A stretch of 64,000 bases of DNA from the NCBI RefSeq assembly GCF_000374105.1, contig NZ_KB893651.1, positions 637,472 to 701,471 on the forward strand, read 5' to 3'. The translations under genes were made by a program, and so were the position numbers. Positions within the stretch are counted from its first letter, which is position 1. Each line of letters opens with the position of its first letter. The notes under the pieces were generated by a model. It ran no database searches and was not told where the DNA came from. It worked only from the letters and a program-made list of their open reading frames with translations. The stretch comes from Kangiella aquimarina DSM 16071. Its GTDB lineage: Bacteria > Pseudomonadota > Gammaproteobacteria > Enterobacterales > Kangiellaceae. Positions 1 to 64,000 of the stretch are shown here, in pieces.

Positions 1-372
1 TTCTTTGATGCAAAAGAGAATTTTGAGCCCGCTATACCCGATTCCTTACTCCAGGGTGACCTGCTGCAATTTTGGGATAACTCAAGTGCCATTGATGAAT
101 ACTATGCTGAACTGTATCAGCAAGCAAAATCTCAAGGTGGCTTGCTTCGCTACATTGCGAGTTTAACCAAGCAGGAACTGAGCCTGAAGTTAGAAGTCAT
201 CCAGCCGGATCACCCTTTCGCAATTCTGAACCCTTGTGACAATGTTTTTGCCATTCGTAGTGAATGGTACAAGGACAACCCTTTAATTCTACAAGGCCCT
301 GGGGCTGGTCGTGAAGTAACTGCAGCAGGCGTTCTTAATGATCTTTGTGATTTACTAAGGAGTGTTGCATGA
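1..372 (+). CDS. metL: Bifunctional aspartokinase/homoserine dehydrogenase, C-terminal fragment (MetL-like)
   Basis: The frame is open from base 1, so this is the last ~123 residues of a longer protein cut by the window edge. The C-terminal motif around QGPGAGREVTAAGV is the conserved end of homoserine dehydrogenase, which reduces aspartate semialdehyde to homoserine with NAD(P)H. The stop codon overlaps the metF start (ATGA, 369-372), implying translational coupling. The metL-metF order is that of the enterobacterial metBLF cluster, so MetL is favoured over ThrA or a stand-alone Hom. The kinase domain lies outside the window, so monofunctional Hom cannot be excluded. Confidence 0.8.
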   Translation, partial: FFDAKENFEPAIPDSLLQGDLLQFWDNSSAIDEYYAELYQQAKSQGGLLRYIASLTKQELSLKLEVIQPDHPFAILNPCDNVFAIRSEWYKDNPLILQGPGAGREVTAAGVLNDLCDLLRSVA

Positions 373-1295
373 ATCGAGCAGAACGTTTGTACTCGCATGT
401 TCAAGAACTGGAAAGGAACAACAATGATTTTGCCAGCCTTTCTGGCAACGTTAATATTTCTTTTGAATTTTTTCCGCCGCGTAGTGAGGATATGAATCAG
501 GTTTTGTGGCAGAGCATAAAGAAGCTGGAACCACTACAACCAGATTTTGTTTCTGTAACTTATGGAGCTGGTGCCAGTACTCGTGAGCGCACTCATGAAG
601 TGATTGAAAAGATTTTTACGGAGACCAGTTTGAATGCAGTGCCTCACTTAACATGTGTTGACGCTTCTGAGGCTGAAATTGAGCAAATTGCTCATCGCTA
701 TTGGGAAGTCGGTGTTCGCCATATTGTTGCTTTGCGTGGTGATCAACCTGAAAGCTCTGACATTCATAGTGGTGACTTTACCTACGCCACCGACTTGGTT
801 AAAAAATTAAAAAGTCTGTACGACTTTGATATCAGTGTTGCAGCCTATCCCGAAGTGCATCCGGAGGCAATGTCAGCTCAATCAGACTTTGAAAACCTTA
901 AGCGAAAAGTAGACGCTGGCGCCAGTCGAGCGATAACTCAATTCTTTTTTAATGCAGAACATTTCCTAAGACTTAGGGATAAATGTGTTCGTGATAATGT
1001 TGATGTGGAATTGATTCCGGGCATTTTGCCAGTAACTAATTTTTTACAGTTGTTGAAGTTTGCTCGTTTTACTCAGGTTGAGATTCCTGGCTGGATGCAT
1101 AAGCTGTACCAAGGGCTTGATCAGGATCCTATAACCCGGCAACTGATTGCATCGCACATTGCGATCGAGCAGGTAAAACTACTGGCTAAGGAAGGTATTA
1201 AGAACTTCCACTTTTATACCTTAAACCGTGCAGACCTAACCTATGCCATTTGTCATAGCTTAGGTAGAAGAGATTGTTTTGCAGCCGCGAGTTAG
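369..1295 (+). CDS. metF: 5,10-methylenetetrahydrofolate reductase
   Basis: MetF reduces 5,10-methylene-THF to 5-methyl-THF with FAD and NADH, giving the methyl donor for methionine synthase (metH lies at 8.1-11.8 kb). The protein is 308 aa, slightly longer than the ~296 aa E. coli enzyme because of a longer N-terminus. Family hallmarks are visible: SFEFFPPRS near residue 30 (catalytic Glu region), VTYGAGAS, ALRGDQP (flavin/folate loop) and QFFFNAEHF. The ATG overlaps the upstream metL stop by 4 nt, so the two are co-transcribed. A perfect inverted repeat follows the stop directly. Confidence 0.95.
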   Translation: MNRAERLYSHVQELERNNNDFASLSGNVNISFEFFPPRSEDMNQVLWQSIKKLEPLQPDFVSVTYGAGASTRERTHEVIEKIFTETSLNAVPHLTCVDASEAEIEQIAHRYWEVGVRHIVALRGDQPESSDIHSGDFTYATDLVKKLKSLYDFDISVAAYPEVHPEAMSAQSDFENLKRKVDAGASRAITQFFFNAEHFLRLRDKCVRDNVDVELIPGILPVTNFLQLLKFARFTQVEIPGWMHKLYQGLDQDPITRQLIASHIAIEQVKLLAKEGIKNFHFYTLNRADLTYAICHSLGRRDCFAAAS

Positions 1296-1320
1296 GATGC
1301 TGGTGACAACCACCAGCATC
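1296..1320 (+). terminator. Inverted repeat after metF, probable terminator
   Basis: A perfect 10-bp stem (GATGCTGGTG / CACCAGCATC) with a 5-nt loop begins one base after the metF stop. The following T tract is weak. The repeat sits between convergent metF (+) and cusA (-), so it may serve both directions. Confidence 0.6.
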
Positions 1321-1329
1321 TTAATCGAC

Positions 1330-4300
1330 TTAGTTTTGAATAGAGCGTGCGCGCCAGAGGTAATACACCAAAGGTAGAACGACGAGAGTCAATATTAAAG
1401 CACTTAACATACCGCCTACCATAGGCGTGGCGATTCCACTCATCAGTTCAGCACCAGTACCACCGCCAAGTAGAATCGGTAATAGACCTAATATGATTGA
1501 TGCAGCTGTCATCATAATTGGACGGACTCGTAATGACGCTCCATCAATAATGGCCTGTTTCAGCTGTTCTTTATCCAATTTAGTTGTGCTTGAATCAATC
1601 AGTTCTTTATACGACTGGTTGAGGTAGACCAGCATAATGACCCCAATCTCGACAGCCACACCTGCCAGTGCTATAAAGCCAACCCAGACTGCCACCGAAA
1701 AGTTTAAACCCATCAGGTAAGTCAGCCAAAGGCTTCCGACAATGGCCAGCGGCAGGGTGCCCATGATAATGATAACTTCCATCAAGTTTCTAAAACTTAA
1801 ATAGAGCAATACCATGATGATGGCTAAGGTCAGTGGTAACACATAGCTGAGCTTTTTCTCAGCTCTGAGCATGTATTCATACTGGCCAGCCCAATTCAGC
1901 GAGTAGCCAGCAGGCAGCTCCAGTTGTTCATTAACGACCTGCTGTGCTTGACTTACATAGTGACCGATATCGATATTGTCAATATCGACGAACACGGTGC
2001 CATTGATACGGGCATTTTCACTTTTGATGGCGGGTGGTCCATCGAGGATTTGAATGGTCGCTACATCGCCCAAAGCAATTCTTTGTCCAGCAGGTGTGAC
2101 AATCGGAAGCAGTGCCAGTTGTTCTGGTGAATCACGGTATTCCTGCGGATAACGGATATTCACGGGGTAACGCTCAAGGCCTTCAACCGTCTGTGTGATA
2201 TTCATACCACCAACTGCAGTCGAAATGACCTGCTGAATGTTTTTAATATTCAAGCCATAACGGGCAGCCTGTTCTCTATGAATATCAATATCCAGATAGC
2301 GCCCTCCAGCGACTCGTTCAGAGTAGACCGAAGCGGTTCCGGGTACCTTCTGTAATATTTGTTCCAGTTGTTTGCCAATACTTTCAATGACACTGAGGTC
2401 TGGCCCAGAAACTTTTATACCAACAGGTGTTTTAATGCCGGTAGCTAGCATATCGATGCGAGTTTTAATTGGCATTACCCAAGCATTTGAAAGTCCAGGT
2501 ATTCTTACCAAGTTTTCGAGCTCTTGCTTGATGCTGCTCGTAGTAACGCCTTCCCGCCATTGGTTCTTTGGTTTTAATTGAATAAAAGTTTCAATCATGG
2601 TTAATGGAGCCGGATCGGTCGCCGTGTCAGCACGTCCAATCTTACCAAAAACCGTTTTGACTTCGGGTACAGTCATTATTAGCTTATCAGTCTGCTGAAG
2701 TATTTCACGAGCTTCACCGATAGACAAACCAGGGTAGGTAGTAGGCATATACATCAGATCGCCTTCATCGAGTTCAGGCATAAACTCGCTACCGATTTTG
2801 GTTGCTGGCCATAAACCGACAATCATTAGCAAAGCAATGACACCTAATGTAGTTCTAGGAAAACGTAAGATTCTGGTGAGTACTGGTTTATATACCTGGC
2901 TTAAAGCTCTATTGATTGGGTTTTTGTTTTCAGGCCTGATTTTGCCACGTACAAAATACCCCATAAGTACTGGAACCAAAGTGATAGCCAAAGCAGCGGA
3001 AGCAGCCATAGCGTAAGTTTTGGTGAAGGCGAGCGGAGAGAACATACGTCCTTCCTGTGCCTCAAGTGTGAATACCGGAATAAAGCTAGCTGTGATGATG
3101 AGGAGGCTGAAAAATAATGCAGGCCCCACTTCGGTCGCTGACTGGCTAACAACTTCCCAGCGCTGCTTGCTGGTTAGCGTTTGATGCTCAGTCCTTGCTC
3201 GCTCAAGGTGTTTATGCATATTTTCAATCATCACAATAGCACCATCCACCATAGTACCAATGGCAATAGCTATTCCACCAAGTGACATGATATTGGCGTT
3301 GAGACCTTGCCAGTGCATGATAATAAATGCCGTTAAGATTCCAACTGGCAGACTGATAACGGCCACCAGTGATGAGCGGACATGGAACAGGAACACCATG
3401 CAAACCAGTGCAACAATTAACAGCTCTTCAATAAGTTTCTGCCACAAATTATCTACCGCGCGTTCAATCAGCCCGCTTCGGTCATAGACTGTAACCAGTT
3501 CAACACCTTGAGGAAGGCTTGATTGTAATTGAGCGAGTTTATCTTTTACGGCATTAATCGTTTGTTGGGCATTCTCGCCGAAACGCATGACTATAATGCC
3601 GCCAACAGTTTCACCTTGACCATTAAGTTCTGCGATACCGCGTCGCATCTGCGGGCCAACTGAAATGTCCGCCACATCTTTTAGCAACAGCGGAGTGCCT
3701 TGCTCGTTGACACCAAGTGGTATCAGTCCAATGTCTTCCTGATTTTTCAGATAACCGCTTGCTCTGACCATGTACTCGGCTTCGGCCATTTCAATAACTG
3801 ATGCACCAACTTCCTGATTGCTTTGTTGAATGGCTCGTTGGATTAAATCCAATGGGATTGAGTAGGCACGAAGTTTCTCAGGATCAACTTTGACCTGATA
3901 TTGTTTAACCATACCGCCAACGGTGGCGACTTCTGAAACACCATCGACGGTTTGAAGTTCATACTTTAAAAACCAGTCCTGTATGCTTCGTAACTGGCTG
4001 ATATCTTGTTGGCCACTTTTGTCGACCAATGCATAAAGGTATACCCAGCCGACGCCGGTAGCATCGGGACCAAGCTGGGGTTTTGCTGTTTCAGGTAGGC
4101 TAGGAGCAACCTGGCTTAAGTATTCCAAGACTCTTGAGCGTGCCCAATAGAGGTCGGTGTCTTCATCGAAAATGACATAAACATAAGAGTCACCAAAGAA
4201 TGAAAAGCCGCGTACCGTTTGTGCGCCTGGCACCGAAAGCATGGCAGTGGTTAACGGGTAAGTTACCTGATCCTCTACAACCTGAGGAGCTTGCCCTGGA

Positions 4301-4458
4301 TAACTGGTTTTTATTATGACCTGTACATCTGATAGGTCTGGTATCGCATCTACCGGTGTTTTCTTGAGGGAATAAATCCCAACACCAACAAGGATCAGTG
4401 TTGCCAGCAGGACGAAGAAACGATTATGAATTGACCAGCGAATAATGGATGCGATCAT
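1330..4458 (-). CDS. cusA: Heavy-metal efflux RND pump, Cu/Ag type (CusA-like)
   Basis: Inner-membrane proton-driven RND transporter of the HME family, 1042 aa, the usual CusA length. It begins with one N-terminal transmembrane helix (FFVLLATLILVGVGIYSL), followed by the large periplasmic loop, TM2-6, a second loop and TM8-12. GTMVDGAIVMIENMHKHL is the HME-type signature of the proton-relay helix. Methionines in YMPTTYPGLS, PLTMIETF and DMLATGIKTPVG occupy the places of the CusA Met triad (M573, M623, M672 in E. coli), which argues for Cu(I)/Ag(I) rather than Co/Zn/Cd (CzcA). The start overlaps the cusB stop (ATGA, 4455-4458), so it is the last gene of the efflux operon. Confidence 0.92.
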   Translation of the reverse strand: MIASIIRWSIHNRFFVLLATLILVGVGIYSLKKTPVDAIPDLSDVQVIIKTSYPGQAPQVVEDQVTYPLTTAMLSVPGAQTVRGFSFFGDSYVYVIFDEDTDLYWARSRVLEYLSQVAPSLPETAKPQLGPDATGVGWVYLYALVDKSGQQDISQLRSIQDWFLKYELQTVDGVSEVATVGGMVKQYQVKVDPEKLRAYSIPLDLIQRAIQQSNQEVGASVIEMAEAEYMVRASGYLKNQEDIGLIPLGVNEQGTPLLLKDVADISVGPQMRRGIAELNGQGETVGGIIVMRFGENAQQTINAVKDKLAQLQSSLPQGVELVTVYDRSGLIERAVDNLWQKLIEELLIVALVCMVFLFHVRSSLVAVISLPVGILTAFIIMHWQGLNANIMSLGGIAIAIGTMVDGAIVMIENMHKHLERARTEHQTLTSKQRWEVVSQSATEVGPALFFSLLIITASFIPVFTLEAQEGRMFSPLAFTKTYAMAASAALAITLVPVLMGYFVRGKIRPENKNPINRALSQVYKPVLTRILRFPRTTLGVIALLMIVGLWPATKIGSEFMPELDEGDLMYMPTTYPGLSIGEAREILQQTDKLIMTVPEVKTVFGKIGRADTATDPAPLTMIETFIQLKPKNQWREGVTTSSIKQELENLVRIPGLSNAWVMPIKTRIDMLATGIKTPVGIKVSGPDLSVIESIGKQLEQILQKVPGTASVYSERVAGGRYLDIDIHREQAARYGLNIKNIQQVISTAVGGMNITQTVEGLERYPVNIRYPQEYRDSPEQLALLPIVTPAGQRIALGDVATIQILDGPPAIKSENARINGTVFVDIDNIDIGHYVSQAQQVVNEQLELPAGYSLNWAGQYEYMLRAEKKLSYVLPLTLAIIMVLLYLSFRNLMEVIIIMGTLPLAIVGSLWLTYLMGLNFSVAVWVGFIALAGVAVEIGVIMLVYLNQSYKELIDSSTTKLDKEQLKQAIIDGASLRVRPIMMTAASIILGLLPILLGGGTGAELMSGIATPMVGGMLSALILTLVVLPLVYYLWRARSIQN

Positions 4459-6116
4459 TCCTTATTCTCCTCGTCAGTTGAACTATGGTCCATGGTCGAG
4501 TGGTCCATGGTCGAGTGGTCCATGGTCGAGTGGTCCATGGTCGAGTGGTCCATAGTCGAGTGGTCCATAGTCGAGTGGTCCATAGTCGAGTGGTCCATAG
4601 TCGAGTGGTCCATAGTCGAGTGGTCCATAGTCGAGTGGTCAACTTCTTCGTCCTGTTGTTTGTCATTCTGATCGGGAATGTGTATTTCGGTTATCATAAA
4701 ACTGCCATCAGATAATTTGCTGATTTCAATATGCACAGTCATCCCCGATTTTAACTGTGATAAATCAAGATCTTCCTGAGTGTTGAGATCCATGGTCATG
4801 GCCGGCCACTGCCATTGTTCAACAGGACCGTGACTAACATTCAGCATATTGTGATGTGCCATAACACTGTTGATAGTTGCTTCTACCCATATGGACTCGT
4901 TTTCATCCTCTTGACTGAGGCGTTTAAAGTCAGAGCTTTTACTGGATTCCGAATCAATCAAAAACTGTGCCGAGGTGACCACGCGGTCATCTTCTTCCAG
5001 ACCTTCAATGACTTCGAAGAATTTATCACCAGTAGCTCCCAGTAGAACTTCAACCGATTTAAATTTTCCATCACCTAAATCCAATACTACGCGATCCTGT
5101 TTTTGGGTTCGGATAACTGCTTCCTTAGGCACTAACAGCTGGCGTTTATCTGAGTCAGCATGAATAACGATCTGACTGAACATATTGGGCTTAAGTTTGT
5201 GATCAGGATTGTTGAATCGGATGCGAACACGCAAAGTTCGGTTGGTGCTATCAAGCGAAGGGTAGATATAATCAATTTCGCCTTTCCAGGATTGACCATT
5301 GAAGTAATCAAGGCTCATGGTCACCGGCAAACCGATCTTAAGGAGCTCAGCCTGTCTTTCAAAAACTTCTGCTTCAACCCACACCTGCTCCAACGTGCCA
5401 ATTGACATCATAGTTGTGCCAGGTTGTACGTAAAATCCTTCGCGAATGCTAAGCTGATCAATGACACCATCTTGGGGTGAATAAAAGGTAACGGTTTGCT
5501 TCACCTGACGCTTCTTGCCCAGTTGCTGTATGAATGACTCAGGTAATTGAAGAGCTCTTAGACGGTTACGAGCAGCCTGAATCAGTTCGCCACTGTTACG
5601 CTTTAATGCTAAAACATATTCTTCCTGAGCATTGACCAGCTGAGGTGAATAAAGCTCGTATAAAGGCTGGTCTTTTTTTACCGGATCACCGGATGCCTTT
5701 ACGAATAGCTTTTCGACCCAACCTTCAACTCTTGGGTGAATATGAATCAGCTGGTCTTGATTAAACTGCACATAGCCAACAGTTTTGATAGCATTGTTTA
5801 GCGTGCCGTATTTAACGGTATCGGTGCGAACGGCAATATTATTTTCCACTGCAGCAGAGATACTCACTGTACCAGGAGACTCTGAATCCTGAGCTTCCTC
5901 ATAAACGGGAACCAAATCCATACCCATAGGTGATTTACCGGGTTTATCTCGGCGATAATTCGGATCCATTGGGGCGACCCAATATAGCGGTTCTTTTGGG
6001 CCTGCATTGTTATTCGTTGAGGAACCTGAATCACCCAGCCAAGTGGAAAGAGATACACCCAAAACAGCACCAACAATTGCGGCACTAACGACTGTGGTCA
6101 AAGTTGATTTTTTCAT
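4455..6116 (-). CDS. cusB: CusB-type periplasmic adaptor fused to a CusF-like domain, with a (MDHST)10 tail
   Basis: Membrane-fusion protein (553 aa) linking the CusA pump to the outer-membrane factor. In order: N-terminal signal/anchor (~1-28); heavy-metal-binding domain ~44-76 (YWVAPMDPNYRRDKPGKSPM); lipoyl/beta-barrel/alpha-hairpin adaptor core ~90-395; and a CusF-like copper domain ~405-480, recognisable from VMAHHNMLNVSHGPVE and QWPAMTMDL (the H, W, M, M set of CusF). Last comes a tail of ten MDHST/DHSTM repeats ending DHSSTDEENKE. In E. coli CusF is a separate chaperone; here it is fused. The tail adds about ten Met and ten His residues and is presumably a periplasmic Cu(I)/Ag(I) sponge (inference). 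An AAGGT ribosome site precedes the ATG. Confidence 0.92.
   Translation of the reverse strand: MKKSTLTTVVSAAIVGAVLGVSLSTWLGDSGSSTNNNAGPKEPLYWVAPMDPNYRRDKPGKSPMGMDLVPVYEEAQDSESPGTVSISAAVENNIAVRTDTVKYGTLNNAIKTVGYVQFNQDQLIHIHPRVEGWVEKLFVKASGDPVKKDQPLYELYSPQLVNAQEEYVLALKRNSGELIQAARNRLRALQLPESFIQQLGKKRQVKQTVTFYSPQDGVIDQLSIREGFYVQPGTTMMSIGTLEQVWVEAEVFERQAELLKIGLPVTMSLDYFNGQSWKGEIDYIYPSLDSTNRTLRVRIRFNNPDHKLKPNMFSQIVIHADSDKRQLLVPKEAVIRTQKQDRVVLDLGDGKFKSVEVLLGATGDKFFEVIEGLEEDDRVVTSAQFLIDSESSKSSDFKRLSQEDENESIWVEATINSVMAHHNMLNVSHGPVEQWQWPAMTMDLNTQEDLDLSQLKSGMTVHIEISKLSDGSFMITEIHIPDQNDKQQDEEVDHSTMDHSTMDHSTMDHSTMDHSTMDHSTMDHSTMDHSTMDHSTMDHSTMDHSSTDEENKE
4491..4640. repeat. Ten perfect-phase 15-bp tandem repeats in cusB
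   Basis: Ten 15-bp units (CATRGTCGAGTGGTC on the + strand) lie head to tail, each coding for MDHST on the - strand. The first four units (4491-4550) carry CATGG (Thr codon ACC) and the next six (4551-4640) CATAG (ACT). The units are otherwise identical. This block structure points to recent slippage or unequal-crossover expansion of two founder units. All frames are open through the array, giving spurious ORFs on both strands. Confidence 0.98.
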
Positions 6117-6132
6117 AGTGTTACCTTGAAAT

Positions 6133-7488
6133 TTATTGCTCGGCCTGTGTGAACAGGTAATTTAATTGAACGACTGTTTTGAGGTAGTTCACCTCAACGG
6201 TCATGGCGTCGATTTTGGTATTCAGCTCTGCAATTCTAGCGCGCATGACTTCTGCAAAGTCACCCCGATCATTGGTGTAAGCATTAAGTGTCGATTCAGC
6301 TTGTTGCTGCATTTCCTGCAACAACTTGTTATTGAAAAGCTGACGTCTGCTATCAAGCTCAGCTAGCTGTCCTTGAAAATTTCGTACGCTGGCTAACATA
6401 TTTCTCAGCATTAACCATTTATCGGCTTTATATGCTTCTCGCTCTTTTATGCTTGAAGTAACCTGCTGGTCCTGACGGTTTTCCGTAAACAGCGGGACAT
6501 CGAAGCTGACGCCAACTGAGAAGAAGTCTGAGCGACTATTACCCATAGGATTATCATCACGGTATCCGTAACTGGCATTCAAATTCCACTGTGGTTTATA
6601 GCTCTGTTTTGCAAGTTCAATACTGGTATCGCTGGCTTTAATTTTCTGCTCAAACGCTACTAACTGTGGATGATTTGAAAGATGCTGAATTAGCTTTTCT
6701 GAATATTCATTCCTGTTCTCACTTAGCAAATGTTCACTACCTAAAGTGATTGCGGGTAGATTGTCTGGTAATTCAAATTCTCTCATCGCCCATTGAGAAT
6801 GATTCAAAGACGTTAACCACTCAACTAGTTGCGCTTTGTTACTAATTAACTGTTGTCTAAGTTGGCTTAATCGATCATCCAGTCGGGTCAATTCAACCTG
6901 AGCTCTAATGACATCCTGTTGGCTTGTTTGACCCATGGCGCTGGAATAGTTAATAGATGCTGTTTCTGCCAGCTGCTCGAAAAGAGGACGATCCTTTTCA
7001 ATCAATTCAATCGTTTGAGCTGTGAGAAAAATATCTAACCATAATTGGCTGATAGCAGCTTTTACTTTTGCTTTTCGATCCTGGCGTTGTAGCGGAAACT
7101 CCTGGCTTATTTGCTGGAGGCGTTTTTGTGACAAGGCAAGACTATCGCCACGAGGTAAAGCCTGTGTTACGCCAAATTTAAGTTGAGTCATAGCTTCCTG
7201 TGAAAAGTCAAAACTATCCACCGGTAAATTGGCTACAGAAATGGAAACCATGGGATCGGGTAAGCTTCCGGCAGCAGTACTTTGTGCACTGATTGATTGT
7301 TGGCGAAATTTGTTACTTTCTAGCCATGGATCATTATTTTGTGCAATTTGAACTGCCTGTTCCAATGTCAGCTGACTAGAGGCAACTGAGGAATTAGCAA
7401 CGGCCTCAGAATTGCCGAAAATGAGAACACTCATCAGGCAAAGAATGGTCAATACACTAGTATGGCCTTTTAAATCTTTTATGAACAT
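6133..7488 (-). CDS. cusC: Outer-membrane efflux protein (TolC/CusC family) of the Cu/Ag efflux system
   Basis: TolC-family channel, 451 aa, with an N-terminal signal sequence (~1-31, ending near EAVANS). It has two repeats of the outer-membrane efflux fold: LTLEQAVQIAQNNDPWLES opens the first, LIQHLSNHPQLVAFEQKIK the second, each with long coiled-coil helices rich in Gln and Leu. No lipobox Cys is seen, unlike E. coli CusC, so it is probably not lipidated. It starts at an ATG with a strong GGAGGAG site 4 nt upstream. The gap to cusB is 16 bp. It is the first large gene of the efflux trio and would complete a tripartite envelope-spanning pump. Confidence 0.88.
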   Translation of the reverse strand: MFIKDLKGHTSVLTILCLMSVLIFGNSEAVANSSVASSQLTLEQAVQIAQNNDPWLESNKFRQQSISAQSTAAGSLPDPMVSISVANLPVDSFDFSQEAMTQLKFGVTQALPRGDSLALSQKRLQQISQEFPLQRQDRKAKVKAAISQLWLDIFLTAQTIELIEKDRPLFEQLAETASINYSSAMGQTSQQDVIRAQVELTRLDDRLSQLRQQLISNKAQLVEWLTSLNHSQWAMREFELPDNLPAITLGSEHLLSENRNEYSEKLIQHLSNHPQLVAFEQKIKASDTSIELAKQSYKPQWNLNASYGYRDDNPMGNSRSDFFSVGVSFDVPLFTENRQDQQVTSSIKEREAYKADKWLMLRNMLASVRNFQGQLAELDSRRQLFNNKLLQEMQQQAESTLNAYTNDRGDFAEVMRARIAELNTKIDAMTVEVNYLKTVVQLNYLFTQAEQ

Positions 7489-7628
7489 ATCACTCCTCCA
7501 GCAGAGCGATTAACCAACGATGTTGGATTAAACTAAATGCTTATGAGTAGAGTGCTGAAGTACACTACCAACTCAGACTTAATGCTTGAGTCTATAAAGT
7601 CTTAAACTCAAGACGGATCTATGCTGTG

Positions 7629-8039
7629 TTAGTAGTTGATGGGTGGTCTATAAAGAGAGCTGGAGATTGAAACGATTGCTTGATCTGAGTACAAGTCAAT
7701 TGAGGAATTACGTTCGGCTGTCTGCGAATTAAAGTAAGGTTCAATCAGTAAGCCGGGAGTAGAGCAAGTGCTCATGTCACAGTTACCGTTGTCCTCGCAG
7801 CAGTCCATGGACAGAGCATCTGACTGACTCATATCTGAATGGTTCATCTGAGCATGGTTCATCACAGAGTGGTCCATGCCTGAATGCTGATCTGATTTGT
7901 CAGATATTAGAATGGGTGCTTGTTCATGAGTGCTCATACAAGGCATGTTAACCATAGCATTCGACTGGCCGATAAACGCCAGTAACGCTAATACTAAGGT
8001 TAATGTTTGTATCAGTTTATGCTGCACTTTAAGACTCAT
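7629..8039 (-). CDS. Small secreted Met/His-rich protein, likely copper-binding
   Basis: A 136-aa protein from ATG at 8039; a GTG 15 nt further upstream would add five residues but lies at the predicted transcript start. The N-terminus is a signal peptide (LIQTLTLVLALLAFIGQSNA). The centre holds HSGMDHSVMNHAQMNHSDM, the same MDHS-type metal-ligand motif as the cusB tail, followed by several Cys (CCEDNGNCDMSTC). No named family is recognised. It lies 140 bp upstream of cusC on the same strand, so it is probably the leading gene of the copper/silver operon and may buffer periplasmic metal (inference). Confidence 0.7.
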   Translation of the reverse strand: MSLKVQHKLIQTLTLVLALLAFIGQSNAMVNMPCMSTHEQAPILISDKSDQHSGMDHSVMNHAQMNHSDMSQSDALSMDCCEDNGNCDMSTCSTPGLLIEPYFNSQTAERNSSIDLYSDQAIVSISSSLYRPPINY

Positions 8040-8058
8040 GAATGTCCAAAACACTAAT

Positions 8059-8086
8059 AGGATAGCTTATTTTGGGTAAAGTTCAA
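8059..8086 (-). promoter_or_regulatory. Candidate sigma70 promoter of the copper efflux operon
   Basis: On the - strand TTGAAC (8086-8081) and TATCCT (8064-8059) are 16 bp apart, placing the transcript start near 8052, just upstream of the ATG at 8039. No clear CueR-type 19-bp spacer or dyad is seen. Confidence 0.45.
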
Positions 8087-8111
8087 AACTTCTGGTGCGT
8101 TAATGTCATAA

Positions 8112-11100
8112 CTAAGTGTCATAGCCAAGGCTAGGTGCGAGCCACTTTTCCGCAGTTTCGAGGTCCCAGCCCTTGCGCTGGGCGTAGTCACTGACCTGAT
8201 CTTTCTCTATCTTGCCTACACCAAAATAACGTGCTTCAGGATGAGCAAAATACCAGCCAGAAACCGCAGCTGTAGGATACATGGCAAAATGTTCAGTAAT
8301 ATTGAGCCCTATTGCCTGATCGGGCTGTAATAGGTTCCAGAGGGTTCCTTTCTCTGTATGGTCGGGGCACGCCGGGTAGCCGGGAGCAGGGCGGATCCCC
8401 TGATATTGCTCAGAAATCAGGTCATCATTGTCCAGCTTTTCATCAGGAACATAGCCCCAGAAGTCTTTTCGCACTAATTCGTGCATTCTCTCGGCAAAGG
8501 CTTCTGCCAGTCTGTCAGCCAGGGCTTTTAGCAAAATGGCGTTATAGTCATCATGATTTGCTTCATAAGCCTTCACATGCTTATCGATACCAATACCCGC
8601 TGTGACCGCAAAGCCTCCCATGTAGTCTTTAAGCCCCGTTTCTTTAGGGGCGATAAAATCTGAAAGGCAGTAATTGAACTTGCCGTCTCGCGTCTGCTTT
8701 TGCTGGCGAAGATTATGCAGATGGCAAAGGGGTTGCTGTCTTTTGTCGTCGCTATAGAGCTCAATGTCATCGCCCACGGAATTTGCTGGATAAAAACCAA
8801 TAACCGCACGAGCAGTGAGCCATTTTTCTTCAACGATTCTGTTAAGCATCGATTGAGCGTCCTGATACAGCTTTTGGGCAGTTTCACCGACAACTTCATC
8901 TTCAAGGATATTGGGAAATTTTCCGGCTAGTTGCCAGGAGCGAAAGAAGGGCGTCCAGTCAATGCGGGGTAACAAATCTTCCAGAGGGTAATCATGGAAT
9001 ACTTTAGTACCAAGAAAAGAGGGCTTGGTGATAACTGTTTTTGACCAGTCTATTTTGGCTGCAAACTGTCTGGCTTGATTAAGGCTGGCAAGGCTGGATT
9101 TTTTCTGACGTTTCTCACGCTCTGAACGGAGCTTTTGATACTCGTCTTTGATCTCGCTGACATAAGCGTCTTTGTGTTCACCTAACAACTTATTAACTAC
9201 GCCGACTACTCGCGATGCATCCATCACATACATAACCGGGTGTTGATAATGAGGTTCAATTTTCACCGCGGTATGTATTTTTGACGTGGTAGCGCCACCA
9301 ATCAGTAACGGTAAATCTAGTCCACGTCGTTGCATTTCTTTTGCAACATGAACCATTTCTTCAAGCGACGGAGTAATAAGTCCCGACAGGCCGATGATAT
9401 CGCAGTTGTGTTCAATTGCCGTATCTAGAATCTTATCGCAAGGTACCATGACGCCGAGATCAATTACTTCATAACCGTTACATTGTAGTACGACACCAAC
9501 TATATTCTTTCCAATGTCATGGACATCGCCTTTTACAGTAGCCATGACGATTTTGCCTTTGGGTTTATCAGCAAGTTTTAAGCGCTTCTTCTCTTCCTCC
9601 ATAAAGGGCAGGAGATAGGCGACCGCTTTTTTCATCACGCGAGCTGACTTGACCACCTGCGGCAGGAACATCTGGCCGGAGCCAAACAAATCACCGACCA
9701 CGTTCATTCCATCCATTAACGGGCCTTCAATAACATGAAGTGGGCGTTCGGCTAGTTGACGGGCTTCTTCGACATCTTCATCAATAAATTCGGTAATGCC
9801 TTTTACCAAAGAGTGTTCCAAACGTTTGTTGACCGGCCACTTTCGCCACTCCTGAGTTTCTTTTTCCTTAACGTCCTGTCCTGAACTGCGATATTGCTCT
9901 GCCAATTCAAGCAGCTTTTCCGTGGCTTCAGGTGAGCGATTCAGGACGACGTCTTCTACCGTTTGCTTAAGGTCATCCGGAATAGCGCTATAAACTTCTA
10001 GCTGACCAGCATTTACAATACCCATATCCATTCCGGCGTTAATGGCATGGTAGAGGAACACGGCATGAATAGCCTCACGAACGGTATTGTTACCGCGGAA
10101 TGAAAAGGATACGTTTGACACACCGCCAGATACTCGTGCGCCAGGTAAGTTTTGTTTGATCCAATGCGTGGCTTCAATGAAGTCCACGGCATAGTTGTTG
10201 TGTTCTTCAATTCCCGTGGCGATAGCAAAAATATTGGGATCAAAAATAATGTCCTGGGGATCAAAGTTGAGTTTTTCGATCAGCAGGTTATAGGCGCGCT
10301 GACAAATCTCTGTTTTACGCTCTAGTGTATCGGCCTGACCATCTTCATCAAAAGCCATAATGATGACGGCAGCACCATAGCGTTGAACAAGCCTGGCCTG
10401 CTCAAGGAACTGCTGTTCGCCTTCTTTTAAAGAAATCGAATTAACGATGCCTTTGCCCTGAATGCATTTCAGGCCAGCTTCTATGATTTCCCATTTAGAG
10501 GAGTCAATCATAATGGGAACGCGACTAATGTCAGGTTCGGCTGCGATCAAATTTAAAAAGCGTTGCATGGCAGCCTGTGAATCCAGCATTCCTTCGTCCA
10601 TGTTGATATCAATCACCTGAGCACCATTTTCGACTTGCTCAAGTGCCACCTCGATGGCGGTTTCGAAATCGCCTTCTTTTATCAAACGCAAAAACTTGGC
10701 GGAGCCAGTGACATTGGTTCGCTCACCAACGTTGACGAACAGGCTCGAGTCATCAAGGTTTAATGCCTCCAGTCCTGATAAGCGGCATTTGGCTTCAGTA
10801 TTAAATTGCTTACGCGGTTGCGCACCCTCAATCATTGTATTGAATCGGGCGATGTGCTCAGGAGTGGTACCGCAGCAGCCACCGATAATATTGATAAAGC
10901 CTTTGTCGATCCACTCTGACATTTCCCTGGCCATGTCATCAGGTGTTTCGTCGTAGCCACCAAACTCATTAGGCAGGCCGGCGTTTGGATGCGCTGAAAT
11001 GGCAAATTCACTGATACGTGATAACTCTTCAATGTAGGCGCGTAAATCATTAGGCCCCAATGCACAATTCAAACCGACACTAATAGGGTTAGCATGACGG

Positions 11101-11795
11101 ATGGAGTTATAAAAAGCCTCGGTCGTCTGACCGGTAAGTGTTCTTCCTGATGCATCGGTTATGGTTCCGGAAAGCATGATCGGGTATTCAACCTGATGAT
11201 CATCAAAATATTTCTTCACCGCAAAAATCGCGGCTTTGGCGTTAAGCGTATCGAAAACCGTTTCAATCAAAAGAATATCCGCGCCACCTTCAATCAGCGC
11301 CTGGGTCGATTCGTAATATGCCTCAGCCAGCTCGTCAAAGTAGATATTACGAAATCCGGGATCATTAACATCCGGTGAGATGCTGCAGGTACGGTTGGTA
11401 GGGCCCAGTACCCCGGCCACGAATCGTGGTTTGTTTGAAGTAGAATATGCATCGGCGATTTGTCTCGCCAGTTTTGCAGATTCTCGGTTGATTTCTGCAG
11501 ATAATTCCTGCATGCCGTAATCGGCCATAGCTACCCGTGTAGCATTAAATGTATTGGTTTCGATAATGTCAGAACCAGCTTCAAGGTATGCTTTATGAAT
11601 ATCAGAAATGATTTGTGGTTGGGTGAGACTCAAAAGGTCATTATTACCTTTTAGATCACTTGGCCAGTCAGCAAATCTATCGCCGCGATAATCTTCCTCA
11701 GTTAATTGATATTGCTGAATCATGGTACCCATTGCGCCATCTAGCAATAAGATACGGTGATTTAGAAGTTCTTTTAATTTTTGTGTTTTGCTCAT
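8112..11795 (-). CDS. metH: Cobalamin-dependent methionine synthase
   Basis: MetH transfers the methyl group of 5-methyl-THF through methylcobalamin to homocysteine. The protein is 1227 aa, the standard full length, with all modules: homocysteine/zinc barrel ~1-330 (GLNCALG and [11 protein letters not shown] hold the zinc cysteines); folate barrel ~350-620 ([11 protein letters not shown]); cap ~650-740; B12 domain ~745-880 with [11 protein letters not shown], whose His is the lower cobalt ligand; and the C-terminal SAM-dependent activation domain ~900-1227 ([35 protein letters not shown]). It diverges from btuB; the intergenic region carries a MetJ-type operator. The 57-bp gap downstream leads to the copper operon. 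Confidence 0.97.
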
Positions 11796-11845
11796 TCAGT
11801 TCTCAATAATGACATGTTGCGCTATATAACTTACGGCAATAAAAA

Positions 11846-11861
11846 AGACGTATAGACGTCC
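11846..11861. promoter_or_regulatory. MetJ operator (two tandem met boxes)
   Basis: AGACGTAT (11846-11853) and AGACGTCC (11854-11861) are adjacent 8-mers, each 7/8 to the met box consensus AGACGTCT in the tandem phase MetJ dimers require. They lie ~50 bp upstream of metH and overlap the -35 of the btuB-side promoter. Repression of metH, and perhaps btuB, by SAM-MetJ is inferred. Confidence 0.75.
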
Positions 11862-11880
11862 AAATAGATTTTGTTATAAT
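11853..11880 (+). promoter_or_regulatory. Promoter for the cobalamin riboswitch/btuB transcript
   Basis: TATAAT (11875-11880) is a perfect -10. TAGACG (11853-11858) is a 4/6 -35 at 16 bp spacing and lies inside the met boxes. The predicted start near 11887 leaves a leader of ~365 nt before btuB. Confidence 0.6.
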
Positions 11881-11935
11881 AGCACCGCTTTTGACAATCG
11901 TGAACCCTTTTCAAGAGTTTATCTTTTTAAAGCAA

Positions 11936-12180
11936 AGGCCAGTTGGCCACGATGAAATTCATCCCCTGATCAGGTCTTCCAAGCTGCAAACAAGCAAGGA
12001 GATAATCGGGAAATCAGTTGAAATCTGATGCTGCCCCCGCAACGGTAATTGATAGCGTCGCTTAATAAACCACTGAGTCCATTTCGGTATTAGAGAAATA
12101 ACTTGGGAAGGTAAGTGACTAGATGATCATAAGCCCGGAGACCGGCCTGAACAGTGTATCAAGCAGATCGGTGGGCTCTG
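11936..12180 (+). promoter_or_regulatory. Cobalamin (AdoCbl) riboswitch
   Basis: Two conserved cores of the class are present in order. One is the GGGAA...GAAATC...GCTGCCCCCGCAACGGTAA stretch (12008-12048). The other is the B12 box AAGCCCGGAGACCGGCCTGA (12131-12150). Aptamer ends are approximate. It precedes btuB, the classic target, and would turn the operon down when cobalamin is plentiful. Confidence 0.93.
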
Positions 12181-12230
12181 TTTAGGCTTAATTAGCCGGA
12201 TAGTAGATGTGTTTCTTTTTTTAATGCCCG

Positions 12231-12245
12231 CTCGTAAATTACGAG
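12231..12245 (+). promoter_or_regulatory. Hairpin masking the btuB ribosome site
   Basis: CTCGTAAATTACGAG is a near-perfect palindrome (CTCGT/ACGAG stem) whose 3' arm supplies the only Shine-Dalgarno-like GAG, 6 nt before the btuB ATG. This suits a riboswitch that acts on translation initiation (inference). Confidence 0.5.
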
Positions 12246-12251
12246 ACAACC

Positions 12252-14210
12252 ATGAGTTTAAAGAATACAACGATTCCAGCAGCTGTGATTATGAGCTGTC
12301 TGGCACAGCCCCTATTGGCTAATGAAACAATCCCCTCCATACAACTTGAACAAGACACTGAAACAGTAATTATTACCACCAGTCGTTTTGAATCTGACGT
12401 AAACCAACTGCCCAGTCACGTTACTGTAATTACTAAACAGGAGATCGAGCGGCTTTCTGCGACCGACTTGAGTCAGGTTCTACGAAGAGTTCCTGGTGTT
12501 CAGGTATCAAACACTAATGGCAAAACCAGCGTTTCGATGCGCGGCATTTCGGCTGAGCAGGCTGGTAGCAATGTTCTGGTTCTGGTTGACGGACAACGCT
12601 TGAATAAAACCGATCTGGCCTCTCCTGATATCGATACTATCAACATCATAGATATTGAACGGATAGAAATTATTCAAGGTGCTGGAAGCAGTCTTTATGG
12701 TGACCAGGCTGTAGCCGGTGTGATTAATATCATTACTCGCTCTGGTAAAAAGCAAACAAAAACTCTGCGTTACGCTCAAGGAAGTTTTGAACAAAAGCAA
12801 GCTGCGGCAAATTTAGGTTTTCAGCTGGATGAGCAATGGTCAGTGGTATTAAAGGGCAATAAAAAAACAACTGATAATTACCGTGACCATAATGAGCTCA
12901 AAAATAATCAATTGGGCGCAGAGCTTTTTTATCAGGACAATCAACAACAATGGCGTTTTTCTCATCGCACACGCAATGAAACTCAGCAGACGCCAGGCGC
13001 ATTGCTTGATTCGGATTTAGGTAACCCTCGTCAGTCTCGACCAGAGTTTGCTAATGATTATGTCAGTACCGATGAATACTTTAGTCGTGTTTTCGGGCAG
13101 CTAAAACTGAATTCACAATGGCAGTTTGCTTTAGATATCAATCACCAGGAAAGTGATATCCAGAGTATCAATAGCTTTATCAATTTTGCGACTTCTAATG
13201 TTAATCAGACCCGACGCTCTCAGAGTGGTATTTACCCAAGAATAAAGGGAGACTGGAATACGGATAATGGGCCCATGCAGTGGATTGCTGGAATAGATTA
13301 CGATAAGGCCGAATACCAATTTTCTCTTTTGGCTCGCAGTAACGAGCAAACCTCGGAAAGTGTATATAGCCAGTTTTACTGGCCACTTTCTACTAAATTA
13401 CAACTTGAACTTGCTGGGCGGTTGGCTGAAGTTGAGGACCAGTTAAGCGATGCAGCTTTATATCCCCAAGGAATAGTCCTCGACAAATCAGCATCAGCCT
13501 ATGATATTGGCTTTTCATATCAATTGAGTGGCGCTACGAAAAGCTTTATTCGATACAGCAATAACTATCGATTCGCCAAGGTTGATGAGCAAGCTTATAC
13601 ATCAGATGGGGTTCTGGGTCTTGAGCCGCAGACAGGGATATCCATTGAAGCAGGTGTGTCAGGCCAATTTGAGTCAAGTTCATTGCAGGCATCGGTTTAT
13701 CAGTTAAAACTGAAAGATGAGATTATTTTTGATCCATCGGCTACTCCTCCTGCAGGTGCTTTCTTTCCTGGAGCTAACGTCAACGGCAGTGAATCTACTC
13801 GACTGGGACTTCTGCTAGACTATCGCTATTTCATTGATGAGAGTGAAGTCGGGGTTTCTTATCACTGGGTGGATGCCGAAATTGATTCAAGTGAGCGGAT
13901 TGTTCCCGGTGTTTCTGAAAATACGGTAACAAGCTGGTTTGACTGGCAGCTAACCAGTGATATTAGTTGGTTTCTTGAAGCTCATCATCGTGGTGACCGG
14001 TATCAGGATGGTGATACCACTAATTCTTTTGCTAAAGTGGATGCTTATACCATTTTAAATAGTGCATTGGTTTGGCGATTTGATAATGCGCGACTGGGCC
14101 TGCGTGTCGATAATTTACTGGATAAAGAGTATATTGATTACGCGCAATTTAACGGGTATTACCCAGCAAAAGGACGAGATGTCATCATAACTTTTGATCT
14201 GGTATTTTAA
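12252..14210 (+). CDS. btuB: TonB-dependent outer-membrane receptor for cobalamin
   Basis: A 652-aa receptor with a signal peptide (~1-23, ending LLANE), a TonB-box-like segment (ETVIITTSRF ~37-46), a plug domain ~50-160 (LSQVLRRVPGVQV, SMRGISAEQAGSNVLVLVDG, GSSLYGDQAVAGVINIITR) and a 22-strand barrel ending in an aromatic residue (ITFDLVF), as outer-membrane proteins do. Substrate is assigned from the cobalamin riboswitch directly upstream and the adenosyltransferase gene downstream, besides BtuB-like plug motifs. Energised by TonB-ExbBD, it brings B12 into the periplasm for MetH and adenosyl-B12 enzymes. No btuC/D/F is in the window. Confidence 0.9.
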   Translation: MSLKNTTIPAAVIMSCLAQPLLANETIPSIQLEQDTETVIITTSRFESDVNQLPSHVTVITKQEIERLSATDLSQVLRRVPGVQVSNTNGKTSVSMRGISAEQAGSNVLVLVDGQRLNKTDLASPDIDTINIIDIERIEIIQGAGSSLYGDQAVAGVINIITRSGKKQTKTLRYAQGSFEQKQAAANLGFQLDEQWSVVLKGNKKTTDNYRDHNELKNNQLGAELFYQDNQQQWRFSHRTRNETQQTPGALLDSDLGNPRQSRPEFANDYVSTDEYFSRVFGQLKLNSQWQFALDINHQESDIQSINSFINFATSNVNQTRRSQSGIYPRIKGDWNTDNGPMQWIAGIDYDKAEYQFSLLARSNEQTSESVYSQFYWPLSTKLQLELAGRLAEVEDQLSDAALYPQGIVLDKSASAYDIGFSYQLSGATKSFIRYSNNYRFAKVDEQAYTSDGVLGLEPQTGISIEAGVSGQFESSSLQASVYQLKLKDEIIFDPSATPPAGAFFPGANVNGSESTRLGLLLDYRYFIDESEVGVSYHWVDAEIDSSERIVPGVSENTVTSWFDWQLTSDISWFLEAHHRGDRYQDGDTTNSFAKVDAYTILNSALVWRFDNARLGLRVDNLLDKEYIDYAQFNGYYPAKGRDVIITFDLVF

Positions 14211-14220
14211 GGGTTTATAC

Positions 14221-14769
14221 ATGAGTAATCGACTCACTCGAATCACAACAGGGCAGGGCGATAAGGGTTTGACGCGCCTTGCCAATCAGCAACATGTCAA
14301 AAAAAGCCATCCACGAATAGAAGCTATTGGGACGGTAGATGAGCTTAATGCATCACTGGGAGTGTTAGTCGCCTCAATCAAGGTGGGACAACATGAAACC
14401 ATCGTCAAAGCGATTAGGAATATTCAAAATCAACTGTTCAGCCTGGGCGGTGAATTGGCCAGTCCTGAACAGGAGTTTTTGAAGCAATCAGATGTGGTGC
14501 AGCTTGAAGCCTGGATAAAAACCTGGAATCAAAAACTTCCACCTTTGAAAGAGTTTGTTATACCGGGTTCCTGCTTAGCCTCAGCTCACGCGCATTTGGC
14601 TCGATGCATAGCGCGCCGCGCTGAGCGCCGCCTTATCGCACTTACTGAAGATGAAACGGTTACTGAACTGAGTATCATCTATCTGAACCGACTATCCGAT
14701 TTACTGTTTATTATCAGTCGAATAATTGCACGCTCCAATAATGATAAAGAAGCCCAATGGCAACGATGA
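14221..14769 (+). CDS. pduO: Cob(I)alamin adenosyltransferase, PduO type
   Basis: Transfers the adenosyl group of ATP to cob(I)alamin. 182 aa from ATG 14221; an upstream ATG at 14194 overlaps the btuB end and is less likely. Family marks: TRITTGQGDKGLTRL at the N-terminus (ATP-binding glycine loop), IEAIGTVDELNASLG, and CIARRAERR near residue 137, the conserved RRAERR of PduO/MMAB enzymes. It lies 10 nt after the btuB stop in the riboswitch-led operon, so imported B12 is converted in the cytoplasm. It is unrelated in fold to CobA/BtuR. Confidence 0.92.
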   Translation: MSNRLTRITTGQGDKGLTRLANQQHVKKSHPRIEAIGTVDELNASLGVLVASIKVGQHETIVKAIRNIQNQLFSLGGELASPEQEFLKQSDVVQLEAWIKTWNQKLPPLKEFVIPGSCLASAHAHLARCIARRAERRLIALTEDETVTELSIIYLNRLSDLLFIISRIIARSNNDKEAQWQR

Positions 14770-14780
14770 AGGAATTAGTA

Positions 14781-15308
14781 ATGGAAAAAATTAGCCCTAA
14801 AACATTAACCCTTATAGCGATTGTTATCGCTGTATCTCTGTATCGGGTTTTTCCTCACCCGTATAACATCACCCCGGTGATGGCGCTGGCACTATTTGCT
14901 GGAACTTATTTTGAGAAAAAGTGGATGGCATTTGCCGTGCCTTTGTTTTCCATGTTTCTGGCCGATCTGTTTTTAGGACTGCATAACACCATAATTTTTG
15001 TTTATGGTGCTATGGCTGTAGCAGTGCTTATAGGTTTCTGGTTGCAAAACCGAGTCAGTAGTCTGAAAGTGATCGGCGCGACCATTGGTAGTTCACTGAT
15101 ATTTTTCCTCATCAGTAACTTTGGGGTTTGGCTGGTCTCAGGCTATTACAGTAAAAGCTGGGCGGGGCTCATCGAATGCTACACCATGGCATTACCCTTC
15201 TTACAACGCAGCATGATGGGAGATTTATTATTCAGTGGTGTGTTATTTCTAAGTTACTGGCAGATACAGAAGTATTGGTTGAGTGCCAAAGTGGTGCAAA
15301 GAACCTAA
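14781..15308 (+). CDS. Multi-pass membrane protein of the DUF6580/ECF-S-like type, B12-linked
   Basis: A 175-aa protein from ATG 14781, chosen because AAGGA lies 7 nt upstream; ATGs at 14757 and 14766 also exist and overlap the previous gene. About five transmembrane segments are visible (LTLIAIVIAVSLYRVF, MAFAVPLFSMFLADLFLGL, FVYGAMAVAVLIGF, VIGATIGSSLIFFLIS, LLFSGVLFLSYW). PHPYNITPVMALALFAG and NFGVWL recall a family annotated as putative transport proteins with ECF substrate-component features. Being third gene of a riboswitch-controlled operon suggests a role in uptake of cobalamin or a precursor (inference). Family assignment is from memory. Confidence 0.65.
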   Translation: MEKISPKTLTLIAIVIAVSLYRVFPHPYNITPVMALALFAGTYFEKKWMAFAVPLFSMFLADLFLGLHNTIIFVYGAMAVAVLIGFWLQNRVSSLKVIGATIGSSLIFFLISNFGVWLVSGYYSKSWAGLIECYTMALPFLQRSMMGDLLFSGVLFLSYWQIQKYWLSAKVVQRT

Positions 15309-15399
15309 ATATTGCCAAATCCCTGCCAGGGATTGCCTTTTTTAAGTAATTCATATATCTTACGCCGCCTAGCCCACTAGGTGGTCTAGCAATAATTAC

Positions 15400-15490
15400 G
15401 GTGAAGTGTCCGAGTGGCTGAAGGAGCACGCCTGGAAAGTGTGTATACGTTAATAGCGTATCGAGGGTTCGAATCCCTCCTTCACCGCCA
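15400..15490 (+). tRNA. tRNA-Ser (anticodon GGA)
   Basis: Acceptor stem GGTGAAG pairs with CTTCACC (15480-15486), followed by G and an encoded CCA. The anticodon loop CTGGAAA gives GGA. The long variable arm (TATACGTTAATAGCGTA) marks a class II Ser tRNA, and GGTTCGAATCC is the T arm. A rho-independent terminator follows. Confidence 0.97.
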
Positions 15491-15498
15491 TATATAAG

Positions 15499-15521
15499 AG
15501 CCCGCATATGCGGGCTTTTTT
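15499..15521 (+). terminator. Terminator of tRNA-Ser
   Basis: AGCCCGCATATGCGGGCT hairpin followed by a T run. The hairpin and tail are identical over 26 bp to the terminator after htpG. Confidence 0.9.
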
Positions 15522-15575
15522 GTATATAAATGTTTGAAAAATTCTACCAACTACTACTTTTGGATGCCAAAACTT

Positions 15576-15663
15576 GTCATCCCGCGGCTTGACCGCGGGA
15601 TCCAGTGTTTTGTAAAAAAATAGTTTGAAGTCGCTGGATACCGCGGTCGAGCCGCGGTATGAC
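15576..15663. repeat. REP/MITE-like element with 30-bp inverted arms
   Basis: Arms 15576-15605 and 15634-15663 are inverted copies at 27/30 identity, starting GTCATCCCGC and ending GTATGAC. Each arm is itself a hairpin (CCGCGG around TTGA or TCGA). The 28-bp centre is AT-rich. It sits just past the 3' end of mrr. Confidence 0.85.
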
Positions 15664-15679
15664 GAATGATGGGGGCTGT

Positions 15680-16597
15680 CTACTCTTCTAAAAAGTAGTC
15701 AGTATCTATATCTTTTATTTCATAAACTTGCTTGATAGTGACCCCCAAATTATATTGAATCATAAGGCTTGCAAGTTTTTTTCCATCTATTAAAACGATA
15801 CTTTTTTCTATTAAGTTTACATACTCAATTGCATCATTACTGAATCTAGACGTTGTGATAAAGACACCTTTCCTAGACTTTTGCATATCTAATGCACCAG
15901 CAAATGATTGAACGTCTGGCCTACCAACAGACCGATCTTTTGAGTATCTTTTAGCTTGTAAGTATATGGTATCTAAGCCTAATGGGTCTTCATTGATTAT
16001 GCCATCAATACCACCATCGTTAGTATATTGGGTCGGTATCCCGGCATCTTCTCTATAGCCGCCATAGCCCATTTTTAATAAGAGCTCTACCACTAGCTGT
16101 TCAAAGAATAATGGTGTGCACTGGGTGATTGTATCAAGCAACTCATCAATCAGTTCTGAGTTAATGGATTTGAAAGCGCTGTCTATCTGTTCAACAGGGG
16201 TTAGTTTTGAGCTTTTAGTTTGTTCATCATTCTCTCTATCAGCACTTGTAGAAGAAAGCTCTTTAAATTCTAAAAAGTCAGGAAATTGCTCTAAGGTTTT
16301 TATTGTTACTTCCTGAGGATTAGACTTAAGCAAATCTCTTCCTCTTTGTGTAATTGTAAAAACACCTCTTTGGGGAGCGTCGATTAAACCAGCTTTTTTT
16401 AAGTAAGTTCTTGCCCAACCGATTCTATTGTGAAAAACAAGCTGCTTACCACTTGGCAGCTTTTGCTCCATTTCCTCTTCAGTTAAATTAGATTCACTTG
16501 CCAGCAGTTTATAAATTTCCCTAAGCTTATGCTCTTGTCCATCACCTAAAGTTCTTAAAAAAGGTAGCATAAACTCTTGATAGGTTGGTATTGCCAA
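15680..16597 (-). CDS. mrr: Mrr-type (type IV) restriction endonuclease
   Basis: A 305-aa protein, the length of E. coli Mrr (304). An N-terminal winged-helix Mrr_N domain (~1-95: HNRIGWARTYLKKAGLI, GVFTITQRGRDLL) is followed by a PD-(D/E)XK Mrr_cat domain (~165-290). The catalytic pattern is visible: DGGIDGII, then IYLQAKRY, then GVFITTSRFSNDA. Such enzymes cut methylated DNA without a cognate methylase, and none is seen nearby. The start is TTG at 16597 with AAGGAG 6 nt upstream. It lies 18 bp after rimB on the same strand, so it appears appended to the rim operon, next to a tRNA and a palindromic element, a setting that suggests acquisition (inference). Confidence 0.9.
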   Translation of the reverse strand: MAIPTYQEFMLPFLRTLGDGQEHKLREIYKLLASESNLTEEEMEQKLPSGKQLVFHNRIGWARTYLKKAGLIDAPQRGVFTITQRGRDLLKSNPQEVTIKTLEQFPDFLEFKELSSTSADRENDEQTKSSKLTPVEQIDSAFKSINSELIDELLDTITQCTPLFFEQLVVELLLKMGYGGYREDAGIPTQYTNDGGIDGIINEDPLGLDTIYLQAKRYSKDRSVGRPDVQSFAGALDMQKSRKGVFITTSRFSNDAIEYVNLIEKSIVLIDGKKLASLMIQYNLGVTIKQVYEIKDIDTDYFLEE

Positions 16598-16615
16598 ACT
16601 TTACTCCTTATAAAA

Positions 16616-17044
16616 CTAATCCTTCGGACTCTGTAAATAAGCTTCTGTAGGTGATACAAGAATATTTTCCATGGCTTCTCGTCCAAGTAGCATCTTGTAA
16701 CGCATTTTTTCACGGTTAGCGAGGGTGATGTCGATGTCCCAAGTCTGATCACCAATGGTGATGGGGGTTCGAATCACATAGCGTGACTGCGTTTGGCCAT
16801 TCGAGCTGGTGATTTTGCGGTAGTCGATCATCTCTGCTTCACAGGTGAAGACACGCTTTGGATGCCGGCGAAGAGGGCAGGTCTTGAATGAGACGTAGGT
16901 GTTATCATCCCTTTCTATGAGCTTGATATCAAAGGCATGCAGGCTCGACGTTTTTGCGCCGGTATCGACTTTGACTTTGATGCTTGGGATGCCAAGCCCT
17001 GACAGCTTGGCTTTTTCTTTCCATCCAACATGTATTTTGCTCAT
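16616..17044 (-). CDS. rimB: RimB-type retropepsin-like protein (PF05618 family)
   Basis: A 142-aa protein of the family long annotated as ATP-dependent zinc protease. VKVDTGAKTSSLHAFDI near residue 25 is the retroviral-protease-like D-T-G-A signature, and MLLGREAM near the C-terminus is the matching second structural motif of the pepsin fold. It lies 15 bp downstream of rimK on the same strand. In pseudomonads RimB works with RimK in modifying ribosomal protein S6 (established for that genus; inferred here). Start is ATG with no close alternative. It probably acts in the cytoplasm, as no signal peptide is seen. Confidence 0.85.
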   Translation of the reverse strand: MSKIHVGWKEKAKLSGLGIPSIKVKVDTGAKTSSLHAFDIKLIERDDNTYVSFKTCPLRRHPKRVFTCEAEMIDYRKITSSNGQTQSRYVIRTPITIGDQTWDIDITLANREKMRYKMLLGREAMENILVSPTEAYLQSPKD

Positions 17045-17059
17045 CGATAACCCTCTCAG

Positions 17060-17974
17060 TTAACCACGCCCTTTGGGCTTATTGGGGCCTTTTAAAGAGT
17101 CTTTTTCAATGAACTGAATGATTGAGCCAGCAACGTCTTTGCCAGTGGCTTTTTCAATACCTTCAAGTCCTGGTGATGAGTTGACTTCAATTACTAGCGG
17201 TCCATGAGCTGAACGAATCAGGTCAACGCCAGCAACATCAAGTCCCATCACTTTAGCCGCTCGCACTGCAAGTGCGCGCTCTTCAGGTTTTAGCTTGATC
17301 ACTTGAGCACTGCCGCCACGATGCAGGTTAGAGCGGAACTCACCTTCTTTGGCGCTACGCTGCATGGCTGCAATAACTTTATCACCCACTACAAAGCAAC
17401 GAATGTCTGAGCCACCGGCTTCTTTGATAAATTCCTGTACCAGGAAATCAGCATTTAAGCTACGGAACGCGTTGATCAAACTCTCGGCAGCCTTATTCGT
17501 TTCAGCCAGAACGACACCATTACCATGGGTACTTTCAATAACCTTAACGATTAATGGAGCGCCACCAACCGACTCAATCAGCTCATCAGTCGCTTCAACT
17601 GAGTGTGCATAACTCGTAATCGGCATGCCCACACCTTTACGGGCTAATAATTGATGAGCACGTAGCTTATCGCGCGAGCGAGTAATGGCAATTGACTCAT
17701 TGACAGAATAAACGCCACCGACCTCAAACTGACGAAGCACCGCTGTACCATAGGCAGTAACTGAGGCTCCGATACGTGGAATTACCGCATCAAATTCAAG
17801 CTGACGTACTTTGCCCTGTACCTTGCTGTGAACTGTGGGGCGGTTAGATGTGATGTTCATGAAGCATTTGAGCACATCAACCACTTGCGCTTCGTGACCA
17901 CGCTCTTCTGCAGCCTGTACCAGTCTTTTGGTGGAATATAGCCGTGGATTGCGCGATAAAATACCTATTTTCAT
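17060..17974 (-). CDS. rimK: Ribosomal protein S6--L-glutamate ligase RimK
   Basis: ATP-grasp ligase, 304 aa (E. coli 300), that adds glutamates to the C-terminus of ribosomal protein S6 and also makes poly-alpha-glutamate in vitro (known for E. coli). It opens with [18 protein letters not shown], typical of Rim[16 protein letters not shown] precedes the ATP-grasp domain (~100-290), which contains [36 protein letters not shown] and, near the C-terminus, [18 protein letters not shown] (metal-binding E and N). First gene of the minus-strand rimK-rimB-mrr group. Confidence 0.95.
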
Positions 17975-18166
17975 GTGTCTTCCAGATTGTACTTAGAGTG
18001 TTGTGATAACTTGGATGGTCGAATGACCAATTGCTGGCCAATATACCATAGAATCCCACCAGTACTACACAACTAAATAGTTCACATAATTGAGTCTTGC
18101 TTACTTAAACCGATTAGAAGAATCTCGCAAGTAATAATTATGCCAATCAAATCATGTTTTCTGACG

Positions 18167-18217
18167 GTGTCATGCAGTTGTCTATTTTCTGTCAATGAAC
18201 AGTCACTTATTCGTCAC
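18167..18217 (+). promoter_or_regulatory. Pho box array (PhoB site), five half-sites
   Basis: GTC cores at 18169, 18180, 18191, 18202 and 18213 are spaced exactly 11 bp, within 7-mers such as GTGTCAT, TTGTCTA, CTGTCAA, CAGTCAC and TCGTCAC, separated by 4-bp spacers. This is the PhoB direct-repeat geometry. The last 7-mer ends 10 bp before a TATAGT -10, as in E. coli pho promoters. Confidence 0.85.
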
Positions 18218-18227
18218 AAAGCTTTTC

Positions 18228-18233
18228 TATAGT
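18228..18233 (+). promoter_or_regulatory. -10 element of the Pho promoter
   Basis: TATAGT, 10 bp past the last Pho half-site; no -35 is needed when PhoB activates. The start would fall near 18240, so the coding start must lie downstream, ruling out the longer frame open from 18195. Confidence 0.65.
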
Positions 18234-18299
18234 TGCCACCAGATAAAAGAAGGGCAGTGTGCCTTTCTTGCTTATTTAACTGAAACCATGGGGTACAGG

Positions 18300-19871
18300 A
18301 TGAAAAACTTTAGTAAGAAGTGTGGCCTGGCAGTGTTGAGCACGCTAGTGGTTAGTTCATTGCATGCTGCGGTTGTTCCAGACACACAAAAGAATAGTAG
18401 CTGGTTTAACGAAGGGCAGGCAGCCATTCAAAAACAACTGGCATTAACACCAAAAAACAGAGCTAAAAACGTCATTTTATTTGTCGGTGATGGCTTAGGT
18501 GTTTCAACCATTACCGCTGGACGAATATTTGCAGGTCAAAAGCTCGGGATTTCCGGGGAAGAACATCAGTTATCATTCGATAGGATGCCCTATAGCGCCC
18601 AAGTCAAAACTTACAATACGAATCAGCAAACTCCAGACTCAGCAGGCACCATGACAGCCATGATGGCTGGTGTAAAAACCAAAGCTGGAGTCATTAACAT
18701 TGCTCCTGATGCTGAGCGTGGTAATTGTGAAAGTTCCTTGGGGTATGAGCTGACTACAGCACTTGAGTTGGCTGAGCAAAAGGGGTTGTCTACCGGCGTA
18801 GTTTCCACTGCCAGAATTACTCATGCAACGCCAGCTGCTACATACGCCAAAGTGCCTGAGCGTAACTGGGAAAGTGACGATAATTTGCCTGAGGAAGCTG
18901 TAGCTGCAGGTTGTAAGGATATTGCCTCTCAATTAATTGAGCTTGAAGCGGGTGATGGTATTGATCTGGCGTTTGGTGGTGGTCGTCGCCATTTCCTGCC
19001 AGAAGATACTGTCGATAGTGAAGGTAAAAATGGTAAGCGCAAAGATGGACGAGATTTAACCGCTGAATGGTTAGCGCGTTATCAGGGAGAAGCTGCCAGT
19101 TATATTGAAACTCAAACAGAGTTTGATGCGCTGGATATAGCAGCGACCAGTAAAGTGTTGGGCTTGTTTAATTCTTCACACATGGAATATGAAGCTGATC
19201 GTCAGAATGATATTGGTGGTGAGCCTTCATTAAGTGAGATGACAGGCAAAGCCATTGAATTCCTGAATAAAAACGATAATGGCTATTTCCTGATGGTTGA
19301 GTCAGGTCGCATCGATCATGCGCATCATGCCGGTAATGCCTACCGTGCCCTCCGTGATACAGAAGAATTTGCAAAAGCGGTACAGGCTGCAGTGGATAGT
19401 ACTAACCCTGATGAAACTTTGATTCTTGTTACCGCAGATCATAGTCATGTGTTCACCATCGCTGGTTACCCTCAGCGCGGTAACCCAATTTTGGGTGTGG
19501 TTAAAAGTACAGATGCCAATGGTGCGCCTCTTGATGAGCCAAGCCTGGCTGCTGATGGTATGCCTTATACCACTGTCGGTTATGCCAATGGTTTAGGATT
19601 TGCGGATTATGGTCCGGGCAATGGTGGTGATCAACGTTACGGCGATGCGGGTTTAAATGGTCGAGTTGATTTAACCACAGTTGATACCACGCAAAGTGGA
19701 TTCCATCAGGAAGCGTTAGTTCCACTTGGTTCAGAAACTCACGCTGGTGAAGATGTTACCGTTCATGCTCAAGGGCCAGGCGCACAATGGTTGCAGGGTG
19801 TCATTGAACAAAACGTTATTTTCCACGTTATCAATCAGGCTGCCGAACTTGGCGGTGAAAAGTATCAGTAA
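18300..19871 (+). CDS. Alkaline phosphatase (PhoA superfamily), secreted
   Basis: Periplasmic phosphomonoesterase, 524 aa from ATG 18300 (an in-frame ATG at 18288 is possible; the open frame from 18195 begins inside the Pho box). Signal peptide MKNFSKKC...SSLHAA. Catalytic features: VILFVGDGLG (zinc/magnesium Asp), TPDSAGTMTAM with the nucleophile Ser, ESGRIDHAHHAGN, TADHSHVF and GSETHAGEDV (zinc ligands). It releases phosphate from organic phosphates. The upstream PhoB sites indicate induction by phosphate starvation. A paralogue follows 38 bp downstream, probably co-transcribed. Confidence 0.92.
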   Translation: MKNFSKKCGLAVLSTLVVSSLHAAVVPDTQKNSSWFNEGQAAIQKQLALTPKNRAKNVILFVGDGLGVSTITAGRIFAGQKLGISGEEHQLSFDRMPYSAQVKTYNTNQQTPDSAGTMTAMMAGVKTKAGVINIAPDAERGNCESSLGYELTTALELAEQKGLSTGVVSTARITHATPAATYAKVPERNWESDDNLPEEAVAAGCKDIASQLIELEAGDGIDLAFGGGRRHFLPEDTVDSEGKNGKRKDGRDLTAEWLARYQGEAASYIETQTEFDALDIAATSKVLGLFNSSHMEYEADRQNDIGGEPSLSEMTGKAIEFLNKNDNGYFLMVESGRIDHAHHAGNAYRALRDTEEFAKAVQAAVDSTNPDETLILVTADHSHVFTIAGYPQRGNPILGVVKSTDANGAPLDEPSLAADGMPYTTVGYANGLGFADYGPGNGGDQRYGDAGLNGRVDLTTVDTTQSGFHQEALVPLGSETHAGEDVTVHAQGPGAQWLQGVIEQNVIFHVINQAAELGGEKYQ

Positions 19872-19909
19872 CCGCTGCATTCAGCGTATCGAATTGAATT
19901 GAGGAAATT

Positions 19910-21526
19910 ATGATGAAAAACACATTTAAATTACTGCCTGTTTTAGTGGCGACCGCCTTGTTAACAGCATGCCCAAGTGATGACGATGATAATACAACGA
20001 CGCCGCCGGAATCTTCGGTTGATTGGACTAAAACTAATGCCTGGTTTGAAGCAGGCCAGAATACCGTCATTACTGCCAATGAAACTGACGTAAACCTTAC
20101 CCGCGGTTCTGCTAAAAATGTCATTCTGTTTGTGGGTGATGGTATGGGGGTATCAACGGTTACTGCGGCACGTATTCTGGCGGGACAGATTGAAGGCCAA
20201 ACAGGTGAAGAGTATCAATTGAGTTTTGATAAGTTTCCAGTGGCAGGTTTACTGAAAACTTATAATACCAATCAACAGACACCTGACTCAGCAGGAACCA
20301 TGACAGCTATGATCAGCGGCGCTAAGACCAAAGCTGGAGTCATTGGATTGTCTGAAAAAGCATTGCGAGCCGATTGTGCTTCAGGCCAGGGCGAAGAGCT
20401 TGTAACTGCTATTGAGCTTGCTGAAATGGCTGGGAAATCAACGGGCATCATCTCAACGGCGCGAATCACCCACGCAACCCCAGCGGCAACTTATGCTAAA
20501 TCATCGGAACGTAACTGGGAAAGTGATGATGGTTTATCTGAAGAAGCAAAAACTAACGGCTGCAAAGATATTGCACAGCAATTAATCGACTTCAATTATG
20601 GTGATGGTATTGATGTGGTTTTAGGCGGTGGACGTCGTCATTTCATACCTAGTTCACTCACAGATGAAGAAGGTAAAAATGGAAAGCGTCAGGATGGGCA
20701 AAACCTGATCAGTTTATGGCAGAGCAAACATTCAAATGGTCAGTATGTTTTTGACCAATCAGGTTTTGATGCTGTTGATACAACTGTCGCTGATAAGCTA
20801 TTAGGCTTATTCAACTCCTCGCATATGGAATATGAAGCGGATAGAGCTAATGACGTAGCGGGAGAACCTTCACTTAGTCAAATGACTGAAAAGTCATTGC
20901 AGATTCTGTCAAAGAATGACAAAGGATTTTTCCTGACGGTGGAGTCGGGACGAGTGGACCATGCTCATCACGCGGGTAATGCCTATCGTGCTTTGTATGA
21001 TGCAGTTGAGTTTGCAAAAGCGATAGAAGTTGCCATGAACTCCGTTGATTTAAATGAAACCCTGATTGTTGTCACAGCGGATCATAGTCACGTGTTAACG
21101 CTTGCTGGTTACCCGACCCGCGGCAACCCAATTCTTGGCCTGGTTAAAACTAATGATAGTGCAGGTAATCCTGAGTCAGAACCGGTGCTTGCAGGCGACG
21201 AAAGACCCTATACTACCTTGGGGTACACCAATGGCTTAGGTTACGCCAACTATGGTGATGATTCATTTGGTGACCAACGTTATAGCGAGCAACATAACAC
21301 AGGACGCCACGTTCATACTGATGAGGACACCGAGTCATCAGGTTTCCACCAGGAATCGCTTGTGCCGCTTGGTTCGGAAACACATGCCGGTGAAGATGTT
21401 GGTGTTTACGCAATTGGCCCAGGAGCACAACTGTTACGCGGTGTGAATGAGCAAAGTATGGTTTTTCACGCCATTGATTATGCAGCTGATCTGATTAATC
21501 AGGCTGAAGTAAACGCCGTTCAGTAA
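19910..21526 (+). CDS. Alkaline phosphatase paralogue, lipoprotein
   Basis: A 538-aa tandem duplicate of the preceding gene with the same catalytic motifs (VILFVGDGMG, TPDSAGTMTAM, ESGRVDHAHHAGN, TADHSHVL, GSETHAGEDV). The N-terminus differs: a lipoprotein signal ending LLTAC followed by PSDDDDN and a Thr/Pro-rich linker. Asp at +3 and the acidic linker give no clear inner-membrane retention signal, so it is probably outer-membrane anchored. Start is ATG 19910 or the adjacent ATG 19913. No promoter fits in the 38-bp gap, so the upstream Pho box likely controls both. A secreted and an anchored enzyme would act in different envelope places (inference). Confidence 0.92.
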   Translation: MMKNTFKLLPVLVATALLTACPSDDDDNTTTPPESSVDWTKTNAWFEAGQNTVITANETDVNLTRGSAKNVILFVGDGMGVSTVTAARILAGQIEGQTGEEYQLSFDKFPVAGLLKTYNTNQQTPDSAGTMTAMISGAKTKAGVIGLSEKALRADCASGQGEELVTAIELAEMAGKSTGIISTARITHATPAATYAKSSERNWESDDGLSEEAKTNGCKDIAQQLIDFNYGDGIDVVLGGGRRHFIPSSLTDEEGKNGKRQDGQNLISLWQSKHSNGQYVFDQSGFDAVDTTVADKLLGLFNSSHMEYEADRANDVAGEPSLSQMTEKSLQILSKNDKGFFLTVESGRVDHAHHAGNAYRALYDAVEFAKAIEVAMNSVDLNETLIVVTADHSHVLTLAGYPTRGNPILGLVKTNDSAGNPESEPVLAGDERPYTTLGYTNGLGYANYGDDSFGDQRYSEQHNTGRHVHTDEDTESSGFHQESLVPLGSETHAGEDVGVYAIGPGAQLLRGVNEQSMVFHAIDYAADLINQAEVNAVQ

Positions 21527-21538
21527 ATGAGCTATGAG

Positions 21539-21597
21539 ACTGCGCCCAGTTACTTTCGTTTAGTCATTCCTATTAGTAATTGGTGCGCAGTTTTTTA
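21539..21597 (+). terminator. Terminator after the phosphatase pair
   Basis: ACTGCGCCCAGTTACT pairs imperfectly with AGTAATTGGTGCGCAGT, followed by T6. Confidence 0.75.
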
Positions 21598-21633
21598 TAA
21601 ATCCAACGATAAAGTTCATTTTAGAGGTTTTGC

Positions 21634-22188
21634 ATGAACAACATATCAAAATCTATCCTCGTTACCACAGCTGTACTCATGATTCTATTACTGTCAAATG
21701 GGCTGTTACTTGCTAAGTCATCTGAAGAGAGCGCAATAAAAGCAAACTATGTCCTCAAAGAGGACGGTAAGTCGCCACAGATAGTAACTATCTGGAAATC
21801 CTCAGAGTTTCTGGCTGTTAGTTTTGACACTCATCAGGTTGTTGGTGTTTGGCAGAACTGGAATTCCAGCAATCCGACTTTTTACCAGGTTTATCCGAAT
21901 GATGAATTTCGAATCGAGTTCTCGCGCATGGAAAGCCAGCAGCAGGTAACTTTAATGAAGCAGCTAAAAGAGCTTGTGGGCCAGTCACGTTTATTGGAAA
22001 GGAAAGCTTTCGAAGAAACAACTATCAAAAACTTACACTTAAGTACCGTGGAGGAGGGACCTGAAGTAGCCCAATTACTCCGGAGCTGGGCTAATTTTTC
22101 TACTTATGATTATGCAGACATAGGTGACAATGAAGCCATTCCAGAGCTGGCGACTTTGATTCATCAAGGGTTTGTGCCAAATTTTTAA
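21634..22188 (+). CDS. Hypothetical exported protein
   Basis: A 184-aa protein with an N-terminal hydrophobic signal or anchor (ILVTTAVLMILLLSNGLLLA, ~9-28) and a soluble, mostly polar remainder. No family recognised. It contains no Cys in the mature part. Motifs such as VVGVWQNWNSSNPTFYQVYPNDEF suggest a beta-rich fold. AGAGG lies upstream of the ATG. It stands alone between the phosphatase terminator and the 4.5S RNA promoter. Confidence 0.7.
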   Translation: MNNISKSILVTTAVLMILLLSNGLLLAKSSEESAIKANYVLKEDGKSPQIVTIWKSSEFLAVSFDTHQVVGVWQNWNSSNPTFYQVYPNDEFRIEFSRMESQQQVTLMKQLKELVGQSRLLERKAFEETTIKNLHLSTVEEGPEVAQLLRSWANFSTYDYADIGDNEAIPELATLIHQGFVPNF

Positions 22189-22197
22189 GATTAAGGG

Positions 22198-22226
22198 TTT
22201 ATAATTTTTTTTAGTTGGGGGATAAT
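22198..22226 (+). promoter_or_regulatory. Promoter of the 4.5S RNA gene
   Basis: TTTATA (22198-22203) and GATAAT (22221-22226) at 17 bp spacing, with a GC-rich discriminator (GCGCCC) typical of growth-rate-controlled stable RNA genes. Start predicted at ~22233. Confidence 0.65.
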
Positions 22227-22232
22227 GCGCCC

Positions 22233-22336
<104 letters not shown>

Positions 22337-22375
22337 TTTAATTTCAGTGTTCATAATTTAAGCATTGAAATTAAA
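22337..22375 (+). terminator. AT-rich hairpin directly after 4.5S RNA
   Basis: TTTAATTTCAGTG and CATTGAAATTAAA form a 13-bp stem with one mismatch and a 13-nt loop, abutting the mature 3' end. It may guide 3' processing, with the strong hairpin just downstream doing the terminating. Confidence 0.45.
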
Positions 22376-22402
22376 AAAAACCGCCAATCTGGCGGTTTTT
22401 TT
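22373..22402. terminator. Bidirectional terminator between ffs and the 22.4 kb gene
   Basis: A8-CCGCCAATCTGGCGG-T7: a GC stem with A and T tracts on either side, able to end both the + strand RNA and the - strand gene. Confidence 0.9.
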
Positions 22403-22419
22403 ATGCCTTTATAGTTAAC

Positions 22420-22917
22420 CTATCTTTCGGCAGCTGCATTCGCATCAGGATCACTGTTTGGATCAGTGATAGGGGTTATTAAGGTGTGAACGCTCTCCTC
22501 ATATTCCTTAACTCTGTAAGACTTTCGAAGCTCTGCGATTTTGGCGATTACTTCTTTATCTGCTATTACGCCAGGATTACTTGGATTGCTTACTGTATTC
22601 CAGTCATCAATGATGTCGTCATAGATTTCATAGTTTGTTTCATAACGCCATACACATTTTGGGCTGCCTTCAAAAGGTAACCAGTTATCATTATTGCCAT
22701 AGTCATTATTTACCGCCTGCCAGCAGGAGTCTGAATCGGCAAAAGGGCCAACTGACATGTATTGATAATTTGTTATTCCGTTGTTATTAACGTATGAGAT
22801 AGCGGTGTAGAAATATCCACCGCAAGTAGTACAGCTTCCAGCTGCATCTGCCGAGTTTGTCATGCCTGCAGCAGCGATAAGACCAGAAGCGAAAAGTGCT
22901 TTGCTCAGTGACTTCAT
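22420..22917 (-). CDS. Hypothetical secreted cysteine-containing protein
   Basis: A 165-aa protein from ATG 22917; the frame extends to a TTG at 22929, but GAGGT sits just before the ATG. Signal peptide MKSLSKALFASGLIAAAG...ADAA. The mature part has a CTTCGGYFYTA start with a Cys pair, two further Cys (DSCWQAV, PKCVWRY), many Asn/Tyr/Trp, and an acidic C-terminal tail. No family recognised. Two disulfides are plausible (inference). A 69-bp inverted-repeat region lies upstream. Confidence 0.7.
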   Translation of the reverse strand: MKSLSKALFASGLIAAAGMTNSADAAGSCTTCGGYFYTAISYVNNNGITNYQYMSVGPFADSDSCWQAVNNDYGNNDNWLPFEGSPKCVWRYETNYEIYDDIIDDWNTVSNPSNPGVIADKEVIAKIAELRKSYRVKEYEESVHTLITPITDPNSDPDANAAAER

Positions 22918-22961
22918 TTTATACCTCAAAATTGCTTAGTTTGTATGAAAAGGCATAGGTA

Positions 22962-23030
22962 CCTTGTTTTGCAAACTCACCATAAATGATGACTGCAATT
23001 CTGTTGATTAAAACAGCAGGCAAAACAAGG
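22962..23030. repeat. Inverted repeat between the secreted gene and dnaX
   Basis: Perfect 11-bp arms CCTTGTTTTGC (22962-22972) and GCAAAACAAGG (23020-23030) enclose 47 bp containing a smaller CTGTT/AACAG hairpin. It lies in the shared upstream region of two divergent genes. Confidence 0.6.
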
Positions 23031-23202
23031 GAAAACTGGGTAGATTCTGGTAAAGCTTTTCTCTAAGTGACTGATAATAGGATGATTTAATTTTTTAAAG
23101 TAGGTGGCTAAGCATCATGCAGGATTATTCTATTTTCTCGTAAGTGCTAATTGTGCTATTGTTTGCCCACTTACCAACTAGTCCAATAAAACTGATTAAA
23201 AA

Positions 23203-25461
23203 ATGAGCTATCAGGTGCTCGCCCGTAAATGGCGTCCAAAGAATTTCGATGAATTACAAGGCCAGGAACACGTTAGCCGTGCGCTGGTTAATGCCATTGA
23301 AAGTGGCCGTTTGCATCATGCTTATTTATTCACCGGCACGCGTGGCGTCGGTAAAACCACTATCGCGCGCATTCTTTCTAAATGTCTTAACTGTGAAACT
23401 AACGGTTTAACGTCAAAGCCATGTGGCGAGTGTGCCAGCTGCGTAGAAATTGATGAAGGACGTTTCGTTGACTTGATTGAGGTTGACGCAGCGTCACGCA
23501 CAAAAGTTGATGACACGCGTGAGCTTCTTGAGAATGTGCAGTACAAACCTACACGCGGCCGCTATAAAGTTTATCTGATCGATGAGGTTCATATGCTCTC
23601 TAACAGCTCATTCAATGCGCTGTTAAAAACATTAGAAGAGCCACCAGAACACGTCATATTTTTATTAGCGACTACTGATCCGCAAAAACTACCAGTTACT
23701 GTTTTATCGCGTTGTTTGCAGTTCCATTTAAAGCACATGGAAGAGCAGACCATTGCTCAACACCTTGCTTATATCCTGCAGCAGGAATCGATTGATTTTG
23801 AGGCGCCAGCGCTTGAGCTGATTTCACGTTCAGCCGAAGGTAGTATGCGGGATGCATTGAGTTTGCTTGATCAGGCAATTGCCTTTGGTCAAGGCAAGGT
23901 TCAGGAAGAAGATATCCGTACAATGTTAGGCACTATTGACCACCAGTTTATGGTCAAGCTGCTTGAAGCACTTGCTAATCATGACTCAGCTGCCGCGATT
24001 GAAGCTGTTGCAGAAATGAGTCACTATCCGGTTGATTTTGCCGATGCGCTAAAAGAGCTGTTATCACGTATTCATCAGATTGCCATTTTCCAAAGCACTG
24101 GCGTGTTATTGGACCAGGCTGCTCCGTACGTAGAAGAGTTTGCAGGCAGAATAGCCAGTGATGATTTACAGCTTTATTATCAGATGGGTTTACATGCTCG
24201 TCGCGATCTGGAATGGGCGCCGTCACCAAGGCAGGGACTTGAAATGGCGCTGTTACGAATGCTGGCGTTCCGACTTGAACCCTCACAAGTCATTCAAAAC
24301 AGCTCAAACCAAACCTCATTAGATTCAGAGGCAAAAAAAAAAGCTAGCCTGAAACCTGCAGAGCCTGTAGCGCAAAAAACTCCTGCCCAGAGTGAGGCAG
24401 CTGAGAATGCTCCTGGTGAAAAAGAGCCTGCTCCAAAAGCTGAGCCAGAGCAAAAAACAAAACCAGAACATAAAACAGAACACAAGCCTGAGCCTGCTGC
24501 TGCAGTGAGTCGTGAAAATGAACCAGCTCAGGCTATTGCCGATGGCCCAGAAGAACCACCTTTTAATCCTGATGATTATGCCTCCTTCAGTGACGACGAA
24601 AAAAACGAAGAATCAATAGCAGAGCAGTATCAGTCTGTAGCTTCCGCACAGGCTAGCGAAGAAGCGAAGCAACCATCAGCAAAATCTTCTTCAGAACAAA
24701 CTGCTGATACCTCATCGGGACATGACCAGGCCGCACTTGCCAGTCTGCACTCGGCGCTTGGACTTAGCTTTTCCGATGAGCCGGAAGTCGCTCAGGTCAA
24801 TGAATCAAAAGTCGAGCAAGCTACTCAAGCGGATACTCCCAAACAAACTCAGGCTACAGAGCAAAAGGCTCAGCCAGAAGATGACGACGATTTCAAGTTG
24901 GAACCCTTTCAGCCAGAGCCCGCTCAACCTGAACCAGAACCAGAAGTTCAACAAGAGCCGGAGTCAGTAGAGTCGACCAAGACTCACTCAGGGACTAATC
25001 TGGAGCAGAATGGGCTTGATGAGAATGATTTTGAGGAGCATAAGCTTGAGGAAAACGACCCACCGGCAACCGAAGAAGCAAAGCAATGGGCTCAGCATGT
25101 CAAAAACATGGACTTAACTGGCAGCTATCAGCAAATTGCACAATGCAGTACATGTCAGTGGCAGTCCGATGATAAAATACAGCTTACGGTCGAGCCAGCG
25201 CAGGATATTTTGTGTACGGACACAGCCAAACAGGCTATCGAAGAGGCTTTGACAGAATATTTTAAAAAGGCGATTCTGGTAGACTGGCAGTTTGCAGAAG
25301 CGCAGGTCGCCACTCCCGCCATGATTTGGCAAAGAGCGGCAAAAGCCAAGCATCGCAAAGCTTGCGAAACCATTTCTAAGCATCCTTTTGCGCAACAGTT
25401 GGCGCAAAAGTTTGGTGCAAAACTAGACAAAAGTAGTATCCAGTATATGGATGCTCAGTAA
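23203..25461 (+). CDS. dnaX: DNA polymerase III subunits gamma and tau
   Basis: Clamp-loader ATPase, 752 aa for tau. The AAA+ core ~1-240 has Walker A GTRGVGKTTIAR (~45-56), zinc cysteines C64, C74, C77 and C80, Walker B LIDEVHML and the SRC motif LSRCLQFHL. The collar domain runs to ~370. It is followed by a long Glu/Pro/Gln/Lys-rich linker (~380-625) and a C-terminal DnaE/DnaB-binding region (WQRAAKAKHRKACETIS). A run of ten A at codons 377-380 marks the end of the gamma part and probably causes frameshifting. It leads a cluster with ybaB and recR, a conserved gammaproteobacterial order. The linker is unusually low in complexity. Confidence 0.96.
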   Translation: MSYQVLARKWRPKNFDELQGQEHVSRALVNAIESGRLHHAYLFTGTRGVGKTTIARILSKCLNCETNGLTSKPCGECASCVEIDEGRFVDLIEVDAASRTKVDDTRELLENVQYKPTRGRYKVYLIDEVHMLSNSSFNALLKTLEEPPEHVIFLLATTDPQKLPVTVLSRCLQFHLKHMEEQTIAQHLAYILQQESIDFEAPALELISRSAEGSMRDALSLLDQAIAFGQGKVQEEDIRTMLGTIDHQFMVKLLEALANHDSAAAIEAVAEMSHYPVDFADALKELLSRIHQIAIFQSTGVLLDQAAPYVEEFAGRIASDDLQLYYQMGLHARRDLEWAPSPRQGLEMALLRMLAFRLEPSQVIQNSSNQTSLDSEAKKKASLKPAEPVAQKTPAQSEAAENAPGEKEPAPKAEPEQKTKPEHKTEHKPEPAAAVSRENEPAQAIADGPEEPPFNPDDYASFSDDEKNEESIAEQYQSVASAQASEEAKQPSAKSSSEQTADTSSGHDQAALASLHSALGLSFSDEPEVAQVNESKVEQATQADTPKQTQATEQKAQPEDDDDFKLEPFQPEPAQPEPEPEVQQEPESVESTKTHSGTNLEQNGLDENDFEEHKLEENDPPATEEAKQWAQHVKNMDLTGSYQQIAQCSTCQWQSDDKIQLTVEPAQDILCTDTAKQAIEEALTEYFKKAILVDWQFAEAQVATPAMIWQRAAKAKHRKACETISKHPFAQQLAQKFGAKLDKSSIQYMDAQ
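24333..24352 (+). other. dnaX: Probable frameshift/slippage site producing the gamma subunit
   Basis: Ten A at 24333-24342 within GCA AAA AAA AAA GCT. A -1 shift reads AGC TAG (stop 24345-24347), giving a 381-aa gamma. A +1 shift reads CTA GCC TGA (stop 24350-24352). Both alternative frames thus end within three codons, just past the collar domain. Confidence 0.75.
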
Positions 25462-25485
25462 ATTTAACTGATTAGTGAGGTCGAT

Positions 25486-25815
25486 ATGTTCGGTAAAGGT
25501 GGTTTGGGCAACATGATGAAACAAGCCCAACAAATGCAGGAAAAAATGCAAAAAGCCCAAGAAGAAATTGCCAATCTTGAGGTAACAGCAGAAGCAGGCG
25601 CAGGCATGGTTAAAGTCACAATGACTGGTCGTCATGATGTTAAGAGAGTAGAAATCGACCCAAGCCTGATGGATGATGATAAAGATCTTCTCGAAGATTT
25701 AGTAGCAGCAGCCGTTAATGCCGCAGTACGTAAGGTTGAAGAGACTACTAAAGAACGTATGGCGGAAGTGACGAAGGGGATGAATCTTCCTCCAGGTATG
25801 AACCTCCCATTCTAA
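25486..25815 (+). CDS. ybaB: YbaB/EbfC family nucleoid-associated protein
   Basis: A 109-aa DNA-binding protein, the family's usual length. The N-terminal helix is Gln/Met-rich ([20 protein letters not shown]), followed by the core [29 protein letters not shown], characteristic of the fold, and a short Pro/Met tail. It forms dimers that bind DNA as a small bacterial chromatin protein. AGTGAGG precedes the ATG, 24 bp after dnaX. In many relatives recR follows within tens of bases; here 329 bp of palindromic sequence intervene. Confidence 0.95.
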
Positions 25816-25822
25816 CTTGTTT

Positions 25823-25919
25823 ATTTTTGTGTGTTCTTTGTTAGTTTCGTACTCGAGCTAATCACGTATTTTTATACGCTCAAGCTCTCCGTTCGAAACT
25901 GCCGCGAACACGCAAAAAT
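25823..25919. repeat. 97-bp nested palindromic element
   Basis: Outer arms ATTTTTGTGTGTTC (25823-25836) and GAACACGCAAAAAT (25906-25919) match 13/14. Nested inside are AGTTTCG/CGAAACT (25843-25849, 25894-25900) and a core CGTAT-TTTT-ATACG (25865-25878). There is no T run or coding content. It fills the start of the ybaB-recR gap. Confidence 0.75.
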
Positions 25920-25920
25920 A

Positions 25921-26032
25921 TCCTGCGTTAGAATCTGAGGCATGGTTCAATTTACTGAGTGTTTGGGGAGTGGGATTTTTGTGTTCAGCGCTTCCTCGCT
26001 CAGAAAGAAAAATCCTACGTTAAAATCTGAGG
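25921..26032. repeat. Direct repeat and second hairpin, partial copy of the same element type
   Basis: TCCTGCGTTAGAATCTGAGG (25921-25940) recurs at 26013-26032 with two changes. The second copy is preceded by a hairpin GGATTTTT (25973-25980) / AAAAATCC (26008-26015) with an inner AGCG/CGCT stem. Both copies thus follow an ATTTTTGTG...AAAAAT palindrome. Confidence 0.65.
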
Positions 26033-26058
26033 TATAGGTTTAATTCTCAGTCTTTTGT

Positions 26059-26129
26059 AGGTTGGTGATGCACCCAAGGGGCAGTCCCAGCTTGCAAATC
26101 CCAACATAAGTTTGATGCATCATAAACCT
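26059..26129. repeat. Imperfect inverted repeat upstream of recR
   Basis: AGGTTGGTGATGCA (26059-26072) and TGATGCATCATAAACCT (26113-26129) pair imperfectly. The 329-bp ybaB-recR gap (25816-26144) holds only this and the two palindromic units before it; no gene or clear promoter is seen. Confidence 0.4.
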
Positions 26130-26144
26130 TTTATAGGCGCTTAA

Positions 26145-26744
26145 ATGCAATCACCATTGATTAAAAAATTGATTGAAGCTTTCACCTGTTTACCAGGTGT
26201 CGGTAATAAATCCGCTCAGCGTATGGCGTACTTTTTATTGGAGCGCAATCGCGAAGGCGGTGAGCAATTAGCCGATGCTTTGGTTGCTGCCATGCGGGGT
26301 GTAAAACATTGTTCTCGCTGCCGTGATTTCACTGAAGAAGAGTTATGTGGTATTTGTAACTCTGCGGCTCGCGATAATAGTTTGTTATGTGTTGTAGAAA
26401 GTCCCGCCGATGTTTATGCCATCGAATCTACTGCGAGCTTTAAAGGGAAGTACTTTGTTCTGATGGGGCACCTTTCTCCATTGGATGGAATTGGCCCTGA
26501 AGATTTAGGCTTAGATCAACTCAAGCGGCTAGTTGATGAAGAGAAGCCAGCTGAAATTATTTTGGCGACCAACTCGACAGTTGAAGGCGAAGCCACTGCA
26601 CATTTCATTGCAGAAATGTTAAAAAATAATGAGGTTGTCCTATCGCGGATTGCTTCAGGCGTTCCTCTTGGTGGTGAACTTGAATACATTGATGGTGGAA
26701 CCTTGATGCATTCGCTTTCAGGAAGACAGCCTTACCGAAATTAA
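26145..26744 (+). CDS. recR: Recombination protein RecR
   Basis: RecFOR-pathway protein, 199 aa (typical 198-201), that helps load RecA at single-strand gaps. Visible: helix-hairpin-helix [17 protein letters not shown] (~17-33), a C4 zinc finger [16 protein letters not shown] (~57-72), a Toprim domain from [14 protein letters not shown] (~78-91), and the conserved end [19 protein letters not shown]. Downstream of dnaX-ybaB as in E. coli, but separated by 329 bp. The next gene starts 22 bp after its stop. Confidence 0.96.
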
Positions 26745-26766
26745 TCGTTTCAATCAGGAGGTTGAG

Positions 26767-27399
26767 ATGAACTTTATCGATAAGGAGATTGAAGAGTACG
26801 CGAAGCTTTATACCAGTAATGAGCCAGAACTGTTAAAGGAATTGGCGGAGTTTACTGAAACCAATATGCCAATGGCACAGATGCTGACAGGCAAGATTGA
26901 AGGGCGGCTTTTAAAAATGCTAGTGGCCTTGACTGGAGCTAAGTCAATTCTTGAAATTGGTATGTTTACTGGTTATTCAGCACTTTCACTTGCTGAAGCT
27001 CTGCCTGAAGATGGGCGTTTGCTAACCTGTGATATCGATGAGGAGGTCGCAAAACTTGCTCAGGAATATTTCGCTCGTAGTTTGCATGGCTCAAAAATCA
27101 CTGTTCAATTAGGTCCAGCTCTCGAAACCTTGTCAAAAACTAATCAAACATTTGATCTGGTTTTTCTCGATGCCGACAAAGAAAACTATGTCGAGTATTA
27201 CCAGTCGATAATTCCTAAATTAAATTCCAATGGTCTTTTGGTTATCGATAACTGTCTATGGTCAGGGAAAGTCCTTGAGCCTCAGGCTGAAACCGATGTC
27301 GCCATTCATAAACTCAATCAATTAATTGTCACTGATCCTAGGGTAGAAAACGTCGTATTAACAGTACGTGATGGTGTTAATTTGGTACGAAAGCTTTAA
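26767..27399 (+). CDS. SAM-dependent O-methyltransferase (CCoAMT-like)
   Basis: A 210-aa class I methyltransferase of the caffeoyl-CoA/catechol O-methyltransferase family. SAM-binding motif LEIGMFTGYSALSLAEALP (~60-78), then LTCDIDEE, DLVFLDADKENYVEYY (metal-binding Asp residues) and LLVIDNCLWSGKV (~157-169) follow in the family order. Substrate is unknown; bacterial relatives often act on catechols or other dihydroxy compounds with a divalent metal. A strong AGGAGG lies 5 nt before the ATG. It is probably co-transcribed with recR. Confidence 0.85.
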   Translation: MNFIDKEIEEYAKLYTSNEPELLKELAEFTETNMPMAQMLTGKIEGRLLKMLVALTGAKSILEIGMFTGYSALSLAEALPEDGRLLTCDIDEEVAKLAQEYFARSLHGSKITVQLGPALETLSKTNQTFDLVFLDADKENYVEYYQSIIPKLNSNGLLVIDNCLWSGKVLEPQAETDVAIHKLNQLIVTDPRVENVVLTVRDGVNLVRKL

Positions 27400-27532
27400 A
27401 ATCAATTGCTTAACATAGCTTTAGTATAAAAACTACACAGACTGATACAAAACTGGTAATGTATTTTTTGTTTCAGTAATAAATACTAATCCGTTGTTAA
27501 TTTATTTCATTATGCAGTTCGGGTAGGTGCGC

Positions 27533-29140
27533 ATGAGTACACAAAATGCTAATTGGGCAAATCGCCTAAAATTTCTTGGTTTAGCCTCTATTTCTCTAGC
27601 TTTGATCAGTTGCAGCTCTGGTTCGGATTCTGAGCCGAATCCTCCATCTGAAGAACAATTGTCCTGGACTCAGGGAGTTTTTGAAGATGAAGATAATTTC
27701 AAAGATTTTTGTGAGGTTCCAAGAACGGGTAATGATATTGACGGAGATCCATGGCCGGATAAGCCAGGCTCAACCTTGCATGAAAATTTTTGGTTAAGGT
27801 CCTGGAGCAACAATACCTACCTTTGGTATGACGAAATTCAGGATCAAAATCCGGCAAACTTCAATGACCCTCTAGATTATTTTGATGTATTAAAAACAAC
27901 GGCAGTGACTTCTTCGGGTAATCCAAAAGACCGATTCCACTACACATATGATACTGATGTATATGAGCAGTTAGTTTCATCTGGCGCTTCGGCTGGTTAT
28001 GGTGCTGAATGGGTACTGCTTCAGGCTTCTCCTCCTCGTGATGTCCGAGTTGCTTTCACAGAGCCTAACTCTCCAGCGACTAATGCTAACTTGGTACGCG
28101 GCGTAAAAATTTTAGAAGTTGATGGCGTCGATATGATCAACGGTAATGACGTTGATACGTTAAACGCAGGTTTATTCCCAAGTAGTGCAGGTGAGAGCCA
28201 TGAGTTCCTGATAGAAGAGCCTGGTGGTGCTACTCGAACCGTAACTATGACCTCGGCAGTTGTAACAACCGATCCAGTGCAAAATGAGAAAATCATAGCA
28301 ACTGGTACAGGTGATGTTGGTTATCTAACCTTTAATACTTTCGGTATTGTTGATGCAGAAGCCGAATTGATTGATGCATTTGAAACTTTCGAATCTCAGG
28401 GCATCAGCGATTTGGTTGTTGACCTTCGCTATAACGGTGGTGGTTTCCTGGCGATTTCCAGCCAGCTGGCTTACATGGTTGCCGGAAGCACTGCTACCAG
28501 TGGTAGAACCTACAACCAGCAGGTATTCAATGATCAGCACCCGAACACAAACCCTGTCACTGGCAGCGCCTTATCACCAACGCCTTTCTACAGTACTTCG
28601 CTTGGTTTCTCTGTAAATCAGGGACAGGCACTTCCACAATTGAACCTTAATCGTGTGTTCGTGCTATCTGATGGCGGAACCTGTTCAGCCAGTGAGGCGT
28701 TTATCAATGGCCTAAGAGGAGTTGATATTGAAGTCATATTAATCGGTGACGATACTTGTGGTAAGCCTTACGGTTTCTATGCGACGGATAACTGCGGCAT
28801 CACTTACTTTACCATTCAGTTCCGTGGCGAAAATGAAAAAGGTTTTGGCGACTATGCTGATGGCTTTGTAATTGGCGGTAGTGATAACGGCCAGGATGTT
28901 GTTCGTGGTTGCTTAGTTGCTGATGACTTTGATCACTTGCTCGGTGATGAGCAGGAAGCGAGACTTGCAGCAGCTTTAAGTTATCGTCAAACAGGTTCAT
29001 GCCCAGCAGCAACCAAACCACTGCAGCAGGAAACCTACAAGCCTTCCAGCAGGTATGATGAGAACTCTCTGTTCAACTCTGCTATTTTGCGTGATCGTAT
29101 GTTCTTGAAACAGAACCTGATCCTGTCAGAGCCCAAATAG
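27533..29140 (+). CDS. S41-family C-terminal-processing-type peptidase, lipoprotein
   Basis: A 535-aa envelope serine protease from ATG 27533 (an in-frame GTG at 27527 is less likely; GGGTAGG precedes the ATG). Lipobox LALISCSS near residue 25, then a Ser/Glu/Pro-rich linker. A PDZ-like region ~150-235 (SPATNANLVRGVKILEVDGVD) precedes the S41 core ~260-470: VDLRYNGGGFL and SDGGTCSASEAFINGLRG, in which the Ser after the Ala-containing turn is the likely nucleophile. Gly/Thr/Ser-rich strands around the core fit tail-specific proteases. A promoter is expected in the 133-bp gap upstream. Confidence 0.88.
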   Translation: MSTQNANWANRLKFLGLASISLALISCSSGSDSEPNPPSEEQLSWTQGVFEDEDNFKDFCEVPRTGNDIDGDPWPDKPGSTLHENFWLRSWSNNTYLWYDEIQDQNPANFNDPLDYFDVLKTTAVTSSGNPKDRFHYTYDTDVYEQLVSSGASAGYGAEWVLLQASPPRDVRVAFTEPNSPATNANLVRGVKILEVDGVDMINGNDVDTLNAGLFPSSAGESHEFLIEEPGGATRTVTMTSAVVTTDPVQNEKIIATGTGDVGYLTFNTFGIVDAEAELIDAFETFESQGISDLVVDLRYNGGGFLAISSQLAYMVAGSTATSGRTYNQQVFNDQHPNTNPVTGSALSPTPFYSTSLGFSVNQGQALPQLNLNRVFVLSDGGTCSASEAFINGLRGVDIEVILIGDDTCGKPYGFYATDNCGITYFTIQFRGENEKGFGDYADGFVIGGSDNGQDVVRGCLVADDFDHLLGDEQEARLAAALSYRQTGSCPAATKPLQQETYKPSSRYDENSLFNSAILRDRMFLKQNLILSEPK

Positions 29141-29142
29141 AA

Positions 29143-29526
29143 ATGGTGCTCAAACCTATATTGGTCATTACCTCGGTGGTCTTGCTGGCTTCGGCCTGCA
29201 AGACCATTGAACCTGCTCAGGCCAAACCAGCAGTTATCAGTAATTCTTCGCCTGAAACTACCGCAGAGTTAACCCAATTAGTATCGACAATTTACGGTGG
29301 GCGATCAATAACCTTAGCGCCTGATGTATTAACCGAGACCAATATCCTTTCTATTCAAATAGCACCGCACAAAAAAGATGGGCTTCCGGTCATGGGGGCC
29401 ATCCAAGAGATGCCTCGCCAGTTTCAATTACTGAAACATGAAGATGACTGTTACCTGTACGACTCTCAGAACGATACCCTGTATCCGTTAGAAACGATTC
29501 GATGCTCGCAGATTAAGATTCCATAA
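29143..29526 (+). CDS. Small hypothetical lipoprotein
   Basis: A 127-aa protein with a lipoprotein signal (ITSVVLLASACKT, Cys ~19). The mature part has one further Cys pair (DDCYLYDSQ, TIRCSQ) that could form a disulfide. No family recognised. The ATG begins 2 nt after the stop of the S41 peptidase, so they are translationally linked and may work together in the envelope (inference). Confidence 0.75.
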   Translation: MVLKPILVITSVVLLASACKTIEPAQAKPAVISNSSPETTAELTQLVSTIYGGRSITLAPDVLTETNILSIQIAPHKKDGLPVMGAIQEMPRQFQLLKHEDDCYLYDSQNDTLYPLETIRCSQIKIP

Positions 29527-29538
29527 TCTGTATTCGAA

Positions 29539-29568
29539 CCCTTGAATTTCAGCCTCCAGCCCCCAAAT
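29539..29568 (+). promoter_or_regulatory. Sigma32 heat-shock promoter of htpG
   Basis: CCCTTGAA (29539-29546) and CCCCAAAT (29561-29568) are 14 bp apart, matching the RpoH consensus CTTGAAA-N(13-14)-CCCCATNT closely. Confidence 0.75.
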
Positions 29569-29624
29569 TCCTAGCAAGTTTTAACCTTTCTTATTTATTG
29601 CTGAATCAATAACGGAGATTTGTT

Positions 29625-31529
29625 ATGTCGGTAGCGGCTGAAAAACAAACACATTCATTTCAAACAGAAGTTAAACAGTTATTACACCTGATGGTGCATT
29701 CTTTGTATTCCAACAAAGAAATTTTCCTGCGTGAGCTAATTTCAAACGCGGCTGACGCCGCTGACAAGCTGCGCTTTAAGGCATTGGATGATGCCAGCCT
29801 GTTAGCAGATGATCCAGAGCTTCGAATCCGCATTACTGCTGATAAAGATGCCAAGACCCTAACCATTTCCGATAATGGTATAGGTATGACCGAAGAAGAG
29901 GTCATTGCTCATCTTGGAACGATTGCAAAATCGGGTACTGCTGACTTTTTAAGCAAGCTAACCGGTGATAAAAAGAAAGATTCAAAACTGATTGGTCAGT
30001 TTGGCGTGGGTTTTTATTCTGCCTTTATCGTTGCTGATAAAGTGACTGTCGTGACGCGTGGCGCGGGTGTTGCTGCTGATCAGGCTGTGATCTGGGAATC
30101 TGCGGGAGATGGTGAATTTACCATTGAACCGACCACTAAAGATACTCGGGGCACTGATATTATTCTTCACCTGAAAGACGGTGAGGAAGAGTTCCTTGAG
30201 GATTACCGCCTACGCAACATTATCGGCAAGTATTCTGACCATATTTCGCTGCCTGTTGAGATGCACAAAATGCATCATGGGGAGGACAAAGATAAGCCAC
30301 AAGAGCCAGAGTTTGAAGCCGTCAACAAGGCAACTGCCTTGTGGACTCGTCCTAAGCCAGAAATCACTGATGAAGAATATCAGGAATTTTACAAGCATGT
30401 TGCGCATGACTTTCAGGATGCCTTGACCTGGAGTCACAATCAGGTAGAGGGTAAACAGGAATATACTAGCTTGCTATACATTCCGGCGAAAGCACCTTTC
30501 GACATGTGGAACCGCGATCGTGTTCGCGGTGTAAAGCTTTATGTGCAGCGCGTTTTCATTATGGACGATGCTGAACAATTCCTGCCGGTCTATTTGCGTT
30601 TTGTGCGTGGTCTGATTGATTCCAATGATTTGCCATTGAACGTATCGCGCGAAATTCTGCAGGACAGCTCAGTGACTCGATCCTTACGTTCAGCAACCGT
30701 CAGCCGTGTGTTGAAAATGCTTGAGCAGTTAGCCAAAAAAGACCTGGAAAAGTATCAGCGGTTCTGGAATGAATTTGGCCAAGTCTTGAAGGAAGGTCCG
30801 GGCGAAGATTTTGCCAACAAGGAAAAGATTGCAGGACTATTCCGCTTCAGCTCAACCCACACAGACAGCAAGGAACAAACCGTTTCTCTGGATGATTACA
30901 TTGAGCGTATGAAGCCCGAGCAAGACAAGATTTATTATATTGCGACCGACAGCTTCCTCGCAGCTAAGAACAGCCCGCACCTGGAAATCTTCCGCAAGAA
31001 AGGTATCGAAGTTCTATTGATGCATGATCGCATCGATGAATGGACGGTGTCGCACTTGCAGGAATATAAAGGCAAGCAATTTGTATCTGTTACCCAGGGT
31101 TCATTGGATTTAGGTAACCTTGAAGATGCAGAGGACAAAAAAGCTCAAGAGCAGGCGTCCAAAGAACATGAAGATTTAGTCAATCGTGTAAAAGACGTAT
31201 TAGGTGATAAAGTAGCTGATGTTCGAATTACCTTACGCCTGACCAACACGCCAGCATGTATCGTAGCGGGTGAGGGCGATATGCCACTGCAAATCGTTAA
31301 AATGATGCAGGCAGCAGGCCAGCCAGTGCCAGACGTTAAGCCTGTGTTTGAACTCAACCCTGAACATGCTTTGATTCAGTTAGTTGAAAAAGAACAGGAT
31401 CAAGACCAGTTCAACGAATGGGTAGACGTATTATTCGACCAGGCGCAGCTTGCTGAAGCAGGGCAACTAGAAGACCCCGCCAGCTTTGCCGCCAAACTCA
31501 ACAAGCTGTTATTGAAATTGGCGAACTAG
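29625..31529 (+). CDS. htpG: Hsp90-family chaperone HtpG
   Basis: Cytosolic ATP-dependent chaperone, 634 aa (E. coli 624). The GHKL ATPase domain is at the N-terminus: [41 protein letters not shown] and [15 protein letters not shown]. The middle domain contains [14 protein letters not shown] and [11 protein letters not shown] with the catalytic-loop Arg. The C-terminal dimerisation domain follows. The N-terminus reads [16 protein letters not shown]-like, standard for HtpG. A sigma32-type promoter lies upstream and a rho-independent terminator downstream, so it is monocistronic. Confidence 0.97.
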
Positions 31530-31550
31530 CATCATCAATGCTTGAAATTA

Positions 31551-31576
31551 AAAGCCCGCATATGCGGGCTTTTTTG
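31551..31576 (+). terminator. Terminator of htpG
   Basis: AAGCCCGCATATGCGGGCTT hairpin with flanking A and T tracts; same hairpin as after tRNA-Ser. Confidence 0.92.
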
Positions 31577-31587
31577 TAATCGATATT

Positions 31588-31848
31588 TTGAGCAAGATAT
31601 CGATATTGGGCAAACTGTTCTTATTATTGTCGAATACCGGTATCTCGATACTGCTTTTTATTGGTTCCAATAAAGATTACTCTCTGTTTTATAAAGAAAT
31701 TAAGAATATCCCCTTTGTGATTAGGAGACCGGCTAATCCTCGAAATGCGACCGCGCGAAGAGCTAATGGTGACCAGGAAATCGAAACTTGTAAAAAAAGA
31801 TCAATGATAATAAAGTCTTACAAACAAATTCGTATCATAAAATGTTAG
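31588..31848 (+). CDS. Doubtful small ORF before the cassette pair
   Basis: An 86-codon frame from a TTG start, with a hydrophobic N-terminus (LGKLFLLLSNTGISILLFIG) and a basic, low-complexity C-terminus. There is no convincing ribosome site, and the stop lies inside the cassette boundary GTTAGGC. It could be a remnant of a gene truncated by cassette insertion or simply non-coding. Outside this frame, 31577-31854 holds no other feature. Confidence 0.2.
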   Translation: MSKISILGKLFLLLSNTGISILLFIGSNKDYSLFYKEIKNIPFVIRRPANPRNATARRANGDQEIETCKKRSMIIKSYKQIRIIKC

Positions 31849-31850
31849 GC
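31844..31850 (+). other. Cassette boundary core site GTTAGGC (R')
   Basis: GTTAGGC is the canonical integron core site (GTTRRRY) where cassettes join. It lies 4 nt before the ATG of the SUKH gene, and its exact reverse complement GCCTAAC occurs 2 nt after that gene's stop codon. Confidence 0.65.
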
Positions 31851-31854
31851 GAAA

Positions 31855-32385
31855 ATGAAGATCGAAGACATCAGAAGAATGGAAAGCGCTCTGAATGTAA
31901 AACTACCTTCGGACTTTGTTGACTTCATGATTTCAGAAAGAAATTATGATGCTATTGATGAAGTAAGTGTTTTTAATGATGCAAATACTATTATCGAAGC
32001 AACGATTGCTTATAGGCAGGGCAAATGGAATCAACAGTGGTCCATGCAGCTTGTTTATATCGGTGATGAATCTGATGCATGTCCCTATGCGCTTGACTGT
32101 ATCTCGGGTGAGCTAAAAAGGCTAGATCATGGAAGTATTGAAATTAAACCTTTAGAGACCTTCAGATCGTTCCAAGAGTTTCTTACTAATAGATACAATG
32201 ACTACCAGGAATATCTTGAAAGTGAAAATGCTCCTCCATTAACTGGATTTGCAAAATTACGAAGTGACTTGGTCTTCAACTTGCGGTGTTATGGCCCTGT
32301 AATGGTTGCACTATTAATTTTCTTCGTTGTCTTACCAACGATAGCTTACTCTATAAGGGAGTTATTTAGATGGATAACCGGGTAG
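31855..32385 (+). CDS. SMI1/KNR4 (SUKH) family protein with C-terminal membrane helix, cassette gene
   Basis: A 176-aa protein. The N-terminal SUKH fold is suggested by MESALNVKLPSDFVDFM and VYIGDESDACPYALDCISGELKRLDHG, the pattern of SMI1/KNR4 domains (~8-120). A hydrophobic helix MVALLIFFVVLPTIAYSI (~148-165) near the C-terminus would anchor it in the inner membrane. SUKH proteins are common immunity proteins against contact-dependent or polymorphic toxins and are frequent in integron cassettes (known). No partner toxin is in the window. The start follows GTTAGGC by 4 nt, with AGG in the core acting as ribosome site, and the stop is followed by an attC-like site. Base composition is visibly more AT-rich than the neighbours. 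Confidence 0.65.
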   Translation: MKIEDIRRMESALNVKLPSDFVDFMISERNYDAIDEVSVFNDANTIIEATIAYRQGKWNQQWSMQLVYIGDESDACPYALDCISGELKRLDHGSIEIKPLETFRSFQEFLTNRYNDYQEYLESENAPPLTGFAKLRSDLVFNLRCYGPVMVALLIFFVVLPTIAYSIRELFRWITG

Positions 32386-32386
32386 C

Positions 32387-32443
32387 GCCTAACAAGACCA
32401 TGTTGCTGACTCGGTTCGCTCACCGCATATGCCGGCGTTATGA
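32387..32443 (+). other. attC-like recombination site 1
   Basis: 57 bp from GCCTAAC (R'', 32387-32393) to GTTATGA (R', 32437-32443), the minimum length known for attC. Inner CATG and CATATG are loosely complementary, and CGGT/ACCG can cap the hairpin. It lies between the SUKH stop and the next gene's start. Confidence 0.6.
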
Positions 32444-32457
32444 TTAGAGAGAACACT

Positions 32458-33114
32458 ATGAAATTAATATTAATATTCACTGGATTTATATTCCTATCCG
32501 CCAATGCTTTAGCCAATGAAGAAAGCTTCATGGAAGAGTATTACGATAAACAAGATGGTGATTTAATTAACGTTATGTCACCCTGTGACCCTGGCTGTCA
32601 TGTTGAAATAGAGATTGGAAATAATGTTTTTTCTAGTATAACGAGCGGAATTGGCTGGGAAAGATTGTACGAGCTAGAAGATGAGGAAGATAGCTCCATA
32701 ACCTTAAATTATTCTTTTGAAAAAGGTGTTTATGTAGTTCATTCCAGTACTAACACAATTTTCAGTCTTAATGGAAAGTTGGAGCATCATCCAATCGACT
32801 TTGCATTAAGCAATTGTTTCTCCAAGCCTTCAGGGCAAACAACGATGGGTATGGTAGCTTGTTTGAGGGGAGCAGAAGAAACTTGGGATGTTGAATTAAA
32901 TAGAATATATGAAGATTTAGGTGGTGCAAACAACTCACTTTTAAAATCTACTCAGCTAGCTTGGATATCATATCGTGACTCCCAGTATAGTTTGTTCAAT
33001 TCGTGGCTTGACTCTAAGCAAGGCTCGAAATGGATTTACGCCATATCAAAAGGGCGAGTGCTTCTAATTAGGCAACAAGTTGAGCATTTGCAATCTTTTT
33101 ACACGGGTTATTAA
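32458..33114 (+). CDS. Secreted LprI/DUF1311-like protein, cassette gene
   Basis: A 218-aa protein from ATG 32458; an in-frame ATG at 32440 overlaps the core site and would spoil the signal peptide. Signal MKLILIFTGFIFLSANALA. The N-terminal half contains CDPGCHVEIEIG. The C-terminal half (~115-215) has the LprI pattern: conserved Cys (SNCFSKP, MVACLRG), WDVELNRIYEDL, then LKSTQLAWISYRDSQYSLF. LprI-type proteins inhibit lysozyme in mycobacteria; many relatives are uncharacterised. Start near GTTATGA and stop next to TCATAAC, its reverse complement, mark a second cassette. Confidence 0.7.
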   Translation: MKLILIFTGFIFLSANALANEESFMEEYYDKQDGDLINVMSPCDPGCHVEIEIGNNVFSSITSGIGWERLYELEDEEDSSITLNYSFEKGVYVVHSSTNTIFSLNGKLEHHPIDFALSNCFSKPSGQTTMGMVACLRGAEETWDVELNRIYEDLGGANNSLLKSTQLAWISYRDSQYSLFNSWLDSKQGSKWIYAISKGRVLLIRQQVEHLQSFYTGY

Positions 33115-33117
33115 GCT

Positions 33118-33165
33118 TCATAACAAATTAGACAAATGGCGCCGTAACCGATGCCTATGTTAAAG
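33118..33165 (+). other. attC-like site 2 (left half clear, right end uncertain)
   Basis: TCATAAC (33118-33124), 3 nt after the stop, is the exact reverse complement of GTTATGA at 32437. A possible R' is GTTAAAG (33159-33165), giving a short 48-bp site; a longer site ending near CGTTAT at 33241 is an alternative, with an internal TTCTAGC/GCTAGAA hairpin (33201-33231). Confidence 0.4.
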
Positions 33166-33254
33166 GCCTTATATAAATTGCGTCTCGTATGCACATATGT
33201 TTCTAGCTTACCATGTATTGAATTGCTAGAATCTCTTTAACGTTATTTTGATTT

Positions 33255-33275
33255 ACCGCCTTTGGCGGTTTTTTT
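33255..33275 (+). terminator. Terminator before the VanZ-like gene
   Basis: ACCGCCTTTGGCGGT followed by T7. The next ATG comes immediately after the T run. Confidence 0.8.
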
Positions 33276-33629
33276 ATGGTTCAGTTTTTAAACAGTCGAT
33301 TATTTAAAGTGTTGTTTGTGATTGCTTGTTTGGCGATTTTTGCGATGTCGTTGATGCCAGGGAAGCAGTTGCCGAAGGATTTACCTTGGGACAAGGCTTT
33401 GCATTTTATTGGTTACGCAGGTTTGGCGTTTCTGGCACGGATGGGTTCGAAGAAGCATCCAAGCTGGCAGATTGTGATTGGCTGTATCCTTTTTTCCCTT
33501 CTTATTGAGTTTCTACAGCAATTTATACCGAATCGTGGTTTTGAGTGGCTGGATCTACTAGCTAATACGTTAGGAGTTTTGACTGGAGTGCTGCTAGGTA
33601 AGGTGATGAAACCTTACCTAAAGCAATAG
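33276..33629 (+). CDS. VanZ-like membrane protein
   Basis: A 117-aa protein with four predicted helices (KVLFVIACLAIFAMSLM, KALHFIGYAGLAFLARM, IVIGCILFSLLIEFLQQF, LLANTLGVLTGVLLGKV). DKALHFIGYAGLAF and EFLQQFIPNRGFEWLDLLANTLGV are the hallmarks of the VanZ family. Function is not established outside glycopeptide resistance. The ATG abuts the T tract of a terminator and has no ribosome site, so initiation is puzzling; a GTG at 33309 is a weak alternative. It converges on the next gene, with 3 bp between stops. Confidence 0.8.
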   Translation: MVQFLNSRLFKVLFVIACLAIFAMSLMPGKQLPKDLPWDKALHFIGYAGLAFLARMGSKKHPSWQIVIGCILFSLLIEFLQQFIPNRGFEWLDLLANTLGVLTGVLLGKVMKPYLKQ

Positions 33630-33632
33630 AGC

Positions 33633-34157
33633 TTACTCTACAAAAGGCGCGTAGCCGCAATGGAGCTGTACACCGGTCAAGATATCAGACTTGTTTCCAG
33701 AGCCTGCATCAAAGTGTAATCGTACCCCTGTAGCCATTTCCCCTGCAGGGCAATTAACACGCTGTTTCCATGTATCGCAATTGGGACGCTTAAAGGTTTC
33801 TACCTGAGTATTGCCGTTACCGTCTTTACCAAATAAGGTATAACCTTTTACCCTTCCTGAGTTTGAGTGGCATACCCGAATCCCAGTTATATACAAACCA
33901 ACCTCTACTTTTCCCTTGGAGCCTGATGGGGCGGAGCCGATGCATCTTTCAATTGTGTCTGGCCATGTTGTTCTAAAGCCCACCTGTACCCAGCAGGGCT
34001 TGTCATACTTTTCCTTGACCCAGAATGAAGTCATATTATTGGTAAAGCCGGGTTTTTGATGGTCTGACTGGATGTTACCTGCATCGCCTGAGACTGGTGT
34101 GATAGCAAAACTGGTTAGTGGTAACAGAGAAAAAATTAGTGCTAATAGTGTTTTCAT
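33633..34157 (-). CDS. Hypothetical secreted disulfide-rich protein
   Basis: A 174-aa protein with signal peptide MKTLLALIFSLLPLTSFA. The mature part has six Cys (DKPCWVQ, ERCIGSA, IRVCHSN, RPNCDTW, RVNCPAG, QLHCGYA) and Gly/Thr-rich beta strands. The end, CPAGEMATGVRLHFDAGSGN...LTGVQLHC, faintly recalls beta-prism repeats of vitelline-membrane-like (VMO-I) domains, but this is only a resemblance. GGAAGGAAGGAA before the ATG is a strong ribosome site. A CCGATTG-N4-CAATCGG dyad (34198-34215) lies ~40 bp upstream and could be an operator. Confidence 0.7.
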   Translation of the reverse strand: MKTLLALIFSLLPLTSFAITPVSGDAGNIQSDHQKPGFTNNMTSFWVKEKYDKPCWVQVGFRTTWPDTIERCIGSAPSGSKGKVEVGLYITGIRVCHSNSGRVKGYTLFGKDGNGNTQVETFKRPNCDTWKQRVNCPAGEMATGVRLHFDAGSGNKSDILTGVQLHCGYAPFVE

Positions 34158-34432
34158 TGATTCCTTCCTTCCTTAGTGTTGTTTCCCCAAAAACAATCCG
34201 ATTGTAATCAATCGGTTAAATGGCACACAGAGATAATGTCTTAGGTTTTTGTGCGACATTATCACTTGTCACGATGGTCATTTGTCCATCATCACCGTAT
34301 TTTGATGGAATTAGGTGCTTGATTACCATTCATGCCTCACTTAGACCAAATTCGCGGTTTTTTTACTTGAGATACCATGCCATTCCAAGTATCTTTAGCG
34401 CCTTATAACTCATACTTTGCGACAACTTGTAG

Positions 34433-35101
<669 letters not shown>

Positions 35102-35141
35102 TCTGCGCACCTTTAGTTTTACCGAATAAGAGAGGCTGTTT

Positions 35142-36134
35142 TTGAAAAAACAAGGAGTTCTCCTCTGTAATTTAGGAACACCTGACGAACCGACTCCGAA
35201 AGCGGTTCGTCGCTATCTTGCCGAGTTTCTTCATGATTACCGTGTAGTGTCGCTTACCCGCTGGGTCTGGTGTCTTATCCTACACGGTATTATTTTGCGT
35301 ATTCGTCCTGCCAAAGTTGCTAAACTGTACAAGTCTATCTGGACACGAGAAGGTTCGCCTTTGCTTGCCATTACTCAGCGCCAGCGAAAAAAACTCCAGA
35401 TTATGATGAACGATCGTTTTGTGGAGCAGGAATACGGTAAGCATATCCCTGTTGAGATAGCCATGGCGTATGGCAACCCATCGATTCCGAAGGCTTTAAA
35501 GGCACTTAAGAATCAGGGCTGTGAACGAATCATTGTGTTACCGCTTTACCCTCAGTATAGCTCAGCATCAACGGCTTCGATTTTTGATCGGGTCGCTAAA
35601 GCCATGAAGCAAGAATTTTTTGTTCCAGAGTTCACCTTTGTGGGTGACTATCACGATAACCCTTTGTATATCAAAGCACTTGCCGATTCGATTCAACGTC
35701 ATTGGAATGAGCACGGCAAGGCCGATAAGTTATTGTTTTCATATCATGGTGTGCCAGAACGTTTCAGCAAAGGTGGTGACCCTTATGAGCAACAGTGCCA
35801 TAAAACTACCGAGCTGGTCATTAAGGAACTTGGTTTGGAAGAAGGCGATTACCTAACTTCGTTTCAGTCGCGTTTTGGTAAGGAAGAATGGATTAAGCCT
35901 TATACCGATGCGACTCTTGAAACCTGGGGCAAAGAGGGTGTTGAGTCAGTACAGGTCATTTGCCCAGCCTTTAGTGCTGATTGTCTTGAAACGCTGGAAG
36001 AAATCGCTGAAGAAAATAAAGACGTGTTTATTGAACATGGTGGTAAGCGTTACGAGTATATTCCTGCTTTAAATGATGATGATGCCCATGTTGAAATGAT
36101 GCTCACATTGATTGAGCAGCGTTTGCTTAAATAG
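35142..36134 (+). CDS. hemH: Ferrochelatase
   Basis: Inserts Fe2+ into protoporphyrin IX, the last step of haem synthesis. 330 aa, near the usual 320-340. It opens with KQGVLLCNLGTPDEPT; the metal-site motif LFSYHGVPERF holds the catalytic His, and VICPAFSADCLETLEEI contains the conserved Glu of the second metal-path motif. The start is TTG with AGAGG 7 nt upstream. It follows adk and may be co-transcribed. Confidence 0.96.
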   Translation: MKKQGVLLCNLGTPDEPTPKAVRRYLAEFLHDYRVVSLTRWVWCLILHGIILRIRPAKVAKLYKSIWTREGSPLLAITQRQRKKLQIMMNDRFVEQEYGKHIPVEIAMAYGNPSIPKALKALKNQGCERIIVLPLYPQYSSASTASIFDRVAKAMKQEFFVPEFTFVGDYHDNPLYIKALADSIQRHWNEHGKADKLLFSYHGVPERFSKGGDPYEQQCHKTTELVIKELGLEEGDYLTSFQSRFGKEEWIKPYTDATLETWGKEGVESVQVICPAFSADCLETLEEIAEENKDVFIEHGGKRYEYIPALNDDDAHVEMMLTLIEQRLLK

Positions 36135-36155
36135 CTGAATAAGCATTTCTGACCA

Positions 36156-38117
36156 ATGGCCTCATTAGCTTCCCTAGAAGAACTCTTTTCTGCTGATGGC
36201 CTGTTGGCTGATTATTTCGAAGGCTTTGTCCGACGTTCCGAGCAGGAGCAAATGGCGCAGTCGATTGAGTCAGCCATCCACGACGAAACCTCAATCTGTA
36301 TTGAAGCTGGAACCGGAACCGGTAAAACCTTTGCCTATCTGGTTCCTGCTCTAAAGAGCTGGTATGAGCAAGATACTAAAATCATCGTGTCCACCGGCAC
36401 CAAGAACCTTCAGGATCAGCTCTACTTTCGTGACCTTCCAGATATCTGTAAAGCTCTATCTATCTCTCCAAAAATAGCCTTGCTTAAGGGGCGTAATAAC
36501 TATTTATGCCAATACCGTCTTCAACAAAGCCTGGAAAGTGGCCGTTTCCAAAGTCGCTCCATGGTGGATACCTTAAGTCGAGTTAATGACTGGTCTGTGC
36601 AAACCTCTAGCGGTGACCTGACTCAATGTACTGATCTGGCTGACAATGACCCTCTCTGGTCCTATGTGACTTCAACCAATGAAAACTGCCTGGGCTCAGA
36701 ATGCCCAGATTATGCTGAATGCTTTGTTGCTAAAGCCCGTCAGAGAGCGGTTACAGCTGATGTTGTCGTGGTCAATCATCATTTGCTATTGGCTGACATG
36801 GTGCTGAAGGAAGATGGTTTCGGTGAGTTGTTACCGGATGCTGATATCGTGGTGGTTGATGAGGCACATCAGCTGGCGGATATTGCACATAGCTTTTATG
36901 GCAGACGACTGACCAGCAGGCAGTTGATGGAAATTTGCCGCGATACAGAGCTTGAAGCTTTGACTAACGCTAAAGATGATCGTCAGTTATCGGTAGCGGT
37001 TCGTCGGGTTGAAGGTGCTGTTAACGAGATTCGATTGAGTCTTGGGGAGTCTGGTCAGAAGAAAAATTGGCAACAGATTGTTAACCCACAGCGAAAGCAA
37101 TTATTTGCTGAACTCAAGAAAGAGCTGAGCGCTCTGCACAGTCGATTGGAGCGACATGCTTCCCGCTCTAAAGGTTTGGATTCATGTCATAAACGTGCCG
37201 AAGAATGTTTACATACTCTGGCATTTTTCAGCGATAAAGATCAGGAGCTCACTGCTGTTCGCTGGGTAGAAACCTATCGCCAGGGTTTTGCTGTACTGGA
37301 AACACCGCTCGACGTGTCTCAAGCATTTGCACAAAGCTGCCGTGAGCAATCAACACGTACTTGGGTTTTTACTTCAGCCACCATTACTCAAGCCAGCAGT
37401 AAAGGTACGAGTGACTTCAAACATTTTAAAGAGCGACTTGGTCTTGATGAGGCCCGAGATCTGGAACTGCCCAGTCCTTTTGATTATGACGCTCAGGCTT
37501 TACTTCATATTCCTCGTGGTCTGGCAGACCCACGTTCAAAAGACTTTATTAATAGCTGGCAACAGGCTGTATTACCGATAGTTGAAGCGAATCCGGGAGG
37601 GACATTCGTACTTTTCACCAGCTATTCCGCCATGCATCAGGTGCAGGAGCTTTGGAAAGATAAGCTGCTGGATAAAACAGTATTGATGCAGGGTGAGAAG
37701 CCAAAGAATCAACTGATAGAAGATTTTCGGGAAACGGGCAATGCAGTCTTATTGGCGACCTCCAGTTTCTGGGAAGGCGTTGATGTCAAAGGCTTGGCGC
37801 TCAGTTGCGTCATCATCGATAAATTGCCTTTTGCTGCGCCGGATGAACCCCTCATCGAAGCAAAAATTCAGGCTATGCGTAAATCGGGTAAGAATCCGTT
37901 TTTTGATTTACAAATCCCTGAAGCCATCATTGCTCTTAAACAGGGCGCTGGGCGCTTAATTCGCGACCAGACTGATCGCGGGGTGCTGGTACTATGTGAT
38001 CCACGATTGATCGCTAATGCTTACGGTAAGCGATTCCTCCGCAGCTTGCCGCCAATGCGTCGTACGCGCGAACAGAAGACTGTGATAGAATTTCTGAAAA
38101 ATCTAACTCAAGACTGA
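36156..38117 (+). CDS. yoaA: DinG-family ATP-dependent DNA helicase YoaA
   Basis: XPD-like Fe-S helicase, 653 aa (E. coli YoaA ~636). Walker A EAGTGTGKTFAYL (~51-63), DEAH box VVVDEAHQL (~230), and four Cys for a 4Fe-4S cluster between them (around LCQYRL, CTDLAD, CLGSECPDYAEC). C-terminal motifs: VFTSATIT, FWEGVDVKG and QGAGRLIRDQTDRG. YoaA acts with the HolC clamp-loader subunit in damage tolerance in E. coli. The yoaA-tsaB-yeaY order matches E. coli, which supports YoaA over DinG. tsaB begins 9 bp after. Confidence 0.93.
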   Translation: MASLASLEELFSADGLLADYFEGFVRRSEQEQMAQSIESAIHDETSICIEAGTGTGKTFAYLVPALKSWYEQDTKIIVSTGTKNLQDQLYFRDLPDICKALSISPKIALLKGRNNYLCQYRLQQSLESGRFQSRSMVDTLSRVNDWSVQTSSGDLTQCTDLADNDPLWSYVTSTNENCLGSECPDYAECFVAKARQRAVTADVVVVNHHLLLADMVLKEDGFGELLPDADIVVVDEAHQLADIAHSFYGRRLTSRQLMEICRDTELEALTNAKDDRQLSVAVRRVEGAVNEIRLSLGESGQKKNWQQIVNPQRKQLFAELKKELSALHSRLERHASRSKGLDSCHKRAEECLHTLAFFSDKDQELTAVRWVETYRQGFAVLETPLDVSQAFAQSCREQSTRTWVFTSATITQASSKGTSDFKHFKERLGLDEARDLELPSPFDYDAQALLHIPRGLADPRSKDFINSWQQAVLPIVEANPGGTFVLFTSYSAMHQVQELWKDKLLDKTVLMQGEKPKNQLIEDFRETGNAVLLATSSFWEGVDVKGLALSCVIIDKLPFAAPDEPLIEAKIQAMRKSGKNPFFDLQIPEAIIALKQGAGRLIRDQTDRGVLVLCDPRLIANAYGKRFLRSLPPMRRTREQKTVIEFLKNLTQD

Positions 38118-38126
38118 TTAATTTCC

Positions 38127-38834
38127 ATGTCAAATATCCTTGTCATTGACACTTCTACTGAAGCCTGCTCGGTTGCATTACAGGCAGGCAACCAAGTTTA
38201 TTCAAACTATAAGGTTGCTCCTCGTCAGCATGGCGAGCTGGTTTTGCCGATGGTTGATAGCTTGTTGGAGCAGGCGCAGATTAAACTGAACGATCTTGAT
38301 GTGATTGGTTATGGACAAGGCCCAGGAGCTTTTACTGGCTTACGAATATGCATCAGTATTGTGCAGGGACTTGCTTATGGAGCAGGACTTCCAGTAGTTG
38401 GAGTATCCAGTTTGCAGGCTATGGCACAAGCTGCCTATCAAAGCACTGGTGAGAAGAATATCCTGTCGGCTATTAATGCACGAATGGGCGAGGTTTATTG
38501 GGGCGTGTATCAATTGCAGGAAGGCCTCATGACATTGGTTGGTGAAGAGGAAGTGGCTGACCCGGATTCTGTCACCATTAGCCAATTGGATTCGTCTATT
38601 ATCTATAGAGCTGTTGGAAGCGGCTGGCAAACTTACCCTGACCAGCTGGCGCAACGAAGCAATGTATCGTTGGTGATTGAAGAAGAGGTTTCTTTTCCTG
38701 ATGCTGAGAAGATGTTGCCCTGGGTTTCAGAGCAATTAGCAAAAGGGGAGGCTGTCGATGCAGAGCAAGCTCAACCCGTATATTTGCGTAACAATGTGGC
38801 AAAAAAAGTCTCAGAGCAGGGTAAGCCTGCATGA
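38127..38834 (+). CDS. tsaB: tRNA threonylcarbamoyladenosine biosynthesis protein TsaB
   Basis: ASKHA-fold partner of TsaD in making t6A37 of ANN-decoding tRNAs; 235 aa (E. coli 231). N-terminus ILVIDTSTEACSVAL, then QHGELVLPMVDSLL, and GQGPGAFTGLRICISIVQGLAYG, a diagnostic stretch. C-terminal half is divergent, as usual. Sits between yoaA and yeaY as in E. coli. Confidence 0.95.
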   Translation: MSNILVIDTSTEACSVALQAGNQVYSNYKVAPRQHGELVLPMVDSLLEQAQIKLNDLDVIGYGQGPGAFTGLRICISIVQGLAYGAGLPVVGVSSLQAMAQAAYQSTGEKNILSAINARMGEVYWGVYQLQEGLMTLVGEEEVADPDSVTISQLDSSIIYRAVGSGWQTYPDQLAQRSNVSLVIEEEVSFPDAEKMLPWVSEQLAKGEAVDAEQAQPVYLRNNVAKKVSEQGKPA

Positions 38835-38953
38835 ATCTCTAAAATTCAGGAAGTGTTCATAGACTTTGTGTTACACATAAAGCAATATGAGTTAAGTGTC
38901 TGATTTTAATTAACCTGTGGAATTAAGACAGACCAGATAAAGGGAGGCATTTA

Positions 38954-39682
38954 ATGCGACAGTATTTTAAATTTTTATCAGTTGGTGCAATGGCTGGTTT
39001 GCTAGCGGCTTGTGCAAATGTGCCTGATTCAATTGAATTCGAAGAAGCTAACCGCGTTCAATTTGCGCAGGTAGCGCAAAGTCCGGCAAACTATGCCGGA
39101 GAAGAAGTTCGCTGGGGTGGTGTTATTGCCCGAGTGGAAAATCTTGAAAAAGATACTTTGATAGAAGTTGTTAACTTACCGTTGGACCGTCAAGCTCGTC
39201 CAGTTAAAGACAGCCAGACAGGCGGTCGCTTCATCGCACGCGTTCCAGGCTTCCTTGATCCAATGATCTACCAGAAAGGTAAAGAAATTACTTTTGTCGG
39301 TATGTTGGGTGAGCCAATGCCCGGCAAAGTTGGGAAACATGAAATTAATTTCCCAGTGGTAGATACGCGAAGTCATTATTTGTGGAAAGAACGTCCACGT
39401 CGTGAATATGTAGAAGTTTATTCAATGTGGGATCCGTACTGGTTTTATCATCGTCCTTACCATTGGCCTTACTATTATCGTTATCGAGTCATCCGTGAGT
39501 ATGAACCTCGTATCGATCCGAATCTTGATAAACAGCCAAATGATCCGCCGATGCCAAAGACCAGGGTTCAACCACGTAGTCCTGAACCTGAGGTCAGAGT
39601 TCAGCCGACACCAAGTCCAAGACCGGCTAGCAAACCACGAGTTAGTCCGAAGTTAGGTGACGGGTTTATAAAGCAGAAATAA
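38954..39682 (+). CDS. yeaY: Slp-family outer-membrane lipoprotein YeaY
   Basis: A 242-aa lipoprotein with lipobox GLLAACAN (Cys ~20). The Slp domain (~25-150) has VRWGGVIARVENLEKDTLIEVV and GRFIARVPGFLDP, typical of Slp/YeaY. The C-terminal third is specific to this protein: a Tyr/Trp/Arg-rich stretch (DPYWFYHRPYHWPYYYRY) and a Pro-rich tail. AGGGAGG lies 8 nt upstream of the ATG. In E. coli yeaY is sigma-E controlled; no such promoter was identified here. Confidence 0.9.
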   Translation: MRQYFKFLSVGAMAGLLAACANVPDSIEFEEANRVQFAQVAQSPANYAGEEVRWGGVIARVENLEKDTLIEVVNLPLDRQARPVKDSQTGGRFIARVPGFLDPMIYQKGKEITFVGMLGEPMPGKVGKHEINFPVVDTRSHYLWKERPRREYVEVYSMWDPYWFYHRPYHWPYYYRYRVIREYEPRIDPNLDKQPNDPPMPKTRVQPRSPEPEVRVQPTPSPRPASKPRVSPKLGDGFIKQK

Positions 39683-39703
39683 TTACAAGTATCTTGGTCA
39701 TCT

Positions 39704-39737
39704 AAAAAGCCGCTCGCAATCGTTAGCGGCTTTTTTT
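39704..39737. terminator. Bidirectional terminator between yeaY and the MATE gene
   Basis: A5-GCCGCT...AGCGGC-T7, with tracts on both sides, between convergent genes. Confidence 0.88.
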
Positions 39738-39773
39738 ATTTAAATGGAATAGCTTAAACTGACTTTTTATTGA

Positions 39774-41177
39774 TTAGCCTTCGCCAGATTCGGCGAATGC
39801 TATGGTCTGCTTGGAGCGGTGAATGAAGCGTCCAAGCAGTAGGATTGCTGCAACGGTCAGTCCGAAAATGATACCTATCCAGAAGCCCTGAACTTTGAGG
39901 TCCATGTGGTCGGCCAAATAAATTCCAATCGGGAATCCTATTAGCCAATAAGCAATGGCCATGTAAACCGTTGGAATTTTAGTGTCTTTCATGCCTCTTA
40001 GAGCACCTGCACTGTTAACTTGAAGACCATCGGAGAATTGGAAAATAGCGGCCAAGAATATCAGTGAGGCTGAGATCTCGATAATCGCCTGGTTATCGGT
40101 ATAGACTCCCACCAGCTCATAACGGAAGAAGAGCATTATGGTTACCGATACAGCCTGAAAAAATAGGCTGGCACCTATCCCACAAAATCCTGAAAGCCGC
40201 ATCTGACGATAGTCCTGTCTGCCCATCCAATAGCCAACGCGAGCTGTGATTGCAATCGAAAGTCCCCAGGGCACCATAAAGGCAACGGTGGCGATGTTCA
40301 TGGCTATCTGATGGGCACCAGTCAGGTCCACTCCGTAGCGGGCAACCAGAATGCCGATCATGCCAAACATGCTGACTTCCATAAGTAGACCGAGCGACAT
40401 CGGGGTTCCAATTGAGAAAAATTCTTTGATTAACTGCCAGGTTGGCAGGCGAACTTTCTTAAAAATATTAAGGCTGGCAAAAGATGGGTTACGCCAGGTA
40501 AAAAATAATAAAAATAGGAACAGCAGAGTCCAGACAACGCTGGTTGCATATCCAACACCAATGGCCCCCATAGCTGGCACTCCAAAACCACCATAGATAA
40601 ACCAAGTGTTAAACAGCAGGTTAAAAGGGATTACCATGAAGGAGCAAATCATGATGATTTTGGTAGAGAATAGTCCCTCATTTCCCGAACGTAAGGCTAT
40701 AAACAAGAAGGCGAAAACGCAGCCCCAGCTGAGTGCTTTCAGGTAGCCACCAGTGGTTTCAACGATAGCTTCCTCTACGCCCAGCAGCGTTAGAAAAGGA
40801 TCTACATTGCGTAACAATATAAAGGTGATGATGCCGAAAATAATGGCCAAAAACATGCCCATTTGGAATGTCTTACCAATGCTTTCCATTTTTCCCTGGC
40901 CGTTAAAATGCGCCACCATCGGGTTGATGGCCATCATCAATCCCATGAATAGAGAAAATATAATCATAAAGGCATTAAAGCCGGTACCCACAGCGGCGAG
41001 AGCATTACTGCTGTAGTTACCAGCCATTAATGTATCGATAACACCCAGCGACATCTGGGCTAGTTGGGCAAGAATGGCAGGTATAGCAATTCTGATGATT
41101 GCACTGGTTTCATGGCGAATATCTTGCCATGAGTGACTGCTGTGATTTGATGTCTTGTTGTCAGCAGAATCTGCCAT
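39774..41177 (-). CDS. MATE-family multidrug/cation antiporter (NorM-like)
   Basis: A 467-aa inner-membrane exporter with about 12 hydrophobic helices in two six-helix halves. Family marks: SLGVIDTLMAGNYSSNALAAVGTG near residue 45 and the matching second-half region GTPMSLGLLMEVSMFGMIGILVARYG, HQIAMNIATVAFMVPWGLSIAIT. Such pumps expel cationic drugs in exchange for Na+ or H+; the substrate here is unknown. Its ATG is 60 bp from the roxA stop on the same strand, but a terminator-like hairpin lies between, so it may have its own promoter. Confidence 0.9.
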   Translation of the reverse strand: MADSADNKTSNHSSHSWQDIRHETSAIIRIAIPAILAQLAQMSLGVIDTLMAGNYSSNALAAVGTGFNAFMIIFSLFMGLMMAINPMVAHFNGQGKMESIGKTFQMGMFLAIIFGIITFILLRNVDPFLTLLGVEEAIVETTGGYLKALSWGCVFAFLFIALRSGNEGLFSTKIIMICSFMVIPFNLLFNTWFIYGGFGVPAMGAIGVGYATSVVWTLLFLFLLFFTWRNPSFASLNIFKKVRLPTWQLIKEFFSIGTPMSLGLLMEVSMFGMIGILVARYGVDLTGAHQIAMNIATVAFMVPWGLSIAITARVGYWMGRQDYRQMRLSGFCGIGASLFFQAVSVTIMLFFRYELVGVYTDNQAIIEISASLIFLAAIFQFSDGLQVNSAGALRGMKDTKIPTVYMAIAYWLIGFPIGIYLADHMDLKVQGFWIGIIFGLTVAAILLLGRFIHRSKQTIAFAESGEG

Positions 41178-41211
41178 GAGAAACCTGTCTTATTAATTCA
41201 CTTTGATTTAC

Positions 41212-41238
41212 AAAAGCCCTCGTTTAAGGAGGGCTATT
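41212..41238 (-). terminator. Terminator after roxA
   Basis: AGCCCTC/GAGGGCT-type stem (AAGCCCTCGTTTAAGGAGGGCT) followed on the - strand by TTTTG. Confidence 0.75.
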
Positions 41239-41240
41239 TA

Positions 41241-42401
41241 TTATATATCGAATGAGGCCGGCTTTATTGCACCGAGGCCCAGGGCAAAAGCTAGAAAATC
41301 ATTTGAGATGTTCTTATCCAGCAAAGCCAATTGTTCTGAGGAGCACTCAAATGTCCGATTCAATTGATTGACGATTGGGGTCAGGCTGGAATCCATCGCC
41401 TGGTATTCACCATTGATAAATAACCAAAGATCGTCGTGTTTTTCAATGTAAGTTATTCGAGCTAAGGGTTCAGCTTTTATGCCTTCTTCCTGGGCAAGCT
41501 CTATCCACTCAATTAACTCATCCTCCGATGGAACTTCTAATAATTCGGGGTACTTTAATTCAGTAACCTCTTTGCCAAACGCGGCAAGGTAATCCTCTGA
41601 AGCCCAAAGCTGACTGAGTTGCTGCTGCGCCCACTGGCGCATATCATCAGTTAACTCTCCGCTATTAGACTCAACAGTCAGTTTGTCTTCATCGCTCCAC
41701 AGTTGGTCTAACTCTGTGTGGGGTAGTTGCATCAGCTTATGTATGATGCCGCCAATATTAGGCGCGCGAAAGCCAACGGAGTAACAGATACTATTACCTA
41801 TCGACTCACCCCAGTGTGGTGTATTTGGTGGTATGTAAAGCATGTCGCCTGGATTGACGATGACATCGATTTCCGCATCAAATGGCTCAATTTGCGCGAT
41901 TTGTGGATGAGGGCTGACTGCTATAGTGTCTTGGTTTTTATGCCCTACACGCCAGCGTCTTTGGCCGTCACCCTGAATTAAGAAAACGTCATATTTATCC
42001 AAGTGAGGTCCAACTCCGCCACCATTTGTCGCGTATGACACCATGACATCATCTAGCCGCCAACGTGGGATAAAACTGCATGCCTTGATTAGCTCAGATA
42101 GCGGTGGATGAAAGTAGTCCAGTGACTGTACAAGTAAAGTCCAATTTTCTTCCTTTAGTTCGGCAAACCTGGTTTCATCAATAGGACCGTGTTCCAGTTG
42201 CCAATTCTGTTCATCGCATTGAATCAATCGAGATTCGATGTCTTCTTCCAGGCTATAACCTGCTAACTCTTCTGGACTTATCAGTGCATTTTCGCCTGAC
42301 ACCAGTGCAGAAGAAAACGCCCCTCGGATTAACAAGGGGCGCTTTTGCCAGTATTCCTTCAGGAATTGCTCAGGACTGATGTCACCGAGGATATTGCTCA
42401 T
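41241..42401 (-). CDS. roxA: Ribosomal protein L16 arginine hydroxylase (RoxA/YcfD), JmjC cupin
   Basis: Fe(II)/2-oxoglutarate oxygenase that hydroxylates an Arg of ribosomal protein L16 (E. coli YcfD). 386 aa (E. coli 373). N-terminus SPEQFLKEYWQKRPLLIRGAF is typical. The JmjC facial triad is visible as H-D in GPHLDKYDVFLIQ and the distal His in YIPPNTPHWGESIG. The C-terminal winged-helix region follows (~290-386). It lies 17 bp downstream of purB on the same strand, as in many gammaproteobacteria, so they are likely co-transcribed. Confidence 0.93.
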   Translation of the reverse strand: MSNILGDISPEQFLKEYWQKRPLLIRGAFSSALVSGENALISPEELAGYSLEEDIESRLIQCDEQNWQLEHGPIDETRFAELKEENWTLLVQSLDYFHPPLSELIKACSFIPRWRLDDVMVSYATNGGGVGPHLDKYDVFLIQGDGQRRWRVGHKNQDTIAVSPHPQIAQIEPFDAEIDVIVNPGDMLYIPPNTPHWGESIGNSICYSVGFRAPNIGGIIHKLMQLPHTELDQLWSDEDKLTVESNSGELTDDMRQWAQQQLSQLWASEDYLAAFGKEVTELKYPELLEVPSEDELIEWIELAQEEGIKAEPLARITYIEKHDDLWLFINGEYQAMDSSLTPIVNQLNRTFECSSEQLALLDKNISNDFLAFALGLGAIKPASFDI

Positions 42402-42418
42402 ATTTGGCCTAGTACCAT

Positions 42419-43855
<1,437 letters not shown>

Positions 43856-43888
43856 TCATGCGATATGACGCTTGAACTTATACCCGTC

Positions 43889-43912
43889 AGCCCAATTAAG
43901 CAGGGCTTTTTT
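43889..43912 (+). terminator. Orphan + strand terminator-like hairpin upstream of purB
   Basis: AGCCC-N9-GGGCT followed by T6. No + strand gene ends nearby, so it would end either an antisense/small RNA or read-through. The rest of 43784-44092 shows no other clear feature. Confidence 0.5.
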
Positions 43913-44092
43913 CGAAACGCGGATCATACCGCAACTGACGCTTTTTGGCATCTATAAAACAGGTTCTAAGAGATATTGATAGGCTAATGCGACAATTCTT
44001 TACAAAAATATGGAAATATTCGGTTTTATTTTGCTGTCTTTTTTGTCAATATCCGCGGCAATTCGTTTAGTTGCTCAAGGCAAAGTTGATTT

Positions 44093-44494
44093 ATGGTTAA
44101 GTGGTGGGTTTTGGCTGGTCTGATATTGGTGACTCTGGTCGCATGTGATGATGGACAGCCTGTTGGTGTTGAAGGTAAAGTCACCAACAAAGAAAGTAAA
44201 GAGCTGATTGAGCGGATGGAGTGGGTTGAAAATGCTAATATCGAGCTTTTAGCAAAGGAGAAGCTGAAATCATCTAAACGCTTTTTAGCGGTTCTTAATG
44301 ATGGGGAGATCTTTATTCCGGGCTTGTCTGAAGATGTTTCTGAAATGGTTGTCACTAACGGAGACTATGAGGTTTTAGCGGGCATGTCGGATGTTGTTTA
44401 TAACTCACGTCACGCAGAGCTTCGTGTAAAAACCCGTGATTTCGCAACGGCTTACAACAAGACGTTGATTAATTTAATCAAATCAAATTCATAA
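44093..44494 (+). CDS. Hypothetical lipoprotein
   Basis: A 133-aa protein with a lipoprotein signal (VLAGLILVTLVACDDG, Cys ~18); Asp at +2 is the classic signal for retention in the inner membrane. The rest is a mixed acidic/basic soluble domain without Cys. No family recognised. Ribosome site is weak (AAGGCAAAG ~10 nt upstream). Followed by a bidirectional terminator. Confidence 0.65.
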   Translation: MVKWWVLAGLILVTLVACDDGQPVGVEGKVTNKESKELIERMEWVENANIELLAKEKLKSSKRFLAVLNDGEIFIPGLSEDVSEMVVTNGDYEVLAGMSDVVYNSRHAELRVKTRDFATAYNKTLINLIKSNS

Positions 44495-44510
44495 CATATT
44501 GTTCCAATTA

Positions 44511-44536
44511 AAAAAGCCAGCGTACGCTGGCTTTTT
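44511..44536. terminator. Bidirectional terminator
   Basis: A5-GCCAGCGTACGCTGGC-T5, perfect stem, between convergent genes. Confidence 0.92.
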
Positions 44537-44557
44537 GTATTTTAGAATACGGCGAGA

Positions 44558-45025
44558 TTAAAGGTTGAGAATATCGATAATTTCGCGGGTATTCTCCATG
44601 ACGCGGATGATTTTGCCTTCTACCTCAATAATCTTGCTACCTACCGGACCGATTGGTAGTCGCTGGCGTAAATCATAAGGCAGGGGACGTCCGTAGCGGT
44701 AGACATCATCTGACAGCACCTCACCACGCTGTAGTTTCATTTCCCAACCCGGAGGCAATTCTCCTGTACGTTGGTATTTCTTCTGTAGACCTTTAGGTAG
44801 CTGTTTCTGCTTACCGCCATAATCATGGTCATGATAGTACTCACGAATAATGCGAATTTCATCATCGTGGAAGATTCCACCACGCTCAGCTTTTGCTGCG
44901 ACATTAGCCTGATTCTGGCTATTGCCCTGATTGTTTTTGGGGCCTTTATACATCGCATAACTGCTTGAAATACCAAGCACTAGGGTTATAGCTGTCATAC
45001 TCAATAGGGGCTTTATCAACTTCAT
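44558..45025 (-). CDS. Exported CigR/RcnB-like protein
   Basis: A 155-aa protein with signal peptide MKLIKPLLSMTAITLVLGISSSYA. An Asn/Gln-rich start is followed by IIREYYHDHDYGG, LPKGLQKKYQRTGELPPGWEMKL, LPYDLRQRLP and VEGKIIRVMENTREIIDIL. The LPxGLxKK...LPPGW and closing IIxIL pattern is that of small periplasmic proteins annotated as CigR-like anti-virulence regulators or RcnB-type proteins. Actual function is unknown. It has a Tyr/His/Asp cluster that could bind metal (inference). Confidence 0.65.
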   Translation of the reverse strand: MKLIKPLLSMTAITLVLGISSSYAMYKGPKNNQGNSQNQANVAAKAERGGIFHDDEIRIIREYYHDHDYGGKQKQLPKGLQKKYQRTGELPPGWEMKLQRGEVLSDDVYRYGRPLPYDLRQRLPIGPVGSKIIEVEGKIIRVMENTREIIDILNL

Positions 45026-45169
45026 TATGATACCTCATTGATTTTGTTAAGCTTGAATATAGCATAGCAATATGCAACTGAATATTGACTTAATGGCCTT
45101 ATGAGGGGCTTTTCACATCCGCAGAACCTCGACACCCACCTTACTAGCCGCCAGCTATATAAGATATGG

Positions 45170-45198
45170 CTCACATTCTATAAAGCCTGTGTTATAAT
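45170..45198 (+). promoter_or_regulatory. Candidate acnB promoter
   Basis: CTCACA (45170-45175) and a perfect TATAAT (45193-45198) at 17 bp. The leader of ~90 nt before the GTG start holds a GAGGA ribosome site. Nothing else clear is seen in 45026-45293. Confidence 0.6.
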
Positions 45199-45293
45199 CG
45201 GCCACCTTTTTAGAGAGACTCCCTGTGCCATCCGCCTTATCTAGAGCGGGTTTATCAGTGGTAAAACAAACATCGAACAACGAGGAATCCTAA

Positions 45294-47906
45294 GTGTTAG
45301 AAGCTTACAGAAATCATGTTGCAGAGCGCGCCGAACAAGGCATTCCGCCATTACCATTAAATGCTGAACAAGTGAGCCAACTGGTTGAGTTATTGAAGAA
45401 TCCACCAGCCGGTGAAGAAGAATTTCTGGTCGAATTATTAACACATCGAGTACCACCTGGTGTCGACGAGGCTGCGTACGTTAAAGCCGCTTTCCTGGCC
45501 GCAGTAGCTAAAGGCGAAGCAGAGTCTCCTTTGATTGATAAATCTCATGCAACTAAGTTGCTGGGTACCATGCTTGGTGGTTACAACATCGCAACTTTGG
45601 TCGAGCTTCTTGATGATTCTGAGCTGGCAGAACTGGCTGGTGAAAAATTAAAGCACACCTTGCTGATGTTCGATGCTTTCCATGATGTTGCAGAAAAAGC
45701 CGACAAAGGTAATGCCATTGCAAAGGCTGTCATTGAGTCATGGGCAAATGCTGAATGGTTTAAAGAAAAGCCTTCATTGGCAGAAAAAATTACTTTAACT
45801 GTATTCAAAGTTCCGGGCGAAACCAATACCGATGACCTGTCGCCAGCTCAAGACGCATGGTCACGTCCTGATATTCCATTACACGCTTTGGCTATGCTAA
45901 AAAATGAGCGTGAAGGTATTAACCCTGATAAAGAGGGTGAAATCGGTCCTATTTCAACGATTGAAAAACTTAAAGAAAAAGGTCATCCGCTTGCTTACGT
46001 TGGTGACGTTGTTGGTACGGGTTCTTCGCGTAAATCTGCGACAAACTCTGTTTTATGGCACATGGGTGAAGATATTCCTTATGTTCCAAACAAGCGTGCT
46101 GGCGGTTTCTGTTTTGGTGGCAAGATTGCTCCAATCTTCTACAACACCATGAAGGATGCAGGTTCATTGCCTATCGAGCTTGATGTTTCAAAAATGGACA
46201 CAGGCGATGTCATTGATGTTTATCCTTATGAAGGCAAAGTCGAAAAAGATGGCGAAGTAATCGCAACTTTCGACTTTGGTTCTGGCGTTGTTCTAGACGA
46301 AGTTCAGGCCGGTGGTCGAATTCCATTGATTATTGGTCGTGGTTTGACTACGCGTGCTCGCGATTATTTAGGTATGCCAGCAGCTGATTTCTTCCGTTCG
46401 CCTGCTGAAGTTCAAGATTCTGCAAAAGGCTTTACGTTAGCGCAAAAAATGGTAGGTAAGGCTTGCGGTCTTGAAGGCGTTCGTCCTGGCCAATACTGCG
46501 AACCAATGATGACTACAGTTGGTTCTCAGGATACCACTGGCCCTATGACACGTGATGAACTGAAAGATCTCGCCTGTTTAGGTTTCCAGGCTGATCTGGT
46601 CATGCAGTCATTCTGCCATACAGCAGCTTATCCGAAGCCAGTAGACGTTGACACTCAACACACACTTCCTGATTTCATCATGAACCGTGGCGGTGTGTCG
46701 TTACGCCCAGGCGACGGTATTATCCACAGCTGGTTAAACCGTATGTTGCTTCCAGATACCGTTGGTACTGGTGGTGATTCGCATACTCGTTTCCCTCTGG
46801 GTATCTCTTTCCCTGCAGGTTCTGGCCTTGTGGCTTTCGCCGCTGCAACTGGTGTTATGCCATTGGATATGCCGGAATCAGTTCTTGTTCGCTTCAAAGG
46901 TAAAATGCAGCCGGGTATCACATTGCGTGATCTGGTCCATGCGATTCCTTATCAAGCGATTAAAGAAGGTTTATTAACCGTTGAAAAAGCGGGTAAGAAA
47001 AACATTTTCTCCGGTCGTATTCTTGAAATCGAAGGTCTTGAGCACTTGACTGCTGAGCAGGCATTTGAATTGTCTGATGCATCTGCAGAGCGTTCAGCTG
47101 CAGGCTGTACTATTAAGTTGAGTGAAGAGTCTGTAGCAGAATACCTGCAATCTAACATTGTATTGTTGAAGTGGATGATTGCTAATGGCTATGGCGATGA
47201 GCGTACCATTTCTCGTCGTATTGAGAAGATGGAAGAGTGGTTGGCTAACCCATCATTGATGGAAGCTGATAAAGACGCAGACTATGCTGCTGTTATCGAA
47301 ATTGATATGGACAGTTTGAAAGAGCCGGTATTGTGTGCACCAAATGACCCAGATGATGCGCGTTTATTAAGTGACGTCGCTGGCGACAAGATTGATGAGG
47401 TGTTCATCGGTTCCTGTATGACTAACATTGGTCACTTCCGTGCTGCTTCTAAACTGTTAGAAAGCGTAGAAGCTGGAACTTTGGAAACTCGTCTTTGGAT
47501 TGCTCCACCGACTCGTATGGATGAGCATCAGTTGATGGAAGAAGGGCATTACAATATCTTCGGTCGTTCAGGTGCGCGTCTTGAAATGCCGGGTTGTTCA
47601 TTATGTATGGGTAACCAGGCGCGTGTAGCTCCTAAATCAACGGTTGTTTCTACTTCAACTCGTAACTTCCCTAACCGTCTTGGTCAGGGTGCCAACGTTT
47701 ATCTGGCATCTGCAGAACTTGCTTCTGTTGCCGCTGTAATGGGGCGTTTGCCAACGGTTGAAGAGTACATGGGTTATGCCAGCAAGCTAGACTCATTGTC
47801 GAAAGATATCTATAAGTACATGAACTTCCATCAGATGGAAGAGTACAAAGCAAAGGCTGCTAAAGTCACCATCCCGGTTGCTAATAAAGTAACCGTTGGT
47901 GCTTAA
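45294..47906 (+). CDS. acnB: Aconitate hydratase B
   Basis: TCA-cycle enzyme interconverting citrate and isocitrate with a 4Fe-4S cluster; 870 aa (E. coli 865). The start is GTG with GAGGA 7 nt upstream; the N-terminus [16 protein letters not shown] aligns with E. coli AcnB. HEAT-like domain ~1-160, swivel domain ~165-370 ([20 protein letters not shown]), then the catalytic domains. Cluster cysteines lie in [22 protein letters not shown] and [14 protein letters not shown]. Apo-AcnB can bind mRNA in E. coli. Monocistronic, with a terminator downstream. Confidence 0.97.
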
Positions 47907-47934
47907 GCTTTAGCTGGATATTAGCTTAACCATG

Positions 47935-47961
47935 AAAAGCCCACTTCGGTGGGCTTTTTTT
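47935..47961 (+). terminator. Terminator of acnB
   Basis: A4-GCCCACTTCGGTGGGC-T7 with a TTCG tetraloop. Confidence 0.95.
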
Positions 47962-48019
47962 GTGTCTGACTGTCTGCTAGATTGTAGCTGTCTTTGTGAA
48001 TAACCATTTTGGGGTAGGT

Positions 48020-48424
48020 ATGAATATTGAAATAACATCGTTATACGCTGGGCTATTAGCCTTATTGATTTTACTATTGTCTTACCGTGTGGTCATGCTC
48101 AGGAGAAAGCTGCAGGTAGGAATTGGTTCTCATGGCGAGAAAGTATTGGCCAGAGCGATTCGTGTGCACGGCAATGCAGTTGAATATATCCCGATCTGTC
48201 TTTTATTAATGGCGCTGGCAGAAATTCAAGGAGCATCATCATGGTTTATGCACGGAACAGGTCTGGCTTTATTAGTCGGTAGGGTGTTGCATGCAGCAGG
48301 CTTGTCAAAAAGCGTGGGTAAGTCTTTTGGGCGTTTTTATGGAGTGATTTTGACCTGGTTAGTGATGCTGGTACTTTCTGGTTATTTAATCGGTTACTTT
48401 ATTGGTTTTAATGGCGCTGCATAA
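48020..48424 (+). CDS. MAPEG-family membrane protein
   Basis: A 134-aa protein from ATG 48020 (GGGGTAGGT upstream; an in-frame GTG at 47996 is less likely). Four helices: TSLYAGLLALLILLLSYRVV, YIPICLLLMALAEI, HGTGLALLVGRVLHAAGL, YGVILTWLVMLVLSGYLIGYF. ARAIRVHGNAVEYIPICL and GRVLHAAGL are the family marks of bacterial MAPEG proteins (YecN-type), related to glutathione-dependent eicosanoid enzymes. The substrate in bacteria is mostly unknown. Ends in a terminator shared with the next gene. Confidence 0.85.
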   Translation: MNIEITSLYAGLLALLILLLSYRVVMLRRKLQVGIGSHGEKVLARAIRVHGNAVEYIPICLLLMALAEIQGASSWFMHGTGLALLVGRVLHAAGLSKSVGKSFGRFYGVILTWLVMLVLSGYLIGYFIGFNGAA

Positions 48425-48439
48425 TCGTTTCGGCTAATT

Positions 48440-48477
48440 AATAAACCACCCAGCTCTATGCGGAAGGGTGGTTTATT
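48440..48477. terminator. Bidirectional terminator between convergent genes
   Basis: AATAAACCACCC and GGGTGGTTTATT are a perfect 12-bp stem with a 14-nt loop and flanking A and T bases; it overlaps the stop codon of the - strand gene. Confidence 0.85.
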
Positions 48478-51064
48478 TTTTCTCCAGATATTTATCCTGT
48501 ATGACCATCGGACTTAAAGGCTTATCAAAGTAATAGCCCTGAAATTGTGGGCAGCGCTCTTCTTTCAAAAACTCTAGCTGCTCCTCTGTCTCTACGCCTT
48601 CGGCGGTTACTTCCAAACCCAGATCTTGGCTCATGCGAATAATTGTTTTAACGATGGTTTCGCTATCGGGATCGCCCGGAATATCGTTGACAAAAGTTCG
48701 ATCAATTTTAAGTTTGTCGAGGGGTAGTTTCTTTAGGTGATTAAGAGATGAATAACCTGTGCCAAAATCATCTATTGATATACGAACACCAATTTTCTTG
48801 AGAGCTTTTAATAGTTCAATTGAGCGTTTCTCTTCGTAAATAATAAGTGTTTCAGTGACTTCGAGCTCTAGTAACTCGGCAGGAATCTTTGTTGAGTCGA
48901 GCAAGTTGGAAATTGTCTCTACGAGATTGCCATGAATAAGCTGGATGGCTGATAGGTTCACAGAAATAACAGGTGAACTGCCGTACTCATCTATCCAGAA
49001 CTTGATTTGTTGACAGGCCTTTTCAAGAACCCAGTTACCGATATCGACAATGGTGCCATTTTCTTCAGCTATCGGAATAAATTCGAGTGGCGAGATTATT
49101 CCCTGCTCAGGGTGGTTCCAACGGATAAGAGCTTCTACGCCTAATAAATTGCTATCTGTGCCATTAATCTGCGGTTGGTATAACAGGAAGAACTCGTTGT
49201 TATAAACGGCCTTATGCAAATCATTTTCCAGGGTCTGACGCCTCATGATTACAGCTTCCATGTCAGACTTGAAAATGGCATAACCATTGCGCCCTTTGGC
49301 TTTGGCATGATACATGGCTGTATCTGCGCGTTGCATGATGAGTTCATGGCTGTCCGCATCTCTGGGATAAACTACTATGCCTATACTGGCTGTCACATGA
49401 AGTGACTGACCATTGATGCGGAACCCTTTGCTCAGCGTCTGTAGTAATTTTTTAGCAACCGTTACGGCATCTTCTTCAGCATCTTCTGGATTATCACTTA
49501 ACTCACTGAGCTGGATAATAAACTCATCACCACCAAGACGAGCGACGGTATCTCCTGAACGCACGTTATCTTCCAAACGCTTTGCCACTTCGACCAGTAA
49601 TTTATCACCCGTCATGTGCCCCATGGAGTCATTGATGTTTTTAAAGAAATCCAAATCAATAAACAATACTGCACCATTATGGTGATGGCGCAGTGATAGA
49701 GCTAGAGATTGATTGATGCGGTCATTGAGTAATAGGCGATTAGGCAGTCCGGTTAAAGAATCATGCTGGGCCATATGCTGAATTTGTTGCTCAAATTCCT
49801 TTGACTCTGTGATGTCGACCCCGACAGTGACCACTGCAGGTACCCGGCTATAGCGACCGACAAAGGGAACCTTAGAGATATTGAGGTAAGTTGTTTTGTG
49901 ATTGCTGGCTTTTACTTTTAATTGCTTATCTACCGCGACAGCATCTTTTCTCAGTAGGTATTCCTCATCTTCAAAGAGTTTGCTGGCTTCTGGTATTTGC
50001 TTTTTTAGTTGTTCTATATTGATATCATCAAATTCTTTCTGGGATAAACCAAAAAAATTAGCTGCATATCTGTTTGCTAGTATGACTTCACCGTTAGCAT
50101 TAGTGGCGTAAATCATATGTGGAACCAAGTTAATGATTTGTTTGATTTGGTCAGTCTTGTCTGCAAGATCCGCCGTCTTCTTTCGTATCTGTTTGCGCAG
50201 AATCAGAACAACAAGACCGGTAATAATGAGTAAACCCAATAAGCCGATAAGACTGTAGAGTAGCCATGTGGGAAGGAAAGTGTTGGTATTGTCTTTACCT
50301 AACCAACGCTCATTGATTTCATAATAGGGGGAAGAGGGGTTATCCTTCCATTCATCAAGGTAATTATCTATGGTCTGTAATACATCCGCATTTTTACCCT
50401 TGGGGCTGGCGAATAGCACTTTTGAAGGATTAAAAACGATTGGTGTACGTTCTATATTAAAACGCTTCTCGAAGCTATAGCCAACCAGGTTACCACTGAC
50501 GGCCCCATCGACTAGACGTTTATCCAGTAGCGCAAAGGCGGACTTGTAGTCCTGAACTTCTTTTAAATGACAAATGATATCGAATTGGGCGCAGAGGTTA
50601 GCAAATTGAATGGCGTAGATCTCGTCTTTAACAACTGCAATTGTCTTGCCTTCAAAATCAAAGATGTTCTCAAGTAGCTCCTCATCTGGGTGAATATAAA
50701 CCTGTCCCCAGCCGGTGATATAGCTGATTGAGTTGTAGTCGAGAAACTCTGCTCGTTGTCTCGAATATGCGACGAAAGGTATTAGATCAAGTTCTGCTCG
50801 TTTGGCAGTATTAATGATTTCGGGCCATTTGAGATAGAGCCACTGAATACGCCAGTTTTCCCGTTCCGCTATTTCCTCTAGAAAGTCGACCAGAAAACCA
50901 GAGTGATTACCGCTGTCGCTCGGGATGAGAGCTGGTGGAGCATCCAGAATGGCTACTCTTAAGGTTTTTGTTGGCTGAGTTTCAGCTGCATCCAATACGC
51001 CTGCAAGTAGGATAAAGTGCGTGATAATGACTAATGTGCAAAAGCGTATAGTTTTCAACAACAA
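48473..51064 (-). CDS. Periplasmic-sensor diguanylate cyclase/phosphodiesterase (SBP-PAS-GGDEF-EAL)
   Basis: An 863-aa inner-membrane signalling protein. Signal/TM ~8-27; periplasmic SBP_bac_3 domain ~34-255 (LRVAILDAPPALIP, SGFLVDFLEEIAERENW); TM ~265-288 (LLYSLIGLLGLLIITGLVVL); PAS ~310-420; GGDEF ~430-595 with an intact RLGGDEFIIQ site and TGLPNRLLLNDR; EAL ~605-860 with LGVEALIRWNHP, ISIDDFGTGYSSLNHL and TAEGVETEEQL. Both active sites look complete, so it could make and break c-di-GMP. The sensor may bind an amino acid or similar small solute (inference). Gene stands alone. Confidence 0.93.
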   Translation of the reverse strand: MLLKTIRFCTLVIITHFILLAGVLDAAETQPTKTLRVAILDAPPALIPSDSGNHSGFLVDFLEEIAERENWRIQWLYLKWPEIINTAKRAELDLIPFVAYSRQRAEFLDYNSISYITGWGQVYIHPDEELLENIFDFEGKTIAVVKDEIYAIQFANLCAQFDIICHLKEVQDYKSAFALLDKRLVDGAVSGNLVGYSFEKRFNIERTPIVFNPSKVLFASPKGKNADVLQTIDNYLDEWKDNPSSPYYEINERWLGKDNTNTFLPTWLLYSLIGLLGLLIITGLVVLILRKQIRKKTADLADKTDQIKQIINLVPHMIYATNANGEVILANRYAANFFGLSQKEFDDINIEQLKKQIPEASKLFEDEEYLLRKDAVAVDKQLKVKASNHKTTYLNISKVPFVGRYSRVPAVVTVGVDITESKEFEQQIQHMAQHDSLTGLPNRLLLNDRINQSLALSLRHHHNGAVLFIDLDFFKNINDSMGHMTGDKLLVEVAKRLEDNVRSGDTVARLGGDEFIIQLSELSDNPEDAEEDAVTVAKKLLQTLSKGFRINGQSLHVTASIGIVVYPRDADSHELIMQRADTAMYHAKAKGRNGYAIFKSDMEAVIMRRQTLENDLHKAVYNNEFFLLYQPQINGTDSNLLGVEALIRWNHPEQGIISPLEFIPIAEENGTIVDIGNWVLEKACQQIKFWIDEYGSSPVISVNLSAIQLIHGNLVETISNLLDSTKIPAELLELEVTETLIIYEEKRSIELLKALKKIGVRISIDDFGTGYSSLNHLKKLPLDKLKIDRTFVNDIPGDPDSETIVKTIIRMSQDLGLEVTAEGVETEEQLEFLKEERCPQFQGYYFDKPLSPMVIQDKYLEKK

Positions 51065-51187
51065 AGTATGCCCTCCAGATAGACGTAACCACCTTAGCTT
51101 TAATTATAAAGTTGTGCAATATAATTGTTGAAATTGGTTGACTAACCTTTTGAAAAGGTTAGTTTTTATTCAATTTCTACTTCCCAC

Positions 51188-51214
51188 AAAAAAGCCGGCT
51201 ACTTGAGCCGGCTT
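51188..51214 (-). terminator. Terminator of the S46 peptidase gene
   Basis: AAGCCGGCT-ACTTG-AGCCGGCTT stem, followed on the - strand by T6. Confidence 0.92.
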
Positions 51215-51236
51215 AAGACAGTGCAAACTGCTATTA

Positions 51237-53396
51237 TTAATCTACAATTTCCATTTCTTTGATCAGGTTATGTGCATTATCAACGTGCTCCATAACCCAC
51301 AGCATATAAGCACTGCTGACGTGGATAGAACGGTTCAAATCATCGTTGTAATCCCAGTCAGCAATGATTGATTCATAAACCCCATCGAAAATTAGACCCA
51401 CAAACTCTGCGTTTGCATTAAGAGTAGGTGAACCTGAGTTGCCACCTGTAACGTCCAATGTGGTTAGGAAGTTAACCTGTACGCTGCCAAGATCCTTATC
51501 CAGGTAATCGCCATACTCTTTAGACTTGATTAAGTCGAGTTGATTTTGTGGTGAGTTGAATGGCTCTTCACCAGTATGCTTAGCTGCGATACCTTCTAGT
51601 GTGGTGAAAGGTGTTGCATACAAGCCATCTTTTGGTGAATAACCCTTAACATTACCAAAGGTCACACGAAGCGTGCTGTTGGCATCTGCATATACGGGTT
51701 TGTCCATTGATTTGTAATAATCAATGATGGCTGACATGTACTGAGGACGAAGCTCTTGAAACTTACCGCCACGCTCTTTGCTTTCAAGTTCACGTTCGAA
51801 CTTTTCATCATAGGTTGCTACTGCTAGCTGAATGTATGGGTCATTAGATTGTTTGAAATCTTCAACTGACTTGTCCATCCATGCCAAACGCGTTTCAAGT
51901 TCATTCAATTTGGTTTTGGCGTACATCGCATCGACTTTTTTGCTAAAGGCTTCAGCATCAAACGTTTCGCCTATACCCATAAACTCATCGTAAGACTTGA
52001 GACGTTGATCTGCAGGTAGCTCAGCATATAAAGGTGCGAAATGCTTCAGCAGAGCTTTTTCAACTTCAGCATCCCAGCGACGTTCCATACTTTTCAGGCC
52101 TTCTTTAAAGCGAACCATATCACGCTCCTGGTATCCAGGCTCGCGCTCTGCGTCAGGCTTTTGCTTTTCGATGGCTAGACGATATAGACGTGCAGCGGTA
52201 CCGGTCAAAGTATCACGGTTAATAGCCCATGAGCGAAGAGTACGCTCCTGTTCAGCTATGTTTTCAAGGATCAGGGCATTCAATGCGTCAATGGCATCGC
52301 CATGTTTTGCTTTCATGTTCGGGTTTGCTTCAAGCCACGCTTTAAGATCATTCTCCAGGGCGACTTTGCGCTCAAGAAGATCACCTTTGGCATAGCTTTC
52401 AATCATACTGCCCCAGTTTTTCTCGGCATTATTGAGGCCAGCCAGTGTGCTGGCATACTTAACGCGAGCATCAGAACCTTCAGGTGCTGTTTCTTCAATT
52501 AAGCCGATATATTCCTGTAGCGTATTACGGAAAGTTGGATACCACCACTCAAACTGATTTTTAACTTCGGCACTGGTGCGGTAGCGGTTTGTGCTGCCTG
52601 GGTATCCTGCAACCATCACGAAGTCGCCTTTATCAACACCTTCTTTATTCACTTTAAGGTAGTGCTCAGGCTCATAAGGTACATTGTCTTCAGAGTATTC
52701 AGCCGGATTGCCATCTTTATCTACATAAGCGCGATAGAAAGCAAAGTCACCAGTGTGGCGTGGCCACATCCAGTTATCGACATCACCGCCGTATTTACCA
52801 ATATGTGATGATGGCGCGTAAACCAGACGCACGTCTTTAATTTCAAGCTGTTTTATCAAGTAGTATTCGAGACCACCATGGAAAGACACTACGTTACAAC
52901 GGTGGCCAGCGTCCTGCTCACATTCTGCAACCAGGGCTTTTTCAGTGTTCTCAATCGCTTTATAGCGCTCAAGACCAGAAAGCTCTTCGCTGGCAGCGTT
53001 CACATTTGAAGTCACATCGCTAACATTAACAGTCACGTAAACACGAGATCCTGGTGCTGCTGGAAGTTCTTTATCAAAAGACTCAGCTAGGAAACCTTTA
53101 TCTAGCAGGTTGTTTTCCGCAGTGGAATTAAACTGGATGCTGCCGTATGCACAATGGTGATTGGTTGCTACTAAACCCTGCGGTGAAAGGAATGATGCTG
53201 TACAGCCGCCTAGGCTGATAACAGCCCCCATTGGGAATTCGGTTAACTCAGTTAGCTTATTAGGGTTTATCTTAATACCAGCTTTTTTCAGCTGCTTTTT
53301 AATGGTTGGTAACTGATGAGGCTGCCACATGCCTTCGTCCGCCATTAGCGGAGAAACAGCAAGGGTTAAAGCCGCAGTGATTAATAGTTTTTTCAT
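51237..53396 (-). CDS. S46-family dipeptidyl-peptidase (DPP7/DPP11 type)
   Basis: Secreted chymotrypsin-fold aminopeptidase that removes N-terminal dipeptides; 719 aa, full length. Signal MKKLLITAALTLAVSPLMA. Catalytic His ~81 in VATNHHCAYGS, Asp in GDVDNWMWPRHTGDF (~215-229 region) and Ser 654 in TGGNSGSPTLN. The residue fixing P1 specificity appears to be Gly in GLIFDGVYES, the DPP7 state (hydrophobic P1) rather than the Arg of Asp/Glu-specific DPP11. The middle of the protein is the helical lid. It probably supplies dipeptides for growth on proteins. Flanked by its own terminator, so monocistronic. Confidence 0.93.
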   Translation of the reverse strand: MKKLLITAALTLAVSPLMADEGMWQPHQLPTIKKQLKKAGIKINPNKLTELTEFPMGAVISLGGCTASFLSPQGLVATNHHCAYGSIQFNSTAENNLLDKGFLAESFDKELPAAPGSRVYVTVNVSDVTSNVNAASEELSGLERYKAIENTEKALVAECEQDAGHRCNVVSFHGGLEYYLIKQLEIKDVRLVYAPSSHIGKYGGDVDNWMWPRHTGDFAFYRAYVDKDGNPAEYSEDNVPYEPEHYLKVNKEGVDKGDFVMVAGYPGSTNRYRTSAEVKNQFEWWYPTFRNTLQEYIGLIEETAPEGSDARVKYASTLAGLNNAEKNWGSMIESYAKGDLLERKVALENDLKAWLEANPNMKAKHGDAIDALNALILENIAEQERTLRSWAINRDTLTGTAARLYRLAIEKQKPDAEREPGYQERDMVRFKEGLKSMERRWDAEVEKALLKHFAPLYAELPADQRLKSYDEFMGIGETFDAEAFSKKVDAMYAKTKLNELETRLAWMDKSVEDFKQSNDPYIQLAVATYDEKFERELESKERGGKFQELRPQYMSAIIDYYKSMDKPVYADANSTLRVTFGNVKGYSPKDGLYATPFTTLEGIAAKHTGEEPFNSPQNQLDLIKSKEYGDYLDKDLGSVQVNFLTTLDVTGGNSGSPTLNANAEFVGLIFDGVYESIIADWDYNDDLNRSIHVSSAYMLWVMEHVDNAHNLIKEMEIVD

Positions 53397-53497
53397 TGGA
53401 CTCTCTACTGTGTTGTTAAAAGAATAACCGACTCATCCTAAAGCATTAACCATAGATTTCTAATGCGAAATTTCGGAAAAGTGTTAATAAATATTAC

Positions 53498-53523
53498 AAA
53501 AAAGCCGGCAGATGAGCCGGCTC
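53498..53523 (-). terminator. Terminator of the leucine catabolic cluster
   Basis: AGCCGGC-AGATGA-GCCGGCT stem, followed on the - strand by T6; lies ~40 bp after the last CDS. Confidence 0.9.
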
Positions 53524-53560
53524 TTATAAGTTGTTAAACCTGATAGAAAATCGACTACCG

Positions 53561-54220
53561 TTAGTTTAACTGCATTTCTGGAACATGATCCGGGATAACC
53601 AGATCGGCTTCCGTTTTTTCTTTGATTTCTTCGACTGATACACCTGGCGCGCGCTCTAGCAGGTGGAAGGCACCGTCTTTAATTTCCATCAGTGCAAGTT
53701 CAGTAATCACGCGTTTAATACATTTAGCACCGGTCAGCGGAAGCGTACACTGCTTGAGGATTTTGGAAACACCATGCTTGTTCGCGTGAGTCATGGTAAC
53801 TATGATGTTTTCAGCACCAGCTACCAGATCCATAGCACCACCCATACCTTTTACAAGTTTGCCGGGAATCATCCAGGAAGCGATATTGCCTTCCTGATCC
53901 ACCTCAAATGCACCTAAAACGGTCAGGTCAACGTGGCCGCCACGAATCATGGCAAAGCTTTCTGCTGATGAGAAGAAAGCGGCACCAGTTACAGCAGTTA
54001 CTGTCTGTTTGCCTGCGTTGATCAAGTCAGGGTCAATGGTTTCTTCGGTAGGGAATTGGCCCATGCCTAACAAACCATTCTCAGACTGAAGCATAACTTT
54101 GACGCCGTCAGGGATATAGTTTGCGACTAAAGTAGGGATACCGATACCCAAGTTAACGTAAAAACCATCTTCTAATTCTTGCGCCACTCGCATGGCGATT
54201 TGTTCACGTGTTAATGCCAT
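53561..54220 (-). CDS. scoB: 3-oxoacid CoA-transferase, subunit B
   Basis: The smaller catalytic subunit, 219 aa, which with subunit A moves CoA from succinyl-CoA (or acetyl-CoA) to acetoacetate. Marks: GFYVNLGIGIPTLVANYIP, then SENGLLGMGQFP with the catalytic Glu, and GGHVDLTVLGAFEVDQEGNIASWMIPGK. Ends with a short conserved tail (DLVIPDHVPEMQLN). It lies 10 bp after scoA. In the leu pathway it activates the acetoacetate released by HMG-CoA lyase. An AtoA-type name is equally possible. Confidence 0.93.
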   Translation of the reverse strand: MALTREQIAMRVAQELEDGFYVNLGIGIPTLVANYIPDGVKVMLQSENGLLGMGQFPTEETIDPDLINAGKQTVTAVTGAAFFSSAESFAMIRGGHVDLTVLGAFEVDQEGNIASWMIPGKLVKGMGGAMDLVAGAENIIVTMTHANKHGVSKILKQCTLPLTGAKCIKRVITELALMEIKDGAFHLLERAPGVSVEEIKEKTEADLVIPDHVPEMQLN

Positions 54221-54230
54221 GATGCGCTCC

Positions 54231-54932
54231 TTATGATCTTACTGTGCGTTGTTCGATACGTTTCTCAAAGTTTTCGCCTTTGATAACGCGCTGGACATAA
54301 ATACCTGGAGTATGAATAAAGTTTGGATCCAACTCTCCAGGCTCAACAATTTCTTCAACTTCAGCAACGGTAATCTTACCTGCCGTCGCCATCATTGGAT
54401 TAAAGTTCATGGCTGTCTTGTTGAAAATAAGGTTACCCATGGTGTCCGCTTTCCAGGCTTTGATTAAAGCAAAGTCAGCAGTCAATGAGGGCTCAAGAAC
54501 ATAGTCACGGCCATCGATGTTGCGCGTTTCTTTACCTTCAGCGACCTGAGTACCAAAACCAGTGGCAGTAAAGAAAGCAGGGATACCAGCACCACCGGCA
54601 CGGATTTTTTCAGCCAGTGTTCCCTGTGGTGTCAAAATAACTTCCATCTCACCAGACAGTAGCAACTTTTCGAATAGCTCGTTTTCACCAACGTATGAAC
54701 CAATCATGGTGCTTATCTGGCGCTTCTCTAACCATTTACCCAGACCAAACCCATCAACACCCGCGTTGTTGGAAATGGCCGTTAAGCCTTTACTGCCCAT
54801 TTTGTAGACTTGCTCAATCAAGCCTTCAGGAATACCGCATAGGCCAAAACCGCCGACCATGACGGTCATATTATCGGTAAAGCCCTCAAGAGCTTCTTCG
54901 TAACTGTGTACGACTTTATCAAAACCTGACAT
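54231..54932 (-). CDS. scoA: 3-oxoacid CoA-transferase, subunit A
   Basis: A 233-aa subunit with a Rossmann-like CoA-transferase fold. Marks: [18 protein letters not shown] (~26-43), the family signature; [15 protein letters not shown]; and [38 protein letters not shown] and [17 protein letters not shown] close it. Paired with scoB 10 bp downstream. Located 33 bp after the HMG-CoA lyase gene, whose product acetoacetate is its substrate. Confidence 0.93.
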
Positions 54933-54965
54933 GTTTAATCCTCGTCAAATCGAATGAATTAGTTA

Positions 54966-55904
54966 TTATCTTTTAGCGAGTAGCGCATTGGCTGCTCGGG
55001 AAACAGGACGACGGCCCAGTTGCTCTGAAATATAAGCGCCTGCGTCCACCAGTTTAGTTATATCAATACCGGTTTCAATACCTAAACCGTTGAGCATATA
55101 GACAACATCCTCTGTAGCGACATTGCCGGTGGCACCAGGAGCATAAGGGCAACCGCCCAAACCTGCAACAGAGCTGTCGATGGTGGCGACACCAAGTTCA
55201 AGGCACGCATAGATATTGGCTAATGCCTGGCCATAGGTATCGTGAAAATGACAGGCTAGTTTATTGGTTGGAACATACTCAGCAACCGCTGCAATCATAG
55301 CTCTTGCTTTATTTGGCGTTCCAACACCAATGGTGTCGCCCAGCGAAATTTCGTAGCAACCCAGGTCATACAGTGCTTTGGCTACTTCAGCGACTTTTTC
55401 TGGTGCTATATCGCCTTCAAAAGGGCAGCCAAGCACACAGGAAACATAGCCACGAACTTTAATACCATGCTCTTTGGCTGCTTCGATAACTGGCTTGAAA
55501 CGCTCAATTGACTCTGCAATGGAGCAATTGATATTTTTCTGCGAGAAGCTCTCTGAGGCTGCTGCAAAAACAGCCACTTCTTTTGCGTCACCAGCTAAAG
55601 CACCTTCAAGCCCTTTCACATTAGGAGTGAGAACTGGAAACCAGACGCTTCCGTCCTGTGCTTCGGGAAACTCTTTCAGGCCAGCCATGATTTCATGGTG
55701 ATCCGCCATTTGCGGTACCCATTTAGGAGAGACAAAAGCAGTCGCCTCAATATGCTTTTCACCGGCATCGATTAAGCGACGAATCAACTCAAGTTTAATC
55801 TCAGTTGAAACTGGCTGTTTTTCATTCTGCAATCCATCCCTTGGTCCCATTTCAACAATTTTAACGTGAGTGGGCAGGGCAGGGTTGTCCGATACCATAA
55901 CCAT
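54966..55904 (-). CDS. liuE: Hydroxymethylglutaryl-CoA lyase
   Basis: Cleaves HMG-CoA to acetyl-CoA and acetoacetate; 312 aa TIM-barrel of the DRE-metallolyase family. N-terminal [17 protein letters not shown] (metal Asp), [24 protein letters not shown] with the Cys-containing signature, and [18 protein letters not shown] (metal His). [22 protein letters not shown] holds the catalytic Cys loop. The ATG overlaps the liuD stop by one base (TAATG), so the two are translationally coupled. Confidence 0.95.
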
Positions 55905-57913
55905 TATTCAGACACCTCCAGTGATAGCAGTTCAGCACCATCATCCACCAGATCGCCAGCAGCATAATGAATTTCACTGACCACGCCAGCACTTGGTGCG
56001 TTAATGGTGTGTTCCATTTTCATCGCCTCAAGGATAACCAGTGGCTGACCAGACTCAACGTGATCGCCTTCACTGACCAGAACTTCAATCACCGTTCCTG
56101 GCATTGGTGCAGTCAGGCTACCACCTGAATCTTCTGTGTCACCGGCCAGGCCGCGCTCAACTTTTTCTAGCACCTTATAATGGCCGTGAATAAAGATATG
56201 CAAGCTGGCACCATCATCAACAACTGTGGCATTGAAACGCTTGCCATTGGCATCAAGACGTAGAATGTGACCATTCAAGGTTGCGCTATTGACTGGTAGC
56301 TCGCCACTTGGCAGATCGAGTAAATAACCATCATTGCGGAAATGGACAACTACTTCTACGTCATTGGCAATGCCGTCAACTTTATCCAGATATTCAAAAG
56401 TATGATGGTTATCAGTATTTAAACGCCAGCCGTTAACAGAGTGCCACGGCGAATAAGGGTCTTCACTCTGCTGGGCATTTTCTGCAGCAGTTTGCTCACG
56501 TTTTAATAATTGATAGACCGCTGCTGCAACCAAGGTGTCATCATCGGCTGCTTCTTCATCAAGAATCAAATCGTCTTTGTAGCGCTCAATAAAATTAGTA
56601 TCTAAGTCAAGATCCTCAAAGCCGTGGCAGTGTGCCAGTGCAGAAAGGAAGGGAACGTTAGTGGTTAAGCCCACTACCTGATACTGGGCTAATGCTCCGC
56701 GTAAGCGAGCCAGTGCAGCGTTACGATCCTGATCCCAAACGATAAGCTTGGCAATCATAGGATCGTAATGCACAGATACTGTATCACCCTGAGTAACACC
56801 GGTGTCTATGCGAACATGATCAGTTTCGTCAGGGGTATTTAAATGCAGCAATGTACCGGTTGCTGGCAGGAAGTCCTGATTCGGATCTTCGGCATAAATG
56901 CGGACTTCGAAAGCATGGCCATTGATGTTTAATTCATCCTGCTGCATGGGCAGTTCCTGACCTGCAGCAACTTTTAATTGCCACTCGACCAAATCCTGAC
57001 CAGTAATCTTTTCAGTAACAGGGTGCTCTACCTGCAAGCGCGTGTTCATTTCCATGAAGTAGAATGATTCATCTTCATCGTATAAGAACTCGACCGTACC
57101 CGCGCCCACATAGCCAATGGCCTGTGCCGCACGAATGGCAACCTGACCCATTTTGGAGCGAGTCTCTTCGCTTAAGCCTGGTGCTGGTGCTTCTTCAATA
57201 ACCTTTTGATGGCGACGTTGTACTGAACAGTCACGCTCAAATAAATGCACCGCATTGCCATGCTTATCGGCAAACACTTGAATCTCAACGTGGCGAGGCT
57301 TGGTGATGTATTTTTCGACCAAGACTTTGTCATCGCCAAAGGATGCTGCAGACTCACGCTTACAGGAAGCCAGGCTAGAGGCAAACTCTTCTTCTTTCCA
57401 GACAATGCGCATGCCTTTACCACCACCGCCAGCGGTAGCCTTGATGATCACAGGGTAACCAATGTCATCTGCTTGGGATTTAAGGAAGTCTCCGTCCTGA
57501 TTTTCACCATGGTAGCCTTTAACCAAAGGCACTTTGGCTTCTTCCATAATTTCTTTAGCCGCAGACTTTGAACCCATGGCGATAATCGCACCTTCCGGTG
57601 GGCCAATGAATTCGATATTGTTTTCGGCTAGAGCTTTGGCAAAGTCTGCGTTTTCAGACAAGAAACCATAGCCAGGGTGCACTGCCTGTGCACCAGTTTT
57701 CTTGCAAGCATCAATAATCAGCTCACCTTTAAGATACGACTCACGTGCTGGAGCAGGACCTAAATATACTGCTTCGTCGGCCATTGCTACATGCATTGCG
57801 TCTTTATCGGCTTCAGAGTAAACCGCAACGGTTTTGATGCCGAGTTTTTTTGCCGTTTTAATCACGCGGCAAGCAATCTCACCACGGTTAGCAATCAATA
57901 TTTTTGTAAACAT
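55904..57913 (-). CDS. liuD: Methylcrotonyl-CoA carboxylase, biotin-containing alpha subunit
   Basis: Biotin carboxylase plus biotin carrier, 669 aa from ATG 57913 (AAGGAAA upstream); the frame runs to a TTG at 57934, with no ribosome site. Biotin carboxylase ~1-450: [20 protein letters not shown]-grasp [28 protein letters not shown]. The middle linker is degenerate; the biotinyl domain at the end holds LEAMKMEHT, with the biotinylated Lys ~632. With LiuB it carboxylates 3-methylcrotonyl-CoA. Context, not the domains alone, separates it from propionyl- or acetyl-CoA carboxylase. Confidence 0.94.
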
Positions 57914-57934
57914 GTTCGCTGTTTCCTTAACCAA

Positions 57935-58765
57935 TTATTGTGAGCTGCTTTTAGACTGGCCAACTGACCAATCGGCAGTACGTTTTTCGAGGAAAGCGTT
58001 CAAACCTTCTTTACCTTGCTCGCTCGCACGTATGTCGGCAATACGGCGTGCGGTTTCGTCCATCAAGGACTGGTCAATGGCTTGATTCGCTACAGCTCTG
58101 ATTAAATCTTTTGCTGTTTTAACAGCTTGTGGACCATTGCTTAATAAAGTGGTTATTATTTCATTGGTTTTCTCAACCAATAAGTCTTCGGCAACCACCT
58201 CATGGACCAGACCAAATTCAGCTGCTTTGTCTGCTTTAAAACGTTCGGCAGTTGTGAAGTATCTCTGTGCCTGTCGTTCGCCCATCGCTTTAACCACATA
58301 AGGGCTGATAACGGCAGGAATGAGTCCAAGCTTTACTTCGGATAAGCAGAAACTGGCGCGCTCTGATGCAATCACGATATCACAGCAAGCCACCAGGCCA
58401 ACACCGCCACCAAAGGCAGCGCCCTGAACTTGGCAAACCGTGGTTTTGCTCATGCCATAAATGGTATTCATCAAGGTGGCCAGAGCTTGAGAATCTTGAT
58501 AGTTTTCTTCCCAGGAATAATCAGCCATGCGACGCATCCAGTTCAGGTCAGCGCCAGCTGAAAAGCTCTTGCCTTCTGCACGTAAGACAACCACTTCCAC
58601 CTCAGGATGGTTTTCCATGGCAGAAAAGGCTTCAGTCAGCTCGCCAATTAATTTGTCATCAAAGGCGTTGTGAATTTCAGGGCGGGTGAGGGTAATGTAA
58701 CCTACACCACGACCGGTTTTACCAAGTTCATTGGTATCAATGGTAATGTTTAATGCTTCACTCAT
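57935..58765 (-). CDS. liuC: Methylglutaconyl-CoA hydratase (crotonase family)
   Basis: Crotonase-fold enzyme, 276 aa, that hydrates 3-methylglutaconyl-CoA to HMG-CoA. YITLTRPEIHNAFDDKLIGEL at the N-terminus, oxyanion-hole segments AEGKSFSAGADLNWM and VQGAAFGGGVGLVACCDIVIAS (~108-129), and catalytic region FCLSEVKLGLIPAVISPYVVKAMG. Position between liuB and liuD fixes the substrate; the family alone would not. Gaps are 15 bp before and 21 bp after. Confidence 0.93.
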   Translation of the reverse strand: MSEALNITIDTNELGKTGRGVGYITLTRPEIHNAFDDKLIGELTEAFSAMENHPEVEVVVLRAEGKSFSAGADLNWMRRMADYSWEENYQDSQALATLMNTIYGMSKTTVCQVQGAAFGGGVGLVACCDIVIASERASFCLSEVKLGLIPAVISPYVVKAMGERQAQRYFTTAERFKADKAAEFGLVHEVVAEDLLVEKTNEIITTLLSNGPQAVKTAKDLIRAVANQAIDQSLMDETARRIADIRASEQGKEGLNAFLEKRTADWSVGQSKSSSQ

Positions 58766-58780
58766 ATGATCATTCCTGCC

Positions 58781-60391
58781 TTACATTCTGAAGACGCCGA
58801 ACTTGGTTTCTTCGGCTTCTTTGTTCATGGCGGCTGATAGGCCAAGGCCTAACACCATACGAGTATCAGCAGGATCGATAATGCCATCATCCCATAAGCG
58901 AGCACTTGAGTAGTAAGGATGGCCTTGCTTTTCATATTGCTCTTCGATGGGGCGCTTAAATTCTTTTTCTTCCTCTGCCGACCACATTGGCTGGCCAGAG
59001 CGCTCAAAATTATCACGCTTAATTTGTGCCAATACGTTAGCAGCCTGTTCTCCACCCATGACAGAGATACGAGCATTCGGCCACATCCATAGGAAGCGAG
59101 GGCTATAGGCGCGACCACACATACCGTAGTTACCTGCACCGAAACTACCACCTACAATAACGGTGAACTTTGGCACTTTGGCACAAGCAACTGCTGTCAC
59201 CATTTTGGCGCCGTGCTTGGCAATACCTTCGTTTTCGTACTTACGGCCAACCATGAAACCGGTAATGTTTTGCAGGAACACCAATGGAATGCCGCGCTGA
59301 GAACAAAGCTCAATGAAGTGTGCGCCTTTTAGTGCTGATTCAGAGAAAAGAATACCGTTGTTGGCAACGATGCCTACAGGATAACCATGAATGCGGGCAA
59401 AACCACAGATCAATGTGTTGCCATATAAAGGTTTAAATTCGTCCAGTTCAGAACCGTCAACGATACGCGCGATGATTTCACGAATATCGAATGGCTTGCG
59501 TGGATCTTTGTTGATGACGCCGTACAATTCTTCAGCAGGGTAGAGCGGAGCAACTGGCTTTTTTAGCGTCACAGAAGGCGTTTTTTTACGATTCAGATTA
59601 GACACAACCTGACGCGCCAGTTTTAATGCGTGTTCGTCATTTAATGCATAGTGGTCGGTAACACCAGAAGTTTTACAGTGAACGTCGGCACCGCCTAAGT
59701 CTTCACTGGAAACGACTTCACCGGTTGCTGCTTTAACTAGCGGTGGGCCACCCAGGAAAATCGTACCTTGTTCTTTCACGATAATGGATTCATCTGCCAT
59801 CGCAGGTACATATGCACCACCGGCAGTACAGGAACCCATGACTACCGCGATTTGAGGAATCCCTTTGGCAGACATATTGGCCTGGTTGTAGAAGATACGA
59901 CCAAAGTGCTCTTTGTCCGGGAACACTTCATCCTGCTGCGGCAGGTTAGCACCGCCTGAATCGACCAGGTAAATACAGGGCAGATTATTCTGTTCAGCGA
60001 TTTCCTGCGCGCGTAAATGCTTTTTTACCGTTTCGGGAAAGTAGGTGCCGCCTTTAACCGTTGCATCGTTGGCAACAATCATACACTCGACGCCTGAAAC
60101 ACGGCCAATGCCCGCAATCAAGCCAGCTGCGGGGACTTTGTTATCGTACAAATCCCATGCTGCCATTTGTGAAATTTCTAAAAACGGCGAGCCTACATCA
60201 AGAAGCTTGCGTACGCGCTCACGGGGTAAAAGTTTACCACGCGACAGGTGTTTTTCCTGATACTTTGGACCACCACCTTGAGTGATGTATTCCATCTTGT
60301 CACGCAAGTCATCGACCAAAGCGGTCATGGCTTCGGCATTCTCGGTAAAACTTGCGCTACGAGGATTGAGTGACGATTTAATTACAGGCAT
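58781..60391 (-). CDS. liuB: Methylcrotonyl-CoA carboxylase, carboxyltransferase beta subunit
   Basis: Carboxyltransferase, 536 aa, two crotonase-like halves. N-terminus [22 protein letters not shown] is the conserved acyl-CoA carboxylase beta opening. [21 protein letters not shown] and [25 protein letters not shown] in the first half, [37 protein letters not shown] and [13 protein letters not shown] in the second. The last two are typical of MCC rather than PCC beta. Partner of LiuD. Gaps of 15 bp on both sides show tight operon packing. Confidence 0.95.
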
Positions 60392-60406
60392 ATGTCTGTC
60401 CTAATG

Positions 60407-61543
60407 TTATTCTGATGCGATAGCGCGGCCAATAACCATGCGCTGTACTTCGCTTGTACCTTCGTAAATCTGCGCGATTCTAACATCGCGATAAATTCGC
60501 TCGACTGGATAATCTTTTAAATAGCCGTAGCCGCCTAATACCTGAATGGCATCTGAGCAGACTTTTTCGGCAACTTCCGAGGCATATAACTTTGCCATAC
60601 AAGCCTCTTTTAGGCAGGGCAGGTTATTGTCGCGTAATTCTGCTGCGTGTAAAACCATCTGGCGAGCCGCTTCAACCTGAGTTGCCATGTCGGCCAGCTT
60701 AAATTGCACCGCCTGATGTTGGTTGATCGGTTTACCAAATGAGGTTCTTTCTTTCGAGTATTGAAGTGCATATTCGTATGCTGCACGGGCCATGCCCACA
60801 GCTTGAGCTGCGATACCGATACGGCCGCCTTCAAGACCAGAAAGAGCGATCTTATAACCTTCACCTTCTTTACCTAACAGGTTCTCAGCCGGAATGCGGC
60901 AGTCCTCGAATACAATTTGCGCGGTGTCAGATGCGTTCTGACCCATTTTGTCTTCGATATTGGCGACGATATAGCCAGGTGTGTCTGTCGGCACGATAAA
61001 GGCGCTAATACCCTTCTTGCCAGCACTTGGGTCAGTGACTGCAAAGACAATCGCGATGTCTCCGTTTTTACCGGATGTAATGAATTGCTTGGAACCGTTG
61101 ATAACGTATGAATCACCGTCTTTGACAGCCTTAGTTTTAAGGTCTGCAGCATCACTACCAGCATGCGGTTCGGTTAAGCAGAATGCACCCAACTTCTCGC
61201 CTGAAGCGAGTGGCTTAAGGAACTTTTCTTTTTGCTCATCAGTACCGAAATTCAAAATCGGCATACAGCCAACAGAATTAGTTACCGAAATAATGGTTGA
61301 ACAGGCGCCGTCACCCGCAGCAATTTCTTCTAACACTAAAGCAGCAGCGACATAACCAATCTCGCAACCACCCCATTGCTCGGGTACCAACATGCCATAA
61401 AAACCAAGCTCAGCCAGACCTTTTAAGGCCTCTGCAGGAAAGGTTTTATTCTTGTCCCATTCTTCGGCAAAAGGGGCAATGCGCTCTTGCACATAGCCCC
61501 TGGCCATATCCTGAATCATTGTTTGTTCTTCAGTCAGAATCAT
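60407..61543 (-). CDS. Acyl-CoA dehydrogenase (short/branched-chain type)
   Basis: FAD flavoprotein, 378 aa, the normal length. [17 protein letters not shown] and [17 protein letters not shown] (FAD/substrate region), [21 protein letters not shown], and the C-terminal [40 protein letters not shown] with the catalytic Glu in YEGTSE. It differs from the liuA gene at the right edge ([18 protein letters not shown]), so it likely handles another short acyl-CoA such as isobutyryl- or butyryl-CoA (inference). It sits 15 bp upstream of liuB. A 178-bp gap with a 102-bp palindrome precedes it. Confidence 0.92.
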
Positions 61544-61600
61544 AAGGTTCTTCTTCCGATTTTTAAAAATTCATCTTACCAATCACATTAAAATTAAGAT

Positions 61601-61702
61601 TTTTGCTTTAGAGCGCGGCGGTTGTGCTCGGAGAAGGCTGAATGGACTATAGTCCATGATGCTTTTCGAGAACATAACCAACAAAGCGGCTCTTTTGCAA
61701 AA
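61601..61702. repeat. 102-bp imperfect palindromic element
   Basis: Centre is a perfect 16-bp palindrome ATGGACTATAGTCCAT (61642-61657). Outer parts pair in blocks: TTTTGC/GCAAAA (61601-61606, 61697-61702), AGAGC/GCTCT and CTCG/CGAG. A perfect CTTTTGCAAAAG (61692-61703) sits at the right end. It lies between the thiolase and acyl-CoA dehydrogenase genes; no gene is present. Confidence 0.65.
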
Positions 61703-61721
61703 GTCGTGTAAAAAGATAATT

Positions 61722-62900
61722 TTATAGGAGTTCAATGGCCAATGCAGTTGCTTCACCACCACCAATACAAAGCGATGCCACACCTTTCGACTTGCCATAC
61801 TTGCGCAGTGCTTCAATCAAGGTCACAACAATACGTGTACCTGAGCAGCCGATAGGATGACCTAAGGCACAGGCACCGCCATGAACATTGACCTTAGCGT
61901 GATCAAGTTCTAAATCTTTCATCGCCGCCATGGTCACTACTGCAAAGGCTTCGTTAATTTCAAACAAATCAACGTCATCTTTTGACCAGCCAGCTTTATC
62001 CAATACTTTCTGGATAGCGCCAACAGGGGCAATGGTAAATTCAGCTGGGATACGGGCATTGGTTGATTGTGCAACAATCTTTGCCAGAGGTTTCAGGCCA
62101 CGCTTTTCAGCTTCTGATTGACGCATCAACACCACAGCCGCAGCACCATCAGAAATCGAACTGGCGTTCGCAGCTGTAACGGTGCCATCCTTTTTGAAGG
62201 CAGGGCGCAATGAAGGGATCTTGTCCGGACGTGCTTTTAGTGGTTGCTCATCTGTATTAACTTCGACGTCACCTTTACGAGATTTTACCGTGACAGGAAC
62301 GATTTCGTTTTTAAATGAACCTTCCTCGATTGCTTTGTTGGCACGAGCCAATGACTCAATCGCGTAAGCATCCTGGTCTTCACGAGTGAACCCGTATTTT
62401 TCAACTGTTTGCTCAGCATAAACGCCCATCGCCTGACCTTCATAAGCATCTTCCAAGCCGTCAAAAGCCATATGGTCCAAAGTCTTACCATGACCAAAGC
62501 GCTGACCAAATCGACCTGTAGGCAATAGGTAAGGGGCAAGACTCATGCTCTCCATACCACCAGCAACCATCACGTCATTTGTACCAGCTTTTAATAGGTC
62601 ATGAGCAAGCATGATCGTTTTCATACCTGAGCCACACACTTTGTTTACTGTCGTAGCACCAGTCGATTGTGGTATACCAGCACCAAGCGAAGCCTGACGC
62701 GCCGGAGCCTGCCCAACGCCTGCAGGAAGCACACAGCCCATGATGACTTCTTGAACATCATCAGCTTTGATACCTGCACGCTCTACCGCAGCTTTGATAG
62801 CTGTAGCGCCGAGTTCGGTTGATTTTACGGTTGATAATGCGCCACCGAAGCCGCCCATAGGCGTTCTTGCAGCACTGACAATAACAATAGGATCTGACAT
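61722..62900 (-). CDS. atoB: Acetyl-CoA acetyltransferase (thiolase)
   Basis: Biosynthetic-type thiolase, 392 aa, cleaving acetoacetyl-CoA to two acetyl-CoA (or the reverse). Nucleophile Cys89 in VNKVCGSGMKT, His ~348 in GGACALGHPIGCSGTR and Cys378 in CIGGGEATAL form the full triad. NEAFAVVTMAAMKDLEL is the usual third signature. In this cluster it completes leucine breakdown after ScoAB makes acetoacetyl-CoA. It is separated from liuA by 272 bp of repeats and from the next gene by 178 bp, so it may have its own promoter. Confidence 0.94.
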   Translation of the reverse strand: MSDPIVIVSAARTPMGGFGGALSTVKSTELGATAIKAAVERAGIKADDVQEVIMGCVLPAGVGQAPARQASLGAGIPQSTGATTVNKVCGSGMKTIMLAHDLLKAGTNDVMVAGGMESMSLAPYLLPTGRFGQRFGHGKTLDHMAFDGLEDAYEGQAMGVYAEQTVEKYGFTREDQDAYAIESLARANKAIEEGSFKNEIVPVTVKSRKGDVEVNTDEQPLKARPDKIPSLRPAFKKDGTVTAANASSISDGAAAVVLMRQSEAEKRGLKPLAKIVAQSTNARIPAEFTIAPVGAIQKVLDKAGWSKDDVDLFEINEAFAVVTMAAMKDLELDHAKVNVHGGACALGHPIGCSGTRIVVTLIEALRKYGKSKGVASLCIGGGEATALAIELL

Positions 62901-62946
62901 AAATATTTCTCCTGTTCGAAGTTTCCGAGCTTGCTATAACTTTGTT

Positions 62947-63144
62947 AAATGACTTTTTATCTTCTCCAATGACCAGTTAGGTCACCTCCGAATCTAAAAA
63001 GTCATTTGCCTCGTTCTAGCAGCACTCGATAACTTCTCTTACTTATTTGTTGAGAGAAGCTCGCTCACTTCTTCTGCAAAGTGAATTTAATTACCTTTAA
63101 GAAGTTATGTGCCTTGTTCTAGCAGCACTCGATAACTTCTCTTA
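62947..63144. repeat. Hairpin plus 35-bp direct repeats between liuA and the thiolase gene
   Basis: A perfect 13-bp inverted repeat AAATGACTTTTTA (62947-62959) / TAAAAAGTCATTT (62995-63007) encloses a TGACC/GGTCA hairpin. A 35-bp sequence starting TGCCTCGTTCTAGCAG at 63007-63041 recurs at 63110-63144 with one change. Between the copies are further inverted segments (ATAACTTCT / AGAAGTTAT). Confidence 0.85.
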
Positions 63145-63172
63145 TTTAATCTTTTGCTTTAATAAAGCAGGT

Positions 63173-64000
63173 TTAGGCTGTTTCGTTAAACAACTCACGA
63201 CCAATCAACATACGACGTATTTCAGATGTGCCGGCGCCAATTTCGTATAACTTAGCATCACGTAACAAACGGCCCGTTGGGTATTCGTTGATGTAGCCAT
63301 TACCGCCTAACACTTGAATCGCGTCCAATGCCAATTTAGTAGCATTTTCCGCTGCGAATAGAATCGCTGCAGCTGCGTCTTTACGAGTTGTTTCGCCACG
63401 GTCACAGGCTTTAGCAACTGCATAAACGTAGGCGCGACTGGCGTTCATGGTGGTGTACATGTCTGCGACTTTACCCTGGATTAACTGGAAAGAGCCAATT
63501 GGTTTACCAAACTGCTTGCGCTCGTGTACATAAGGAACAACTACATCCATACAGGCGCGCATGATTCCTAAGGGGCCAGCAGCTAAAACAGCGCGCTCAT
63601 AGTCCAAACCGCTCATTAAGATTTTAACACCTTCGTTAATAGGACCCATGACGTTTTCGGCAGGCACTTCACAGTCTTCAAAAACTAATTCACAGGTGTT
63701 TGAACCGCGCATACCTAACTTATCCAGTTTTTGCGCTGTTGAGAAACCTTTGAAGCCTTTTTCGATGATGAAGGCGGTAATACCTTTTGAACCAGCATCT
63801 GGCTCAGTTTTTGCATAAACCACCAATACATCCGCTTCTGGACCATTGGTGATCCACATTTTATTGCCGTTAAGAATGTATTTATCGCCTTTCAGCTCGG
63901 CGCGTAGTTTCATGCCTACGACATCAGAACCGGCGCCTGGCTCAGACATAGCCAAAGCTCCAACGTGCTCACCAGAGCATAGTTTTGGCAAATACTTCTT
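63173..64000 (-). CDS. liuA: Isovaleryl-CoA dehydrogenase, C-terminal part
   Basis: The frame stays open to the window edge, so the N-terminus is missing; ~275 residues are present. [19 protein letters not shown] and [20 protein letters not shown] are FAD/acyl-CoA-binding segments. [21 protein letters not shown] and [29 protein letters not shown] match isovaleryl-CoA dehydrogenases, and the Glu near [11 protein letters not shown] belongs to the conserved end. It oxidises isovaleryl-CoA to 3-methylcrotonyl-CoA, the substrate of LiuB/LiuD. It is the most upstream visible gene of the cluster; the promoter and any liuR lie outside. Confidence 0.94.

Follow-up and report, generated by a model that had tools for sequence, protein, structure and literature searches.

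In Escherichia coli, btuB expression is controlled by a riboswitch located in the leader of the gene. In the sections of Augustus & Spicer 2011 (PMC3228920) considered here, met boxes were recorded for btuB in 48 of 165 species, where they lie at the start of transcription and precede the riboswitch. Yersinia btuB promoters displaying this layout were repressed by MetJ (ratios of 0.06 and 0.25); the E. coli btuB promoter, which is devoid of met boxes, was not (ratio of 1.01). The same paper described met boxes at metH of Vibrionales, Aeromonadales and Alteromonadales, as well as operators shared by the pairs metH/nhaP, metE/metR and metJ/metB, and counted Kangiella koreensis among the species covered (PMC3228920). 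Likewise, btuB and metH were both assigned to the core regulon of MetJ in the parts considered of Leyn et al. 2014 (PMC4239095). The sections of PMC3228920 considered contained no statement on the sharing of an operator with a divergent metH. Literature searches combining MetJ with 'cobalamin riboswitch' returned nothing, those on the regulon and btuB returned PMC3228920 and PMC4239095, and those on Kangiella, vitamin B12 and methionine returned PMC3228920 alone.

The locus described here belongs to Kangiella aquimarina and was studied within a window of 64,000 nt (the whole stretch of DNA analysed). Its metH and btuB-like genes diverge from a gap of 456 bp, which we interpret as a divergent control region (Table 1); the first-pass annotation had described a region of about 450 bp holding a B12 riboswitch, an outline that was retained. 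As for btuB of Yersinia and other Gammaproteobacteria, the met boxes are located upstream of the riboswitch and far from the ATG (about 300 bp on average in those species, PMC3228920). Unlike in the Yersinia type, a metH gene diverges from the other side of the Kangiella operator, and genes for an adenosyltransferase and a DUF6580 protein are added to the operon. A met box beside metH recalls the arrangement of Vibrionales, Aeromonadales and Alteromonadales, with an operator that can be read both ways; in contrast to sharing of the metH/nhaP type, metH is paired here with a B12-import operon, itself subject to a second control at the RNA level. The leader resembles that of E. coli btuB by its cobalamin aptamer (RF00174 also matches in E. 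coli) but differs from it by the presence of met boxes. Since MetJ control of riboswitch-led btuB genes was already published (PMC3228920 and PMC4239095, as far as considered here), this coupling is not new in kind, and the locus adds a neat new example, not a new mechanism.

Table 1. Features of the metH/btuB-like cassette of K. aquimarina, with positions in the window
Feature	Positions	Strand	Characteristics
metH, cobalamin-dependent methionine synthase, 1227 aa	8112-11795	-	complete set of five MetH Pfam domains
Tandem met box, predicted MetJ operator	11846-11861	+	AGACGTATAGACGTCC, exact match
Promoter of the B12-import operon	11853-11880	+	-35 TAGACG, 16-bp spacer, -10 TATAAT at 11875-11880; promoter scan 10/12
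Conserved block 3' of the -10	11882-11910		CACC ... GGTGAACC-like
Cobalamin riboswitch aptamer	11955-12164	+	Rfam RF00174, 111.1 bits (gathering threshold 31.5)
Expression platform	12165-12251	+	GGUGGGC / GCCCGCU complementarity; CUCGUAA/UUACGAG hairpin
btuB-like TonB-dependent outer-membrane receptor, 652 aa	12252-14210	+	plug and barrel domains
PduO-type cobalamin adenosyltransferase	14194-14769	+	PF01923, 185 bits; TIGR00636, 180 bits, above cut-off
DUF6580 membrane protein	14757-15308	+	PF20221

Met box and promoter in the intergenic region

A MetJ operator was defined as at least two tandem 8-bp boxes resembling AGACGTCT, and such a pair was found 50 bp from the metH ATG. Its half-boxes, AGACGTAT then AGACGTCC, agree with the consensus at 14 of 16 positions. 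The exact motif AGACGTNNAGACGT had a single occurrence in the window and two in the 2.68-Mb genome (three contigs), where hand arithmetic from base composition gave a chance expectation of about 0.3 per genome and less than 0.01 per window. The second copy was found between metJ and metX (metX-metB pair). At up to three mismatches the window displayed 24 sites against a shuffle mean of 31.65, i.e. no excess over chance, and sites at up to two mismatches were not enriched genome-wide, so that the weight is carried by near-exact sites only. Within the 200 bp 5' of the riboswitch, the box score at locus L064 was reached in none of 500 mononucleotide shuffles.

The promoter scan placed the import operon's -35 hexamer inside this operator, and a TG preceding the -10 makes it an extended -10. 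The first-pass annotation had claimed two tandem met boxes that overlap the -35 of the riboswitch promoter and lie about 50 bp from metH, and both elements of this description were recovered. It had also named the presence of metJ as a check: the gene occurs in the same genome (PF01340, 155 bits), and its product closely matched 1cma, the structure of the Met repressor from E. coli, over 84 residues (E 5.3e-42). The conserved block listed just downstream of the -10 is found in most congeners and lies outside the aptamer; possibly, it forms a 5' hairpin of the leader.

A few other sites in the genome came within one mismatch of the motif. A tandem met box about 40 bp before a gene for a cysJ-like sulfite reductase flavoprotein (L008 1501-1514, G000:C2:299068) hints that sulfide supply in Kangiella could be under MetJ control. 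Another one was found where a DUF1302 gene begins (L005 1501-1514, G000:C1:1027170). Potential met boxes were noted at the K. koreensis DUF1302 gene Kkor_1992 in the sections considered of PMC3228920, and to this extent the set of sites obtained here agrees with that study. Three further one-mismatch sites (L004, L006 and L007), in or at genes with no evident link to methionine, were judged to be due to chance.

Conservation within and outside Kangiella

Among 20 genomes of the genus, metH, the cobalamin riboswitch and a close BtuB relative were each recorded in 13, always the same ones and in adjacent positions. All 13 cassette-bearing genomes also carry metJ, which was absent from five of the seven others and present in G022 (55% complete) and G033. 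Five near-complete genomes (G023, G026, G029, G030 and G031) were devoid of metJ, metH, metE domain, riboswitch and close BtuB relative altogether, which suggests that the last step of methionine synthesis was lost there.

The met box was exact in six of the 13 cassettes, displayed one mismatch in six and three mismatches in one; in other words, at least 11 of 12 positions were retained in 12 congeners, in line with the conservation that the first-pass annotation had set as a second check. The degraded box (9/12) belongs to G028 (L043/L067), and its best score was reached in 0.05 of shuffles. The left half-box was one mismatch off in 6/13. With a mean identity of 0.93 over 16 columns, the box was the most conserved block between metH and the riboswitch, the remainder of this stretch (box and -10 excluded) averaging 0.56; part of this conservation could reflect the -35 itself.

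On the minus strand, the scan also flagged GGACGTCTATACGTCT with a T run after it, so that the palindrome could be read as an intrinsic terminator instead of an operator. Such a terminator would be positioned upstream of metH. Its six-pair stem was complete in 6/13 cassettes and one pair short in 7/13 with no compensating change, the T run fades, and what stays conserved is the met-box sequence. On account of the incomplete stems and the fading T run this reading was rejected, its probability being negligible.

Spacing was informative as to which gene the operator belongs to. Every one of the 13 cassettes had 13, 14 or 15 bp between the box and the btuB -10, which reads TATAAT in 11, TATGAT in one and TATCAT in one; where measured (11 of 13 loci), the box started 362-408 bp from the btuB ATG. 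The metH start (codons chosen by hand from the open frame) lay about 50 bp away in five cassettes, about 83-94 bp away in six and 19 bp away in two, and a conserved metH promoter common to the 13 loci was not recognised. Since spacing to the -10 is fixed and distance to metH is variable, the operator appears, as judged from the alignments, to belong to the B12-import promoter no less than to metH. The first-pass annotation had proposed MetJ control of B12 import as a possibility; these comparisons favour it.

Two one-sided readings have to be weighed here. According to one of them, the operator would serve the import operon only, metH escaping control or using another regulator such as MetR. 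The variable distance to metH and the want of a recognisable conserved metH promoter speak for it; against it, the box stays within about 100 bp of metH in 13/13 cassettes, and metH genes of sister genera possess close boxes of their own (6/14 loci, see below). We consider this reading highly improbable.

The opposite reading, in which the operator serves metH only and the adjacent import promoter is left to the riboswitch, draws on other genera of the family. Of 14 metH loci read there, six had a met box no more than 150 bp away, and the core pattern of the riboswitch was seen in none of the 14 stretches read (nor by Rfam, which was run on 6 of them). Conversely, none of the 17 riboswitch loci examined in these genera (those of 47 places for which a locus was available) had a met box within 400 bp. 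The pairing of riboswitch and operator was thus not seen family-wide among the riboswitch loci examined, and MetJ control of metH seems to be more widespread than this pairing. Yet, in K. aquimarina the import -35 is inside the box, and across the 13 cassettes it is the distance to the btuB -10 that is fixed. Furthermore, nhaP, which has its operator in common with metH, was repressed equally even though the boxes seemed specific to metH (PMC3228920, in the sections considered). A last argument comes from the riboswitch-free locus L106 described below, where one box overlaps the btuB-side TATAAT. Restriction of the operator to metH is therefore held to be very unlikely, and its sharing by both sides is the preferred reading.

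A strong BtuB relative was recorded in 41 of 295 genomes of the order; a scan of the named genomes for BtuB relatives gave two loci. Outside Kangiella, 19 of the BtuB loci returned were examined and 18 displayed a riboswitch. It was absent from a distant Aeromonadales MAG (G459, locus L106) which carries the full cassette of metH, btuB-like, adenosyltransferase and DUF6580 genes. Three tandem box-like units were found in its 103-bp gap (L106 4437-4539), the last one overlapping the TATAAT on the btuB side. Seventeen of the examined BtuB loci belong to one other genus, and seven of these 17 displayed a box-like site 5' of the riboswitch (shuffle frequency at most 0.008) that runs into a TATAAT; metH was not found within 1.5 kb upstream of any of the 17. 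Both the L106 cassette and these box-like sites speak in favour of the shared operator. A class-wide search for box and riboswitch core at the Kangiella spacing, requiring near-exact letters and spacing, retrieved K. aquimarina alone among 369 genomes, a count that says little as most genomes of the class are probably devoid of metJ.

Riboswitch, import genes and need for B12

The RF00174 match was full length (model positions 1-189 of 189) and is followed by B12 genes. In the expression platform, the CUCGUAA/UUACGAG hairpin contains a Shine-Dalgarno-like GAG immediately 5' of the ATG. GGTGGGC-like and CCCGCT motifs were found in 13/13 Kangiella relatives by pattern and alignment; single-sequence folds formed the long helix inconsistently, and the leader helix is proposed from pattern and alignment. 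No plus-strand terminator or U-tract appeared in the platform scan. From this absence and from the hairpin over the ribosome site, we infer that riboswitch control would be translational, and the ligand is presumably adenosylcobalamin, by analogy with the RF00174 family.

The metH product was assigned from above-cut-off scores with two NCBIfam equivalogs, namely 1810 bits for TIGR02082 and 2208 bits for NF007024. The receptor matched the TonB-B12 model TIGR01779 over its full length but, with 155.3 bits, remained under the cut-off of 599.7, and is therefore named btuB-like, a name based on this match together with the riboswitch and the neighbouring genes.

The third gene of the operon codes for a DUF6580 protein with no sequence relatives among solved structures. 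Its model, built from 12 orthologues, reached a pLDDT of 88.4, and the best solved match given by VIA-align was BtuM (8ovv; Z 14.8, rmsd 3.0, 160 aligned), by which the model was attributed the S-component fold. Rows 3 to 18 of the same comparison are, judging partly from their titles, presumably ECF S-components as well. The top Foldseek match was also BtuM with B12, at an E-value (0.039) that is not significant alone. BtuM is a solitary B12 S-component (PMC6072759). DUF6580 resembles it by its fold and by its gene context, next to a btuB-like gene in a genome where no match to a FecCD/BtuC-type permease was found. In contrast to the BtuM family, which displays an invariant cobalt-binding cysteine, no cysteine occurred at the invariant columns of the 12 DUF6580 proteins, which are accordingly termed BtuM-like and not BtuM. 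From the structural model, DUF6580 is a probable BtuM-like inner-membrane importer of B12.

No match to PF01717 (metE-type) was found in this genome, so that B12 should be needed here for methionine synthesis. Across the 13 cassette genomes, this domain was absent in seven (this one and six others) and present in six, one of them weakly. Users of B12 were surveyed by a PF02310 (B12-binding) search, a domain outside which class II ribonucleotide reductase and QueG lie; MetH alone scored above cut-off, a second, weak match being a UPF0004 (MiaB-like) protein. As far as this search goes, imported B12 chiefly serves MetH, which makes a joint control by SAM sensible.

The operon also comprises an adenosyltransferase gene (Table 1) in a genome whose sole above-cut-off PF02310 protein, MetH, is a methylcobalamin enzyme. 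As the adenosyltransferase would make the riboswitch ligand all the same, adenosylcobalamin may be mainly a signal in these B12-importing Kangiella devoid of metE, one operator setting the supply of both enzyme and cofactor; given the riboswitch-free MAG cassette, the riboswitch may further be a later addition to an older MetJ-controlled metH/btuB cassette. This extended scenario is speculative and we regard it as unlikely.

Proposed control and significance

The interpretation favoured here, for which we see a good probability on the grounds of sequence comparison, is a MetJ operator shared by metH and the import operon, combined with an adenosylcobalamin riboswitch acting on import. MetJ dimers loaded with SAM would bind the tandem met box and, because the -35 is inside it, would block RNA polymerase at the import promoter. 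The same occupied box, close to the metH start, would block metH too; the box being common to both sides, high SAM would lower B12-dependent methionine synthase as well as B12 import. Adenosylcobalamin, which the adenosyltransferase of the operon could make, would bind the leader riboswitch and shut down btuB translation. The riboswitch would add a cofactor feedback independent of MetJ, and import would be fully on only if SAM and adenosylcobalamin were both low.

This locus, conserved in the genus, provides a compact natural example of an enzyme and its cofactor's uptake that are apparently placed under one SAM-sensing operator, with uptake also reading the cofactor itself. Action of both MetJ and the cobalamin riboswitch on btuB had been claimed in print, and the conservation and spacing seen here support it. 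A direct comparison for what the riboswitch adds is offered by the riboswitch-free MAG cassette, and the third gene of the operon gives DUF6580 a testable assignment as an inner-membrane B12 importer.

Follow-up and report, generated by a model that had tools for sequence, protein, structure and literature searches.

Between htpG and a vanZ-like gene of Kangiella aquimarina DSM 16071 lie two small genes in the same orientation, encoding a SUKH-1 (SMI1/KNR4)-like and an LprI-domain protein, which are bounded by cassette-type ends and preceded by a leader homologous to integron attI sites (Table 1). Positions without a contig name refer to the window, the whole 64-kb stretch of DNA that was analysed; G000 denotes this genome, and the other G numbers denote its congeners.

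Table 1. Features of the htpG-vanZ locus, followed by the other attI-type and cassette sites of the same genome.
Feature	Position	Strand	Basis or remark
htpG, left neighbour and locus anchor in congeners	29625..31529	+	ORF; aligned at 16 congener loci
Solo attI (type B), leader ending at core G^TTA	31741..31847	+	Homologous to intI-adjacent attI of Kangiella integrons
Recombination core G^TTAGGC, cassette 1 start	31844..31850	+	8/8 complementary to CGCCTAAC at 32386-32393
SUKH-1 (SMI1/KNR4)-like gene, cassette 1	31855..32385	+	Pfam PF09346, 25.6 bits (cut-off 25.4)
attC of cassette 1 (attC1)	32386..32443	+	R1, 34.5 bits, E=1.3e-6
LprI-domain gene, cassette 2	32458..33114	+	Pfam PF07007, 40.9 bits (cut-off 22)
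Cassette 2 attC (attC2), degenerate or truncated, TCATAAC...GTTAAAG	33117..33165	+	R1, 12.9 bits, E=0.86
vanZ-like gene, right neighbour	33276..33629	+	Pfam PF04892, 55.3 bits; present in 19/19 congeners
Decayed type B attI copy	C1:1137212		
Type A attI copy by rpoD-like gene			84% over 324 nt, into intI 5′ end; two cassettes downstream
Type A solo attI with ATPase cassette	G000 C1:1592839-1595629 (L135:340-3130)		86% over 118 nt
Leaderless single cassette	G000 C1:1654510-1655171 (L136:4511-5172)		186-aa ORF; bounds GTTATATT/AATATAAC; attC

The motifs reported for these ends were re-examined by direct position. GTTAGGC is present at the start of cassette 1, ahead of the SUKH gene whose ATG is at 31855, and GCCTAAC follows the stop codon (32383-32385) at 32387-32393, with a spacing of 1 nt and not the 2 nt originally given. 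When the flanking base is included, the cassette start G^TTAGGCG (G at 31844) and its partner are complementary at all eight positions. For the second cassette, GTTATGA at 32437-32443 and TCATAAC at 33118-33124, 3 nt past the stop at 33114, are found as described and are complementary at 7/8 positions, and the site between the two cassettes (32387-32443) is indeed 57 bp long. The AT-rich character ascribed to the cassettes also holds, with G+C of 0.40 in cassette 1 and 0.37 in cassette 2 vs 0.445 in the window. The pairing exceeds what chance would give: an 8/8 R'' partner with A as its next base occurs within 1.7 kb of only 3/261 GTTA sites in the 64-kb window, about 1%.

Recombination sites were sought with a covariance model, R1, trained on 18 attC sites from other Kangiella loci with both window sites excluded; it was used in place of a naive scan of attC fold energy, which proved too noisy. 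A search of the 64-kb window, a check named in the original prediction, placed attC1 at the top of the ranking with the runner-up at E=0.52, and a constrained fold of its bottom strand gave -10.2 kcal/mol. The last 7 nt of attC1 (G^TTATGA) double as the starting core of cassette 2. The site behind cassette 2 retains its R'' and has a weak stem, scoring below a chance match at 21115-21093, and attC2 is judged degenerate or cut. Matches to Rfam were sub-threshold only.

The SUKH protein comprises 176 aa with a hydrophobic stretch at its C-terminus, and the LprI-like protein has a signal-peptide-like start, its ORF being open from the ATG at 32440 as well. The LprI-like gene is single-copy and its cassette is found nowhere else in the genome, and relatives of the SUKH protein were found neither in the plasmid collection nor in genome_contigs. 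The AlphaFold2 models of the two cassette proteins are poor (mean pLDDT 49.8 and 34.6). A defence or immunity role, proposed for the pair from domain names only, stays tentative: the SUKH gene is marginal in Pfam and matches PDC-M40A weakly in PADLOC (E=0.0016), where nothing matched the LprI-like protein. A candidate defence ATPase is carried by another solo site of the same genome, where the cassette encodes an 866-aa AAA-type protein (PDC-S06, 402 bits) and has an 8/8 R'' partner and an attC.

The integrase was searched for with TIGR02249 (cut-off 265 bits); PF13009 gave no match and was the wrong model. The claim that the cassettes lack an integrase is correct for the locus, where no intI match falls within 31001-34000; the genome itself does encode a full intI at C1:342508-343455 (400 bits). 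This sole IntI above the cut-off lies on another contig than the window and adjoins comM, with a cassette array divergent from it. The comM array includes a second SUKH cassette (C1:339870-340412) that is 95% identical over 543 nt to that of the window. Homology between the two copies reaches 3 nt ahead of the start codon on one side and 9 nt past the stop on the other, ending in CCTAACA, whereas the attC sites and flanks differ, and it is confined to the cassette body. The identification of the two genes as integron cassettes is supported. With regard to existing classes, the window locus has attC without a nearby intI, as in a CALIN; for the two or more attC sites of the IntegronFinder 2 default it offers one significant attC and one degenerate site (E=0.86), and its leader lacks the adjoining intI of a complete integron.

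The DNA upstream of cassette 1 shows 83% identity over 110 nt with the comM-locus attI of G003 and has homologues in G010, G004, G005 and G017, where they separate intI from the first cassette. A sequence profile of this leader, R2, from whose training the window was left out, matches 31774-31847 with 61.8 bits (E=1.8e-17). Cassette 1 begins at 31844, directly at the leader core, and homology with G013 and G019 does not extend beyond 31847. The window attI is of type B and the one beside the resident intI of type A. The secondary-site insertion offered as one option in the original prediction is not supported in the sense of a random event: the leader is a homologue of genuine attI sites and is retained at the locus by two congeners with other genes behind it. 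Plasmids gave no match to the leader, and viral contigs none to its 21-nt core. The core of the Kangiella attI, ATAATAAAATG^TTA (31834-31847 in the window, and copies), matches the minimal attI2 core AATAAAATGTTRRRY. No promoter was visible in the original prediction; the insertion point closes an attI region, a place in which Pc promoters would be expected, although the leader's own match (TTGTAA-N17-TAAAGT) is weak. By analogy with class 2 integrons, the window leader may also hold a putative cassette promoter.

The SUKH and LprI-like proteins of the window were found in 0/19 congeners, which supports a recent gain. The htpG-vanZ interval, whose comparison across relatives was another proposed check, is a short gap of about 34 to 161 bp in 12/19 congeners, and six carry 1.2-4.4 kb of different DNA in its place; in G003 other genes precede vanZ and the contig ends there. 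In G013 and G019 the alignment to the window continues through the left flank as far as 31847 and then gives way to different cassettes with attC sites, which indicates a conserved acceptor with variable cargo. No intI match was obtained in either of these two genomes that share the locus. In G008, G011, G016 and G018 the interval contains 1.2-3.6 kb of apparently non-cassette genes, with no attC detected by R1 in these inserts, which makes htpG-vanZ an insertion hotspot beyond integrons.

The leader is not limited to this locus. By blastn it recurs at different loci in 12/20 genomes, full copies ending at G^TTA, and R2 yields 91 matches distributed over all 20 genomes, 67 of which extend to the G^TT core. 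Only seven of the 67 core-reaching copies lie beside comM, four with a full intI and three that have lost intI or keep a mere stub of it, the placement of a few copies near contig ends being uncertain. In 11/20 of these copy-bearing genomes no intI match was found. The remaining 24 matches are without a core; genes unlike cassettes follow at least some of them. One conserved gene has a core-less, promoter-like half-leader in front of it in each of two species (G000 C1:485180 and G019 C1:2540208), and part of the repeat may therefore act as an ordinary promoter.

Two measures connect the core-reaching copies with cassettes. R1 produced at least 89 attC matches genus-wide, and among the matches listed a same-strand attC lies no more than 4 kb downstream of 29/67 core-reaching copies, compared with 2/67 in the control directions (upstream or other strand) and 1/24 for copies without a core. 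The chance expectation is about 0.24 (estimated as the product of 67, 4 kb and 89 sites divided by 2 x 50 Mb, the 89 being a lower bound). This count is partly circular because some of the loci trained R1; with the training loci excluded, 18/54 copies have a downstream attC among the matches listed. The pairing of core and R'' offers a model-free and cleaner test, in which 34/67 cores have a perfect 8/8 partner downstream (permutation mean 2.0, maximum 7 in 200) and about half of the core-reaching copies have none. Judged by both measures, cassettes stand behind many of the attI copies.

Besides the comM integron, the K. aquimarina genome contains four attI-type sites, including the type B site of the window, and they differ in state from a decayed copy to type A copies followed by cassettes (Table 1). 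The single cassette that lacks a leader is inserted at G^TT (C1:1655111) and may represent a true attG-type insertion.

The structure of the copies is informative for their origin. Fourteen of them, two beside an intact intI, begin abruptly at the same point, TTTGAC, some 235 bp ahead of the core; this left edge adjoins the intI start codon, and the DNA upstream of it is unrelated among copies. A second platform in G018 (C5, L138:5113-6750) has an intI cut to about 151 residues, accompanied by cassettes and by an attI of type A that is intact. It is homologous over 662 nt, truncated intI included, has no comM match in the surrounding 8.5 kb, and by its sequence is a possible intermediate toward a solo attI. 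It adjoins a 334-aa ORF resembling a REP-associated transposase. The series from full intI through truncated intI and stub to none suggests duplicated platforms that later lost intI, and whole-platform duplication followed by intI decay is most likely how the copies arose. A second possible origin is exemplified by G004 (C1:47241-49347, L140), in which the order is attI, cassette, attC, truncated ORF, attI and cassette, with the second attI sitting where an attC is expected, as along a delta-attI-type route.

Taken together, the data favor a two-cassette array at a solo attI that was filled by an integrase acting in trans, a reading to which we assign a probability of about 0.72. It builds on the cassette ends, attC1, the attI homology, the dispersal of copies, the common SUKH cassette and the truncated-intI intermediates as read from sequence, from which we infer action in trans, promoter activity and the duplication route. 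In this scheme the attI region of a Kangiella integron would have been copied to htpG with no intI beside the copy, and an IntI, either that of the comM-locus integron or an earlier one of Kangiella, would act on it in trans. The folded attC sites of circular cassettes would recombine with the G^TT core in which the attI ends, such that the SUKH and LprI-like genes would land directly downstream, where a putative attI-region promoter could express both. Scattered genus-wide and in many cases followed by short arrays, the attI copies would then amount to an integron distributed over many addresses. The wider proposal, in which the comM IntI, where retained, serves in trans promoter-bearing solo attI sites at many chromosomal loci, each with a short array, and many cassettes could occupy the expressed first position at once, is held at even odds. 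The window attI being of type B and the resident one of type A, and 11 copy-bearing genomes yielding no intI match, present-day activity in trans stays a proposal. The near-identity of the SUKH cassette to the resident array, together with the absence of the window genes from the congeners sharing the locus, indicates that the exchange postdates the species split.

Other explanations account for parts of these observations. It is unlikely that a full integron once stood at htpG and lost its intI, with the cassettes since inherited without present exchange: the degenerate attC2, the failure to find intI in G013 and G019, which have this locus too, and the retention of orthologous solo sites between species would all fit such a history, but both window genes are missing from the congeners with this locus, and the SUKH cassette has a near-identical counterpart in the resident array. 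This history and filling in trans have platform decay in common and differ only on later activity. Similarly doubtful is a secondary-site (attG) insertion into a merely attI-like sequence, in which the leader would be a promoter repeat with no descent from attI. Insertions of this kind seem to occur in this genome, as illustrated by the C1:1655111 cassette without a detectable attI leader, and core-less leader-like promoters exist; against this stands the homology to intI-adjacent attI, which extends over about 235 bp to the sharp edge by the intI start in 14 copies, over 324 nt into intI in the copy beside the rpoD-like gene and over 662 nt including the truncated intI in G018. Random attG insertion was rejected as the main explanation on account of this extended homology.

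That the two genes are not cassettes at all, but ordinary accessory genes with 7-mers complementary by chance, is very improbable. The score of attC2 is not significant and chance 8-mer pairs are found at about 1% of GTTA sites, but attC1 was detected at E=1.3e-6 with an independent model and the attI leader at E=1.8e-17, and the SUKH cassette recurs in the resident integron with homology restricted to its body. Plain chance complementarity was rejected, and for cassette 1 it is refuted by attC1, the leader and the common SUKH cassette.

Integrons are usually portrayed as a single platform that has a single attI and promoter, with later cassettes becoming silent as the array grows. Many attI copies with short arrays would, if true, constitute a different architecture in which capture and expression are spread over the chromosome, and dispersed attI sites would account for how some orphan cassettes arose. 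Already known are cassettes, attC sites and CALINs; no description of a dispersed attI family as acceptor sites was found in the open-licence literature; no report of Kangiella integrons or dispersed attI copies was found there either, which is weak evidence given that only open-licence sources were covered.

The closest named category is the CALIN, comprising attC cassettes without an intI beside them, a definition that does not include attI (Cury et al., IntegronFinder, PMC9024848). The window locus is alike in having attC cassettes and no intI beside the array, but its array is preceded by an attI copy from a family recurrent at many loci. By default, IntegronFinder 2 requires two attC sites for a CALIN and detects attI for class 1 only (PMC9024848), and solo-attI arrays would consequently be reported without their attI or missed. 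As attI outside class 1 is overlooked by such common software (PMC9024848), sites of this kind could be frequent and unseen. In Xanthomonas, the accessible portion of one study reports CALINs in about half of the genomes, at several conserved loci off the ilvD platform (PMC12444791); these are integrase-less arrays at conserved loci, as in Kangiella, and attI copies at those loci are not described in that portion (PMC12444791). The attG insertions of Loot et al. 2024 likewise place cassettes far from intI, but according to papers that cite this work attG sites are neither attC nor attI and are widely spread, whereas the Kangiella sites are attI homologues.

Two further systems resemble the Kangiella sites in their attI. 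In class 2 integrons, Pc promoters lie inside attI2, in the stretch that separates the first cassette from the intI start codon (PMC5559693), a position shared by the putative promoter region in Kangiella; the class 2 integron is a single platform on Tn7 (PMC5559693), compared with the many Kangiella copies. Delta-attI-type cassettes of class 1 and 2 integrons carry attI pieces off their usual place (PMC12901181). Their attC-ORF-attI architecture is also present in the G004 C1 array, and the minimal attI2 core is identical to the main Kangiella core (PMC12901181). In the delta-attI type, however, the attI piece takes the place of a cassette's attC within mobile integrons (PMC12901181), unlike the chromosomal, multi-locus acceptors of Kangiella.
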